A DNA stretch of 64,000 nucleotides from NCBI GenBank assembly GCA_032768795.1, contig CP136491.1:310001-374000 (forward strand), given 5' to 3'. This DNA is from Tremella fuciformis (lineage: Eukaryota > Basidiomycota > Tremellomycetes > Tremellales > Tremellaceae). Below, piece after piece: positions 1 to 64,000 of the stretch. The position numbers were made by a program, and so were the translations under genes. The first letter of the stretch is position 1; the number at the start of each line of letters is the position of its first letter. The notes under the pieces were generated by a model that worked only from the letters and a program-made list of their open reading frames with translations, was not told the origin of the DNA and searched no databases.

Positions 1-40
1 CAATGCCTGAGCTGTATAGCTTACTTCACAGCGCGGACAG

Positions 41-1539
41 ATGATCTCGGACATTCCTGCGATGCACGATCCGTCCCTCAACACCGAGTCGTTCTCCCTC
101 CGAGGTCAGCTTGCAAGCCCGAATGATCTCCTCGCAGCAGCTGACTCGTAGCTACGCCGTCGTCGTCTCGGTTACCTAGTGGGACCACGCGCAATCCGTT
201 TTGCCATAACTGCCAGGCGAACCAGACTCTCATCATGAATATGCTCGCCAACTACCTGCCAGACGATCAGGTACTACGAGCTGGATGCCAGATCTTGAAT
301 CAATGCTCATATGCAGGACCCGTCTTTCCCCTCTCTCTATGCCGACCTTCCGAGCTACCTCGCCAGTCTGCACGCCAGGTATCCGCCTGTGTGCCAAGAG
401 TGTCAGCCTGCAGTCGAGGAAGCTTTGCGACGGTCAGATCAGCGCGCGCAGGTCGAGGCGTGGGGCTCGGCTCTCAATAGAGGCGCTAACCACGCTCGGG
501 TGGCAGAAGGGGCAGGAGAGCCGACAGGACTCCGATTGTGGTCGTGGCGGCTCAAGGGCGCGTTATGGGTGGGGCATCTGGCTCTGAACTTTGCGGCTTG
601 CCTTGCTGGTGAGTCCTTCAGCTGAGAATACTCGACCCAGCTGATGTTCAGCGTCTCACCTGGTCGACTTGACGCCGGCACTTGCGACCGATCAGCCGAT
701 GCTTGCTGCACTCGCGTTGTTGACAGTCGACCTGCTGTCAATATGGTGGATTGCATGGGACCCATTCGAGTACCGACGTGAACTGCTTGGTGTCAACGCC
801 CGTCGATCTCTTCGGAGCGCATGGAAGGTTCGTTGCAACCTTGCGTGGCGGGCTGGATCTGACTCCGCAGAGAGACATGGCGGCACTGTGGCTATCGAGA
901 CTGGCTTTCGCCCTGTTGTCGTTATACTGGACCATGAGTCAGTCGACTGCTCGGTCCCATCGGCTTGCAGCTATAGCAACACTCAGCGTGGAGTCTGTCG
1001 TGCGTTTCGCCTGAAAAAGCCATGCTCTTCGCTCATGTCAGATTCTCTTTCATGCCTTTTTCGCCCAAAAGGCGTCTCGGCCCATCCAGATCTCCTTGGT
1101 CCGGCCTGCGCAACCCCATGTCTCGTTCACTTCTACTCCCCATCGATCGAGTACGCATGCAAGTAAGACACAAACTGGCATATCGCAGGACGGACTCTCC
1201 GAACATGTCTTGTCGCATAGAGCTTCAAACCCGATATTTGGCGAAACCTCATGGAAACCTAAGACAGGCATTGCAGATGGGCCCGAGCCCATGGACTGGG
1301 AGCCGTCTCCTAGCTTGCGCCGCCGACCCCTGGCAACTACCCAGCAAGATGACCAGGAAGTGGACGAGATCACGCCTCCGCGCAAGTCTGATTGGGACGC
1401 ATTTGCCACTAATCGACAACGGATGTATCCGCAGAAAACAGAGGAGACCGGTCTGGAGTCTCTGCTGGCTGGATGGGGCATACGGGAACGAGATGCCCGA
1501 GAGACGAACAACCGCAGACAGAGAGGATGGTTCTGGTAG
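41..1539 (+). CDS. ima1: Ima1-type inner nuclear membrane protein, 3' part (5' end lies outside the window)
   Basis: Exons 41-104, 152-270, 317-608, 652-827, 871-999 and 1042-1539 join in one frame, with GT-AG introns of about 42-47 bp. The reading contains the Ima1 N-terminal domain: a CX2C pair (FCHNC), the segment NQTLIMNMLANYLPDD, then LPSYLASLHARYPPVC followed by a second CX2C. Membrane segments follow around TPALATDQPMLAALALL and WLSRLAFALLSLYW. The C-terminus carries the PEPMDWEPSPS-type motif and a late TGLESLL segment, as in fungal Ima1. Family knowledge: S. pombe Ima1 and human TMEM201/Samp1 sit in the inner nuclear membrane, and the N-terminal cysteines bind zinc. The first zinc-binding half and the start codon lie left of base 1. 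It converges on the first array gene. The family call is strong; function in this species is inferred. Confidence 0.85.
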
Positions 1540-1680
1540 CGGAGTGTCATTGTCATTGTCCATGCCAAAGTGTCCATATGGCAACACGAAAAGAAACATA
1601 AAGACCCAGGCGCCATATCCTTGACGGCTAGTGCTGTTCAGCATCCCTGCTCTTCGTCTGGTCGTCCTCGCCTTGCCGGG

Positions 1681-2402
1681 CTAAGTCGACTCGTAGTAAT
1701 ACACATAGTTGCTCTGCGTGCACTCCTGGGCTGTCCCGGAATTGAACGCGTCGGTGTAGCACCAATACGTCGAGGTGTCCGTCCTATAAGAGATCATAAA
1801 TTGAGGGGCATTGTCGGTGTTTGCGTGAGTCGCGCACTGCGCCACAGCATCCGAGTCGGACGACGCGACGAGATTGTAGAATTCTGTGTCGGTCGTTCCG
1901 GCTGGAGCATGTCAGTTGCGGTCATGGCTGACGGGGAGCCGGAGCCCGACTCGAGACTCACAGTAGCCGCCATAACACGCGACCCAGTAGAAACCACTGG
2001 TATTCGGCGGCGGGTTGGCGGACAGCCGGGCTTTCGGTGCACCTGCCCGTCACCTCCTCTCCAAGCTGCGCTCCAGGGACGCGGGGGGCTTACTGTGAAC
2101 GCGGGAGGGGTCGTATAGCCTCACAGGGGCCCGGATGGGCAGTCCTCTGCCCACTCAGCGCTGTGCGCACGTATCACATACAGACGACGTACCGCTTGAA
2201 CCTGTCGGAGTTCGTCAACACCCTGCCTGCGTCAGCGTCCCTCCCGCCAGTGAACAAGATGGGCGGCTCACCGTGTGCCTTCTCTCTTCTCCGGCGCAGC
2301 AGAGTCGGGCCATGACATGGACCGGGCGGCGTCGACGCTGCCTGAGGCTCCGAGCGCCGTCCCGGCCAGTGTCAGAGTCAGAAGCGTGCCGAAGAACAAC
2401 AT
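1681..2402 (-). CDS. RLYDP-family secreted proprotein, array copy 1
   Basis: Unrecognised small secreted protein, about 171 aa. Exons on the minus strand: 2402-2272, 2222-2193 (30-nt microexon), 2146-2094 (53 nt), 2042-1962 and 1901-1681; the sum is 172 codons. The N-terminus (MLFFGTLLTLTLAGTALGAS) is a clear signal peptide, followed by SMSWPD and a Lys-Arg pair. The microexon encodes a decapeptide ending NSDRFKR. Next come GLPIRAPVRLYDPSRVHS and APKARLSANPPP. The C-terminal domain has four cysteines in the contexts VACYGG, AQCATH, YWCYT and QECTQ, and ends near NYVYYY. Signal peptide, basic pairs and cysteines suggest secretion, Kex2-like cleavage and disulfides. It is the last member of the array and converges on ima1. 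The GCYGG opening recalls WSC domains, but only four cysteines are present. Confidence 0.8.
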
Positions 2403-2560
2403 GTTGGATGTCAGTGGGTGAATCTGTGACCGTCACCAGTCGTATTGATCTTCTTTGTACCATCGCCGAAGCCTCGTCGTGAAGCGACAAGCATAAACAT
2501 GGCTTCTTCGTTCTGGCCCGGACAAACTCAAGATCGTACGGACTGGCCCAGCGAGTGACG

Positions 2561-2610
2561 CATGTTCTGTCGATGGTCTTGGCGGATTAGAGTTAGTCCG
2601 ACAGAACATG
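2561..2610. repeat. Perfect 12-bp inverted repeat with 26-bp spacer
   Basis: CATGTTCTGTCG at 2561-2572 is matched exactly by its reverse complement at 2599-2610. It lies in the 519-bp spacer (2403-2921) between array copies 1 and 2, upstream of copy 1. It could be a hairpin, a dimer-type factor-binding site or a relic of a mobile element. I see no open reading frame attached to it. Confidence 0.6.
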
Positions 2611-2921
2611 ACATGTCGCACGGGATGGTCGTTGTGGCTCCGGATTAGACTTTTTGTTTTCTCATGGGTGGCGTCAGACTACTGGGGTGATTGTCAGGTT
2701 CGGCTGCAGCTCGGATCCCGCGAATGAGTGGACATGACGAATGGATGGGCAGTCCAGCGACGAGCGGCGCAGGAGGCGTGGAGCGTGTCCTTCCCCGGGC
2801 TAGCGTTGACGAGCTTGCAAGCCGAGAGTCATACGGCCTGGACAGTCTTCAAGTCCCAGAATGCGGAGCTGCATAAGTACTACGCATGCCGCACTCTGTG
2901 CTCCTCGAATCCTCGATGGTC

Positions 2922-3605
2922 CTACACCCTGTACGGCAACGTCTCGTACCAGGCGTAATTATCCTCGGTGCAGTCCTGGAAGCTGCCTGCGCCATACGCG
3001 TACGTCCAACACGAGTACGTCTCGACGCTCGAGTCGTACTGGATGACCAGAGTCACCGTGTTGTCGGCCTTGGCATACGACGAGCACTGCGCCAGCGCGT
3101 CGTCGTCGTCCTCGGCGGTGATGGAGTAGAAGGTTGTCTGGGACACCTCGGCTATGCCGCCCCAACAGCCCTGCGAGTAGTATCCGTTGGCCGTGTCGGG
3201 CGGTGGGGTAGCGGAGAGCCGAGCCTTGGGCGCGCCTGAGCTTGAGTGGCACTACCTCGTTTGAGCTTACGAAGCTTACTGTGGACTCTGGAGGGGTCGT
3301 ACAGCCTCTCGGGGACCCGTGGTGGTAGTCCTCTGTCCGTCAGCTTTGAGTCCAAAGTGATTGGCTGTGGCTCCGCCCGGGCACGCACCTTCTGACACGA
3401 TCAGCGTTGCTCAGCTCTCTGAGCGTCAGTCCCCCTTTTCTTGGTCACCTCTGGTGCATCACATAGCCCACCTTCTTGCTTGTGGTGTCGACGCCCGTGC
3501 CATGTCAGGCCATGACCGCGGGCTGGCATGATTTGAAGCAGGCAGCGCTAACGCCGTATGCGCCCAAGTCAAAGCGAGTACAGTGATTGCCTTTGCGAGC
3601 AGCAT
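2922..3605 (-). CDS. RLYDP-family secreted proprotein, array copy 2 (one intron fewer)
   Basis: About 176 aa. Exons 3605-3472, 3418-3389 (30-nt microexon), 3332-3280 (53 nt) and 3235-2922; the sum is 177 codons. The signal peptide is MLLAKAITVLALTWAHTALA, followed by PRSWPD. Two Arg-Arg pairs flank the microexon decapeptide (QARR, then ELSNADRVRR), so excision of this segment by a Kex2-like protease is plausible. GLPPRVPERLYDPSRVHS and APKARLSATPPP follow. The four cysteines sit in GCWGG, AQCSSY, YSCWT and QDCTE, with NYAWY near the end. The intron found in the other copies after the first-cysteine exon is missing here, and the two exons are fused in frame. No function is recognised. Confidence 0.8.
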
Positions 3606-4321
3606 GTTGTTCAGCAGCAAGTCAAGGAGAGCCATTATTTGCCATGTCATCTGTTGATGCCCTCCAGCGGCTAGCCGCGGGGTCGACCTCGTCCGACCTC
3701 CTCCAGCTCTTATCGACTCCGGTTCCGCACCTGTGACATCAGTTCCTAAGAGGCTGAGGGTCAAAGCGGCTGACCGGGCACATGGTTATGCCAAGCATTG
3801 CCTTGAAGCAGGACCGTCGAGGCAGACATGACATGGCGCGCGGGAGTGAATTTGTGGCGTCCGCTTGTCGCCGACAATATAGTAATGCGCCGGATGTCCG
3901 TGTGTGCCCGCATCGTCGCGTCGTTTGTCTATTGTTCTCCAGGCATGTGGTTGAGCTTAACTTGCTCCACGCCGTGTCAGACTTCCCAAAGCACGACGAC
4001 GTAAGTGCTGGCGCACGGACGGGTTAGTGAACCGAAAGGCTCTCGCCGCGGTTCGATCACCTTCTTGCACTTCATCGTTGTATCGCACGGCTTCGCTCAC
4101 CTATACGTCTCTAAAGTGGTTCCTCAATCACAAAGACCGTCAGATAGGTAGGCATATATTGGTGATTAATACCCACGCCAAGGAAGCACCAACCTGAACT
4201 GAGGCCATGTCCGCATTGCATATCTGTTCTTCTCTACATTCAAAGCTTCGCCCTGATGTAAAGTACCCATTGTTCGAGTCACACTTACCCTCGTAGACAT
4301 ATCAGATGAGATAGATGTTGA
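3606..4321. other. Array spacer without a supported gene
   Basis: This 716-bp stretch between copy 2 and the Gly-rich candidate contains no reading frame with recognisable features. It presumably holds the promoter of copy 2, which is transcribed leftward from 3605, and the 3' end of the Gly-rich candidate. Confidence 0.5.
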
Positions 4322-4900
4322 TCACCCGCCAGTGTTAGCCAGAGTGATAGAACTGGTGCCAGATGCCGAGAAATAGACATAGTTTCCGCCGCCTCCGCCC
4401 CCAGCGCAGTGGTCGCCGCCGTGGCCCCCGCTATGGCCGCCTCTCCCTCTTGCTTCGCCATACTGAGCAGAAACACCGCCTCCGCCCCCAAAGCCTCCCG
4501 CCCCGCCATTGATACCTGTGAGCAACCGGCGAGCACCCCCGTCCACGTCGGGATGATCTTCTGACTGATCTGATTGGTGAGTCAGTCAGGTAAGGGACCT
4601 TGGAGCAAATTACCCACACGGATGAGACATGGTCGAGCTCATTGACAAGACAGATTCGCTCAAATGTCACCCGTTGTCCTTCGTCAATGTAGACAAGCTC
4701 GGGACCGTCAGACAAGTGAACCTAGGACGCTACGTCTTGATCCGTGAGTTCAGTACGAGGGAGAGGCAATGTCGAATACCGGGAACGATACTTGTCGTTC
4801 TCACAGACGATGCTTCCTTGGCGACCAGAGGTGTGTTTGCCTTGCCCCATCATAGGAAGTAGGAAGACCCAGGTCATCTCCGCAGCAGATTCGAAGGGCC
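4322..4900 (-). CDS. Possible small glycine-rich protein gene inside the array
   Basis: The minus strand shows an exon-like stretch with GPELVYIDEGQRVTFERI and VNELDHVSS. After an intron near 4560-4613 it is followed by a strongly Gly-rich terminal exon (GINGGAGGFGGGGG, then GGHSGGHGGD) ending YVYFSASGTSS..LANTGG and stop at 4322. The composition resembles Gly-rich beta domains such as the ALK/LTK Gly-rich region, but that is only a resemblance. The 5' end is unresolved: an upstream segment near 4760-4900 with the sequence GKHTSGRQGSIVCEND may belong to it, but I could not join the frames with confidence. It is not obviously an RLYDP paralog. The end coordinate at 4900 is approximate. Confidence 0.3.
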
Positions 4901-5002
4901 CATGTCTGATGCAAATGACCCGCGAACGCATTCCGGCCTATTGACCATGTCCAACTACACCACAAATTCGAGCGTCCAGGTCACCACGTCCCGTCCATGT
5001 CC

Positions 5003-5699
5003 TCATGAAGCAGAGTACCAAGCATAGTTGTCGCTCGTGCAATCCTCCTCCGTGCCTCCAGGTGTAGCTCCAGTCCAACATACCCAGTCCTCATTGTCCG
5101 TGTCGTAATATATCACAAAGTCATCAAAGCCTTCCCCAGTAGCTTGAGCGGCACAGGCGGTCACGGCAGTACCATCGCCGCCATCCGAAAAAACATGAAT
5201 GGTGAACTTTTGTCCGTCGCTCGCCGTGGCTGAAAGTGATTAGCTGTCGTCAAAACAGGTAGAACTCACTCAGGTCGGTCGAGCAGTACTGCAAGTCATA
5301 ACCGATCTCTGATGTGGGGGGCGGGGTGGAAGACAGTCGGGCTTTGGGGGCGCCTGCGATTGAGCCATCCCACTGATCGATTACAGGCGCCGTGACTCAC
5401 TGTGGATCCGTGAAGGGTCGTAGAGCCTTTTTGGCGCTCTGAGCGGCATCCCTCTGTCAATCAGCTCTACTTTAATCATGTCTTGAGCTTCACTCACCGC
5501 CTTAGCCGCTCCGAATTATTGGGTGCCCTGGTCGGGTCAGCAGATCTTCTGTGCGCGCAAGCCGTGGGACTTGCTCTGCCTCCCGCTTCGCTGGGACGAC
5601 CGTGCCAGGATACGAGATCGTGCGAGCTTGGGAAGATCTGGCTGCACCGAGTGCAAAGCCTGCCACGGCCATCGTCAACGCGAGGGCTCTGCCCGCCAT
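5003..5699 (-). CDS. RLYDP-family secreted proprotein, array copy 3 (KREAEA processing signature)
   Basis: About 172 aa. Exons 5699-5575, 5527-5498 (30 nt), 5453-5401 (53 nt), 5353-5270 and 5229-5003; the sum is 173 codons. Intron 1 has a GC donor (GCAAGT), the only way I found to keep the family frame. The signal peptide begins MAGRALALTMAVAGFALGA. Splicing joins PAKREAE to APNN, giving Lys-Arg-Glu-Ala-Glu-Ala, the Kex2/Ste13-type signature known from yeast alpha-factor precursors. Then come NNSERLRR, GMPLRAPKRLYDPSRIHS and APKARLSSTPPP. Cysteine contexts are QYCSTD, TACAAQ, WVCWTG and EDCTSD, ending NYAWYSAS. A TATA-like element lies 157 bp upstream of the ATG. Confidence 0.8.
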
Positions 5700-6171
5700 G
5701 CTCCTTGCCAGCTGCACCTGCAACGATTTGCACCGAGAAAGAGCGAAAGGGTTGTTTTTGCTATGGCGAGACCCCCTGCGGTCACGCTTCGGCGATCCAG
5801 TCTTATCATGTTGCGACAACTACTCGTAACCTACGTGGAGCAAGCGGGCAAGGAGTTTATAGTTTCTAGAGGGGTCCGAGCGGAGAGGTCAAAGGTGATA
5901 TGTCGTCAAGTGAAGGGCAGAGACGGAGCGGACACTTGGGGTTCCGGATAACCTTGTCGTCCTGCGCAGCTACAACGCATTCTAGTCGTGGTCTCCGAAC
6001 AGTTACGAGAGTACTGTACTCTATGCAGACACTCCAAGTACTCGATGTGCATCATATCCTCGGGAGTTCCAACCGACACCCGCGTACTGGTACCTGTCCA
6101 CGATCCCGGCTGTGCACACCTTCCAACAATCGCCCTGCCCCTACCCGCCCTTGAGTGATGACCGCAGAAGG
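5700..6171. other. Array spacer, promoter side of copy 3
   Basis: About 470 bp without a supported reading frame between copies 3 and 4. Apart from the TATA-like element I see nothing distinctive. Confidence 0.5.
5856..5861 (-). promoter_or_regulatory. TATA-like element upstream of array copy 3
   Basis: TATAAA reads on the minus strand in the context AACTATAAACTCC, 157 bp upstream of the copy 3 ATG at 5699. The distance is plausible for a core promoter with a short 5' UTR. I did not see an equally clear TATA box in front of every other copy. Confidence 0.35.
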
Positions 6172-6924
6172 TCACTCAGCGTCGCTGTACCAAGCAATGT
6201 TGTATTGGGCACACGGTTGCGAGCTGCCAGCCCCGTGCGTGGGTCCCGAGCAGAGATACTTCTGTGTGGATTGCTGAATGACGACGAAATCGCTGTAGGA
6301 GTTCGAGGCTGCCCATGTCGCGCATGCCAATGCAGCATCCTCGCTGCCGGCGGCAGTGATAGATGTGCTTTCCGTATTGGTACCCGCTATATGGCGGTCA
6401 GCCGCCCACACCCCGGTTTTGTCCCCGCCTGTCCGAAGGCAGGTTGCCCAAGAGCAGCTTTGACTCACAAGCACTGCCATAGCAGCCTTGGAGTGTGTAC
6501 CCGTCGACCGTCGCTGGGGCGGGAGACAATCTCGCCTGGGGTGCACCTAAACGTTGGCTGGTACATGTCTCGAGGGGGCTTACTGTGAATCCTGGAAGGG
6601 TCGTACAACCTTGTGGGCGTTCGGAGGGGCAATCCTCTGAAAGGTCAACTCCGTCCTCCCAAAAACGCATTGACGGCATGCGCCCCTGGCATGGCACTCC
6701 ACGTACCTCCTGACTCGTTCGGCATTCGCAAGTACGCTGTACGGATCAGCTCATCCTCGAGGTAGCGCTCTTTCGTACCGTTGTCTCGGCTTGGCGACTA
6801 GCCGCACCCTTTCTGGCCATAGCAGAGTCTCGAGATCGGCATATCTGGCGGCATGGGGTATGTGCCTCGCCAGCCCGCCGAAGACACTTGTGAAGAACAC
6901 CAGCAAGACCAGGAGAAGCGCCAT
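6172..6924 (-). CDS. RLYDP-family secreted proprotein, array copy 4
   Basis: About 173 aa. Exons 6924-6779, 6736-6707 (30 nt), 6636-6584 (53 nt), 6546-6469 and 6386-6172; the sum is 174 codons. The signal peptide starts MALLLVLLVFFTSVFGG. A Trp-Pro motif (ETLLWPERV) follows, then the microexon decapeptide ending NAERVRR. After this come GLPLRTPTRLYDPSRIHS and APQARLSPAPAT. The cysteine domain has GCYGSAC (an extra cysteine beside the family's first), LACATW, YLCSGP and QPCAQY. It ends IAWYSDAE. Secreted and probably Kex2-processed by inference; no database function is recognised. Confidence 0.8.
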
Positions 6925-7440
6925 TGGATCTTTGCTGCCAAGAGCTGAGAAAGAAACAAAGGCATAGGAATGCATATTCTTTCTCCAGGTTCGGAGACGC
7001 TGCTACCTCGATGGCACAGAGTTCCTTGACTCCCGCCGTGCTCCGTGAAACAACTCTAGTTGTGCGGGAATGCCAAGCCCGAACGGCTGTTTACGTTACG
7101 CCATCGCCGCGTGCACGGACCTGACCTGGTGTGGCGTTGACCCGCGGGCAACTTCGGTCCATCGGGTAGGCGGTGTAGTGGCGCCAACAGCTCCGGCGCT
7201 TCCGATAGGTGAGTTCGGGTGAGGCTACCCCGAGACGTCCCATCCTTGACACCACCGCTCTCATCAAGACAATCTGCTGAAGCCAACGACCATCAGTGAA
7301 GCTTTGATACCTTGAGAGGCCTCCTGTCTGGCCCTCCGATCATAGTGTCCATGATAACATATCTTTCTCTATAAGGGCCGCAATTTTCATAATCATGATA
7401 CCCTTGGAACCTGTCCTTACTCCCTCTGCGTCGACGGTTA
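6925..7440. other. Array spacer
   Basis: 516 bp between copies 4 and 5. No supported gene or structured element seen. Confidence 0.5.
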
Positions 7441-8189
7441 TCAGTTGGACGTGTACCCTGCATAGTCGGTCGTGGTGCAAGTCTCTTCTGTTATTGATGC
7501 TCCCGTCAAGGGCCCTGCGCAGGTGTAAGTGCCGGCGGAGCTGCCGGCGAAAACGATAATATCGGTGAACGAGTGGGACGCCGCCCATGTGACGCATTGT
7601 GATACGGCGTCGGCGGGGGACTCGGCGGAGACCACTGTGTAACTTCCGCCCTGTCCACCTGGGCTCTTGTCAGCGGCAGGTGTGTGTGTCGGACGAAGGC
7701 TTACTAGCGGCATCGTAGCAGCCCTCAAAAGTCCAGCCGTTTGCCGATGCGGGGGCCGGTGAGAGTCGCGCCTGGGGAGCACCTTCATGTCAGCCCCAGC
7801 CGCGCTTTAACGAGGTCGCCTGCTCACTATGTAGTCGCGTGGGATCATATAGCCTCTCAGGCTTGCTGGGAGGAAGTCCTCTAAGAGATCAGCTCTCGCA
7901 TCGAACACCCTACAATCCGGGTCTCGCTTGAGAGGTCCCCTCGCCTTACCAGCATGACTTCACTCACCTTTTGAGCCTTTCGGCATTGGGCAGCTCGCTG
8001 CGAGTATCAATAAAAAAAGACGCTGCTAGCACTCTGTGCTTACCGGCGGCTCCCCGTCGATACCGGCAGAGCGATCTGTGGCCAAACAATGGTGGCAGAG
8101 TCGACGTGTCCTTCGGCGGTGACGATGGCAGGGGCAGCAAGGACCCCGAGGCCCATCGCCAGGAAGATGAGCGCAGAAAGCAGAAACAT
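7441..8189 (-). CDS. RLYDP-family secreted proprotein, array copy 5
   Basis: About 174 aa. Exons 8189-8044, 7997-7968 (30 nt), 7880-7828 (53 nt), 7782-7705 and 7658-7441; the sum is 175 codons. The signal peptide begins MFLLSALIFLAMGLGVLAAP. TAEGHVDSATIVWP follows, a stretch almost shared with the broken copy at 10.4 kb. Arg-Arg precedes and Lys-Arg ends the microexon decapeptide (SRR, then ELPNAERLKR). Then come GLPPSKPERLYDPTRLHS and APQARLSPAPAS. Cysteines lie in EGCYDAA, SQCVTW, YTCAGP and ETCTTT. The C-terminus ends YAGYTSN instead of the usual NYAWY, a local divergence. Confidence 0.8.
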
Positions 8190-8676
8190 CGGGTCGTCGT
8201 TGACGTCTGGATACAAAGCACACCGCGGTCTCCAACAACAGATGTGAATGCAAGAGCACTCCCGGTTTCTTCTCTCGGAGTTCCATATCCACTGCTGTCG
8301 TTGGGTCCAGTAGTGTTTCACGAATGTCTGGAAGATTTCCAGAGCTTCCCTGTTCCTCTCCGCTCACCGGAGATTCTCGTGCCCGTGCTCAACATGGCGT
8401 ATCTCGTGCCGTGGTGCCAAGCATGACTGTCAGTAAGAAATGCACGGGGTTCGCTCGGAGCGAAGGAGGCCGACATATATGACCCAATAGTTGGGGATCG
8501 GCGCCGCAGAAACACTCCGTGGAGTTGGGTCGGCCGTGACCGCGACTGGTGCAGCATGGAGAAACGCTCGTCGTCCATCAAACAATCAAGTCCGCTCTAC
8601 GTAGGTCGGGCGCGTATACTGCGCATATACTGTACCAACATACTCCCCATTGCATTCCGCCACGCACGCCATCGTT
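8190..8676. other. Array spacer
   Basis: 487 bp between copies 5 and 6. I see no supported gene. An AT-richer CATATATG sits near 8475, but its role is unclear. Confidence 0.45.
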
Positions 8677-9501
8677 TTATGACTCGGCACTGTACCACCC
8701 GTAGTTGTACAAGGTACACGGTTGTGGAGTGGTCTCGTCACCGGTCACGTCGGACATGCAGTAGTAGGTAAGAGTGCCCTCAGAGGGGCCTCCGCCGTTG
8801 GTGAAGACGATAAAATCGGCATATGAATTAGGCTGGGCCCACGCAGCGCATTGCGTCGCGGCGTCGGTGCTAGACACGGCACTGATTTTGAGGATATCGG
8901 GATCGCCCCTACCTGTTTACTCGTCAGCTACGTCAAGAGCATCGTATGAGATAGTTGCGATACGGCACGCGTTCGCACAAGGGGTCCCGGCTAGCACCTG
9001 GGGAACGCTTACTGGTGACTCCGTAGCATCCCTGGAACGTATACCCGTCAATGGACGCCGGAGGTGTGGGCGATATTCGCGCCTGCGGCGCACCTGGGCG
9101 TCGGCCCGCTTCTCATTTCGACACGGGACGGTGCCTCACTGTGTATCCGCGAGGGGTCATATAGCCTCGCAGGCGCTCTAGGAGGAAGTCCCCTGGGGCT
9201 TCAGCTTCCTAGCCCCTCAAATAAGAGCGGCGGGCCCGAGTGAAGCCACACTTCGTGGGCAGGACTAATCCCACCTTTTGAGCCGGTCCGCGTTTGGCAC
9301 TTGTCTGAGAAAATCAGCGAAGCATTCATATCTGCCAAGTGCCCAAGCCTACCGTGTTCTCAGTTCCTGGGTCGGCGGGACGACCAGCGGCCACAGCGTC
9401 GGCGGATAGTCCACCTGTTCTTTGGCGGTCGAAGTGATGACGCCGGCCAAACCTCCCACGGCCATCACGAGAATCACCAGCGCGCCGGAGAGGAGGAGCA
9501 T
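8677..9501 (-). CDS. RLYDP-family secreted proprotein, array copy 6
   Basis: About 182 aa, the longest member. Exons 9501-9353, 9304-9275 (30 nt), 9192-9140 (53 nt), 9093-9013 and 8912-8677; the sum is 183 codons. Intron 4 is about 100 bp, twice the usual length. The signal peptide starts MLLLSGALVILVMAVGG. VDYPPTLWPLVVP carries the Trp-Pro motif. The microexon decapeptide is QVPNADRLKR. GLPPRAPARLYDPSRIHS and APQARISPTPPA follow. Cysteine contexts are QGCYGVT, TQCAAW, YYCMSD and QPCTLY, ending NYGWYSAES. No function is recognised; secretion and dibasic processing are inferred from sequence. Confidence 0.8.
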
Positions 9502-10033
9502 GAGTAGGTACGACCGCGAGAACGACTTGGGAGAAGTCGATAAATTCCTTGCTGGATCCCACAAAGTCTTCCTTCCCGTCTCCAGACAACAACTGGATTA
9601 TTGCCGTGTGTCCGAGCTTACTTGCTCATCTCCGCTGCTGGAAGCTGCTGTACCTCTAGAAGTCACCGTGCCTGGGCACGGAGGGAGTGCCAAGCCCGAC
9701 TGTCGGTAAGTTAAGGGCTGCACGGAGAGCTTCCGTGAGAGACATTACCCATGACTCGGGCCTCGGCTCTGGACTCTCCAATAAACCAGTTCAGATGCGT
9801 TTTGGTCTGCCTGACATCGTCCAGAGCCTCCAGATAGATCCGAGCGAGCTCTCAGTCATCCGACCGAAGGACTACAAGCAAGAGCATTCTCGCGCCCCAC
9901 AGATCAATGACCCTCGCTTCATCAAGAATACCATTCGTTCCACCTGAGGGGGTTATACATTTCCATGCAGAGACAAGCTCTCGTGTGTACACAAAGCACA
10001 TCTAACAAGGAGAACGAGTTCGCACACAAAAAG
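9502..10033. other. Array spacer
   Basis: 532 bp between copy 6 and the broken copy. No supported gene. Confidence 0.45.
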
Positions 10034-10395
10034 CTATGCCGAGCTGTTCCACGCATCGTTTGTCAAGCTACAGTCCTCGGCATCTTCCGCTATGCCAGAC
10101 TCGGGTCCCCAGCAGTAATAATAGTATTCGTCGTCGCCTGCCGATTGCCCAGTGTCGTAGATGATGAAGTTGGGATACGATTGAGAGGCAGCCCAGGTGG
10201 CGCACTGACACAGCGTCGTCATTGCTGGGAGCCGCAACCTTGCTGCTAGTCCGTTCTGGGTTGGACAAAAGACTGGCCATGCTCTGGCCACTCCATAACA
10301 GCGGCGTCTGCGTGACCCTCGGCAGTGAAAGTCGTTCGAGCAGAGGCGCTGCCGAGTGTGCCAGCTAGGATCGCGAACACCGCTGGGACGATCAT
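10034..10395 (-). pseudogene. Broken RLYDP-family copy: exon 1 joined to the last exon, middle lost, frameshift
   Basis: From the ATG at 10395 the minus strand encodes a normal family exon 1: a signal peptide starting MIVPAVFAILAGTLGSASA, then TAEGHADAAVMEWPE. It runs to a stop after VQPRTD. Directly beyond, without the microexon, the RLYDP exon or the APKARLS exon, lies the family's last exon: SNDDAVS, then in another frame QCATWAASQSYPNF, YYYYCWGP and EDCSLTNDAW, ending at 10034. The two parts are out of frame by what looks like loss of two bases (CA) before QCATW. Three exons are therefore missing and the frame is broken. It could still express the short exon-1 peptide, but a decayed paralog is the simpler reading. 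Confidence 0.75.
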
Positions 10396-11028
10396 CTTGT
10401 GGTCTGTTGCTCGTATGTGATCTCTCGTTTACGAAACGACGGTGGAAAGCGCTTGTTCATAGACAGTCTGTCACCACGTCCACAGACCGGATCTTGGGGG
10501 TGTGTTTGGGCGCAACATCTCGACTGCGCTTTGAACGGGTCCGTCATCCAGACCTCTGGAAGGCTTCGCTCCGGGCATCGAGACCAACATGCTTAACGGT
10601 CTGTCGGGACCTGCGCCATCTCCGCACTGGCGGCCGGCTCTTCGGTATCACAGGCCGAGAAAACTGGCATAGCACATGTGACGGTCAAGCCGACTGCGCC
10701 TTCTATCTCCTTCTGTCCCGTCGGATGAGGTACGTTCTACGCGGCTGTATTCGCCTCCGCTGATTCCGAGACGAAGCTAGGTGCCTTGCAAAGCTCGTCG
10801 GCCGGGTGTCATGTTGACGTTGTCACAGCTGACGCGTTCAGCAACGCCGAGCGCAGGAAGGGGATCCGCGACAGTCGAACCCATCAAAACATACAACAGC
10901 GTTGTGTGCCGCTCATGACACCGTGGCAAATGAGTGGCTCGAAGCGAGCTCCGCCTCTCGCCCCAGCATGTCCTGTGCATGTGTAGAGGGGTACGATGTG
11001 CAAAGTACAGTGGCATAACGACGAGCTA
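10396..11028. other. Array spacer
   Basis: 633 bp between the broken copy and copy 7. There are open frames on both strands, but none shows a signal peptide, family motif or convincing splice structure. Confidence 0.4.
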
Positions 11029-11836
11029 TCAGGGAAGATGGTACCACGCGTTGTTGGTCGATGTACATGATTGCTGCAGGGTCCCTGACATTGGGCCTTC
11101 GCACACAAACCAGGTTTCTCCCGAGACCGGGTCGACCGATAAAGTATCGTACACGATAAAGTCATACATCCCCGCGCCAGAGGCCCAGGACGCACAGGCA
11201 ACGGCGCCGTCGGCGGTCGTTGCGGCGAGCACGGATTCGGAGACGGCCACGCCGGTGGTACCCTCTGGTGCGTCAGCATTCGTCCCAGTGCGGGGGTGTA
11301 CTGTATCTATCTATCTTGGAAGCGCTCCTTGCCGGATGTAGGCAGCAAAAGGACTTACGTGCACCGGCAAAACAGCCTTGGAAGGCGTAACCTCCAGCCG
11401 TCAAGGGAGCTGGCGACAGGCGCGCTTTTGGGGCACCTGTGGTCAGTGCATTGTATTGTAGCCGGCATGGAGCACCGGCCGAAGACCCACTATGCACACG
11501 CGAGGGGTCGTATAGCCTGGCAGGCTTCGGGAGCGGAAGACCTCTGATATCTCAACTTCGTACTCGCCTTTCCAAGCAGGGTCGATGCCGTCCCACTACG
11601 AGCTCGATGGAATGCTTGAAACAACGACCTACCTCGCGAACCGCTCGGCATTGGACAGCTCACTGAGCGTATCAGCGCCTCGACATTCGTCTTTAGTTGG
11701 TGCAACAAACTCACTGTGACTCCCGCTTGATCACGGGTCTTATAGTCTCTGGAAAGCTATAGAGTGCCGCTCGCTCAACTGATCTCGCGGACACCATCAT
11801 GCCCACACCCCTGGGCCAGCTCCAAAGAGCTTTCAT
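11029..11836 (-). CDS. RLYDP-family secreted proprotein, array copy 7 (first gene of the array)
   Basis: About 172 aa. Exons 11836-11715, 11662-11633 (30 nt), 11543-11491 (53 nt), 11436-11359 and 11264-11029; the sum is 173 codons. The start at 11836 (MKALWSWPRGVG) was chosen because exon 1 then has the family length. The hydrophobic core is weaker than in other copies, and an in-frame upstream ATG at 11923 is possible. ALYSFPETIRP replaces the Trp-Pro motif. A Lys-Arg pair (VIKRES) precedes the microexon (ELSNAERFAR, where Ala-Arg replaces the usual basic pair). Then come GLPLPKPARLYDPSRVHS and APKARLSPAP. Cysteine contexts are QGCFAGA, VACASW, FVCEGP and QSCTST, ending NNAWYHLP. Confidence 0.72.
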
Positions 11837-12968
11837 AGTCCAGATCACTGCACTCCACCGCATACTGAGAGACGAAGACAACGCCCATGGGCGAGAAAGG
11901 GTGGGACGAGTTCGACAATGCAAGTCGACGTATTCTCCTCCGCCGTCCTGGAAGAAAGTTGTGTAGAGCCGTTACTGGTACATGCGCGTCATAGGAATAC
12001 TGTGGCCCCGACTCTCGGCAAGGGGACGGCCGGCGAGGAAAGAATCCGCTCCGACGGGCCTCGAACTCTCACGGCGAGCCCAATGCCAAGCCCTTCCAAA
12101 CAATAAGCAGCAACGCCGTTGCACCGACAGGCACGTGATGTGCCCTGACTCAACTCCGTGCGAACTGGAAACGTTACCTTTGTACTTCCGGGCTGTAGGT
12201 CCAGAAGAGTCTCCGTTCGCGGCATCTCTCCAAAGTTCAAGTGCGGGAGCGATTCAATCTCCGAGGACATTTCATATCGCATGCGTTGCGGGACTCAAAG
12301 CCGGAGACCTGTCTGTCAAGGTGCTATCAAATGCCACTGCTTGGTGGGTTCGATTGACAGAGCAAGCTGTTCGACTGCTTGGAGGGTCTGGAAAGCATCC
12401 GGTGACCTCGGCAATGGCGCTTGGCGAGCCTGACGAAGACCAGAGACGCGAGCTCACACGAGAGACAGCGGCCCCGTCTGCGTTGGCGGCCCCAGCACGT
12501 GGTCATCTGCTGGGGTTCCAGATCCCCTTCACTAGCCGTGCTGCGGAGCTTGCATGCTGTGAGGAATACGCCATTGGACCCTCAGAACTACCAGGCGATG
12601 GCATATCTGAAAGGGCATAGTACACTTTGTACACTTTTTGGAAATCCGTACAACATTATACAGCTGTCACCTCGTCTCATCTGTCCCGCTCGATGGGGAA
12701 GGCTCTTGACTGACTCCGAATCCTGACTACAGACTACAACAAGAACAACCTTTGTGACCACACATGGAGCTCGAGACCAAAGGAGAATCATCAGACGCGT
12801 GCGAGGTCTGGTAGCCTAGGAAAACGACAATGGAGGGACTTCCTTTGATCACCGACAAACTGTCCAGAACGCAGGAAGGCGATGCACACAAAGAGCGCCC
12901 ACTACCGACTTCGCCTGCTTTCCGATCTGAACCACTCTCCCCCGATCTTTCCACTCCACTAGCCCACG
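11837..12968. other. 1.1-kb stretch right of the array, no firm gene
   Basis: This interval separates copy 7 (minus) from a plus-strand gene at 12969. A 212-codon plus-strand frame at 11982-12620 is the only long one. It has no recognisable domain, no signal peptide and no clear intron, so I do not call it a gene. The interval probably holds the promoters of both flanking genes. Confidence 0.4.
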
Positions 12969-14116
12969 ATGAGTCAACGACCGCAGAGCCCCACTTTGAG
13001 CGACATGGAGTGCGACTCACCCGTGAACTCCTCATCCCCAGTCCAGCTGACTGCTGATAAGTCCACCTCTCCCTTGGACCCCATTCCGGGCTCCAAGATT
13101 GACTCTTCCACCCAAGCCCCCAAGCAAGAGCTTGCCCACTCTTCAACCAAGAGTGCCGTTCCGGCCCTAGATGAGGCGGCGCAAGACAAGCCAGTCGAAC
13201 TTAAGCCAGTCGAAGCCAAGCCTACCACGCTTACATTGACCATCAACGCGAATCCCTCCGGGAACAACGCTCAAGCTGCCCCCAAGGTCGCCACCAGTCG
13301 CAAGCTCGCCAGATACCTGACGGATGACAGGTCCGAAGCGTTCATCGCGCCCATCTACGATGACCTCGAGGTCCGTCTCTCAGGCTCCGAAATGGACGTG
13401 TCACTGATCAATAGGAAACGCTCAATCAGGCCAAACGCGAGTGCCCCTCCATTGCGCATTTGGCCAATGCCGACCTCGCAATTCGACTTCGCTTCGACGG
13501 GCCTCACCCGCCTTCCGTGCAGAACACCCTCTTCCGTGTTTCTCAAGCTTCCTGGCCCAACGCTATCACCGATGTTCTGCCTCTCGTTCACATCGGTCTC
13601 AAGAAGGCCAATCCAGCTGCACCGCCAACCAAAGACGGGAAGGCCAGCGCGGGAGCGACGGGGAAGGAGGCACCCGATTTAGACAAGCAGTGCTGCAAGG
13701 CCTCGAACGTGGAGGAAAGTGGCAAGAAGGCTAAGAAGAATGATGAGAAGAAGGACGATCCCCCGGCAAGGGGACTTCGACCGAATGCGCTCTTCGAGGT
13801 GCACATGCAGCTCATGAAGGACATTGCGCTAGGGCACATAGAGTACCTAAAGATGTGCGAAGTGACTCGACGACTCAAGGAAGCTTCCAAAGATACCGAA
13901 TCTCAAGGTACACCTCAAGGTCCGGCTCAGCGCCGCTCTCAGAAGGCTCTACCCACCGGGGATGATGGGCTGGGTGACCTTGAGCGGGCGATAAAGGACG
14001 TGCAGAACCGCGCCGAGCAGGTGGATGAGCAGAGACGTGCAGAGGAGGCGGTTCTGGGTATCGGGGAAGCGACGTGGAATGATCTCTGTAGGGAGGGTTC
14101 GCTCCTAGGGTTCTGA
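12969..14116 (+). CDS. Hypothetical protein, acidic/Ser-rich N-terminus and Lys-rich middle
   Basis: Two exons. The start MSQRPQSPTLSDMECDSP at 12969 is followed by a Ser/Pro/Lys-rich region. The frame changes near 13.4 kb and needs an intron ending at 13429. The donor is either 13371 (GTCCGT, 59-bp intron, 362 aa) or 13398 (GTGTCA, only 32 bp, 371 aa); I prefer the first because it matches typical intron length. The second exon reads AKRECPSIAHLANADLAIRL, then a Lys/Glu-rich stretch, a helical segment (LFEVHMQLMKDIALGHIEYL) and a final charged coiled-coil-like part ending CREGSLLGF. I recognise no family. It is divergent from the array and codirectional with RIB7. Confidence 0.6.
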
Positions 14117-14264
14117 GATTAGACCTGCCCATCCATAGTTCCCCCTCCTGTATGCACTTCGTACTTGTAATGCCACATTCGGCCGTGTGCCACATTCGAC
14201 CTCCACCTCCTTCGACCACCCTATCCTTCGACTGCCATCTATGCATCTCCTTCCTCATCTTAGT

Positions 14265-15238
14265 ATGACCACCGCTTCGACACCCCCGGCCTTCCTCGTA
14301 GCCCATCTGCCAGCACGAGATGACCCTGCAACGTCCTCCAGACCACATATCACCGTCACATGGGCCCAGTCCCTCGACGCCAAGATCGCAGGTGTCGGCG
14401 GGTCCCGGGTCATCCTCAGCGGGCCCGAGAGCATGCTCATGACCCACTGGTAGTCAGCTATACGATCCGTCTCTGAGCTGACAGCTCAGGATGAGGTCCA
14501 TGCATGACGCCATCCTCGTCGGAGTGAACACCATCATCCTCGACGACCCGAGACTGAAGAGTGAGCCCCTCAACCCAACCCCCGAAGTGCTGACGCCCAG
14601 TCCAACTATTGCCCGGCTACCTAGACGGTACTCGGCTACCTCCTCAGCCTCTCATGCTTGATCCGAATCTCCGCTTTCCTCTCAATGCTCGATTGGTGCA
14701 GGAATGGGCTCAGCGCGAAGAGCGGCAGGAAGTGGTGAGGCAGCCTTGGGTCATCTGTGGCAGTGATGTACCGGAAGAACGCATAGATGCGGCCGAAGCG
14801 GCAGGTGTGCGGGTGATACCTGTACCGCTCGACACGAAGGGTGGGTCCCGAGCATCACCTGTGCCCATCACCGGAATCGCGGTCGGCTGATGGCAGCAGG
14901 ACACATCCCGCCAAATGATTTGCCGGGCATCCTCAAGATGCTCGGACTGCGCAGCGTTATGATCGAGGGAGGGTCAAAGATCCTCTCATCGTTCCTGCAC
15001 GCACCCAGGAAGGCCGATAGCTCTCCCCTGGTCGACAGTGTCGTCGTTACTGTCGCGCCCATGTTCATCGGAGAGGGAATAGGGGTAGTCCCACAGGTCA
15101 GCTCCTCGAACTGAGTCAAGAGGCAGAGCCGAGCTGATAGTGCAGGGAGAGGACCGAGGTCTTCCGACACTCGAGACGGTGCATACGGAAGCAATGGGCA
15201 AAGACGCCGTCATTGTCTGCAAGATCGCATCCAGCTAG
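14265..15238 (+). CDS. RIB7: RIB7: 2,5-diamino-6-ribosylamino-4(3H)-pyrimidinone 5'-phosphate reductase
   Basis: Exons 14265-14449, 14490-14560, 14601-14840, 14897-15096 and 15146-15238 give 262 aa. The reductase uses NADPH to reduce the ribosyl side chain in fungal riboflavin synthesis. Visible RibD-C/DHFR-like motifs are ITVTWAQSLDAKIAG near the N-terminus, MHDAILVGVNTIILDDPRL, RQPWVICGSDVP in the middle, LGLRSVMIEGGSKILSSFL, and VTVAPMFIGEGIGV near the end. An in-frame ATG at 14241 would add eight residues; 14265 is chosen because the conserved part begins soon after it. Length fits the fungal family. It converges on the giant gene with about 210 bp between stop codons. Confidence 0.9.
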
Positions 15239-15451
15239 ATCACATCCCTCATCGCATCGTCATAAAACTGCACATGCATCGTCAATAGCATTGCTGGCGC
15301 CGCGTCGTAACAAGTCGTGATATATGCAATGTTCCAAAATGCTTGAGAAAGAAAGAACGATAATACTCAACAGGCAGTAGCTATATTTCGCCGTCACTAG
15401 TTCAGCTGTGGCATCGTGCGTGGCTGCCGGTCAGAAGGTTCTTTCGCCAGG

Positions 15452-18400
15452 TCATCTGTCGCTCACCATCACGGGCGGAGGAGGACCAGGAACGAGACCG
15501 GGGACCATGTTGAGCGCAGGCATGTTGGGTACCGCGGGGAGTGGGCCCTTTCCGGGACCACCAATGACCATGCCGGCTTGGGGAGGAACAAATGCGGACC
15601 AGACGGGTACGCCGCCTGGGTTCTTGTTGCCCTTCCCGCCATCACCACCACCACCGCCGCCGCCGCCGCCACCACCCTTGCCGCCTCCGTTGTTACCGCC
15701 ACCACCACCACCTCCGTCCTTCACGTCAGCCACACAACGTCGGGAAAAAGTGAACGACTTGCCTTCTTCTCATTCTTGTTGTTGGGATTCTTGGGCGGTG
15801 CCACCGGGTACGGCAGAATAGCCATCAGGTCACTGCTCGCGGGAACAATGTGGGTCGTGGGATGAGCAGGTGGAGAGGTCAATGATGTGGTCGATCCCGG
15901 AACGTTATGGTAGTGGACGAGGTTGGGATCGAACATCGATTTGCGGACGTAGACCCGGGGCGCAGAGAGACAGTGATAGCAAGTAGTAAAGTTGGAGTGA
16001 GGGCACATTGTGAATAAGGGACAGTGTAAGAGGAGAAGAGATCGCGTCAGCGTGCGTTTCTATGTGAAGTGCGAGACTCACCCGGCAGACTGGCGCCCTT
16101 TCATCAAAAGCAGCTCGGCAAGCTCCCTGAGAAGCCGTCAGCTGCTGTCCAGATGCACGACTCGCACGCGGCCAGCAAACCACACTCACATGTATAGAGC
16201 GCGCCTGGACTCGCGCAGATCGCCGACCTCCTTCAGGAGGGCGCGCACCTCGCCCTGATCGGCATCAGCGTAGTCGAAGACATAAGGCAGGGGCAACTCA
16301 CCGAAAGGGCTTTCGAGAAGTCGTCCAGGTATCCGGCAAGGTTGAAGCCGACCTGCTCTCGCGCGGCCGTCTTCATCGCCGCCTGGGTTTGAGCATGCTG
16401 GTTCGAGTTCTGCTCGTTGATCTCCGCGGCGAGTTTGCGGAGGAACGCCGCTTGACCATCACCAGCAGTCCTGATCGTCAGCTTGATCTTCCAAAGGCAA
16501 AACGCGTAGCTCACTTCAGGGCGTCCAGTATCGCCTGCGTTCCAGGCTTTTTGTCTTCGGCCCCGTTGCGCTTCTTGAGCTCGGCACTGTCTTTGGAAAG
16601 GGCGTCGAGCATCTCTTGGAATTTCTTGTCCCGCGCCACCTTCTCTGCCCTTCGCTTGTCGCTGTCTTTGCCCTTGCCATCTTGAGCTGTCCGCCAGTCT
16701 TTCTGGTCCTTGGCAAGTGCATCCTGACCGATGAGCTGATCATCGTCTGAGGATGGGTCGTCAACTGACCAGTGCTCTGGCCAAGTTAGCCAATGCTTCG
16801 GCATTCTGGCGGTGTCGGTCTTCAGCCAGCCTGGCTTTCTCCTCTTTCTCTTTCTGTTTGGCCTCCCGCTCGGCAGTTTCAGCAGCGGCCTGCTCAGCAG
16901 CAGCCTTCTGCCTCTCTGAGGAGTCAGCTGTGCAATGAATGTGAGCAGTCCATGACTTACGAGCAATCCGTCTCGCCTCATCCATCTGATCCTCGGGATT
17001 GCTTTGCTGGCTGTGCACACTCTTGGGAGTCTTCTTGAGCTTGTTGTTGCCATTCGGGGAAGGTCCAGTCCCAGCACCCGCATCAGGAGCTACATCGCCC
17101 TCCATCTGGGGCGGACCGCCAGGTCCCTCTTCCTCTCCGGGGAGGCCCAGAGGTCTGACAGAGGGCGCAGGTGTCTTGTTCTTTGTAGGACGAGCAGAAG
17201 GAGCGAGGGACGCCGGACGATCGGGGATCGACGCGGCCTTGATGGGCTGATGCTCGCATGGCTCAATGACCGCTCCGGGTTTGGGGCCATGCGGACAGCA
17301 CACGCTGCAATGTCCTTGAGCCAGGACAGATTCTGCGCCTCGGGGTGTCGCACTAGTCACGCGTCCAGCATCGACAGCCGGTCCGGAAGCTGTATCGCTG
17401 GAGACGCCGCGGGCTTGTTCGACAGAGCCGGCTTTGCTCTTCTTTGAGCCTGCTGCCGATCCGTTTGGAGTGAACAAATTGGGGTCCCGGACATACGCAG
17501 GAGTGCCGTCGGGCAAGATGATCCTCGTCATGCCGGGTATATCGCGCTCATTTGGCTCGCCGTTGCCGGCTTCGACAGTATCTGCGAAATTGGTAGGCGG
17601 GAGGGGCCCAGCGCCCGGTCCAGGGGGCGTCTTGCGCAACTTGCCCGGTGTCGCAGGTCGCGTGGGCTGACCTCCGCCGTTCGACGCGGCGGAGCGAATG
17701 GAGCTGGTGTCGGGGTGGTTGACAGGGTCTTGGGGAAGGGCGGTATGGTGCGTGACATCGGAGAACCGCGTGTTCTTGTCGTTATCCGCCAGAGGACCCG
17801 GAGTGCCGGTCAGACCAGCGTTGCCGATCTCTGGGGTGACAGGAGGCCCTTGTCCGCCAGGAGCAGGAATGGTGCGCCCGTCGGCAGCGACAAGCTCTCC
17901 ACCGCCTGACGCGGGCCTGAGGCTCTCCTTCGACTTCTTTGGCTTGAGCTTCGAGATGAGATTCGGTGAGGTCTTGCCACTGGGGTGATTGGTGTCGTGC
18001 AGTGGCTGCAGAGCGGTCTCAGGCTGCGGTGCGGGTGAACCGTGGCCCGAAGGATGAGTCGGCATGTCAGGTTGATTGGGCGCATCGCCATATGTTGCCT
18101 CTGGAGGTCCAGATGGAGCAGCTGGCATCCCAGTCTCACCACCAGGCGGCAGCGCCAGGTCGGGGTTTGTGGCAGGGGATGGGCGTTTGCTGCCTTTTCC
18201 TGCGTCGGCGGCTGTGTTGCCAGACTGTCGGCCCCTGAGATCAGCTGTGAGGTTGTCGAGGCCCAGATGAGGCTTACGGGGTCGCTGGCACTTCTTTCAC
18301 TGGCATGTCAGGTGTCCATCGAACGCCCTTTCCACTTGAGCCTGGCGCTGGTGTTCCAGAAGGATCTGGCATGCCGGTTTGACCAGTACCTTGTGGAAGC

Positions 18401-21400
18401 GTTGGGTCCGACTCCGTTGCAAGTCCACCTGGGTGCTGGGCCGCACCAGCACCCGGATCAGCAGCAGGCGCGTTGGGTGCATCGGCATCGACATTTTCGG
18501 CGGCAACGGTGGGCGCCCGGCCAGTGTTGGTGGGTACATTGGCAAACTCCGTAGCTGGGGGTTGGCTCTTTGGGTGATTCGTATTCCAGACGGGCTTGGC
18601 GCTTCGGGCAGGCGTTCGGGTGTGCGATGTTGAGCCGACGTTCTCGTCCACCGCGACAGGACGAGGAGCAGTAGAGAGTGCCTCGTGTGTCGAGAACTGA
18701 CCATGCGGCACGCCCGCATCTCCTTCCACGACAGACTCGTGGTCGGAGCGTTGCGCCCCCGGACGTTGAGTCGGGACATTGCTGAAGTCGACGGGTTCGT
18801 CACCGTAGGTGGTCGGGGGAGGCAGGGTCTGAGGGACTGTGGGACCAGGTGGACCCGGGTGATACGTGCGGGTAGTCGTGTGCGTGACGACGGGCGGTCC
18901 ACCGTTGGTCGGACGAGAGATGATCTGCACGTCAGTCACATAACACGCGGGCGGAAGAACGACTGACCTCTTCGTGCTCTTCGCGAATGAGCTGACCCGG
19001 TCCGCTAGGCGCCAAGTCCTGATCGACAATGGGTTCCATGTTCGTCGGCTGCAAGGACACAACAGGAGCTGGAGTCCTGCCGACCGATCTCGCTGGAGCG
19101 TCAGGAACTACCGTTGGCGGGAAGACCGACACCGGCGCGGGAGTGGCAGCCGTTGGAGCATTGTGCTCTGACATTGGGGCGGAAGGCGGTAGAGGGATGT
19201 CCGCACCGTTTGGCACAGGCGTGACCGCTGCAGACCTACCGGTCGCTTGCGGGGCGCCAGGACGGGTGTCGAACTCGTGCACGGATTCGACGTCCACTTC
19301 CTTGTCCCTACCTCCCGGAGTATTGTGGTAGATCTCTTTCTCGCGCCAGATGTGCTTTTCTCGGTGTATGTCCTTGTCAATCGGCCGAGGGGTAGGACCG
19401 GCTGCACGAGTTGAGTCCACCTCTCCGTCCTGAGGGACAAGTCCTGCCCCGCCTGCACCCCCGTGCGGCGTGGGCGGAATCGTCCGATGCATGAGATCCG
19501 CAACTCATCATCAGCAAGCAGCACCGTAAGTTGAGACGAGGACCCACTCTTGTCCTGCAGTTCGGCCAAACGGCGGTCCTGTTCCATATTCCGAAGTTCT
19601 TGAGCCGTTGCCGTATCACCCGGGACCGCCGGCGTAGGTGCCGCACCCCGAATACCATCGATCACTCTGTCACCAACCATGACTGTACCGTCTGGCAAGA
19701 TCCTTCCCTGGACATGTGTATCCGTGGGCGGCGGAGGGAGGGGTGTACCGGGTTGAGGCCGTATAGGCGCACCACGAATACCGTCAACAATGTCACCGTT
19801 GGAGAGGACCACGCGACCGTCAGGCAGAACGTGCCCAAGAACGTGTTTGGGCTTGAGTTCTTCGCGAAGCCTGCCGATGTCCGCGAGGATGTTGGACAGC
19901 TCGCGATCGTGCGCATTCTTCGTGTCGGCCAGTTGATCAGACATTCCATGGAGGTACCGAGAAATTTCGTTCTGCTGCTCGCCTTGCGCTTGTGCCATCG
20001 CCTCGGCATGGTCGAACGCGCGACGGAAGCCATCGTCTGTCTCGCCGCCGGGAGTGACGGGCGCAGAGGTGGGTTTGACGATGGTAGGTTCGGGCGCGAG
20101 GGGCTGCTGTGGTACGAAAGGCGTGATGAGCTGCTCAGAGGTGACAGGTGACGTTGTTGATGAGCCGGATATACCTTGGTCAGGCATGAGTGGCGGACGC
20201 CCGCCAGCAGGACCGGATGGACCGGGCGGCGGTGGAGCATGACCAGGATAGTGCGCAGCAGGAGGAAGACCGTAATCGCCGGTGGTCGCTGTCACTCCTG
20301 GAGGGAAGACAGCGGGCCGACGAAGATGAGGAGCGACATTCTACGATCAGCATTGTCGCGTTATCTGCCGGAAAGACAGAACTCACTGGTCCAATGGGAC
20401 CACCGAAACCGTTGAGACCAGGACGAAGACCAGGCATGAAAGGACCCATTCCCTTTTGGATCAGCGGGCTAGCTAGCGGCGTTTAGTTCGGACTCACAGG
20501 ACCTGGCATACCCATAGGACCGGGGAACATGCCCATCGGGGGCATGCCCATAGGACCAGGAGGCGGGAAACCACGTCGGAAGCTGAGATCAGTCTCGTCG
20601 AAGACGTATGAGGTGAGCAAACTCACTAAGTAGTCGAGATAGGATCACGAACACCACCTATACGGGGCAGCGATGGACGGCCAAACTCGGCGTAGCCGGG
20701 ACCGACGGGACCGCCAGCAGGGGGCCAAGGGCGGAAAGGACCAGGACCAGGACCAGAGACAGGAGGCATGGGAGGACCTTGCGGCATATCGCGAGGGCTC
20801 CGGACGGGTGTGGGCAGGTCAACAGGTAACGGAGGAGGCAGTCTACGAGCACTTCTGCCCGGATCGTCTTCCTCATCCCATGGCTCCTCATCCTGTTCCT
20901 GCGGTACTTCTTCGCGGTATGGAACGGGAGTCTGCACGGAAGGACTGCGAGGCAGAGGCTGAGTGACTTCGCTGACGGGGGTAGGCGCCTGAGGTTCTTC
21001 GACTGGAGGTTCCGGAGACGGTTCGGCTTCCTCAGGGTACCACTCCTCCTCTTCTTGTATGGACGGCTCGCGCGGGGCAGGTGGCGGCGGAGCGGCTTTT
21101 CTGCGAAGGTTGCTGAGGGCCTGGGGTACTTGGACTTGTCGAGATCGATACGGGGACGGAGGGATCTCGGATGGGAGGTTCTGAATGGCAAAGTCATCGT
21201 CAAACTCCGGTTCACCGAGAGATCCGTCAAGCAGCGAGCTGGGAACAGGCGAGAAACCATTCTGTCGACGAGCGTAGTCGGAAGTGACGCTGTTGACTGG
21301 CGCTTTGACTTTCGGGTTGAACTCGTCCGAGTAGATGCTACCGCCTCCTTCATACATCGATCCTTCTGGGTATTCATCATCGACCGGCCGACCTTGCGCA

Positions 21401-24400
21401 TCGAGGGCCCTCGGCCCGCCTGGAGTGTGTGGATGGGAGCGTCCAGAAGGAATGCGGTCCATTTCCTCGGCAATCTCGGTATCGCCCAAATGAAGCAAAG
21501 CTCGGCGCAGAAGATCTTCCAGACGTCTGAAACGCGGATCTTGAGACGGCAGCTCGACATCGTACGACCTTCGGCGATTGATCTCATCCCGCAGATCGTT
21601 ATTCTGGCCTATGACCGTCCCAAGGAGATTGCGCATGTCAGACAGCTGATCCATGAGACTCTCAGGGAGGACGAGCGGAGGCGGCGTGATCGGTCGAGCC
21701 GTCGACGCGGTGGAAGAGACGCTCGACGGTGAGGGTGGCGGAGAGCGATCATCGTCCTTCGAGGGGACCGGCGGCGGTCTCCCCCTCTCCACAGACAAGG
21801 AAGGCAAGGTCTCGGCAATCTGTCCGACCTTGTTCTCGATACGGTCGAGCTGGGAAGCCAAGCGCGTGTCCTCGCCGCGACGGGCGATGTCCTGCCCTTG
21901 GAGATAATTGACCAGGCGATTGATGTCTGTATTGCCCCTATCCCTGGAGTAAACGGACGAGGAGTAGGTAGACGCTGTCGGCGTGCCACTCCCGTCTCCA
22001 GCTTTGCCGCTCGACGATGGCGGTGGTGGTGGCGGTGTGGGCGGAGTCTGTTCCCGCGTATCTTGATGTGGCGGAAGAGGCGGAACCGGTACTCGCTTGC
22101 TTCTTCCCGAACTGGGCTCGGAACGGGCGGTTGAGACGCTCGAAGGAGGCTTCTTGGACGGAGGACCGCGACCGCCACCGGAACCATGGATGGACCGCAC
22201 TGCGTCGTGCACACCGGGCGGGTTCATCATCGTGCTCATGTACGTGCTCGGGGTCTGCCAGCTCGGCACAGTAGTGTACAGGCTGTTGTCCTTGGCGGTC
22301 GAGTACAGCGTGGGCTCTTGAGCGGTCCCGGCGGGCGTCTTCTTGCCGCTGAATTGCGTGGCGTACGAGCGCGTCTTGCTATACTGAGGCGGCGGCTGAG
22401 ACTTCTCCCGTGGGACCCGAACATCAGAGCCGTTTGACGAGTTGCGCTCGAGCCTGGCGAGAAGATCTGGATCTTCATCGGGTTCGCTGATGTGCGTCGC
22501 GGTCTCCCATTCTTGAGCATCCGACCGCCAGGATGCCGACTTGCCTGGGGTAGCCGACCGGGAGATAGGCGGCGGAGGAGCCGTGGAGTAATGCGACGAG
22601 TGCTTACTGGAAGCAGAATGATAAGAGTCGACTTTGGTAGGTGGCCGAAGAGCCGAAGCATAGTGGCTCGTGTGCGCGGTGTGTACCGACTTCTCGTCGC
22701 CTCGCGAGCCCTCGTCTGCAGTGACCATGACAGTGGTCGGCTGCGTCTGGGTCGGCTGAGTAGCGGATACGTACGACGTGCCCTCAGGAGCGGTGGAGTA
22801 CCTAATGGACTCCGGCACCACAGGGACAGGGTTGTCGAATAGCTGGTACCGAGTCGGCGAAGCCGTGCGCTCGCTTGGCGCCTGAGACGGGGTGCTATAA
22901 GCCGAGTCTTTTGACGGCGCGGGCGGAGGTGCCGTGTGGTACGAGACCAACGACTCGCGTGACCGACCTTCAGGAGTCTGGAAAGGAGAGCCGAGCTGAC
23001 CCGTCGTTGCTGCAGCATACGATGTGAGCGACGGCGCACCGACTGTTCCATATTGAGAAGCAGGCGCAGTCATCATAGCGGTCGACAGCGCCTCATGTGC
23101 GCTCGTGTACACACTCGAAGAGCGCGCATCGCTCTCACGAGCCGTGTGTTCGGACGGCGTAGCTTGCGTGACCGCCACTCGTGGGATGGTCGGCGGCTGT
23201 ACGGCAGTGTAGGCCGATTCGGAAGGCTCTCGAGCGGTCCATTGAGGCGTCTGATATTCCGGAGGGAGTGCCGTAGCCGCAAAGGTCGACGGCGGCTGCG
23301 CGGTGTAGGCGGCTTCAGAGCGCCCGTCGCTAGCCGTTTGGTACTGAGCCTGACTAGCAGCCAGCTGAGCTGTCTGAGCAGCCGTAGAGGGCGCACGGGC
23401 TGTCCACACCGTACCGGCAAGCTCTGGCGCAGTACCTGTCGTCCTGATAGATCCGGCGGGCGGCACGGTCCAGGCGAACTCAGAAGGAGGCTGCGCAGTG
23501 GCATAATCCGCGTTCGAAGGTGCAAGGCGGGCTGTGGCACCAGCCTCCGAGCCCTCTTGAGCCGTAGCGAAACCAGTGGTAGACTCGGCCGGCCTGGCGG
23601 TCATCAACGACGCAGATGGCGGCGGCGCAGTTACGAAAGTCGCTGTCGAGTCGGGGTGTCGGGCGGTCCATTCGGAATCTGAGGGCAGAGGAGCTGTACT
23701 GAAAGACCTGATTGACTCTGCTGGTCGGGCGGTATGACCTGACTCGGATGGCGGCGGAGCAGTAGCATATGACAAGGAAGAACCGCCATGGCGCGCCGTA
23801 TAGCCTGACTCCGACGGCTGGTACGCCGTGCCATAATCGATGTTGGACCCCGCTGGCTGGGCAGTATAGCGAGAATCGGATGGGGCTTGAGCGGTCCCAT
23901 ATGCCCTGCTGGACTCAGGCTGCTGCGCCGTAAACGCCGGAGACAGAGGCTCGACTGCCGTCCCGTACGTCTGGAGAGATTCGGGTCGCTGGGCAGTATT
24001 CGCAGACGAGGTCATCTGCTGAGGGGTCGCATACCCCTGACTGGATTTGCCCTCGGGCGAAGGCGGCCGAGTGGTGTAGGCGGTGGACGATTGATGCTGC
24101 GCGGTGTACATTGCCGAGCTGCCCTGCCGCGTCGTCTCCATAGACTCGCTGACCTGCTTGCCAGCTCGCTGCGCCCGACTCGAATCCGACTCTCTGGCGG
24201 TATAGGCGCTTTCTGAGGGTTCGCGTGCTGTCGTGCCAAACGTGCCGGGATACCGACTTCCAGGTGTAGGATATGTACCAACGGGTGTGACGAGGCCCTG
24301 GGAAGCAGAACCGTACGTCCCGGCTGGCGTGATCCCTTGAGTTGCTGTCCCGAAGGGTGGAGCGATAGATGACATCTCGGGCGTGCGCATGGGGTCCGAG

Positions 24401-27232
24401 CCATACGTGAGAGGTGTGGCGAAGCCCTCGGCAGCTCTGCCTCGGCCCGGCGAGGTGTAGCTCGGCGGAGGAGACGTGAGCGACGGAGGTGGAATACCAC
24501 CGGCAAATGTAAAGTCGCGCGATGATGGACGAGTACGAGCGGTAACGGGGCTCAGAAGATCCTCCTCGGTGGTGGCAGGTTGCGTGGCAACTTCTGTCAG
24601 ATCTGCCTCGCTTGCCACACGACGCAGTGACCGGCTGGGCGCAAGTCGTCTTGAACCTCGTTGGATCAGAGGAGCAGCGAGTCCTGCTGACGTAGTAATG
24701 ACCGCATCGTCAGACACGACACCTGGGTGTGGGGAAGGAGCTTGGCCGTTTCGCTGATGCGTGATGTGCGTCGAGGAGGAACCTCCACCTTCGGAATGAT
24801 GGGAGACTGCCGAGCTGGCGTGGACGGAACGCACGGATCCGGAGTGCCCACCGGCCGTAGCAATCGTACGTGTTCGCTCTAGCACGGTCCAAATTGCTTG
24901 CACCCAGCGTACTACATGTCAGCTTAGTGCAAGCGAGTAGACAGAGAGCTAACCCCTTTCTCTGGCAGAATCGCAAGCCAGTCTTTCTGTGCCGTCGTCG
25001 TAGACCTGGAATCAACAACTGATCTGTACGTCGTCAGACGACTTACGAGCTTGAACGGGTAGAGCGTCTCAGCAAGCTCGCCTTGACGTCGCGCGGCTAG
25101 AGCACCGATATCATCACCAGCAAGCGGGTTGGTGGGACTATAAGTCGAAGCGACCTCTGGCACAGTCAGCACCACCTGCACCTGCGCCAAACGTCAAGAC
25201 GCACCTTCGCAAAATTCAAGGTCAAGCGTGACAGTTGCTGATCCACCTTCCGGCGTGCCCCACATGATTTGGAGACCTTCCGGGAAGAGACGTGCGTCGG
25301 CCTGGATCCACTGGTAGTGCGGCGCCTGATCGGGATCATGCACGTTGAGGTAGTACAGCGAGCCAGTACGGATAGGCTGCTAGTCAGCTAGACCACTGCA
25401 GACAGACGCATAATGCTGACTTCGCCAGTGAACACCCTCGGGCCCATTTCACGTACATCACTGCCACTCGACCGTATCGAGGGAGTCCTGACAGACGGTG
25501 CCGACGGGGGAGCGTGCGACGCAGCCGCGGGAATATCTTCACCCGGTTCATGTCCGAAAGACGGCTGCGTGGAAGGTGCGCCCCGATCGTCACTTTGGTC
25601 TTCAGCCTGTTCGGCCAACATGGCCTCTCGGCCTTCGTGCCTCTTCCGACGGCGGATAGAGACGTTCCATCCCTTGTCGCGACCGAAGAGCTTGGGTCCA
25701 TCGCCGCCCTTTCCGGGAGAGCCGACAACACGCTGCGAAGGGGAGCCGGCGCGTGCTCTCCATGACGCGATGAGCGTGCGAATGTTGCTCATCGGGCTGG
25801 GCGACTTGGGTGGAGGCGTCGGGCCTTGCTGACCTACGGTCGGACCCAGCTCAGCAAAGGGTGTGCGGAAAGACGATGTTGCAAGTGAGGCCTCGCGGGT
25901 TTGTGTGGTGGGCGTGGCGAAGATGGATTGGAATCGACTGCCTGCTCCCAGACCCTCTTGCGCCCTGGCTAGAGTCGACGATGTGGCTGGCTGGACTGAG
26001 GCAGGTGGCGTTTGGAATGGCGATGCCAGTGCGAATGACGAAGGAGCGGGCTCAAGAGTGCTTGCCGCGGTGGCCGGAGCAGTCGAGCCGCCTGCGCGAG
26101 ATTCGAACATCCTGATGAGGTCGCTGGTCTTCTTGGGGCTCGTCTGGGGCGGAGCAGCAGCAGGCAAGCCAAACGTAGCCGAGGTCGGGCGAGGACCTTT
26201 GACAGGCGACGGGGGGAGGGGAAAGCGGGCGGCGATCGAGTGCACAGACGACGAGTCCATCGTTCCCGTCGCAGTGCGCTGCGAGTCGCGCGAGGGCATA
26301 CGGCCATGTTCGCTCGGCGGGGGGTGCATGGGGCTCCCACGGATACTCGAGACCGTGGAAGCGGGCTCGGTGCGCTCGCTGACCGCCTCGAGACGCGTCG
26401 ACTCGCCAAAGTACTCGCTGCGGCCTATATAGCTCGCGGGCGTTGTTGGCGTGCGCGAAGGCGAGGGCGCGATGGGCACCGGCGCGGCCGAGCCGCCAAA
26501 AGTGTTGCGGGAGGCCTGGGGCTCGCCGGCGAGTGCGTTGAGCGATGCGAGAACGCCATCGTAGGCCAGGTCGAGGGTGGACGTCGATTGACCTGTCTGC
26601 TGGGGCTGCATGGCGTGCAGCGAGTCGGTGCGACCGAGGCCGTGTGTTGGAATGGCGGTCTGCGGCTCGGCAGAGGAGGTCGAGGAGGTCGAGCCGGAAG
26701 GACTGAAGGGGCGTACTGCTATTAGCATGGGCATAGAGACACGGGCGCACTCACAGCGAGAGGAAGCGGTAGTCATGCCTGCTCGTGGGCCCAGGCCGGG
26801 CGTCAAGAAGCTCCGTCCGGCAGTCTGGTGCGCCTGCGACTCGTCGAACAGCTGCCCCCGACTCGGCGCGACTAGCGGGCTGAGCGATCGCGACGATGCG
26901 GAAGGCGAAGCGGCCCCCGAAGCTCCGTACGCGGTATGCCCGTACGCGCCAGGCTGGTGTCGCTGTGGCGAGGGAGAGGTGGTGCGTATCTCCGGAGCAG
27001 GCGTGGAGAGCGCAGAGCGCTGTGGCGAACCCGGAGCAGTCGCGTACGACCGCTGCGAGTCGTCTTCGCTCTGCGCCTGGCTGGGCGGCAGCGGTACCGC
27101 CGCCGCGTCGAACGCGCCTGGTCCCGAGGACGACTCGAACGACTCGAGCAGGGCGGAGAAGCGCTCTTCTGGCCCGGCGCCAAAGTTGGACCGCCAGCGC
27201 CTGGGCGTCGGGGAGATTGGCGGCGAGGGCAT
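15452..27232 (-). CDS. Giant PH-like-domain protein with YTAR/GTA repeats, coiled coil and poly-Gly tail (about 3,600 aa, many exons)
   Basis: One reading can be followed through some 17 short introns from MPSPPISPTPRRWRSNFG at 27232 to a stop at 15452. Order: a Ser/Pro-rich region; basic segment GWNVSIRRRKRHEGREAML; a PH-like domain around 25.4-24.9 kb (YYLNVHDPDQAPHYQWIQ, ETLYPFKLV, VQAIWTVLERT); a long repeat region; PPP- and Glu-rich stretches; Pro/Gly/Met segments; two related LPDG..VDGIRG motifs near 19.6-19.9 kb and a third LPDG later; an AAAEQAAAETAEREAK coiled coil; the conserved TAREQVGFNLAGYLDDFSKAL segment; and a poly-Gly tail. The C-terminal segment matches, from memory, a conserved fungal PH-domain family of unknown role. 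The last intron (15719-15762) is GC-AG. It could be two genes, but frames and splice sites run through. Size estimate is rough. Confidence 0.7.
23160..24220 (-). repeat. Degenerate tandem amino-acid repeats within the giant gene
   Basis: Roughly 350 residues are built from alternating units of about 15-17 residues, such as SESGYTARHGGSSLSYATAP, then SESGHTARPAES and SDSEWTARHPDS. The shared core is a Ser-x-Ser-x-aromatic-Thr-Ala-Arg/Gln step followed by an aromatic-x-Thr-Ala step. Copies are imperfect at DNA level, so the repeat is old and kept at protein level. It is likely disordered and rich in potential phosphorylation sites. Boundaries are approximate. Confidence 0.65.
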
Positions 27233-27910
27233 GTTGCCGGGTGGTGGGTCTCACAACATGCCCCGAGAGCGGATTGCGCAGTGGTGAGCGATACTATGAG
27301 CAAGTGATGAGTTAGAGAGAGATGGAGCGTGTTAGTAGTGCTCATGCAGTCATGGCTGGTGATGTTGTTTGGATCGCGTCAAAGGGAGGTGGTCTGAGCG
27401 GTGAGCACGACCCCTTTGGCGTCGCGTCAACCACAGTAGATCACATCAACCAACGCGGTCAACTTGTGTGTGTATATGTGTATGTCGAGTAAGTGTTGAT
27501 GGGAGACATGCATCCAGTAGGTGAGAGGAGACGGCGGCGTGATGGCAGTCATTGTCAGGCATCAGCTGAAAGAGTCGGATTGACGTGTTGGCGGGATATC
27601 GCCTACACCCGACGAGGTCGAGCTGGTCGTCGCCAAACGAAGAGGCACCGGCGTGAAGGCGACATGGTCGGGCGCTAGTCGATACGCCTCGAGACAAAAG
27701 CTCCTGTGCAATTGGTGTCAGCAGAAAGTGAGAGATGGACGTAACAGGTACAGGCAGACTCGATATATGTGAAAGAGAGAGAGAGAGGGCCTGAGGTGAG
27801 ATTGGACGGGGTCCACCGCCGTCTCTTCAATCCGACCGCAGAGACAAGATGCATACACACAAGTGATGTAAGATGAAGATACAACATGACTGCTCCCCAT
27901 GCAACAAGCT
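27233..27910. other. Intergenic region between the giant gene and SOF1
   Basis: 678 bp between the start of the giant gene and the SOF1 stop. It contains a short GA microsatellite near 27774-27788. I see no supported gene. Confidence 0.5.
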
Positions 27911-29663
27911 CTACTTCTGCTCCGCAACGACAGCCTCTGCATCGTGTCAGCTTGACTAACCCTCGCACACCGGGATCACACTGACTCTTTCTCTCCGCTT
28001 TGGGCCTCTCCTTGCCGGCCCGGCTGTGCTTCCTCCGCCTGTCCTCGCGGACCTTGGCACTCTCAATCATTTCCCGCTTCAGCTTGACAGCACTGTGCAC
28101 GCTGCTTGGGACGTGTCGGCGCTCGTGCACAGCCCGGACCTCGCCCGCCGTGCCCCACCGCTCCACCAGCTTTTGCCGGTACTCGATACTCTGCCTCTCC
28201 TTGGTCGACACCGGTCCCAGCTTCTTCGACGCGTTGCTCTTCCATATCCGCACATTGCCGTCGTCAGAGGCGGAGAGGACAAAGTCGGCTGTCGGGGTGA
28301 AGGTGACGTCGAAGACTCTCTGCATGCGCTTGGTGTGGTACACGTCTCGCGACTTGCCTGCGTCGCGCGACCACAGGCGGATTGTACGGTCGTAGGATCC
28401 CGATACGAATTCTTCGCCGGTAGGACCTGTCATCAGCAGGCTTGACCAGATGCAGCACTGTGTGAACCCACTCCATTCGCAGCCCATTACTCCCCCGACA
28501 TGTCCCTTGTAGATTTGCGTCGGAGTCTGCAGATTCCGAATGTCGTATGTGTAAAGGTTGTGGTCCTCTGAGGCGAGCAGCATGACTGTGGGGAGGGTCG
28601 GACACCATGTGACCTGATTGGCACGGAACTGAGATCAGCTGAGCGCTTCCCCAGAGCTCCAGCAGACCCACCGACATGACAACTCTCCTCTCGGCTTTGC
28701 CTGTCCTGATATCGTACAGACACAGCGTCCTGTCATTGCCCACACTAGCCAACACGCTCGTCTCGCTCTGATTGAAGCGGACTCCAGTGACAGTCTCCAT
28801 GCTTCCCCCAAATTGCAACGTCGACACAGGCGCCGTGCGCGTCTCGTCCCAGATCTGCACCGTGTTGCTGGCCGAGGCGAACATGGGATCGTTCCGGTGG
28901 TGATCTATGCCGTTGATACCGTTCTTGCTGATGTACGTCATGGTAGGCTCCAGGCTCTTTCCCAGCGCATCTCGCTTGTTCTGGTCCAGCGACAGGCCTC
29001 CTCCTTCCTCTTCGTCGTAATTCCAGTCTTCTCCTATTGCCCCTGCTGTATCGAGCACCTCGCCATCCACCCCGCCAGATCCACTGCCGAACTCGTTCCC
29101 CTCGAAGATCTCCTTGTCTCTGAGACCAGGAGCAAAGGCATCCGATCGCCAAATCTTGATGGTCCCGTCCAGCTTCCCCGCAGTGATGAGACCACGCCGA
29201 CCGTCTCGAGCCTCGGCCGTCCAGCACATCCCGCCTACCATGCCTTTGTGCGCCGTTGGGAGCTTGAGCAGCGGCCGGCGAAGGGCGAGGGAGTGTACAA
29301 TCACCTCTCCGTCTCCTCCACCGCCGGCTACAATTGCTGCTCTCCTAGGGTCGGCGGCGAGGCAGTAGACTCCGTCTTGATGACCACCAAGCGCTCCCAC
29401 AAAGGGCTTTGCGAACATGCGGTCGATCTTGGCTGCTGCGAGAGCTCGTGTGTACTCGCGGGGCTTGGAGAAAGGGTGGAGATGGGGCGCGAGGTTGCGT
29501 TGTATGGGATGGGGTGCGGTTGAGCTATACGGATCAGCTTGAGTGCCCTTTAGCGTAGGACGACTTGCGAGGAAGGCAAGTGATCGTCGAGCGACCTCGA
29601 TATCATTTTGATCTTCTACAGAGATGAGCGGGTTGACTCTGGGTCGTGCCGGGCACGTACCAT
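27911..29663 (-). CDS. SOF1: SOF1/DCAF13 WD40 protein of the small-subunit processome
   Basis: The start codon at 29663-29661 is followed at once by a GT-AG intron (29660-29616), so coding exon 1 is only ATG. Exon 2 (29615-29569) gives KIKMISRSLDDHLPS, matching the family's conserved N-terminus. The next intron (29568-29525) is GC-AG with donor GCAAGT. RNLAPHLHPFSKPREYTRAL and KIDRMFAKPFVGALGGHQDG follow, then WD repeats (DGTIKIWRSD, NTVQIWDETR, NDRTLCLYDIR, HNLYTYDIR, DRTIRLWSRDAG, DGNVRIWKSNA). The basic SOF1 C-terminus (RHVPSSVHSAVKLKREMIES) ends VVAEQK. Sof1 associates with U3 snoRNP in nucleolar 18S rRNA processing; human DCAF13 is the orthologue. An insertion of acidic sequence (GEDWNYDEEEGGG) lies between WD repeats. 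Divergent from the next gene. Confidence 0.9.
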
Positions 29664-29936
29664 CTTGCCGAGACTGTTGCCAAGAAGAGCGTCAGCCTCA
29701 GTGATCTCGCGACGAGCCCGGAAGAGCCCTCTATCCGGCCTTTCGTCTATGTATTCTACGAAAGCAATGAGTAGTGTGCAGAGTGGACCAACCAACTTTT
29801 CCGGTATTTTATTTGGCCCCCTCCCCTAATCGGCCTTCGCCACCCAGCCGACGAGGCCGAGATGGATGCCTAAAAGAAGCACCACACAGCTGGAATTCAT
29901 ATTCATCATCATCGCCTCGACTACACGCTGGGCAAT

Positions 29937-31060
29937 ATGCCAACAACCAGCGACATCCCACCGCCCCATCCTCACCCCGAACATCCTCCCTCATCCTCTT
30001 CGTCCTCATCCTCATCCTCGCCGCCCTCGTCGAGCTCGCACACGACATCAACCGCATCCTCATCGCGGTCCGTTCACCCTCTCTTGCCCCCGCTCGGACC
30101 TCAGGCCGACTCGGCACTCGCCTTCGAAGTCGACCCGCATGCCGAGTACCTCGCCGCCACCTCGCTCCACGGGCAGCGCAAGTCCGAGCTTCCCGAGAAA
30201 TGCTTCACGTTCTGCTCCCAGCGCGCCGACGGGGCGGCGATGTGCCGGATGTTCTGCCTGCGCCGACGACAGCCCTTGGCGACGCAGAAGGAGGAGCTGA
30301 AACGTCTTCGACCGCAGCGACTTCAGCGAAAAGTCTTGGGCGAGCCGACATCGGCAGGGCTGCTCGATGTGCCAGCAGACGGTGCACCCAATAGCGGCGA
30401 AGCGCGACAGGCAGCAGGGACCTGGCTCGACGCGTTGCGATGGCCGTTCGAGGCTCTCAAGCGCCGAGCAGACCCTTACTCTTTCATTTATGTGACGGGC
30501 ACGTTCGATGGTGTGGTCGGACGCTACATGGAGGAGCTGGAGTATGATGACGGCATCAGCGACTTTGGGAGTCTTTCGAGGGCATCGAAGCAGCGAAGGG
30601 GCGAGGAGAAGCAAATGGAGGTGCTCGACTGGGGCGATCATGGGTGAGTCGCTGTCACTATCTGAGACTCGTCGTGTTTCTGACTTCCAGCACTCTGATT
30701 CATCTCCCACTCACATCCCTACTCTACCCCATCTTATCGATACCGCAGACTCTCTCCCGACTGTGTACTCCAGGCTTGAACCTTCTCACCGCGTATCGCG
30801 AATCGTTCACCGATGGGTCGCAATCCCGCTCCCTCTCCAAGTTCACTGATGAGCTCAACAACGGCGGAGCGTGGAAGATGCTCAACAAGATGGGCGAGTA
30901 CAGGCAGCGCAAACTCCGAGAAGCGCTCGAGAAAGCCAAGGAGAACAGCGCTCGTTCAGATCAACAATACCAAGATCGCCCGCCACCTGTGGCTCCTGGC
31001 TCCGCGCCTCGACGTCCGGGGCTCGACCGCGAGGATGGCGATGGGAAGGGCGCGCAGTAG
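29937..31060 (+). CDS. Unknown membrane protein with twin CX3C motif
   Basis: Exons 29937-30643 and 30691-31060 give 358 aa. The N-terminus is His/Pro then poly-Ser (about residues 5-45). FEVDPHAEYLAATSLHGQRK leads to CFTFCSQRADGAAMCRMFC, two CX3C motifs nine residues apart. Twin CX3C spacing is typical of Mia40 substrates in the mitochondrial intermembrane space, but small Tim proteins have longer spacing, so localisation is only a suggestion. After YSFIYVTGTFDGVVGRYMEE comes a hydrophobic stretch (LIHLPLTSLLYPILSIP), which may be a membrane segment, then a Lys/Arg-rich helical tail with many Gln/Pro. I do not recognise the family. It shares a 273-bp divergent promoter with SOF1. Confidence 0.65.
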
Positions 31061-31368
31061 ATAGGCTAGAGTATACGGACATCCACCTGAATGGTCTCTC
31101 ATGCATGTATCTCATAGCCCCCATCCTGCAGTGTCCTTGATTCTCGGAGTCGACCCATGCGAGACATGGTGTCTCAGGACAGGCGACCTTTGACCCACGC
31201 GATGACATTCCACTATTTGACTTTTTGTTGCCGCCGGCAACTGCACCAGCCGGTCACTTCAACATCTTCCATTGCGACCCATCTTTCGTCTCTTTCGGTA
31301 TCATCATCAGGCCAAGCACGGATTACAAGAGGTGCTCTCGTCGCGGTGGGGCCTGAGCCGCGTATAAG
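31061..31368. other. Intergenic, promoter of the EGCrP-like gene
   Basis: 308 bp without a supported gene between two codirectional plus-strand genes. Confidence 0.5.
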
Positions 31369-34286
31369 ATGTCCAGCCAAAATGTCGAAAAAGCAGACGA
31401 AGCGCTGCCCGAGCTCATTCCCCTCCGACCGTCCTCGGCCAACCTCAAGATCCTCGGACGACATTTCATCGATGAGCACGGCCGGATAGTAGCCTTGCGA
31501 GGTGTCAACGTGTCGGCGTCGAGCAAAGTGTGAGTCTATACGGTAGATGAGACCCTTCGCCATGGCGTCTCGCGCTCAAGCTCGCTGCCCAGCGCTGACA
31601 AGCCAGACCTCAGCGACCGACACCGCCTATTGACCGACACGCCGATGTCTCTTACATTGGCAGGCCGTTTCCGCTCGAAGAGGCCGATGAGCACTGGCGC
31701 AGGCTCAAATCGTGGGGTCTGACATTCTGTAAGTGCCATCGCATCGTCCGCTTGGTGCTGCATGCTACTGACGGTCAGTGCGCATCACCGTGACGTGGGA
31801 CGCAATTGAGCATGCGGGACCGTAAGCTTTCAGCTATTTACGGTTTGCAGCCGGGAGCTGATTGGTAGAGGACAGTATGACGAGGAGTATCTCGAGTACC
31901 TGGGCGAGCTATTACGGGGGTTGGAGAAGCACGGACTCTTTTGCTATGTCGTGGGTAGGACCTTTCGCCCGTCCTGTCTAGCTAACAGCAGGCGATGCAT
32001 CAAGATGTATGGTCGAGATATTGCGGAGGGGTGAGTCAGACTCGTGACCTCAACCTCTGCCAGAAGCTGATCTTCAGTCTGGAGCGCCAGGCTGGACACT
32101 CGAGCGAGTCGGCTTTGACCTCTCGAACGACGGGGAGAAGTTGGCCTTGGCAGGTGCTGCCTTCCTCGATGGCATACGCGGGGGGCGGCTGGAGGGAGAG
32201 CGCGGTCTGTGGCCTACCGGTATGTCAACTGGCTCCTTGCGTAGCTTCAGCTGACGAGAAGGGTATCAGAAGCTCGCGTCGGCCACCATGAAGTGAGCCT
32301 CGTCCGAACAAAACCTCAGGAGGTTGACACGTAGCACCTTATTCTGGGGAGGCGAGACATTCGCACCCGGTCTACTGATCGACCAAGATGGCAAGCAGAT
32401 CAACGTCCAGCAGTACCTGCAAGACCATTTCCTCGGTGCTGTCGACCGCCTGGCAGCTGCCGTCGTCGGCGTCGACAGTGTGCTGGGCATTGAGCTTCTG
32501 AATGAGCCGCACCCAGGTTTCATCGGCCTGGAGAATCTCAGCGACTGGGTGGGTCCGAACACGGCAGCCCCAGTCTCAAGCTCATCGTAGAACTACAATA
32601 CCGATCTCCACCTCGGTCAATTCCCTTCCCCGCTGCAATCCTTCTCCCTCGGCGCCGGACACTCGACCGAAGTACGGATATGGAAGCGCTCGTTTCCTTG
32701 GCCGACCACGGCTGGAAAGCTTGTCACAGCGAACTCTGCGGGCGTGTCCGTCTGGCGCTCCGACGGCCCCACAAAAGGCAGCTGTCCATGGGAGAACGAA
32801 GCAGTGTGGCGCTGGAGTGAGCAAAAGCAGACAGCTGTCGGCCTGCAGGGCGACTATTTCTGCAAAGACCGCAAGGGCAAGAAGGTGGACTTTCACAGCG
32901 ACTTCTATTTCCCCTTTGTGAAACGCTGGGAAGATGTCATCGCCAAGAGGATAGGAGGGAAGGCGCGCATGGTCGAGGGGCTGCCCAATGAGTTCTGCCC
33001 GACTTGGCCAGAAGCAGATCGCCCGAGAAACCTTGTCTTTGCTCCGCATTGGTCAGTTGAACTGACCTCTCAATCAGCAGCTGACGTGCAGGTACGACCT
33101 CAACGCGTTATTCAAGAAGGAGTTCGGCAACATGACCGTCAATGTCCAAGGCCTGTCCAGGGTGCGTCAGTCTCTGCACTCCAGAGCGTGTACTGAGATG
33201 TAGGGCATGTTCCTGCTCAAAGCACTATATTGGGGACCCCATGGTGCCAAGAAGAACTACAAGTCACAGATTGCCAAGATCGTTCTAAGCGCCATGGACA
33301 AGCTAGAAGAGGTCCCGGTAGTCATTGGAGAGACAGGTGTTCCGATGGATATTAAGTGGGTTCAACGGTTTGTCAGGCGTTTTGCTCATCAGACAGCAAG
33401 GAATACGCATTGAAGACTGGAGATTGGAGATGGCAAGAGAGGATGATGGACGCTATTCTCACTGGACTGGAGGCGAGTATGGTCGGCTTCAAGTCAGTGT
33501 TTCGACATGGGACGTAAATCTTGCTGATTAGGAGTCTTTGGACATACAACCCGGCCAATTCTGATGAGCTCGGTGACGATGTCAGCTGCAGAGATCCCGT
33601 TCAGACATCGAGCTGACGAACAGTGGAATGCCGAGAACTTCTCGTTCTTCTCACAGAAGAATGGTCTCAAGTCGGCAAATCCCAGTGATCTCGACGCCGG
33701 GGCTCGGCTACTCGATGTCATCGTTGTATGTCTTGGCTACTCTTGCGCGTTTATCCTACTCATCACCTAGCGTCCGTATGCTGTCGCAACTAGCGGCACA
33801 CCCATGTCACACGACTACGACACCGAGACGTCCGTCTTCACCTATCGCTATCGCACTCCTCTTCGGCTGGTCAAATCTGTCCCAACACAAGCAGACCTCA
33901 CCGAATTCTTCATCCCGAGACGAATCTACCCAGAAGGCAAGACGTCCGTCCAGCTGTCCTCGGGCGGGCGATGTACGTTTGACTGGCCCAACGAGCGGCT
34001 GTACGTGTGGTGGTCGGACATATACCCTCCGCACGGAGGACCGACCGATCGCCTGCGGCGCGTAGACGTGTGGGTGCCCGAGAAGAGGGACAAGACGCGA
34101 GGATGGGAGACCGAGGACGTGCTCAAGTGGATCGTGTTTGTCGTCTTGGCGCTCCTTGTGGCGTACGGGGCATTGCGGCTGCAGATGCTCGAGCTTGAGA
34201 AAGACAAGAGCTATGGCCTGGAGACTCTCTGGGGCTACAAGCTTGATGATCTTCTTCGGGGCCGGCTCACCCTGGCGGACAAGTGA
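31369..34286 (+). CDS. EGCrP-like GH5 hydrolase (glucosylceramide or sterylglucoside beta-glucosidase) with C-terminal membrane anchor
   Basis: About a dozen short exons from MSSQNVEKADEALPELIPLR. N-terminal GH5 motifs are FIDEHGRIVALRGVNVSASSK and LKSWGLTFLRITVTWDAIEH. The acid/base Glu lies in GVDSVLGIELLNEPHPGF and the nucleophile Glu in VPVVIGETGVPMDI. FSDDCW-type substrate loops are not obvious, but CAMHQDVWSRYCGGSGAPGW and MVGF..LWTYNPANSDELGD fit endoglycoceramidase-related proteins (GH5 subfamily 12). In Cryptococcus, EGCrP1 cleaves glucosylceramide and EGCrP2 ergosteryl-glucoside; I cannot say which this is. No signal peptide is seen. A single hydrophobic segment (WIVFVVLALLVAYGALRL) near the C-terminus predicts a tail-proximal anchor with a cytosolic or lumenal catalytic domain. 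It converges on ARG8 with 114 bp between. Confidence 0.8.
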
Positions 34287-34400
34287 GATGGATATTTGCA
34301 TGAGGCAGCCGTGCATATAGCGGTCTGCCGTAGAAGTGTACAACTCTAGATATTGCATATCACCGTGCACTGTCCCAAGATCTGGCAAGGCCGAGCGTGA

Positions 34401-35928
34401 TCAGGCCTTGCCCGCCTGCTCCTGCTCCAGCAAGCTCAGGACACTTTCCAGCACTGCCACGGCGCGATCGCACTCGGCCTCGCTCACAATGAGCGCGGGA
34501 ATGAGCCGCACGGCATCGCTGCCCGCAGTGAGGAGCAGAACCCCGCGCTCACGACACATCTTGACCACCTTGGCGGGCACGTCGGCGCTCTTGAACGGTA
34601 TTCCACGAATCAGGCCGCGCCCACGGACGTCGCCGCTGATGAGCGACGGGAACATGGCTGGTAAGCGGCGCAGCAAGCCGTCCAGGTGCGCGGCGGTCGA
34701 CGAGAGGTGGGCGGTGAATGTGGGCGAGGACAGGCGCTGCAGGACGTGCACGCCCAGCGCCGCGGCGAGCGGCTGGCCGCCGAATGTCGTCCCGTGGGAT
34801 CCGACGGATATGACTTCTGCCACTGCGTCGCGCACGAGGATGGCGCCGATGGGGAAGCCGTTCGCGAGGGGTTTGGCCATGGTGATGATGTCGGGTCTGG
34901 GCGTCAGTGCATCCTCCGGACGGCAGGCAGATGATAGCAGGATGGGGAATACTCACTGGGCATCCTTCGGATACTTGCTGTGCGCCCACATGTCGCCCGT
35001 CCTGAACAGCCCGCACTGGATCTCGTCAAAGATCAACACAGCGCCGACCTCGCGACACCGCCTGCCGAGCATCTCGAGCCACTCCACGCGCCCGGTCCCC
35101 ACGCCGCCCTCGCCCTGGATCGGCTCGACGATGACGCCGCACGTGTGCTCGTCCACCAACGCCCGCAGCGCCGCCTCGTCCGTCCCGTTGTACTCGCCCA
35201 CCCGGACGCCCGGGACGAGGGGCGCGAAGGGCGCCTGGTACTTTGGGTTCGGGGTGCAGCTCACCGCGCCCATCGAGCGCCCGTGGAACGCATTCGTAAA
35301 GCACACGATGCCCGTCTTGGACTCTCCCCCCACCTCCTTGCCGTACTTGCGGGCAAATTTCAGTGCGCCCTCGTTCGACTCGGTGCCCGAGTTGGAGAAA
35401 AAGACTTTGGCGCCTGCGCCGCCGGTGGCGTCGAGCCCCAGGCCGCCGTGCGTGCGCGTGAGCTCGACGAGCGTCTTGGCCAGCTCGCCGGCGTGCTCGT
35501 TCCAGTACACGTTGGACACGTGGGATAACTTGGCCGCCTGCGATGCCATGGCCGCGTTCACGCCGTCGTCGGCGTGCCCGAGGGCCGTCACTGCGATGCC
35601 GGCGGAGAAGTCGAGGTATTCTCGCCCGGACGAGTCGGTCAACGCGCACCCCTTGCCCTTGGTGAAGAGTATCGGCGGCCGGGCGTAGGTGTTGAGCAGG
35701 TATTTCGTGTGGGACTGGATGAGCTCGTGCGTCGCGGCTGGCGCGGCATCGTCGGGGTGCGTGACATCTGTGTAGTCGGTGCAGGGCTAATCATGAGCTC
35801 TGGCATACAGTCGAGGTCGAGCTTACCTTGCTTGAGGAAGAGGCGTAGGAACGGGCCGAGCGGGTGGGACGAATGGATGCGAGCGAGCGAATGCGCCCCC
35901 CAAGGCGGAGTATGCGGGGTGCTGTCAT
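34401..35928 (-). CDS. ARG8: Acetylornithine aminotransferase, mitochondrial
   Basis: Exons 35928-35827, 35786-34957 and 34896-34401 give 475 aa. The PLP enzyme transaminates N-acetylglutamate semialdehyde to acetylornithine in mitochondrial arginine synthesis. The N-terminus (MTAPRILRLGGRIRSLASIR) is Arg/Ser-rich without acids, a typical presequence. Class III aminotransferase motifs are YLDFSAGIAVTALGH, FFSNSGTESNEGALKFARK (phosphate binding), FHGRSMGAVSCT, VIVEPIQGEGGV, LIFDEIQCGLFRTG (Asp to pyridine N) and DIITMAKPLANGFPIGA (Schiff-base Lys), then GSHGTTFGGQPLA. The acceptor at 35787 was chosen because it alone keeps the frame with exon 1. Confidence 0.93.
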
Positions 35929-37216
35929 CGTATCTGCTGTTCTGGTCTAGTTTTGACTGTTCTCAAGCGAGTATGTGGCTGCTGCTGTCTATAAAATGCT
36001 GTCAAGACAAGAAAGCGAGTCGAAAGATGTAGGTTTTGGACTTTTAATTTGACGGGATCAAATTCTCCCCCGACTCGCTTCGGTCCACTGCCGGTGCCTG
36101 AACAAAGACTACCGCCGCGCGCAAAAAGATTACAGCCGATGGCAGAGTGACAACATACAACGTGCAGCAGTAGTATGATGGTCGGGAGGGGCTGGCTGGA
36201 CATCAGAGTCATCAGGAGGTCGCCCAGGGGGGAAGATTGCATGCGGTTCTGACGAGAGACCCAGATGTGAGACACAGCTCATAGGCATCCGTCGCGGGGA
36301 ACAAGTGACATCATTCCTATTCCAGACACGTCGGCGTGTCATTGGCTTGTCTCGCAACCATTCATGGGGGATACCATTCGAGCAAGTGCTTAGCCCCTCC
36401 CCTCCCAGTGCACGCGAGAAGCTGCAAGTGGCAAGTGCTATGCATGAAGTGCCCCATTTAGGCGTATTGTAACTTGTGCCACAATGCCACATGGCTGATT
36501 GTTCGAGTTTATCGGCTTTGAGACAGAGTCATCTCTCTCTGTCTCTCTCTTACAACCCTTTCCCACCCTACCACCTTCCATCTCTCTTCCTTGTCATACC
36601 TCCCCCTTCGCTCTGTAACATCTCTACCCCCTCTGCCCTTAGCTTCGCTACCAGCTTGCATCGCCGCGCCAAGGAGCGACCAGTTGAGGTCCGCCCTGAT
36701 CGCTGATCTCACCACAGCTCGACGCACCCAGCCCCGGTCCGTGTTCCGCGAACGGTGGACAAGTTGATCAAGGCCCCCATGTTCATGTATTGGTAAGTAT
36801 CCCCTCTCTTGCCCTTGTGTGCCCAGCGCGTTCCTCTTCCCCCGGCAGCACCACTCTCAGCTAGTGCATGTAGCCGGTTTCACTGCCACGGCCCTGGCCC
36901 TCCCGCACTGCGGGATGTCTCTCCCATGCCCAACTGAGCAACTTTGCTCCCCACCATGATGCCCCACCGCGACCTGTCTCACTCAGAGTTCCTCGACCGA
37001 CCGCACAGCACAGCCGACTGATCCTGCAGATAACATCGCCTGCCCCCCTTCCCCCCTTTGCATCGTTCCCCCTCGCCTGCATGATACCAAGCTCCCGCCG
37101 GCTACCCTTAGCTTCCCCCCTTTCCATCACGCCTCTGTGACGCCGCGCACGACCCGCACCTCACGTCTTCTGTACGCACCTGAGCAACGACGGCTCCCGA
37201 TCACCCAGTTGGCACC
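35929..37216. other. Divergent promoter region and likely long 5' UTR of the KH gene
   Basis: 1.29 kb between ARG8 (minus) and the KH-protein gene (plus). A CT-rich tract lies at about 36530-36640. A strong donor (GTAAGTATCC) at 36793 and an acceptor (ATCACCCAG) ending near 37208, eight bases before the KH start codon, suggest a 5' UTR intron of about 415 bp. Two ATGs lie just before that donor in another frame and could form a short upstream reading frame after splicing. No other gene is supported. Confidence 0.4.
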
Positions 37217-40200
37217 ATGGACCTGTACACGACCTCGTTCTCCTACCCCCAGCCCAGCTCGCGCCGGATACGCACCACGAGCTCCCCGCACCATGCTCCA
37301 CTGGGCCTGCCGCCGTCCGGCTCCCTCACCAACGTCCCCTTGCCCAATGTCACCACGGCCACTGCTCCCCCTCGACGCAACGTCTCCTCGGTCAACATCA
37401 CCACCGCCGCGCAGGTGGAGAGAGATTGGGAGGCGGTCAAGAAGCTCGTTGCGGACATTTCTACGCGCGAGGGGTGTCTGGTCACGGTCACGCGGGAGAC
37501 GATGGGAATGGAACAGGGATCGTCTCCACCTCTCCCGACTGGATCTTCAGATGCCGACAGCCCCGTTCAGACCGTCACCGTTTGGAATTTCTACCTCTCG
37601 GGGCCGTACCAGAACGTCATGTCGGCCCGCGGCGCTGTCCTCCGCGAAGTGCCCAGAGACAACCGAACTTCGCTGCTCGTTCCCCGTGCCGATATCCTCG
37701 AGTCTCCTCTCGCCATGATCAGCGCTCTCAAGCCCGACGTCAAGCTTCGCCTGGATGGCATAGCTAGCGAGTCGCTGGCACAAATTCAGGTCCTCAATCT
37801 TCCGAAAAGCGGATCGAGCTTGGCCGGAAGAACAGTCCTTGCGACAGTCACGCCCGGAAGCCCCGAAGATCCAAACGTTCCCGTGAATAGTCAAGAACCG
37901 ACTTCTGCAGCTACGAAGCGTTCCAGCAGTGGTGGGAGCTCGGCACGGGCGTCTTTGGACATCATCGATGAGAATGGTCAACCTAGGTCTGCCGCCGGCA
38001 CGGCAGAGACTTCGCCAATTAAGGGCGGACTGATCAGCTACGGGCTCGAGACCGAGAGAATGTGTGAAGTCGTCCTCGCGGGCTCGATCGAAAGTGTGGA
38101 GATCGCCAAAGTCCGAATTCTGGTCATGCTGGACGAGCTGGCAAGTTTCCTTGAGTGCCGCGTTGTCATTGGCTGATATAGCAGAGCGGCTTGCATTCTG
38201 AGATCTGCGATATCGATTACAAGCTCCACAGCATCATTGCTTGCCGCAAGCGTAGCGCAATTCAGTCAATACAGGAGGAGACGGCCACGAACATCTATTT
38301 TCCGACACAGTTGGTGGGCGTTCTTAACGCTCCTCAGCCGGGCTCGCGTCAAGGAGTCGGCTATCGCGACGTCAACCTGCCTCCGCAGCATACCGGTATG
38401 GGTCCTCACATGACGGGGCTGCAATCCATGCACACCGGCATGTCGATGGCGACAAACGGACACGCCCACGGTCATCCACCACACTTGGCCGTCCACTCGC
38501 ACATGCACCACCAGCCGCCTCACCAACAGCCACACCACATGGGAGCATTCCCCACATCACCCGGCGTGAGGCAGAATGCACCGCCGGCTTACAACCCCCA
38601 CCAGCACGTGCAGTACCCATACTCCCCGCAGCCCATGGATCTCAACTCTCACACTCCTCGTGGGGTGCCTTATAATGGTCCCGCAATGCAACATTACGGA
38701 CAGATGGGCAGCCCTCTGCCAATGAACCACAATGGCATGTCGTTCCCCAACGGGCCGCCACCTCAGGGCGGCCTTCATGATCGCAGTCCTTTGCCCATGC
38801 ACCCACCTCACCTGAGTCCGGTACCTCATCACCCTCATAGCCTTCCTCCGCCTCATCACACGATGTCGCCACCGCCTCACCAACACATGGGCGGACCAAT
38901 GGGAATGAACCAGAACGGCATGAGCATGCCGTATCAGCACACCGGTCAAAGCCACATGCACGTCGGGCTTGGCGCGATGCATACCGGCCTGACGAACATG
39001 CCCGGTATGCCAGGTGGCATGGGTATGCAGATGACAGGGATGCATCCGCCACCACTGGGCATGGGCCAATTTGGTGCGGGGCCACATCCTGGTCTCAGCG
39101 TACATGGTGGCGAGCAAGGCGTGTTGGGCAAGGCGAACCAAATCTGGATTACGGGGGAGTTCTTTGGGGTGCAGCGCGCGCGGGACATGCTTCTTAACCT
39201 TGCAGTCCAGAAGGTCAGTCCCCCTTCTGACTTCCTCACGCAACGCAGCTGATCGAGAAGAGCCGCCTGGTCATCTCGCGTGATACCGCCGTGCTTCCCC
39301 GCAAGCTGGACTGGCTTCTGACGGAACGCATCGACGAGGTCAAACAAGTCATGAACGATAACGGCACCTACATCCAGGCTCCATCGGTGGGATCTCAAGC
39401 CAGCCTCATCACGGTGTTCGGCGATCATCGGGTCAACATCGAACGCACGATCCGCAGCTTGATGTCTTTGGTTAGTCTGGCCGTCTGTCCCGGTCTGACA
39501 CTCACAATCAGACATGCCATTTCTACATTGCCTCTTTCTGGCTTCTCCCCGTCGCGTATGACGTCCTGATGCCATCGGCCAGCTTGAATGCTGCGCAGAT
39601 GCAGCCGGTACTCAAGCGTATCTCGCATGCGACTGGCGCCGAGGTTGTCTTCAAATCGAACTGCTTCGAGATGCACGGACTCGAGCACGAGGTGCGCGCT
39701 GCGGTGCTCATGGTCATGGAATTGGATTTAGTACAGGTGAGCTTAGGAAAAGCCTTCTTGCTATCAGCTGAACTCTAGGGATTCCATCACGAGATACGAT
39801 TCCAGATTGAACTTGCCAACGATCACCGCGACTTCATTTCGGGCAAAAAGAACGGCAAGATTAACAAGATCATGAAAATGTCATTGGTGAAAATCAAGTT
39901 TGAAACGTTCAATGACTACAATTTCCTCATCGACCTTGCCGGCAACGGTCCCGGCGCGCTGCAAGGCTTGTCGATGCTGCAAGAGGAATTGCCAGCGGAA
40001 GTATCCTTCCACGTCCCAGAGACGTACCACAAGCGAATCATTGGAGTGGGCGGCAAGAACATCCAGCGAATCATGAAGCTGTTCGGAGTCTATGTCAAGT
40101 TCTCAAATGCGGAAGAGTTTGCGGCTCTCGGTGGGTACATCGACAACGAAGACAATGTCGTGGCACGAACGCCCGCGAAGAACGCAATCAGCCTCGAGAG

Positions 40201-41458
40201 TCTGAAACAGAGCGTCATGGAGCTGGTCAATCCAAAGGCGTGTCCGAATCTTGATATGCGCCGTCCATGCTGACTGACAGGACAAGGATTATACTTCTGA
40301 GACGGTGTCGATCCCCCGTCGCTATCATCGTACCTTGCTCGGCGAGAAGGCCATATTCATTCACGATATCGAGACGAAGACCAATTCGCACGTTCATTTC
40401 CCGTACAAAGAGACCGCCTCGGATCTGGTAACCATCTTCGGGCCGGAGTCGCAGGTCGCTATCGCTGCCGCCATGCTTCTGGACCACGTACCATTCGAAG
40501 CGGATCTTCATGTGCCTCCGAACTCGGAGCTAGGAAACCTGGTCACTTCGCAGGAATTCTTGCTTTTCACCGAGAAGGTCAAACGGGATCATCAAATCGC
40601 CATTGCACCATCTGCGAGATTTGGACAAGGGGACGAGACCTTATTCAAATTCCAATGCCAGAGAAGCAACATCGATTTCCTGAGCACTGCCCGGGACGCC
40701 CTGGAGGAGTTCCTGGGCCAGCACAACGTATGTGATACCGCGCCTTTTCTACCCAAGCTCATGGTCAGATTCCGGTCTACCCGTCCACGGCGCAGAGGCG
40801 TGTAGACTCGTTCACCGACGCCTTCTCGCATTTCAACTCGAAGCTGTTGTCGAACTCTGCCAACCCGGACGACAACGAGGGTCTGCTCGACCGCCGTCCT
40901 AGACCCGCCACGTCGGCCAGCGATGTCCGCGCTCTGTTTGACGGAACGACCCCGCAGTCCTCGCAGTCTCACCAGCATATTCTGGGACATCAATCTTTCC
41001 GCTCGGTGGACGAATCTGGCGCCTTTGGGTATCCTTTCGGTTTCTCTGGAGCACGGCCGGTAGGAGAGCCGTGGCAGCAGCCAGGTGGCCCGACTCCGGC
41101 TCGAACCGAGTCGGAGGCATCCAAGCGCGACTCGGATCCGCTTCTGCAGGACAAGGTGCGACCGGCGGCGAGTGGACCTGGGCCGCATCAGCAGCCGCGC
41201 ATGGTCAGCAACCGCACTCAAAGCCTCGACATAACTTCGCTCAACTTTGCTCGACGGGAGATGGGGCAGATGGGCGCGATCGGTCACGGTGCGGTCAGCG
41301 CGAGCCCTAACACGTCGACCGGCCAATACTTTCCGCATGGCGTCCCGCCGTCGCAATCAACCAGCATGTATATGGACTCTGCATTGGAAGGCGTCACGCA
41401 GGGTCAGTCAATCTCATCTGCATTGCGGCGAGGCTCATACATGGACAGGCATGAGTAG
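37217..41458 (+). CDS. Multi-KH-domain RNA-binding protein of a conserved fungal family
   Basis: Exons 37217-38140, 38185-39213, 39249-39470, 39512-39736, 39779-40237, 40281-40727 and 40769-41458 are all phase 0 and give 1,331 aa. Introns at 38141 (donor GCAAGT) and 40238 (donor GCGTGT) are GC-AG. KH-type segments include SGPYQNVMSARGAVLRE, HSIIACRKRSAIQSIQEETA, GFHHEIRFQIELANDHRDFI with ISGKKNGKINKIMK, FHVPETYHKRIIGVGGKNIQ with IMK, and YHRTLLGEKAIFIHDIE. A Met/His/Pro-rich insertion of about 260 residues, with repeated HTGM and NGM units, interrupts the second third. The family resembles ascomycete multi-KH proteins and, more distantly, Bicaudal-C/vigilin; a role in mRNA control is inferred. 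The C-terminus is Ser/Gln-rich. Confidence 0.85.
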
Positions 41459-41930
41459 CATCCAGGTCTCTCACCCTTAGACGGCCCTCTCCACATCACC
41501 TGTACAGCACATTCCGCATACCTTTCCTTCATTCAGATTACCCTCATTCTTATTCCCTTAGATTTCCCCCTGCACATTCACACCAATGTTCCCACCGACA
41601 CTGTCACCATCACAGCACCACCCTGCACCCCAATCAGACATCCCGCACATCCATCCCCTCGGTTCCTCCCATTTGATCTCTTTCCTTCTTGTTTCTTGTT
41701 TCTTTTGACACGCATTTGCACTTTGCACCGACTGCATGATACGGCACGACTCGGCTCGACTCGGCCTGGAAAGAGCCGCCGAGTCGGCGCGAGATGAAGC
41801 ATGGACCATGAGATGACGAGCGTTGGAGGTTATATAGCGCTAAGAAAAGTACTCTGCATGCAGCCCTGCTGGCATACTGCCTCTATGAGTATGGGTATGG
41901 TTGAGATGTACAAGGGTAGACGAATGGTCC
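41459..41930. other. Convergent 3' intergenic region
   Basis: 472 bp between the stop codons of the KH gene and the SRA gene. T/C-rich near 41500-41700, consistent with 3' UTR and termination of both. No gene seen. Confidence 0.5.
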
Positions 41931-43536
41931 TCACTTCCTCAAGCGGCGGACTAGGTCGACGACGAGTCGTCGAGCCCGCTTCACAGGTGGCTCTTCCACC
42001 GCTGGTGAAGCCTCGAGCTTTCTCTTCGCGGCTCGCGGCTTGAGCCCTGGGCTCGGCTCTTCTGGATGCTGGTCTGGTACGGCGGCCCCGCTTCTCCTGC
42101 TCGATCGTCGTGGGGCCGGGGATGCTTCGACCGTCGACTCGATGACAGGCTTGGATTCTCGCTTAGGCTTCGTATCCCTCGTGTCCTTTTTGGGAGTCTT
42201 CTTTACCAAAGTCGCCTCCGCATCCCCATCCACGTCGACTTTTGCGTCCTCCCCATCCACAGCTTCTGCTTCTGCTTCGGCGTCGGCTCGCGCCTCCGTC
42301 TCCGCCTCGTCCCGCTCGCCCAGGGGCGGCTGGCCCGGTAGGCGCTTAAACGCATAGCGGCACACCATCAGACCCGCCGTGAGCCCCTTGGCCATCCACG
42401 CCCTCTCGACGCGATACAGGCCGTCGTAGCGATATCCCTCGGACGGCGCGTAGGGCGACTGGAGCTTGAACCCGCGGATCACGCGGATGGGCCGCTTCGT
42501 CTCGGCCGAGCGCTCACCATTACCATCAGATCATGATACTTGAGGGAGGCTCACCTTCAAAGCCGCATTGAGGGGATTGTCGAACGTCTGGTGCGATGTC
42601 TGCGGTGCCGTGCGCAGGTTTTTGGGATTCTGCTTGGTGCCTTTCAGATCGCGCCCGCCGCTTCCTGTGTACGTGAATGCCATCCCGAGGTCGACGCTGC
42701 GGTCAGCACAATCGTCCGAGGCCAGACGAGCAGAGGCCCACTCGTCGGGGTAGCCGCCGGACAGGGCGACCGACCACGCGCCGACTGCGGCGTTGCCTGA
42801 GATACCTGCGACTGTGGGCCTGGCACACTCTCAGCTCACAGCCAAAAAAATCCAATGGAGACGGGCTCACGCGTGCACGGCGTCCGTCGAGGCGTCTATG
42901 CGGCTCGGCCACCAGCGGCCCACTTCCACGCCGGGGATATGCCCAAATGTCTTCCTAGCTCATCAGCTCGATCATCTCCCGAGAGGAGAAAGGAGCTGAC
43001 GGGTCTTGCGTCCGCACGCCCATGCGCTTGGCGTTCCTCTGTCTTCCGTCCGGGACATCGTCGTCGTCGTCGATGAACCTCGAGCGGGCGGAGGGTTTGG
43101 GCGAGGCAGAGGGCGAATCGTGCTCGTAGTCGTCAGAGTATCGCTGTACTTTGACGCTCGACCGTGCGCTGCGCCTTGGCGTGCTCGTCAAGCTTAGATT
43201 GGAGTTTGCGCGTCCCAACGCCCGGCGCTTGGGTCGTCCTGACTCTTCTTCCTCGTCCTCCTCATCCTGGGCAGAAGGAGTGAAGAGCTGGTCGTCCACG
43301 CGCTTCTTGCGCGCATTGACGGATGCTGTTCGGCGCAGTGCTGCGCTGCCGGTGGACTTGGCCTTGGGCTTGGCTCGCGCGGGCGTGGCGAGCTTGGTGG
43401 GCGTGGTCAGACCGAGCGAGAGCAGCAGCTCCTCGTTGTCCCTGCGTGTCAGCTGCCAGTCCGCTCCATTTCAGCTGACGCACTTGATATTCTTCAGCCG
43501 CTGCTGCTCGTAGCTCAGCTCTGTGTCGGTCGTCAT
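41931..43536 (-). CDS. SRA-YDG domain protein (UHRF1-like methyl-CpG reader)
   Basis: The start [18 protein letters not shown] at 43536 is followed by an intron, then [20 protein letters not shown], a Lys/Arg-rich linker and an acidic Ser-rich region ([19 protein letters not shown]). The SRA domain begins near 42.95 kb with [20 protein letters not shown]. It continues with [44 protein letters not shown] and the hallmark [18 protein letters not shown] charged C-terminal tail with several Lys/Arg clusters ends VRRLRK. No RING, PHD or tandem Tudor domain is present, unlike animal UHRF1. SRA domains flip out 5-methylcytosine in hemimethylated CpG. In Cryptococcus an SRA protein works with the maintenance methyltransferase Dnmt5, so this gene suggests CpG methylation here (inference). 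Confidence 0.82.
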
Positions 43537-45424
43537 TCTTGCAGGCCCTCTCGATGGGCGACACCCTGCGATAGAGATACGACAACAGAGGACAAGACGC
43601 GTTTGACTTTCTTTACCGTACTCGTGAGGTATTTCCGTCGGAAGCACGGACCCCGATGCTGAGCTCGGACCAGCCTGGTCCAGTCAACCACATCCCAGTC
43701 CTGTTCTTTCTCTTTCTCTTCATGGATCGACACTGCCTCCATCTCCTCAATTCTCGTCCCCCTCTACCCACCTTCCACTCTAAAGACACCCATCTCAGCC
43801 CTGCCTGCGGGCTCTCGCTCGCTGCTTTCCCCGTGAGATCCCCTCGCCCTCGCTCCGGGGCACCCCATCCCCGCTGGTTCGGACAACGCGACGGGCGCGC
43901 CCAGACTAGCACCACACCGGCTCTTACACCCCAGAGACGCTCCCCACGCTTCGAAGAAGCACACGGTCAGGCTATGGCCGGCCAGCACCCGTCACACGAC
44001 TCCTAACCCTAAGGCAAGCCCCCCTTCTATTCCTCGCAGGTGGCTGACGCGCAGTTCATATACCCACCTTGCCTCCTCCCCCTCCCGCCGCGCGTCCCTC
44101 CCTGGCCTCGCATCTGCAGAGTTCGCCCCGTCTCGTCCGCCACGGCCACTCCGAGTCGAGGCTGGACACGAGCTCTGTAAAACCAAGGCTCAGAGCGCAT
44201 AGCGGACTGTATTCTTCGCTCGCGCGTATGTGCGGCCGAAGACCGGTGGTTCGACCCGAGGAGCGGGTAAGTCCCTCTGTCCGCCTTGGCGTGATCTAAC
44301 CCCGCGCCGGGTGGGCGAGGGAAGCAGCGGTGCCAGTTTTGGCAGACCCCGTGCCGCGTCCTTGTCCCGTGCCGTCCTCTACTGAGGCAGTGCACAGGCG
44401 ACAAGCGAAAGTTGTCCCTTCATTGAGAGGGGCGACAGGGGTAGGCCGCATCGGTCGGCTGTGGTCTGAGGCCGAGGGGCAAAGACGTGCTTGTTGGTCT
44501 GGGGATCCGCACTCGTTGGCGCATTCGAATCAAAGGGGTCCGCACGAGGGGTGTTGCGCGGGAGTGAGCGGGTGGGAGTGCTACGGCAGCGTCTGGGCGT
44601 CTGGGAGTGGTCAGCGGGGTAGAGCGTGCGCGACGAGCCGAGGAGAGAAGGACTGCTTCATAGCAGAGTCTGATATGACTGCAGTGTCATCCATTCCGCT
44701 ACAAGCTGCTCTACTACGCCCAGCCCAGCCGAATCGGCTACATCCTCCATATCGACCTCGCCCCTCGCAACGAGGGAGGGACGTCAGTAGAGCTTTCGCC
44801 TGCCTATCACAGTCTCCCACATCGTCATCGCCTTGAGGACAGCCTCGTGTACAAGACTCCTATTCTCCGCCGAAGCTCAAAGACCATCCTCCCTGCATCG
44901 CCCATGCCTGAAGTCCACCCGTTCATTCCCCTCTGTCCTCCTGCATCACGAACAGCATTCCCCCGCCCCCACGCCGTTTGACAGCGAGGTGCTTCCCTGG
45001 AGCAAGAGTTATGTACTCGGGACCTCACGCTGTGGCGATTGTTCAAGGCGTTGGCGACCGAGTCCTTGCGAGGACGTCATTTGGTGCGAATGTCTTCTCG
45101 GAATTGTACGGAAGTCAGCGGAGGGGGTTTCGATGAGCGGGACAGGTTGTGGAGAGTGGGGCAGCGATGCGAGAGCGGGCGCACCAGCCGAAGGAAGGCG
45201 AGGTTGTCCCAGCGATACGACGTGGAGGAGCGAGATCGTAGAAAGGACAAAACGGGGAAGTCTGACGTATGACATGTGGTGTATGCCGATGACCGATCTT
45301 GCTAGTCGCGAGAAACCTTTCGAGGTGGTCGAGTGCTGAAAAGGCTTCGGAAGAACAGCTCGAGGGGGAGGGCGAAAGCCCGGAGATCCCTACAGCGACA
45401 CTCTTGGCGATGCATGAAGTGCCA
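43537..45424. other. 1.9-kb region without a supported gene
   Basis: Lies between the SRA start and the VPS28 stop, the largest gap in the right part of the window. Open frames of 100-168 codons occur on both strands (for example plus 44330-44836) but lack domains, codon-level signs of coding or consistent splice sites. The left part is C/T-rich and suits a promoter/5' UTR of an undetected plus-strand transcript or of the SRA gene on the other strand. A non-coding RNA is possible but unproven. Confidence 0.4.
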
Positions 45425-46290
45425 TCATGGCTTGTTGCCAAGGGAGCGGAAGAATTCGTTGTACGCGTTTTCAATGTCGAACAGCATCTTCCCAGTCAGC
45501 CTTCTTTGTAGTTATTCTGGCCGGCGATACATACCTGCCTCGACTGCTCCTCTGTGATCTCGTCGCTCGCCTTCATGGTGTTGAGCGTGATGAGCCAATG
45601 CAGGATCTTGGCCTTGCCCTCCCACTCTTGACTGCCCTTGAAGCGTGTGTAGCCCGACATGAGCTCGGTGAGGAACGGGTGCAGCTGGTCTTTCGCCCGA
45701 AGGTTGAGCTTGAGCGCGTCCATGAACGTGATAAAGGACTATCGTCAGCCTCGACTTGGGAGCTGACTCAGTCGGGGGCCCGCTCACCTGCGTCGTCTCG
45801 GCTACCCATTTGCCCATCTCCGCACCGCCCTCGCTGGCCTCGGCACTGTGCTCCACTGTGGCCGGTACGCCTACGCTCAGTCGATGGAGCGCAGCAGGGT
45901 GGTCCATCTTTCGTCAACCCCTGCGCCGCACATCGCGCTGCTACTCACCCGGTATCGCTTCATGAACGTCTCGACACCGCCCACGTCGTCCCCGACCAGC
46001 TTCATCAGGCTCTTGTACTGCGCCAGCAGCTTGATGCATGCCGGCGCATACCTTCTATCAGCACCTCGGTCGGACACCCTGCCTCCGGCGGAGACTCACT
46101 CTTTGCCGCTCACGCTGTCGCGCACATAGGCCCTCTCGAGGTATTCGAGCGAGACGATGATGCTGAATAGCGTCGCAAGATTCTCGACCTTTTCCCGCTC
46201 GGCGTTGGTGTGATAGAGGCGGACCTCTTCGTCGAGGTTCATCATCGTGAGGGACAGCCGATCCCTATTGTACACTTGCAGCTGCAACAT
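45425..46290 (-). CDS. VPS28: VPS28, ESCRT-I subunit
   Basis: Four or five short exons. The core is DEEVRLYHTNAEREKVENLA, FSIIVSLEYLERAYVRD, YAPACIKLLAQYKSLMKLVG and GGVETFMKRYRMDHPAAL. The C-terminal helical bundle reads FITFMDALKLNLRAKDQLHP, FLTELMSGYTRF, WEGKAKILHWLITLN and MLFDIENAYNEFFRSL, then GNKP and stop. The N-terminal part assembles with Vps23 and Vps37; the C-terminal bundle contacts ESCRT-II. It sorts ubiquitinated membrane cargo at endosomes and, in many fungi, also acts in Rim101 pH signalling. The start at 46290 (MLQLQVYN) is the longest; an internal MMNLDEE near 46245 is an alternative. Divergent from PRA1 over 283 bp. Confidence 0.92.
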
Positions 46291-46573
46291 GCATCGCTAC
46301 ACCAGCTAGCAGCTACATCCTCGGCCTAGAGCGGAGGTCGCCGCTGTAGAATCGTGTCGAACACGTGTTCAGGGTCTGTTTCGGCTCAGGGCCAAGGTCC
46401 AGACCGCTTCCGGCGGGAAAGTTGGTTGGTCGTCGACGCGCAGTGAGAAACAGAAAAAGGCGATACACCGACGTGGAAGCAGCTCTACTTGTTCATCTTC
46501 CTTTTACATCCATCTCAACTCGACCCTCACAGCTTCGTACGACACAGAGAGACAGGACAGTAGATACGACATC

Positions 46574-47257
46574 ATGGAGGTCGCACAGCACATCAGCAAC
46601 ATCCAGAACTATGCTGCCCAGCTCAAGAACACGCGCTTGTCCTCGCTCAAGCATCCCGGCGAGTTCTTCGACTACCAGCGGGTGAGCACGCATGCGAGAC
46701 AGGGCGGACTGGTAGGGATGGGCAGCTGACCGGCAGGTGTCGAGACCCAAGGACACGCAGGAATTTATGAAGCGCGCGGGGTACAACATGTGAGATTCGA
46801 CTCCCTCTGCCTCTTAGCGCACCCCGCCTCTCGCACATCATCAATTGCGTATAGAGACAGCACTGACCTCAGCCGCTACTTCTCTGCCAACTACGCCGTG
46901 TGCGTCGCCCTCCTCGGCGCTTACGCCCTCATCTCCAACCCGCTCCTCCTGCTCGCTCTCGGCTTCCTCATCGGCGGCTTCATCGCCATCTCGCGCTATG
47001 GTACGTCCATCATACAAGTCAAGGTGGACCGACGCTGACATGCAGTCGCTGAGCCTATCGAGATCGGCGGCAAGATCATCACGCCCCAGAACGCCTACAT
47101 GGGCCTGTTCATCATCGGCCTTCCCCTCCTCTGGTTCGCCGCCCCTATCTCGACCTTTTTCTGGCTCGTCGGCAGCTCGGGCTGCATCGTCGGCGCGCAT
47201 GCAGGGTTGATGGAGCCCGGTGTGGAGAGCGAGTACGAGGGCTTGGAGACAGTCTAG
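46574..47257 (+). CDS. YIP3: PRA1/Yip3 family prenylated-Rab acceptor
   Basis: Exons 46574-46681, 46737-46789, 46855-47000 and 47046-47257 give 172 aa. The start MEVAQHISNIQNYAAQLKNT leads to LSSLKHPGEFFDYQRVSRPK, then YFSANYAVCVALLGAYALIS and two hydrophobic hairpins (ISNPLLLLALGFLIGGFIAI and GLFIIGLPLLWFAAPISTFFW), the layout of PRA1 proteins. The C-terminus is acidic (ESEYEGLETV). Family role: an integral ER/Golgi protein that binds prenylated Rab GTPases and affects their membrane recruitment. Length fits the family. Confidence 0.88.
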
Positions 47258-47582
47258 AGTGGCCGACGACCCGTGAACTCGCGGCCTCAAGGCTTTACAC
47301 TACCGCTCCTGATACACTCGGTCACCCGGTGCTCTACAATACTCGGTCAAACAGCCCCTAGCTTGCTGCCTGCTGCTCGTCCGCTAGATGCGTGCGCATA
47401 GATCTCATATTCTGGTTTCCTGGGTGCATGTATGTGCTTTAGTCTCTTCGTCCGCCTGGGCCCGAAACAAGCGGACTTTCGGGTGAACAAAGGAAAGTGG
47501 AGGTGTCCACCTCGGCCTGGCTTTCTGTAGCGATGAAACCCTCTCTCTGCCTCGCATTTTACCTTCTTCATTTCCTCCCAAG
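47258..47582. other. Intergenic, promoter of the next plus-strand gene
   Basis: 325 bp; no supported feature. Confidence 0.45.
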
Positions 47583-49414
47583 ATGCCCGACGAGACGGAG
47601 CCACTGCTCCGCTCCGCGGCTGCGCCTACGTACGCAGCAGTGGCGTCCGGGAGCTCGCCGGCCGCTGGCCAGTCCACGACCTACCTCAAACCCCGCGCTG
47701 AAGCCCTCTTGACCGAGCTCCGAACAGTCTCCGACGGTGCATCCATACCTGGACGGCTGGTGCAAGACGTGGATCCAGAGGCGGAACTGGCGGTCTTACT
47801 ATATGCGATACATCTCCTACAGGCGCCGGAGAATGTCCCATCTATACGGCGCACGCTGGCCAATGCGACAGTCAATCAGCGACTGTTCGAGTTCGTCGCC
47901 GACGAGGTCGAGACCTTGTTGGATATCGGCGGGACTAGGCAGGAAGAGGAGACAGAGGAAGATCTCCAACGCATGTTCTGGGCTCGCTGGCCCATAACTC
48001 CTGATATAGAAACGACAGGAGAAGAGCAAGGGGATGCAGTGAATGGTGAGCTACTGAATGCTACGACGATTGCCTGATAGCAGCCATCGACCTGCTCCTC
48101 CCTCCGTATACCCGAGGCACCTCACCGTTCTGGTCGCATCCGTTGCTCCATCACGTCCTGCTCCATACGTGGTATGAGGGAGCCTGCTCGACATCTGATG
48201 TTGGGAAAGTCAGCGGATCTACTGCTGTTTTCCGAAAACTGAAGCAGAACATCACCCCACGGTGCGCTACACGGCGCTGTGCTGTCGCCCAAGGCTGATT
48301 GAGTAGACGGACACACATCCTGGATCTGATGTCGGTGTTGTCTCTACTCGGCTTGACGATGGCCGTGGCTATCCGCCCTGCTTATGTAACCCCATACGAT
48401 ATCTCCTCACGGGTCAGCGGCTCGGAGATCGCCTGGATAGTCATGAGCAGTTCCGAGCTGCTCTCGGTGAGTTTTACCCCAGTGCTGTAGCCGTGTGCTG
48501 ACTTGCAGATACTGCAGCTTGGGAGCACTGCAGTAAGGCAAGCCTTCGTGCTGCCCACATATGGTGCCCTGCTCCTATCGCCCTTCACACCGGCCGCATC
48601 GTACACGCTTTTGACGTGGTCCATTGTGCCTCTGACCACCCTCCTGGTTCTGCCCTTCCCGCCGTCCCTCGTGTTTCTCGCTCCGGGGTCCACTTCCCTG
48701 CCTCTATCCACCATGCTGATCCAGCTTCTACAGAGAGGCAGCACGGCCGGCGGACTGCTACTACCATTGATGCTCGTCACCTTTGGCGTCTTTGCCTGGG
48801 CCATGAACGGCGACATATTTCGGGCCTTCTTCTCTCAACCAAGCACCACAGTGAAGGCCCCAGCTATCGGTCTATTCGAACCGATCGAAGACGGCATTGC
48901 ACCGTTCGAAGCTCGCCTATCGCTATTCGTGACATTCGCATTGCTCCTGCTGCTTGCGTTGATCCTTACGATTGCTAGAGCAATACAGCCACCGAGCCAT
49001 GTTGACACCCAAATTAAGCGATGGCGCGGTGGAATCAGGCCTGAAGACAAGTGGGATTTCGAGTTTGGGAGTCGGATCGCTCGATCTGCCAGGCAACGAT
49101 TGGCCTTGGGACTCCGACACTATCGCCCTCACGCGAGATCATTGCCGAAGACAGCGTCCCACGTATCGCCCCAAGGTGGGGAACTCGAGAACGGTCTCAC
49201 TCCAACCTCTACGCACGCCCCCAAGCCCTGTGACAGGTTTCGCATCGTTGTACCTCTCAACATTCTTGTGTTGCCTTTCGACATTGCTCGAATTATCTTC
49301 GCCTTGCTGCCCCATACTCGACGGATCTCTACCGGTATAGAGGACGTTCGAGAAGCCCTAGCAGCCTGCACGATCGGCTCGCTCTGTACCTGTCTGCGCA
49401 TTCTGGGCATCTAA
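47583..49414 (+). CDS. Multi-pass membrane protein of unknown function
   Basis: Exons 47583-48045, 48081-48261 (or from 48084), 48304-48466 (or from 48307) and 48509-49414 give about 570 aa. MPDETEPLLRSAAAPTY has an acidic-dileucine-like start often found on vacuolar/endosomal proteins. After a soluble region, hydrophobic segments occur at HILDLMSVLSLLGLTMAVAI, LLTWSIVPLTTLLVLPFPP, GGLLLPLMLVTFGVFAWAM and SLFVTFALLLLLALILTIA. The C-terminal third is basic and returns to a hydrophobic VVPLNILVLPFDIARIIFAL. At least five membrane segments are likely. I recognise no transporter motif; the domain is unknown. Confidence 0.7.
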
Positions 49415-49899
49415 GCCAGGGCCATGGCAGAACAACGCTGTTCGAACGACCCCCGTCGACAGCAAAGGAACATCCTCGAAAGAAAGGATACGCTGTTCCG
49501 CTTCAAACACATGGTCTGCGTTCCTTTCAGATCGACTTGGACGCCCGTATCGCCGTAACACCATAGCGGGCGCTTACCCGACGGCGGCGACTGCCTCAGA
49601 CGATGAAAGCGTACCTTTATGTCGCTCTCCTGCCGTCTTGCCGGCTCAAATGGAACGGTCTTCGTCAGACACGAAAAATGGGCAACACCGTAACACCGTC
49701 GGGCTACGGAGCATGAACATAGGAGTTTAGAAGTTCATGCAGCCTCCCATTCACAAGACGCGTCCTGGAGTTTCAGTAGGGCGACGACGATTAGAGGCCA
49801 TGAAACGCCAAAGGGAAACGGCGCACGGAGGCGCCCCAACGGCTCACCCCACCTCACCAGCGCAATCTTCCGGTCCTGTTAGCTAGGGGCGACAAACCC
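49415..49899. other. Intergenic, promoter of the glycosyltransferase gene
   Basis: 485 bp; no supported gene or structured element seen. Confidence 0.45.
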
Positions 49900-51305
49900 A
49901 TGGGAGCAACTTATCCTCGGTCTGATGGCATGGTCAAAGAGGATCACATCTTCCTGAAGCACCCCGAAAAGAGGCTCGAGAATGCCTGTCCTCCCCACGT
50001 CGATCCCGAAAAGCAGAGAACGTCAGTCGACACTGGTGGCCAGCAGCATCCGATTCCCGCACACTTCAAGACGAAACTGGGGCGAATATGTCACCTGGGG
50101 CAATATTGCAGCCCTCGAGCATGCTCCTCAGTCCGCCTCTACCTCGCCATCTTGACGTGCATGGCCATCATCGCTCTTACTCACGTTCTGCGCCAAACGG
50201 AATTGGCAGTTGCTCTTACAGCAATAGACCTATCCTCAGTCCAGATCAATTCAACGTCAGCACCCGAGGCACAGCCGAGAATAATGATCCTGCAACACTT
50301 TTCGCCGCACGCTTCGCCTCGCTTTCCCATGCCTGAAGGGCTGGCAGAGAGTAGTCGACTGTCGCACGAACGATATGCTGCGCTGTGGCAATACGACTAT
50401 CGTGCCGACGAGCGCCAACTCGTCATGCCCGTCCGCGATGGAGAGGATGTCGTGACAGAGACTGCCACTCAAAGCTTTAACAAGTTGTACGCGGTCATGT
50501 TGGCTGTGATGGAGGAGATGGACAAGCCTGCTGATGCGAGGGCCGAGTGGATCATGTGAGCAGAGCATGCGAATGCTGGGTATTTGCTGATAGCAGGGCG
50601 ACGGATGCCGATTCGATCATCTTTAACCCGCTCGTCCCTCTCCACCTCTTGCTGCCTCCACCAAATCCGCGAGTCTCCCTTTTCGAAGCAGAAGCTTCCC
50701 ACACGGGCGACCACAACCGCCCGCCGCTCATCCTCGCCGCACAAGACTTCAACGGCTTCAACGCAGGCGTGATGATGTTCCGCCTCCCGCGCGACGAACC
50801 CGACCTCCTCCTTAGCATCCTGGGCGAAGTCCTCGCACACCGAGCGCTAGCTTTTGACGCAGAGGGCGTGTGGCACTCGGACCAGGCGTGCTGGGGCCGC
50901 GTCCTGCGCGCCCATCCCGACGTCGCCGAGCGGTTCTGGCAAGTGCCGCAAATGTGGTGGAACGCATATTATCCCGACTTGGGCGAAGAGGCGAGGTTCG
51001 CCGTGGAGCAGGGCGGCGATGCCCATGATGCCCATCGGGACGTGCGGGAGGACGATCCTGGCTGGACGCCGACGGTGCAGATTCACCTCCCTGGCGGGTA
51101 CAAGTACAGCGAGCCGTGGCGCGAGGTCTTTGACCTTTCTCAGCGTGTGCATGCGGACTTGGAGCGGCATGCGCAGGTACGCAATACGACGATGGGAGAG
51201 GTAGCGCGGTCTATGAAGACATATGGGCGTACGGAGCATATAGGCAGGGCGTTTTGGGGAAATGCGACGGCGGGCATAGAGAGTATGGCGTGGAACGATT
51301 TCTGA
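49900..51305 (+). CDS. Type II membrane glycosyltransferase, GT-A fold, GT34-like
   Basis: Exons 49900-50555 and 50597-51305 give 454 aa. A single N-proximal membrane anchor (VRLYLAILTCMAIIALTHVL) follows a cytosolic tail of about 80 residues, the layout of Golgi transferases. In the lumenal part, SFNKLYAVMLAVMEEM and EWIMATDADSIIFNP contain the DXD metal site (DAD). APPLILAAQDFNGFNAGVMM then matches the NDP-sugar transferase pattern of the GMA12/MNN10 (GT34) group. HSDQACWGRVLRAHPDVAER and MWWNAYYPD follow. HLPGGYKYSEPWREVFDL near the C-terminus carries a further His of the type used in the active site. Likely adds hexose (galactose or mannose) to glycoproteins or capsule/wall glycans; substrate unknown. 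Confidence 0.72.
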
Positions 51306-51372
51306 CGGTGGTGCGCATGCCAGGGGGATGTTGATGCTGATGTTATGCATATGCTAGATGTGTCGAGAATGC

Positions 51373-53921
51373 TCAGATCACGTCGTCCTCCCTCTCTTGC
51401 CCGAACCCCCCAGGCATCACATCTCCCCGCTGTTCCGCCTCGGCCCGTTCGTGCGCCATCTGCTCGCCCAGCTGGACGATCTGTCACTCAGCTTTGCTAG
51501 TCGAAGGCGGCGGTTCCTGACAGACTCACCTGCATGAGGACCTCGTCCCGCTGGCCTTGGGGGATGACCTGGTACTCCCTCCTGCCCATAAAGTCCGCCC
51601 ACATCGTATTGAGCCGCGTACGCCAGTCGCCGCCGTCCATGATCGTCGCCAACATCTGGTTCAACATGCCCTGGGCGCGCAGACCCTCACCGCCGCCCAT
51701 CTCGCCGGCGATGCCGCGCCCACCTCGGCCCCTGCCCGTCACGCCATTGAAGTACTCGGTGTCGTACGCCGTGATTGACGTGGAGGGGGGCAGAGGGTCG
51801 TATGCGTGGAAAGGCCGCGAGGTGATTTGAGGCGGCAGGAAGCCTACCCAGGCGGTCGACTCGGAACACAGGACGTGTCGGCAGATGTGCAGCGGCACAT
51901 TGAGCATTTCGTCGATAGGATCACGCGGGAACTGGATGGTGGCGAGGCCGTCCGCGCGCAGCATCTGCGCCTGAGGCGAGTTGATAGTGGCCATGGCGGC
52001 CGGCAGTTGCGCCTCGAGCCACGCGATATGTTCCGGCTCCTTCCATAGGGCCTCGGAGCGCGAGACGTAGATGTGTGCGAGCAGGTGCTGGACTGTTGTC
52101 GGCGAGTCGGTATGTCCCGCCTGGATCTGCAGTAGACCGTGTTGCCGGGCCGTTGGGGACAAGGAAGCAGAGAGTTTGTCGAATAACGGGACGATGACTT
52201 GTGGGAATGCTTGGAATGCTTCTTTCAGGGCTGAGTCGCTGGCGGAGTGATCCTTTCGTCAGCTAAGCCTCCGGTCTCCTTCCCATGGTTTGTGCCCACC
52301 TTGGACTTCGATGCAGTCTCTCCTTCCCGCAACGCCAAAGCCTTGGCATATGCCATACCGGGATAGGCATGGAGCAGCTTGGTAGCCGGGACGTCCTTGA
52401 GTTCCAGAACCGAGAGAAGCCATTGCCTGTTGCCCGACTTGATGGCGAGAAAGTCGAGCCACAAACCTGCACCATGGGGATCACCCTGCGGTCAGTCATA
52501 TCCATCAAATAGGTGTCACGTACATATGGATCCAGCGAGAACAGCAGCTTGGCAAAATTGAACGCTGTCACCCAGCAGCCCCTGCGGCCAAGGTATCTGA
52601 CGTTCAGCTAGAGGCTATCCGTCATTTTACTAGCTCACGATATGATGCGATGCAAGGCGGTAAACATTGGCCGGTTCTCGACGCGGTCAAAGTCGAGTCG
52701 GGACGCCCCGCTCGACACGCTGAAGGAGGGAATCAGACATCGGTCGAAGGCGTAGAGCGCTCGTTCGGCATAATCTGAGGCGCTGCCAATGTCTGATAAT
52801 CAGCTTCGACTTGTGAAACATGTGGGGAGCTGACCTGACTGCAAGCGGTACACCTCGGACATTTGCAGCAAGGTGTCCACATGCCACGGGTACACCTGCA
52901 AAAGCGCCATGAGCTGGTTTGGGTCTGCTGGTCAGCTGTGTCCGATGGTAGGTCGATTAACAGCTTACCGTGAGATCTGACTGCGCCCAAGAACTGCCGC
53001 TCCACTTCTCTCCAAGCACCGGAATGCTCAAAAGTATACCACCTCTCGCCTGCGTCCTCCTCGCCCCACCCTCTTCGCTCGTGCATGTCGTCGACCTCGT
53101 CTTCGGTCATATCCCGCATGCCTAGCCCGGCTAGAGACGTCGCTGGCGGGTATTGGGCCTTTGGCTTGGAGATGGTATAGCGCAGTTTGGACGAAGGACC
53201 GGCCCCGCGATGCTTGTTCCCGCTGTTCGGAGCTGAGGAGGCAATGACCTTGGATCCAAAAAACCGGCGCAGCTCAGCGTCGGCATCGAGATTCTTGGGG
53301 TCCACGGACAGGAGCTGGCGGAAGGCGAGAGAGGAGGAAGACGCAGGGTGTGCGGCGCGTGAGGGGCCAGCGGAGGCAGAGGTGTCTTCGCCGTATTTGA
53401 CTTTGAGCTCGGCTAGGGCTCTGTCCAGGTCGTCCATCTCGTCTTGCGGTGATGTATCCTCCTTCGCTGCAGGCTTCTTCTTGGCACTTTTGCCTGGCGT
53501 TGAAACTGGAGGCTCAGAGGCGTCCGCAAGAGGCTCGGCAGGTGTAGCTGCTGTAGACTTCTTCTTCTTGTTCTTGTTCTTCCTCTTGCTCTGGCAGATC
53601 AGCTTGCGGACCAGTCTCAAGGATGGGTTAGCTGACCTTCCTCGGCGTAGCAGCGGTCTCCTCCGGCTCGTCATCCTCCTCTCCCTCTACCTCCTCATCC
53701 TGACCACCGCCAAGCTGCGACATATAAGCAGAGCCGGCGAGTCACAAGACACAACTGACCGCTGCAAAAGGGTTGGAAGGACCAGCCTGATCCTCCTCTT
53801 CCATCTCCTCGTCGCCCTCTTCCTCCTCAATATGAGCGCCGCTCACATCATGCTGCGCAGCCTTCAGCGCCTCGAGCTCTTCCAGCTCGCGCTGTTGGCG
53901 CTTGTTGAGCCGCTTCGACAT
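51373..53921 (-). CDS. RQC1: TCF25/Rqc1, ribosome quality control complex subunit
   Basis: About nine exons. The start MSKRLNKRQQRELEELEALK at 53921 is followed by acidic and Lys-rich low-complexity parts, with KRKNKNKKKKS typical of the family. The TCF25 core reads LLSVDPKNLDADAELRRFFG, WYTFEHSGAWREVERQFLGA, DPNQLMALLQVYPWHVDTLL and QMSEVY, then YAERALYAFDRCLIPSFS, GCWVTAFNFAKLLFSLDP and DPHGAGLWLDFLAIKS. The end is EQMAHERAEAEQRGDVM. Rqc1/TCF25 works with Ltn1, Rqc2 and Cdc48 on stalled 60S-nascent chain complexes. It is divergent from RPS11 over 209 bp. The start at 53921 was chosen by homology. Confidence 0.88.
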
Positions 53922-54130
53922 GGCCAAAGCATGTACGATGCAGAACGCAACACGTCATGTGGAGGTCCGACCAAACCATTTGCCACCGCACCGCAAAAGT
54001 GCCACATTCCCAATTCCCGACCGGACGAAATTTCCCGCCGACCCACCTCGAGGTCCCTGGCAGCGGCACAGCGAAAACCTCGAAATCGACACTGGCTGGA
54101 CGCTTTCAACCTTCAACATCTACATCCAAG

Positions 54131-54961
54131 ATGGCCGAGCAGACCGAGAAGGCTTTCCAGAAGCAGCACCTCTTCCAGAACACCAAGTCGCGCGGCGGGC
54201 GACGGGTCAGCACCAAGACCAAGCGATGGTACAAGGACATTGGGCTGGGCTTCAAGACCCCTGCTGGTGGGTTTGGTTCTGCCCGATTCTTCGCGAGCTA
54301 GCTTGGGCTGGACATGAACAAACAGGGAGAGAGGGGAATATGGGATAGCCCGAGGTGTGCAGGAGATGAGAGCCCGGCATACGCGGCTTGCTGGGGACCG
54401 GTGAAAGGCGGAGCGATGGTCGTGAAGTGAAGCAAAGGCGGGCAGGCCGGATGGCGTTGGTGGCTTGGAGGATAGAGGAAAGAGGGAGATGCTGTTTGGC
54501 GGCATGTAGAGCACACGCTGACACTGCCAGAGGCCATCAACGGCACCTATATCGACAAAAAGTGCCCGTTCACCGGCAACGTCTCTATCCGGGGGCGCAT
54601 CCTGACCGGCGTCGTGCACTCGACCAAAATGACCAACACCATCATCATCCGCCGCGAATACCTCCACTTGTACGTCGTGTTCTTCTCCTGCTGCTGATTG
54701 TGCGCGCGCTGACGGGCAGCGTCCCCAAATACCGCCGATACGAGAAACGCCACAAGAACCTCGCCGCCCACTGCTCCCCCGCCTTCCGTGTGGAACAGGG
54801 CGACACCGTCACCGTCGGTCAGTCCTCCTGGCACACGACATGCGTGGGATATTGCTGACGCCGCTGCAGGCCAGTGCCGACCTCTGTCCAAGACCGTCCG
54901 CTTCAACGTCCTGCGCGTGTCCAAGAACAAGGCTGCGGCAAAGGCGTTCGCAAAGTTCTGA
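54131..54961 (+). CDS. RPS11: 40S ribosomal protein S11 (uS17)
   Basis: Exons 54131-54266, 54531-54669, 54720-54817 and 54870-54961 give 154 aa, the expected length. The protein reads [80 protein letters not shown] and [20 protein letters not shown]. It binds 18S rRNA in the body of the small subunit. Intron 1 is 264 bp, five times the local average; long first introns are common in ribosomal protein genes and may carry regulatory sequence or a snoRNA. It converges on the DM9 gene. Confidence 0.97.
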
Positions 54962-55272
54962 GAGCCGCGGGCACTGACGTGTAACGGCTACGGGGCTTTT
55001 TGTGTACATTGATGCATCGACATCGCATGGAGGTCGCGCGGGCATGAGCTTGGATCAGGGAAAGTCTGGGACCATCTGACGGGTCTGTTGGTGCACGACG
55101 GTGCTGACTTCTCGCTCACTCGCCTGCATGTGCTGCGGCATCTCATGTCAAGAATTACTACTGCTTTCTGTCTGCCTGCCGGTCTGTCTGTGCAACGGTC
55201 CAATGTGCGCTATGGATACAGAAAAGTCGAATCGGAAAGATATGCCGTATATGTCTGAGCTGAACAAACTGT

Positions 55273-56764
55273 CTATCGTCGGGTGGGCGAGCAATACGCC
55301 AAGACCTGGAAAGGCCGGACCCAAAGCTCGCCGCCGCCCCATCCTACGCAGGCGTGATCATCGTTCACAAGGCATTCTGCAAGTCAGTCAAGTCGACAAC
55401 TACCAATCCCGACAGAAGACCCACTGCCTGGATGCTCGCCGCTGTGAATCAGCACGCGCCCTGCACGAGCCAAGTACAACTCACTTCTCGTACTGCCCTT
55501 TCGCAAGGAGCAGGCTACTGCCGTCTTTCTCCCGCCCGCCTTCAACGGGCTGCCACCCCTCCACGCCGGCCCGCTGACCGTGGTCAAACGTCATCCACTT
55601 GATCAACGACGGATCGGGCGGGCCGCAGAACACCTCGTACGTATCGAGGCTATGTTCGGAGCCGCCGTACGATATCGAAGCAGAGTTGACCAGGTGAGCT
55701 CCTGCTCTACTCACTATCAGTCTTCGCTTTACGAACCAACACAAAGAGCTCACTTGCCGAGGTGCAGACCGCCTTCCCAGTACGCCCTCGCCGCATAAAG
55801 AAGAGCACCATTGTCTTCTCGCCCAATAGGCAGGGCGTCTATGGGCAGTCGCTCACCCCTCTGGACCAGCTTCCACATGAAGAGGGGCTTGACACCACGA
55901 CTGTCTATCTAATTAGCCTCGGATAACCAGATAAAGACCGACGATGCACCTCGATTGTAAAACTCGGTCCGGGCTTTAGCAGCCTCGAGCCACTTGTCCT
56001 TGCCATCATTGCCGCCGTGCTTATCAGACCACTTGCGCCACACGTCCATCTTCTCCCTTTCGGCCTGCGGATCGAGACTGTACGACCATACCCCCAAGCC
56101 GCCGACCCGCCAGACCCGTTTGCCCTTCAACTCATCTTTCAGCTCGTCGTGCTCCTTTGCCTTTCGCTCCTCTTCCTTCTGCGTGATGTACCTCAGCGAC
56201 TCGCCCGCGCGCTGTGTGAAGAAGTCCATATTGCGACCTGAACCAGAAACAAAGCCCCTCTTCTCGTCCCGCGAGGTGTTCGCGCCTCCCTTCTCGCCGG
56301 GGCGCACAGTTTCGCCAGAGGAATTCGAATCTGAGTGTCCGTTCTCGCTCAACGACGGCGGGCGCATGGGCATGGGAAGGGGCTGTGGCGACAGGATGGA
56401 CGGGCCCGCTTGCTGCCGGGGCTGGTCGTACTGCGCAGGACCGGGAGGCGGTGGGAGATACGTGTAGGGCTGACCCGTGCTGGATACCGGTGTCCAGAGG
56501 TGCAAGTTGCTCTGTGGCTGATTGTCAGATATGAGGACAAGCAGAGACAAAAGGACGAGGACGCACGGCTGCTTGGGGGAATGGTCCGCCCGAGTAAGGG
56601 TGCTCGCACCTCCAGAACGTCCCTGCGGACCAGACGACCGCCCCGGGGTAATACGGCGTCCACTCTGCCCACGCCGGGGGCTGCGCCGTATATGTGTTGG
56701 TGTTGCCGAGGGGCGCACGGGCCGAGTATTCGGGTGGAGAGGGCGAGTCGCTGTACTGGTACAT
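55273..56764 (-). CDS. DM9-repeat (DUF3421) protein with CBM5/12-like N-terminus
   Basis: Start MYQYSDSPSPPEYSARAPLG at 56764. The N-terminal domain WAEWTPYYPGAVVWSAGTFW with RCEHPYSGG, continuing across an intron to SNLHLWTPV, resembles chitin-binding CBM5/12 modules. A Pro-rich linker and a charged region (FFTQRAGESLRYITQKEEER) follow. The C-terminal half is DM9-like: LPIGREDNGALLYAARAYWE, GGLHLGK, ASISYGGSEHSLDTYEVF, a second unit GSSLLLAKGQYE and, after two more introns, GEHPGKCLVNDDHACVGWGG with FQVLAYC. DM9/DUF3421 proteins occur in fungi and animals, where some bind mannose-type glycans. No signal peptide is seen, so a cytosolic lectin-like role is one guess. The last two exons were joined by frame and motif. 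Confidence 0.72.
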
Positions 56765-57417
56765 GGTCGTACTGATGGCTGGCTGTTGTTGATGGACGAG
56801 ACCAAGGTAATGGTACGTTTGCACCGGTGTAGAGTAGAGTAGAATAGGGCGGGGGTCAAAGCGGCGATGATGATTGCGTCATGTTCCGCACACAGACGTC
56901 CCTTCCCTCTGTTGTAACAACCAGTTATAGAGGACAATGGAGGCTGTTGTTGTTGATGCTCGTCGTGGATGCTTAGAAGACTAGAGCACAGTATAGGTGG
57001 CGTGGAAATATTTGGGGGAGCCAGTAGGGTCGGGGCACACGCCAAGGGCATAGGGGCATAGGAGTCGGCTTCGGTGGCAAAATATCGCATCGTAAGGTGG
57101 AGCTCCACACGCGTCACCGCCTTGTTCTACCTTGTTTCGCTGGCCATCAACGCTAAACTTGGGCAACAGATCGGGAACACCTGGGCGTCTGGCAGCAGCA
57201 GCAGCAGCAGAGACTCAACAAGGGGCTGTGCATGCATGCTTGTTCCGGATACAAACTGGCAACCAAGTCGAGCTTAAACGCTGTGATGTAAGGACGGCAG
57301 AGTGCCACAAAGCATGACGCAAGCATCAAGGAAGAGATGATCTTATCACGCCCACGCCGACATGTTCGGACATGTGACCGATTTCATCTCGACATCGACT
57401 CTTGACGCGTACTCGCC
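56765..57417. other. Divergent promoter region between the DM9 gene and FCY1
   Basis: 653 bp containing a (GCA)6 microsatellite at 57192-57210. No supported gene, although the minus-strand frame continues open for a while upstream of the DM9 start. Confidence 0.45.
57192..57210. repeat. GCA trinucleotide microsatellite
   Basis: Six GCA units plus a terminal G between the DM9 gene and FCY1, not in a supported coding region. Confidence 0.7.
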
Positions 57418-58040
57418 ATGTCAGCTGCCGGGCCGCTCACACCAGAACGGTACCCCGAGTTCATGGCGCTCGCCAAGGAGCAGGCGCGGAAATCTCAATC
57501 GGAAGGAGGCATTCCTATAGGGTAAATCAGACCCCCCTCTGAAAGAGAGGAGACGAGCTGAGCGCAGAGCGGCGATTGTGCATATACCCACGGGCAAGGT
57601 GCTTGCTGTAGGCCACAATAGTCGGGTGCAGCTCAATTCGAACATCCACCATGGGGAGATGAACGCGCTCGAGTCGCTCGGACGAGTCAAGGAGGGTCTG
57701 CTGGCCGAGTGCGCCATGTTCACCACGCTCTCGCCGTGCATCATGTGAGTGGCCGTCTGCATTACCACAGGAAAGACAGTGCGAGAAAGGAGCGGTCGAG
57801 CTGACGACCGATAGGTGTTCGGCCACATGTGTGCTGTACAAATTTCGCTTGGTGATCATGGCCGAGAACCACAATTTCGTCGGCGGCGAGGATTTCCTCC
57901 GCTCGCACGGCGTAGAGGTGGTCAACCTCGCCGACGAAGACATGCGGGAGGTCATGACCAAATGGATACACAGTCCGGAGGGCAGCATATGGTGGGAAGA
58001 TATCGGCGAAGTCCCTCCTGGGAACTCCAAAGCCGAGTAG
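57418..58040 (+). CDS. FCY1: Cytosine deaminase
   Basis: Exons 57418-57521, 57568-57744 and 57815-58040 give 168 aa, the family's usual length. Zinc ligands and catalytic Glu lie in NIHHGEMNAL (HxE) and TLSPCIMCSATC (PCxxC). The rest aligns with yeast Fcy1: SEGGIPIGAAIVHIPTGKVL, HNSRVQ, MAENHNFVGGEDFLRSHGVE, and SIWWEDIGEVPP at the end. It hydrolyses cytosine to uracil in pyrimidine salvage and also converts 5-fluorocytosine to 5-fluorouracil, so its state affects flucytosine susceptibility. All key residues are present. Only 51 bp separate its stop from that of the convergent DUF1308 gene. Confidence 0.95.
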
Positions 58041-58091
58041 ACTGAGAATCCGGAAAAGTACAGTACAGCATAGAGTCGTCCAATGCATAGA

Positions 58092-59828
58092 TCATGAGAC
58101 GCTGCTAGCTATAGCTACATGGGATTGTGCTTCCTTGACAAGTTCCCGGTTCGTCTCCTCAACCTCGAGCCGCCTCCATTCGGCCAAGCACGCTGGATTG
58201 ACCACCCATAGCCTCGCCCTCGAATGTTCTGCCGGTCCACCACCAATAGTGCCGTCGAACACACCCATCTCTCTGACGACCTTTGCCACCGAGCCCCGGT
58301 TGTTCGTCAAGATCGTCATACCGCGCCGGACCCCTTCTTGCATCGTCCGGAGCGTATGTGCCGAGGGCAAAGATGTCGTCCCCGGTCGACGCTTTCCTCG
58401 GCGCCTCGTACGTGTCTTCGGACCCGAAGTCGCTTCATCGCCCGTACACAGCATATCTTGCGTGACTCGTAGCAGGCGACTGTCAAACCCATCCACATCC
58501 ACCTCGCACGATGGCACGCTGTCATTCTCATAACGTCCAGTGTCTTCGGCGGGGATGACCTGCACGTAAAAGTCGCCAATTGACTCGACTGACCCCACCC
58601 ATCGACTACTCTCCCAGAAGTCCACGTCGGGGTTGAAGAGCGCCTCGGCCCGTCGTTTCTCCTGCGGACCGGCGATGAGGTTGATGATGCCCGGCAGGCG
58701 ATCTTGTACTTCGGCAGTACACCAAAATTCCACCCCTGGCTCAATCCGAGCGAGGATCTCGCCGATCAAAGGGTGCTCAACCTCCCATCCGAGCTGCTCC
58801 TCGAGATCCCTCGACACGTTGTTGTGGTCGGCGAGACTGATGGTCTCATCAGCCGATATCACAGTCGACCGGAACCGTTTTGGGATTTCCGAGTCGGTTA
58901 CCGGCAGCGGGAAGTGGGTCGAGTCGCAGCATAGCGCTACGAGGACCGAGAGATCCAGCAGGATCTGCCGGCTCGGCCGCAGCGGCTTTGATACGAGCTG
59001 GGGGCAAGGTGAGGGCGTCGGCTGCGTGGAGAAAGATAAGGCGACCCCCATTCCTCGTAGGGAGTAGATTGTCTGATCGATGCGCTCGTCTCTGCCCAAC
59101 GTTGAGTTTTCCTCCAGACGCGTGAGCACGTAGCGGATTCGCGGGGCGACAGGAAAGGTCTGAGCGGCATCGACAAGAGCAGTCGCTTGTTTGACGAGCG
59201 AGTTGGTCAGGCTGCTGCTAGGTTTCGAGTGTCCATTCTGGCCTGACAGAGCGGTGGATGAGTCGTGGGCGGTCTCCTCCTCGCTCTCGCTGTCAGAGAC
59301 AAGGTAAGAGTCCTGCTCCCTAAACTCGGCCATCAATCTGGACTCCTTGATCCTGCCTGTCAGCGAATCCGAGACAGGTCGGTCTACTCACGTGTTGATT
59401 TTGATCCATTCTCTGCCGCCGGCAGCGACGACATCCACCTTGACCTGCGCGCCAGTGGGCAGGTCTACATATTGATTGATCGCCACCAGCGGCCGGGGCG
59501 CAGCGACGAAGGCATCCCACACCGCTCGGAGGTAAGACAAGTTGGTGTTGATCTCCTCTGGTGGTCGCGCCGAATTGTCAAGCTGCTCTCAGCTGCTTCC
59601 TCAGATCCCGCAGGTGATACATACCGCCGTCACATGGTCTCGCTCGGCCGCGACGAGCGCCAGGAATTTGGACAAGCCAGCGATGGTCTTCTGCTCGTAT
59701 TCGGCAGAGTGCCAGTGGTCGATAATGGGCGCCTTGTATGTTGCATGAGGAAGCTCGGATTGAGTGAAGGACTCGATGTCTATGTACAGCTGCTCGATGT
59801 CATCTTTGGCTTTGCCCGCCGCCTCCAT
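58092..59828 (-). CDS. DUF1308 family protein (C7orf25/UPF0415-like)
   Basis: Start MEAAGKAKDDIEQLYIDIES at 59828. The conserved parts are HATYKAPIIDHWHSAEYEQK, VAINQYVDLPTGAQVKVDVV with AAGGREWIKIN, RIRYVLTRLEENSTLGRDER, LDLSVLVALCCDSTHF, EVEHPLIGEILARIEPGVEF and TILTNNRGSVAKVVREMGVF. The last part contains conserved Asp/Asn residues reminiscent of PIN-like folds. An acidic Ser-rich insertion (SDSESEEETAHDSS) sits in the middle, and three exons are visible. The molecular function of the family is not established. It shares a 208-bp divergent promoter with the OHCU decarboxylase gene. Confidence 0.8.
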
Positions 59829-60036
59829 CGAGCTGCGAGGTGATCACCAAGCTTGAGCAGCTGACAGCGAGCGAGAGATGAGAGTGGTCAGGTTCGGAGA
59901 TGATTGGTCCGAGGTCCGAGACTTATTTCCGGCTGCATCGGACCCGGCTCGTCCACCTGTCAGTCCAAGTACTTTTCGCTATCTCCAATACTTCTTCACT
60001 GTTGTCACCACTTTCCACACGCCCGACCGAGGCCAG

Positions 60037-60713
60037 ATGGCTACGATGAGCACCGCTGTCCCACCACTGCAAACCCTGGACGCTACCAGCCTCGAAGAGC
60101 TCCTGTCGTTGCTCTTCGAGCCCTCCCCTACCCTCCGACACCTCCTCGTGCCCCAAGTCGTCAACCTTCTCTCCTCCCGGCCCCCGCCTACATCGTACGC
60201 CGAAGTCATTCACCTATGTGCGACAGCAAGCAGTCACTGGACATGGGAGCAGAAGAGCGACTTCATCAGCGGGCATCCCGAGATAGGCGCTCCCGCCGTC
60301 GGTCTGAGTGGGAAAGAACAAGGCGGCGGACCGGTCACTCCGCCAGTTGTGTTGGCTCGGTACGTCCCCCCCCCCCCACTCACTCCTCTCCGGGTGACTG
60401 GCTGACCATCAGCCTGAAGCACCTGAACGACGTGTACAGGACCGTCTTCCCCGGTCTTCGCTTCGTGACGTTCGTTAACGGCCGTCCGAGGGCCGAGATC
60501 ATCCCTGAGATGGAAGAGGTTATTGGGATACAGCCTTCCCCGCGGCCCCTACCGGACGACTATCCCACTTCGACTCCAGCACTCGATTCGGACGAGGTCA
60601 AGGACCTGATCAGGACGAAAGAGAGCGAGCCTTGGCGCTTAGAGTGCGATAGAGGTCTGGCGGATGTGTGGCGTATAGGCGTGGCGCGGCTCAAGACGCT
60701 TGGGGTGGAGTGA
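60037..60713 (+). CDS. OHCU decarboxylase (urate degradation)
   Basis: Exons 60037-60359 and 60413-60713 give 207 aa. The enzyme decarboxylates 2-oxo-4-hydroxy-4-carboxy-5-ureidoimidazoline to S-allantoin, after uricase and HIU hydrolase. Motifs are LEELLSLLFEPSPTLRHLLV, the catalytic FISGHPEIGAP (with the active-site His and acidic residue), LSGKEQGGG, LKHLNDVYRTVFPGLRFVTF and VNGRPRAEIIPEMEE. The intron starts GTACGT and then carries a run of twelve C (60366-60377). No C-terminal peroxisome signal (ends TLGVE). Role in purine-nitrogen use is inferred from the family. Confidence 0.9.
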
Positions 60714-61381
60714 TGGCTGCGACCCCTGAAGGACCACCAGATCACAGATCGGACTTCTCACCTGCCCTCGTTTGGGGAACGGTGGCGGAAGACGCAGCAA
60801 ATCAGGCGCCGCCGCCTGCGAGCGATGGCTTTTTGATTCTGTATATCAACTGCTTTCGAGGTAGTGAAGCAGATGGCATTCAGGTGAATCACTCGTCGAG
60901 CCTTTTCTCCTCTTCGTCAGCTGCTAACTCTACCTGACCAGTCTGATGCACTGCCAATACTTTTTTCCCACATCCTGGCTTGCAACGGACCCCGTTGGTC
61001 GATGACTGCAGGGGTGCTCCTTTCGCCCGCAACAAACTGGGCACGAAGGCACCTTTGGGTTCCTACCTGATTGAGACACCCCTGGAGCGTGTAAACCGAA
61101 CGCGGCGCTACTGTGACTCCTTTGTCGATTCGATTCAGCGCGATTCGATTCTCAGGCCGCGATGGAGCTTGCGCTCCTGCGCGCCTCTGCCTTCTGCATG
61201 TGGACGGCGGCGGACGGGTGAAAGGGGCTTTCTGGCTGACTTTCTCACTCGCTGACTACGACACCGCTTTACTTTGCTCAACCTTGTCACTCGTTACCAC
61301 GAGTCTGACGACGAAAACGGCCCGGGTGGCTGACGCTCCTGTTGACCAGCGACTCCCGATTTCAGAGGGAGGGTAGGCGAC
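60714..61381. other. Intergenic, promoter of the surface-protein gene
   Basis: 668 bp without a supported gene. Confidence 0.45.
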
Positions 61382-63783
61382 ATGTCCGCCTGTGTCCAGA
61401 CGCCTCCCTCGACCATCTACTCGACCACCACGTCGCATGTCCAGACTGTTGTGCCAACCACCCTGTTCTCGACGTATGCGGGAAGCCCCGCGGTGGAAAT
61501 ACGTACAGTCACCACGTCCAAGTGCAACGCGTGGAACATCTGCGAGCCAAGCACGCGCACCGATACAGTCCTCTCGACGCCGACGCTCACGAGCACAATC
61601 GTCAGCGGCCTCACGAGCGACCAGTTTATCACCACCTCGTTCGCAGTCAGCACCCAGACCTTCCCGGCATGCTCGTCCGGCGCGCCCACGGGCGTCGGGC
61701 AGTTCAGCCAGACAGTCACGATGAGCCAATTGACCTCGTCTCAAACCACCTCCTCCGCCTACGCCCAGTTCACAGACACGTCGACCGAGCAGGAGGGCAC
61801 TGCCTCCCAGGACCCGACGAGCACCGCGGACCCAGGGGCGCAAGTGGGATCAACGCCCCTTTCGGCCCTGTCGGGCACGTCGGCGCGCTACGCCTCGGGG
61901 TCGAGCAGCTCCAGCCGCTCGTCTGCAGCTGGGACCGCGTCAACCGCGGCGGACGAGTCGAGCGGCCATAAGAGCAATAGCCGCGGGGCCGTACTGACCG
62001 GCGCGATCGTCGGGGCGTTTGTCCTCCTTGCTCTGGTCTGTTTCTTGTTCATCACCCTGCGCAAGCACTGCAGGCGTAAAGATAAGCACGCCGAGACGTG
62101 GGGCGACGAGTACTGGGAGAGGCGGTTCCAGGAGCTGGACGCCGAAGCGGAGCAGGAGGCGCGCAGTCCAGCGACAGCGACTGCCAACGGAGAGTCAGGA
62201 GGGCAGGCTGAGCCAAGCACGCGTCAGAGTCAGGTCCAGAACCAGAAAGGCGCAGAGGGAGCAGGCGCTGCGGCGAGAGAAAAGGTCGTGGACATGGACG
62301 ACGAGGCATGGCTGAACATGCCGCCGAAAAAAGTTCGAGTGAGCCTCCCTGCTGTGACATTGCGTTGGCTGACGCGCAGCTCACGCTCGACCTGCAGTCG
62401 AAAGACCTGCCCACTCGCCCGCCGTCGACCCTATCGATGATCTCGTCCTTCTTCAAAGTTCGCCCGCTCGCTTCACCCACCTCGTCCTTCCACGCGCGCG
62501 TCGTCCCCGGCGCCGCCCCCGCCCAGCTCAAGCAGCCGCGCAACGGGCAGGGGTACAACTTCTCCCGCCCGCTGCGCCGAGTGTCCGGCTCGACCGTCGC
62601 GTCCAAGCATTCGCACGTCTCGCGAAGATCCGCAGGGAGGCAATCGAGGCTCGACCGTCTTAGCCAGCTTCTGCCCATGGGCATCCCGGGCCGCACGCGC
62701 TCGAGCCTGGGATTGCGGCCGCCGCGCTCGCCCGGTAATTCTCAAGCGCAGATGCGGGAGATGAGCCAAGTGAATAGGCCCCAGGAAGAGGGCGAGGACG
62801 GGCGCAGGGGCATGGAGTGGGTGCGCACGATCTTCGACCCGGACGCCGAGGACCTGCCCACCGCCGTCATTGCCGCTTCGAGCCATGTGCATCCCGGGGG
62901 ACTCCCGCCGCCGCCCCGCCAGCGCAGCCCGCCGTCGACCATCTACGCCGAGTCGAGCGGCCGGCATGCCCACGCGCGGGACGTCATGGAGATGACAGAA
63001 ATCCGCGCCTCTGACCAACGCCCCGTATCTTTCCACACGCCTGGCGCTTCGACGGCACCGGGCAACACGAGGCAGTTGACTCCGCCCAAGCCGGCAGCCA
63101 CTGCGCCACGGCCGACCTTTGGGTCATCGCAGACTGCCTCGACTTCGCCTTCCTCGTCGGCGGACAGCTCGAGCAGCCGCAAGTCTAATGGACGGGGACA
63201 CGCGCGCCAGCCGTCAAAGGGCAAGAGACCGCCCGATCTGGCGCTCAGCCGGGATGCCCTGAATGCCAGCTTATGGATGGAAGAAGACGTCGAGGCTGTG
63301 GCGCCTTCGGCTGATTCTGCTGCGCGACAACCTATGCCCATATCGCAATTTTCGCCCGACTCGGATGCCCAGCGATCCTCGTTCAACTCAACAATGGCTC
63401 CTGTCTTCAGCTACACGCAGCCCGGTGCTTCGAACCGGCACAATCAGGATAGACAAGAGGAAGAAGACCCGTATGCGGGGATTGAGAGGGAGAAGAGCGT
63501 TCGCGCCACTAGCCGGAATACAAACGCCACGAAGCGCAGCTCGGACTCGACGGCCGCCCAGACGTTTGGGCAGTTCGACCAGGAAAGCTGGAAGACGGCC
63601 GGTAGGCGGAGTGGAAGCGGAGAGGAGAGTAGGAGCGGGAGTGAGAACATGTCAGGGCCCGTGACTGGGAGCACGACCCTTGTGGGTAGTGTAGGCGAGA
63701 AGAGCATGGTTACACCGACCTTGCCGTCGCTGTCGTGGCGCGGCGAGCGACTCGTATCGGGCGACTGGGGCCACTTGGCTTGA
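61382..63783 (+). CDS. Single-pass membrane protein, Ser/Thr-rich ectodomain, long Ser/Pro-rich tail
   Basis: Exons 61382-62338 and 62380-63783 give 786 aa. There is no classical N-terminal signal peptide; MSACVQTPPSTIYSTTTSHV starts a Thr/Ser-rich region of about 190 residues with three or four cysteines (SKCNAWNICEPS, FPACSSG). A Ser-rich neck leads to one membrane segment (GAVLTGAIVGAFVLLALVCF) with a basic stop-transfer (RKHCRRKDKH). The cytosolic part is charged, then long, Ser/Pro/Arg-rich and probably disordered. The layout resembles fungal wall-stress sensors and mucin-like receptors, but no WSC domain is seen. An upstream exon with a signal peptide may have been missed. Confidence 0.65.
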
Positions 63784-63901
63784 TCCCGTGAGAGAGACGT
63801 GAGAGACGTCAGTACTCAGATAGACCTCGTTCCATAAGACATCCGTACAAGCAGAATAAAGAAGCGAGATGTACTCGATCATCGATCAATAAGCTCGTGA
63901 C

Positions 63902-64000
63902 TCAGCAAACGTGCTCGGCCTTCTTGCCGCTGTCCACCCTGGGTCCCAGATCCCGCCCGACAGTCCGAGTGAACAGCTCCATCATCATGCCGAACAGCCC
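63902..64000 (-). CDS. 3' end of an unidentified gene (continues past the window)
   Basis: The last 32 codons and stop read GLFGMMMELFTRTVGRDLGP then RVDSGKKAEHVC. The frame is open to base 64000. It converges on the surface-protein gene with 118 bp between stop codons. Too short to assign a family; reading it as coding rests on the open frame and its position alone. Confidence 0.4.
   Translation of the reverse strand, partial: GLFGMMMELFTRTVGRDLGPRVDSGKKAEHVC

What the first reader, a model, noticed from the sequence alone, without database searches (positions are those of the whole stretch)
1681..11836. Tandem array of seven intact, unrecognised secreted proprotein paralogs on one strand
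All copies share signal peptide, Trp-Pro motif, basic-pair decapeptide, GLPxRxPxRLYDPSR block, APKARLS linker and a four-cysteine domain, yet diverge strongly elsewhere. Head-to-tail expansion with divergence is typical of secreted effectors, pheromone-like peptides or surface ligands under diversifying selection. The first cysteine context (GCYG) recalls WSC domains but the rest does not fit well. I know of no described family with the RLYDPSR block.
Basis: partly seen in the sequence, partly recalled or inferred. Interest (0 to 1): 0.92.

Follow-up and report, generated by a model that had tools for sequence, protein, structure and literature searches.

The report
Fungal secreted-protein array with shared leader
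A fungus carries a row of seven related genes for small secreted proteins that join a leader found in many mushroom-group fungi to an unrecognised four-cysteine domain predicted to fold like known cell-surface binding domains, so the array looks like a local burst of a wider protein design.

Summary
The array is real. Seven gene models lie on the minus strand of 1681-11836, plus a broken copy (10034-10395). In all seven, exon 2 is 30 nt and exon 3 is 53 nt. Spliced products of two dispersed paralogs match public proteins, one letter for letter. Ten further members lie elsewhere in this 28.1 Mb genome; the array copies form one tree group.

Two corrections. First, the "RLYDPSR block" is not private: it is a local form of a leader, roughly NxxRxxR|GLxPxxPxR, at 14 other places in this genome and in Tremellomycetes, Dacrymycetes and Agaricomycetes, ahead of other C-termini where these could be read. 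Its cleavage-like motif is R-x-x-R, not a basic pair. Second, the four-cysteine domain has no Pfam match, but two AlphaFold models match yeast Wsc1's WSC domain best, in lists dominated by PAN/apple entries; Foldseek alone is not significant.

Best reading: kexin-processed, secreted PAN-like binding proteins. Cleavage and ligand are inferred. Diversifying selection cannot be tested: synonymous sites are saturated.

The parts
1681..2402 (-). copy A: exons 2402-2272, 2222-2193, 2146-2094, 2042-1962, 1901-1681; 171 aa
   Evidence: splice model; aligned
2922..3605 (-). copy B: exons 3605-3472, 3418-3389, 3332-3280, 3235-2922; 176 aa; its four-cysteine domain lies in one exon and was used for the structure model
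5003..5699 (-). copy C: 172 aa, five exons; first intron modelled as GC-AG; KR-EAEA ahead of the leader motif
6172..6924 (-). copy D: 173 aa, five exons
7441..8189 (-). copy E: 174 aa, five exons
8677..9501 (-). copy F: 182 aa, five exons
10034..10395 (-). copy G: broken eighth copy; exon 1 and part of the last exon remain, exons 2-4 missing, frame broken
   Evidence: read by eye
11029..11836 (-). copy H: 172 aa, five exons; weak signal peptide
3389..3418 (-). exon 2 of copy B as example: 30-nt exon for the decapeptide with the R-x-x-R motif (same length in all seven array copies)
3280..3332 (-). exon 3 of copy B as example: 53-nt exon for GLPxxPxRLYDPSRxH (same length in all seven array copies)
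2922..3235 (-). last exon of copy B: APKARLS linker and four-cysteine domain, predicted PAN/apple-like fold

Best explanation
The array is a lineage-specific expansion of small secreted proteins made as prepro-proteins. Step 1 (predicted; weak for H): a signal peptide brings the chain into the secretory pathway. Step 2 (leader homology shown; cleavage inferred): a leader module shared with other Agaricomycotina secreted proteins, with R-x-x-R before Gly-Leu, is cut by a Golgi kexin, so that the mature protein begins GLPxxPxRLYDPSR. Step 3 (fold predicted): the chain ends in a four-cysteine domain with a PAN/apple-type fold, closest to the WSC domain of yeast Wsc1; its cysteines lie on strand 1, on the helix, on a later strand and after it, so two of Wsc1's four disulfides could remain. 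Step 4 (inferred): the mature, unanchored protein sits in the cell wall, capsule or medium and binds a glycan or protein, as PAN and WSC domains do; tandem duplication and loss vary the domain while the leader stays constrained.
Confidence: 0.45

Rival explanations
1. The leader is not mainly a cleavage site but a sorting or folding module that a dedicated factor recognises, which is why conservation runs across the R|G junction into GLxPxxPxR and why it is shared by otherwise different secreted proteins.
For: The stretch after the junction is more conserved than the decapeptide. The leader spans the junction without an intron in 14 other places of the genome and in other species. C-terminal parts that could be read fall into separate groups. 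The gene at C7:980k keeps NAER and GMPxxxP but not the P1 Arg.
Against: P1 and P4 basic residues are nearly invariant in the family, which fits a kexin or furin-type site (recalled). In the P0002 model the region has one short helix and otherwise low confidence. No recognising factor is known.
Confidence: 0.3
2. Peptide signalling: the decapeptide or the GLP...HS stretch is released as a pheromone-like ligand and the four-cysteine domain is a carrier.
For: In most copies basic residues stand on both sides of the decapeptide; copy C has KR-EAEA ahead of it, resembling the yeast alpha-factor spacer (recalled).
Against: Similar stretches precede other kinds of secreted protein, which a specific ligand would not. 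No repeats as in Kex2-processed repeat proteins. The supposed carrier is itself a predicted folded domain with four invariant cysteines.
Confidence: 0.1
3. Host-directed effectors under diversifying selection.
For: Secreted, small, tandem, divergent.
Against: Synonymous sites are saturated, so positive selection cannot be seen, and mean pN is below mean pS in all regions. The leader occurs in fungi such as Calocera, Flagelloscypha and Saitozyma, which I recall as wood or soil fungi. The source species and its lifestyle are unknown here.
Confidence: 0.1
4. The domain is a degenerate true WSC domain that has lost half its cysteines.
For: Best structural match is Wsc1 in both models; the four cysteines could match two Wsc1 bridges.
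Against: No WSC hit in any of 17 domains, although 37 of 38 WSC places listed in the same genome pass the cut-off, none at loci of this family; hhalign probability 0.1 of 100 against 15 WSC domains of this genome; no CGG in 17 domains.
Confidence: 0.15

Closest known systems
WSC domain of yeast Wsc1 (PDB 7pz2; Pfam PF01822)
   Different: Four instead of eight cysteines, no CGG motif, no sequence-profile match; the protein ends just after the domain, with no stem or membrane anchor in the models; made with a leader.
PAN/apple domains (HGF N domain, plasminogen, factor XI, apicomplexan lectins)
   Same: By my reading of titles, 38 of the first 40 structural rows are entries with PAN, apple or WSC domains (17 of them HGF entries); the other two are thyroglobulin.
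   Different: No Pfam PAN hit; only one cysteine in the helix; single stand-alone domain.
Kex2-processed repeat proteins (KEPs; PMC7329392, passages read)
   Same: Signal peptide and kexin-type sites.
   Different: No tandem repeats between sites; one decapeptide per protein; a predicted folded C-terminal domain.
RXLR-EER effectors of oomycetes (PMC11754927, abstract and section list seen)
   Same: Logic only: signal peptide, short conserved leader, cleavage before secretion, then diverse C-terminal domains.
   Different: Different motif and different kingdom, no evidence for host delivery; not a member.
IGY-motif small secreted proteins of Dikarya (PMC4367982, title and start of abstract seen in a search listing)
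   Same: Expanded fungal small secreted protein family named for a conserved N-terminal motif.
   Different: A different motif by name; not compared at sequence level.

Membership tests
WSC domain (PF01822) | sequence-profile match above the curated cut-off | tested here: not met
   0 of 7 proteins and 0 of 17 domains, while 37 of 38 places listed elsewhere in the same genome pass
WSC domain (PF01822) | eight cysteines in four disulfides | tested here: not met
   exactly four cysteines in 17 of 17 domains; eight in Wsc1 (PMC9024836, passages)
WSC domain (PF01822) | CGG motif in loop L5 | tested here: not met
   absent from 17 of 17 domains
WSC domain (PF01822) | PAN/apple-type fold | tested here: met
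WSC domain (PF01822) | disulfide from strand 1 to loop L5 | tested here: inconclusive
   cysteines lie on strand 1 and after the last long strand, but no coordinates were available to measure a bridge
PAN/apple domain | central sheet with one helix | tested here: met
   by prediction: E19-38 H43-56 E61-67 E72-86 E93-97 and structural rows
PAN/apple domain | two helix-to-sheet disulfides | tested here: not met
   one cysteine in the predicted helix, so at most one such bridge
PAN/apple domain | sequence-profile match | tested here: not met
   no PAN family among Pfam hits up to E 5 and E 10; HMMER's filters drop most matches above about 0.1
Kex2-processed repeat proteins | at least three tandem repeats of at least 8 aa between Kex2 sites | tested here: not met
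   one decapeptide per protein in the models; definition from PMC7329392 passages
Hydrophobin or cerato-platanin | family profile match | tested here: not met
   no such hit in Pfam
RXLR effectors | RXLR motif followed by EER | tested here: not met
   RXLR in 0 of 7 array proteins and EER in 0 of 7; RXLR in 1 of 17 family leaders

The most novel reading that the evidence does not exclude
The RGLPP-type leader is a general, undescribed secretory module of Agaricomycotina, comparable in logic to RXLR-EER or PEXEL leaders: one dedicated processing or sorting step reads a signal of about 27 residues and is shared by many otherwise different secreted protein families. The array shows the module reused on a reduced PAN-like domain that then diversified in tandem.
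Probability: 0.3. Interest if true: 0.8.

Novelty: new variant of a known kind. Interest (0 to 1): 0.6.

Why it matters
It gives a sequence handle on a class of fungal secreted proteins that current family libraries seem to miss: of the nine public leader proteins that I scanned (of 21 found), none had a Pfam hit over a cut-off. If the leader is one shared maturation signal, mature N-termini of many basidiomycete secreted proteins become predictable, and a single kexin mutant would test it. The four-cysteine domain would be a reduced PAN/WSC-type fold, useful for asking how few disulfides that fold needs and what fungal extracellular binding domains recognise.

Tried and rejected
Pfam on the seven proteins, on nine public leader proteins and on the 17 domains gave nothing convincing (no hit over a cut-off; eight families, best E 0.015). 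PDB by sequence profile: best E 0.41, taken as chance. Profile comparison with 15 WSC domains of the same genome: no relation. Foldseek alone: no significant match. Codon tests for diversifying selection were dropped because synonymous sites are saturated. Literature: searches (open-access PMC only). The strings RGLPPL, ARGLPP, KRGLPP, RGLPPK, RGLPPMPP and RLYDPSR occur in 0 papers, so 'undescribed' rests on these searches only. My recollection that Agaricomycete secreted proteins carry such a leader was the lead; one search is the test, and there the two named Agaricomycete hits are weak on their own (Tulasnella E 3.8e-3, Flagelloscypha E 0.26). The pattern was mis-written (one codon short) and its zero means nothing; the corrected pattern gave 11 matches against 0 for the control.

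Limits: searches scored only the 7,997 and 7,993 candidates sharing most words, and (346 candidates) did not return P0001, a true member, so range and counts are lower bounds. The species is not identified; a Tremellomycete origin is only suggested by the hits. Rows dropped: 14 C-terminal parts under 40 aa and P0016 (missed by the motif filter) were left out, and C5x and some other exon-level readings may run past a splice site. In one search the divergent genes at C1:1286k and C7:980k and the broken copy G were not included. One search left out C4:1146k. For 6 of the 14 places with other C-termini (four at C4:1397-1400k, C1:2652k, C3:1483k) only the N-terminal piece was read. The background included L045, which holds a divergent, intron-split family member.
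Full report
OBSERVATION. The finding's sequence description holds. On the minus strand of 1681-11836 seven genes follow one another head to tail. I modelled their introns by hand from three-frame translations. Each encodes 171-182 residues: signal peptide; short pro region with an aromatic-Pro motif; a decapeptide such as ELSNADRVRR; GLPxxPxRLYDPSRxHS; APKARLS; and a four-cysteine domain. The decapeptide is exactly one 30-nt exon and the GLP...H block exactly one 53-nt exon in 7 of 7 copies. Copy B lacks the last intron, copy C needs a GC-AG intron, and copy H has a poor signal peptide. An eighth copy, G, at 10034-10395 is broken: exons 2-4 are missing and the frame is interrupted (read by eye).

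EXTERNAL SUPPORT FOR THE MODELS. A search with the alignment of the seven proteins (A1) against 5.8 billion proteins returned two, P0001 and P0002. P0001 is identical, 131 of 131 residues, to the spliced product of the paralog at C4:1146k of this genome across three introns; P0002 matches the paralog at C5:2140.7k in 168 of 171 residues across four introns. Both lie on contigs under 1 kb and read through the introns, so they look like transcript assemblies of this species or a very close one (inference). No array copy itself has such a match.

GENOME-WIDE FAMILY. The window is part of a 28,140,229-base genome in 11 contigs. Searches with the domain, a motif pattern, copy E and a leader query, followed by exon-level modelling, give ten further members: C5 (four), C4 (two), C7 (two), C8 and C1. 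The 53-nt exon, between AG and GT, recurs in 9 of 9 of those printed. The 30-nt exon recurs in 7 of 10; by eye it is 27 nt at C1:2187k, fused to exon 1 at C4:1157k and open at C4:1146k. Outside the array the block is more variable: GLP or GMP in 7 of 17 leaders (the array copies), exact RLYDPSR in 11 of 17. Two divergent relatives are read by eye at C1:1286k and C7:980k. A tree of 17 members puts the seven array copies on one side of a branch with support 95/98 (9 of 14 inner branches are unresolved): a local tandem expansion, with loss visible in G.

THE LEADER IS SHARED. Copy E also hit places whose similarity covers only the decapeptide and GLP block. A 36-residue leader query gives 32 matches in the genome. 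By my sorting these are 17 family members, one divergent member (C7:980k) and 14 places with other C-termini, among them a tandem trio at C6:2147-2151k and four at C4:1397-1400k; for 6 of the 14 only the N-terminal piece was read. The DNA pattern for N-[A/G]-[E/D/Q/H]-[R/S]-x-x-[R/S]-G-[L/F]-P matches 11 places against 0 for the reversed control. A profile of 16 leaders (A2) found 20 public proteins at E <= 1, P0001 and P0002 among them. Named sources of the other 18 are Calocera cornea (two) and C. viscosa, Saitozyma, three Kwoniella, Tremella mesenterica, Tulasnella (E 3.8e-3) and Flagelloscypha (E 0.26); the rest are unnamed. Lineages looked up for Flagelloscypha, Saitozyma, Calocera and Tulasnella place them in Agaricomycetes, Tremellomycetes, Dacrymycetes and Agaricomycetes; Kwoniella and Tremella are placed from knowledge. 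As a cleaner test I built a profile from the 17 four-cysteine leaders only: 30 of 30 other leader proteins score 17.4 to 46.2 bits, while 1,925 background sequences (600 shuffled) reach at most 7.5. These 30 had been found by leader similarity and 14 of them are too short to show a C-terminus, so the test shows homology of the leader, not frequency. Of 32 C-terminal parts of at least 40 aa, the 17 four-cysteine domains cluster together and the other 15 fall into seven groups with no link to them at E <= 0.01 (dropped rows are under Tried and rejected).

THE SITE. Across 16 of the 17 family members P1 is basic in 16, P4 is Arg in 15, and P2 is basic in only 10. This fits R-x-x-R|G, a kexin or furin-type site (recalled), better than a dibasic site. 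One place with a P domain typical of kexins is present (C3:1059k). Cleavage itself is not shown. Against a pure cleavage role, the 17 residues after the junction are more conserved than the decapeptide (75% against 52% in the array, 72% against 49% in all 17), and the gene at C7:980k lacks the P1 Arg. A recognition role therefore stays open and is my first rival.

FUNCTION AND SELECTION. WSC-domain proteins of Serendipita indica are described as glucan-binding and enriched in its extracellular matrix (PMC9252488, passages), and PAN domains as mediating protein and carbohydrate interactions (PMC9024836, passages). I therefore favour a secreted binding protein of wall, capsule or matrix. This is inference. 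Region by region, mean identity is 25% in exon 1, 67% in exons 2-3, 56% in exon 4 and 30% in the last exon; mean pS is 0.69-0.78 and mean pN 0.56, 0.20, 0.29 and 0.51. Synonymous sites are saturated, so diversifying selection can be neither shown nor excluded.

VERDICT. A real array, correctly seen, of an unrecognised family. The part thought unique is a shared leader, and the part thought not to fit WSC is predicted to share its fold core. New variant of a known kind; interest 0.6.

Noticed in passing
exon 2 of all seven copies, e.g. window 3389-3418: The 30-nt exon has the same phase (2) at both ends, so skipping it would keep the frame and join exon 1, which ends in R in A, B, D, E and F, directly to GLP. 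Alternative splicing could switch the site.
   Followed up: no
window 5699-5498, copy C: Reads KR-EAEA ahead of the leader motif if the GC-AG intron is right, like the spacer of yeast alpha-factor (recalled).
   Followed up: no
L056 (C7:980100-981000): Divergent leader gene reading NAERMAAGMPINKPRNLYSP: the P1 Arg of the supposed cleavage site is missing; later exons look by eye like the four-cysteine domain.
   Followed up: partly
L052 (C6:2147300-2151300) and L062 (C1:5652300-5653700): A second leader-bearing family, in tandem at C6, with a shared stretch like RTSNT..T.Y.AEVAY; relatives P0003 and P0004 in public data.
   Followed up: partly
L053 (C4:1397300-1400800): Four tandem leader places; only N-terminal pieces read, C-termini unknown.
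   Followed up: no
window 4285-4585, minus strand: Glycine-rich open stretch between copies B and C, of unknown nature.
   Followed up: no
G000 C1:7508595-7510832, C7:78369-82589 and others: 37 WSC-domain places over the Pfam cut-off are listed in the genome, several within long open frames that hold many WSC domains.
   Followed up: partly
L036 (C4:1146040-1146280): The upstream exon of the paralog that matches P0001 could not be joined; P0001 starts at an internal Met just before the leader.
   Followed up: no
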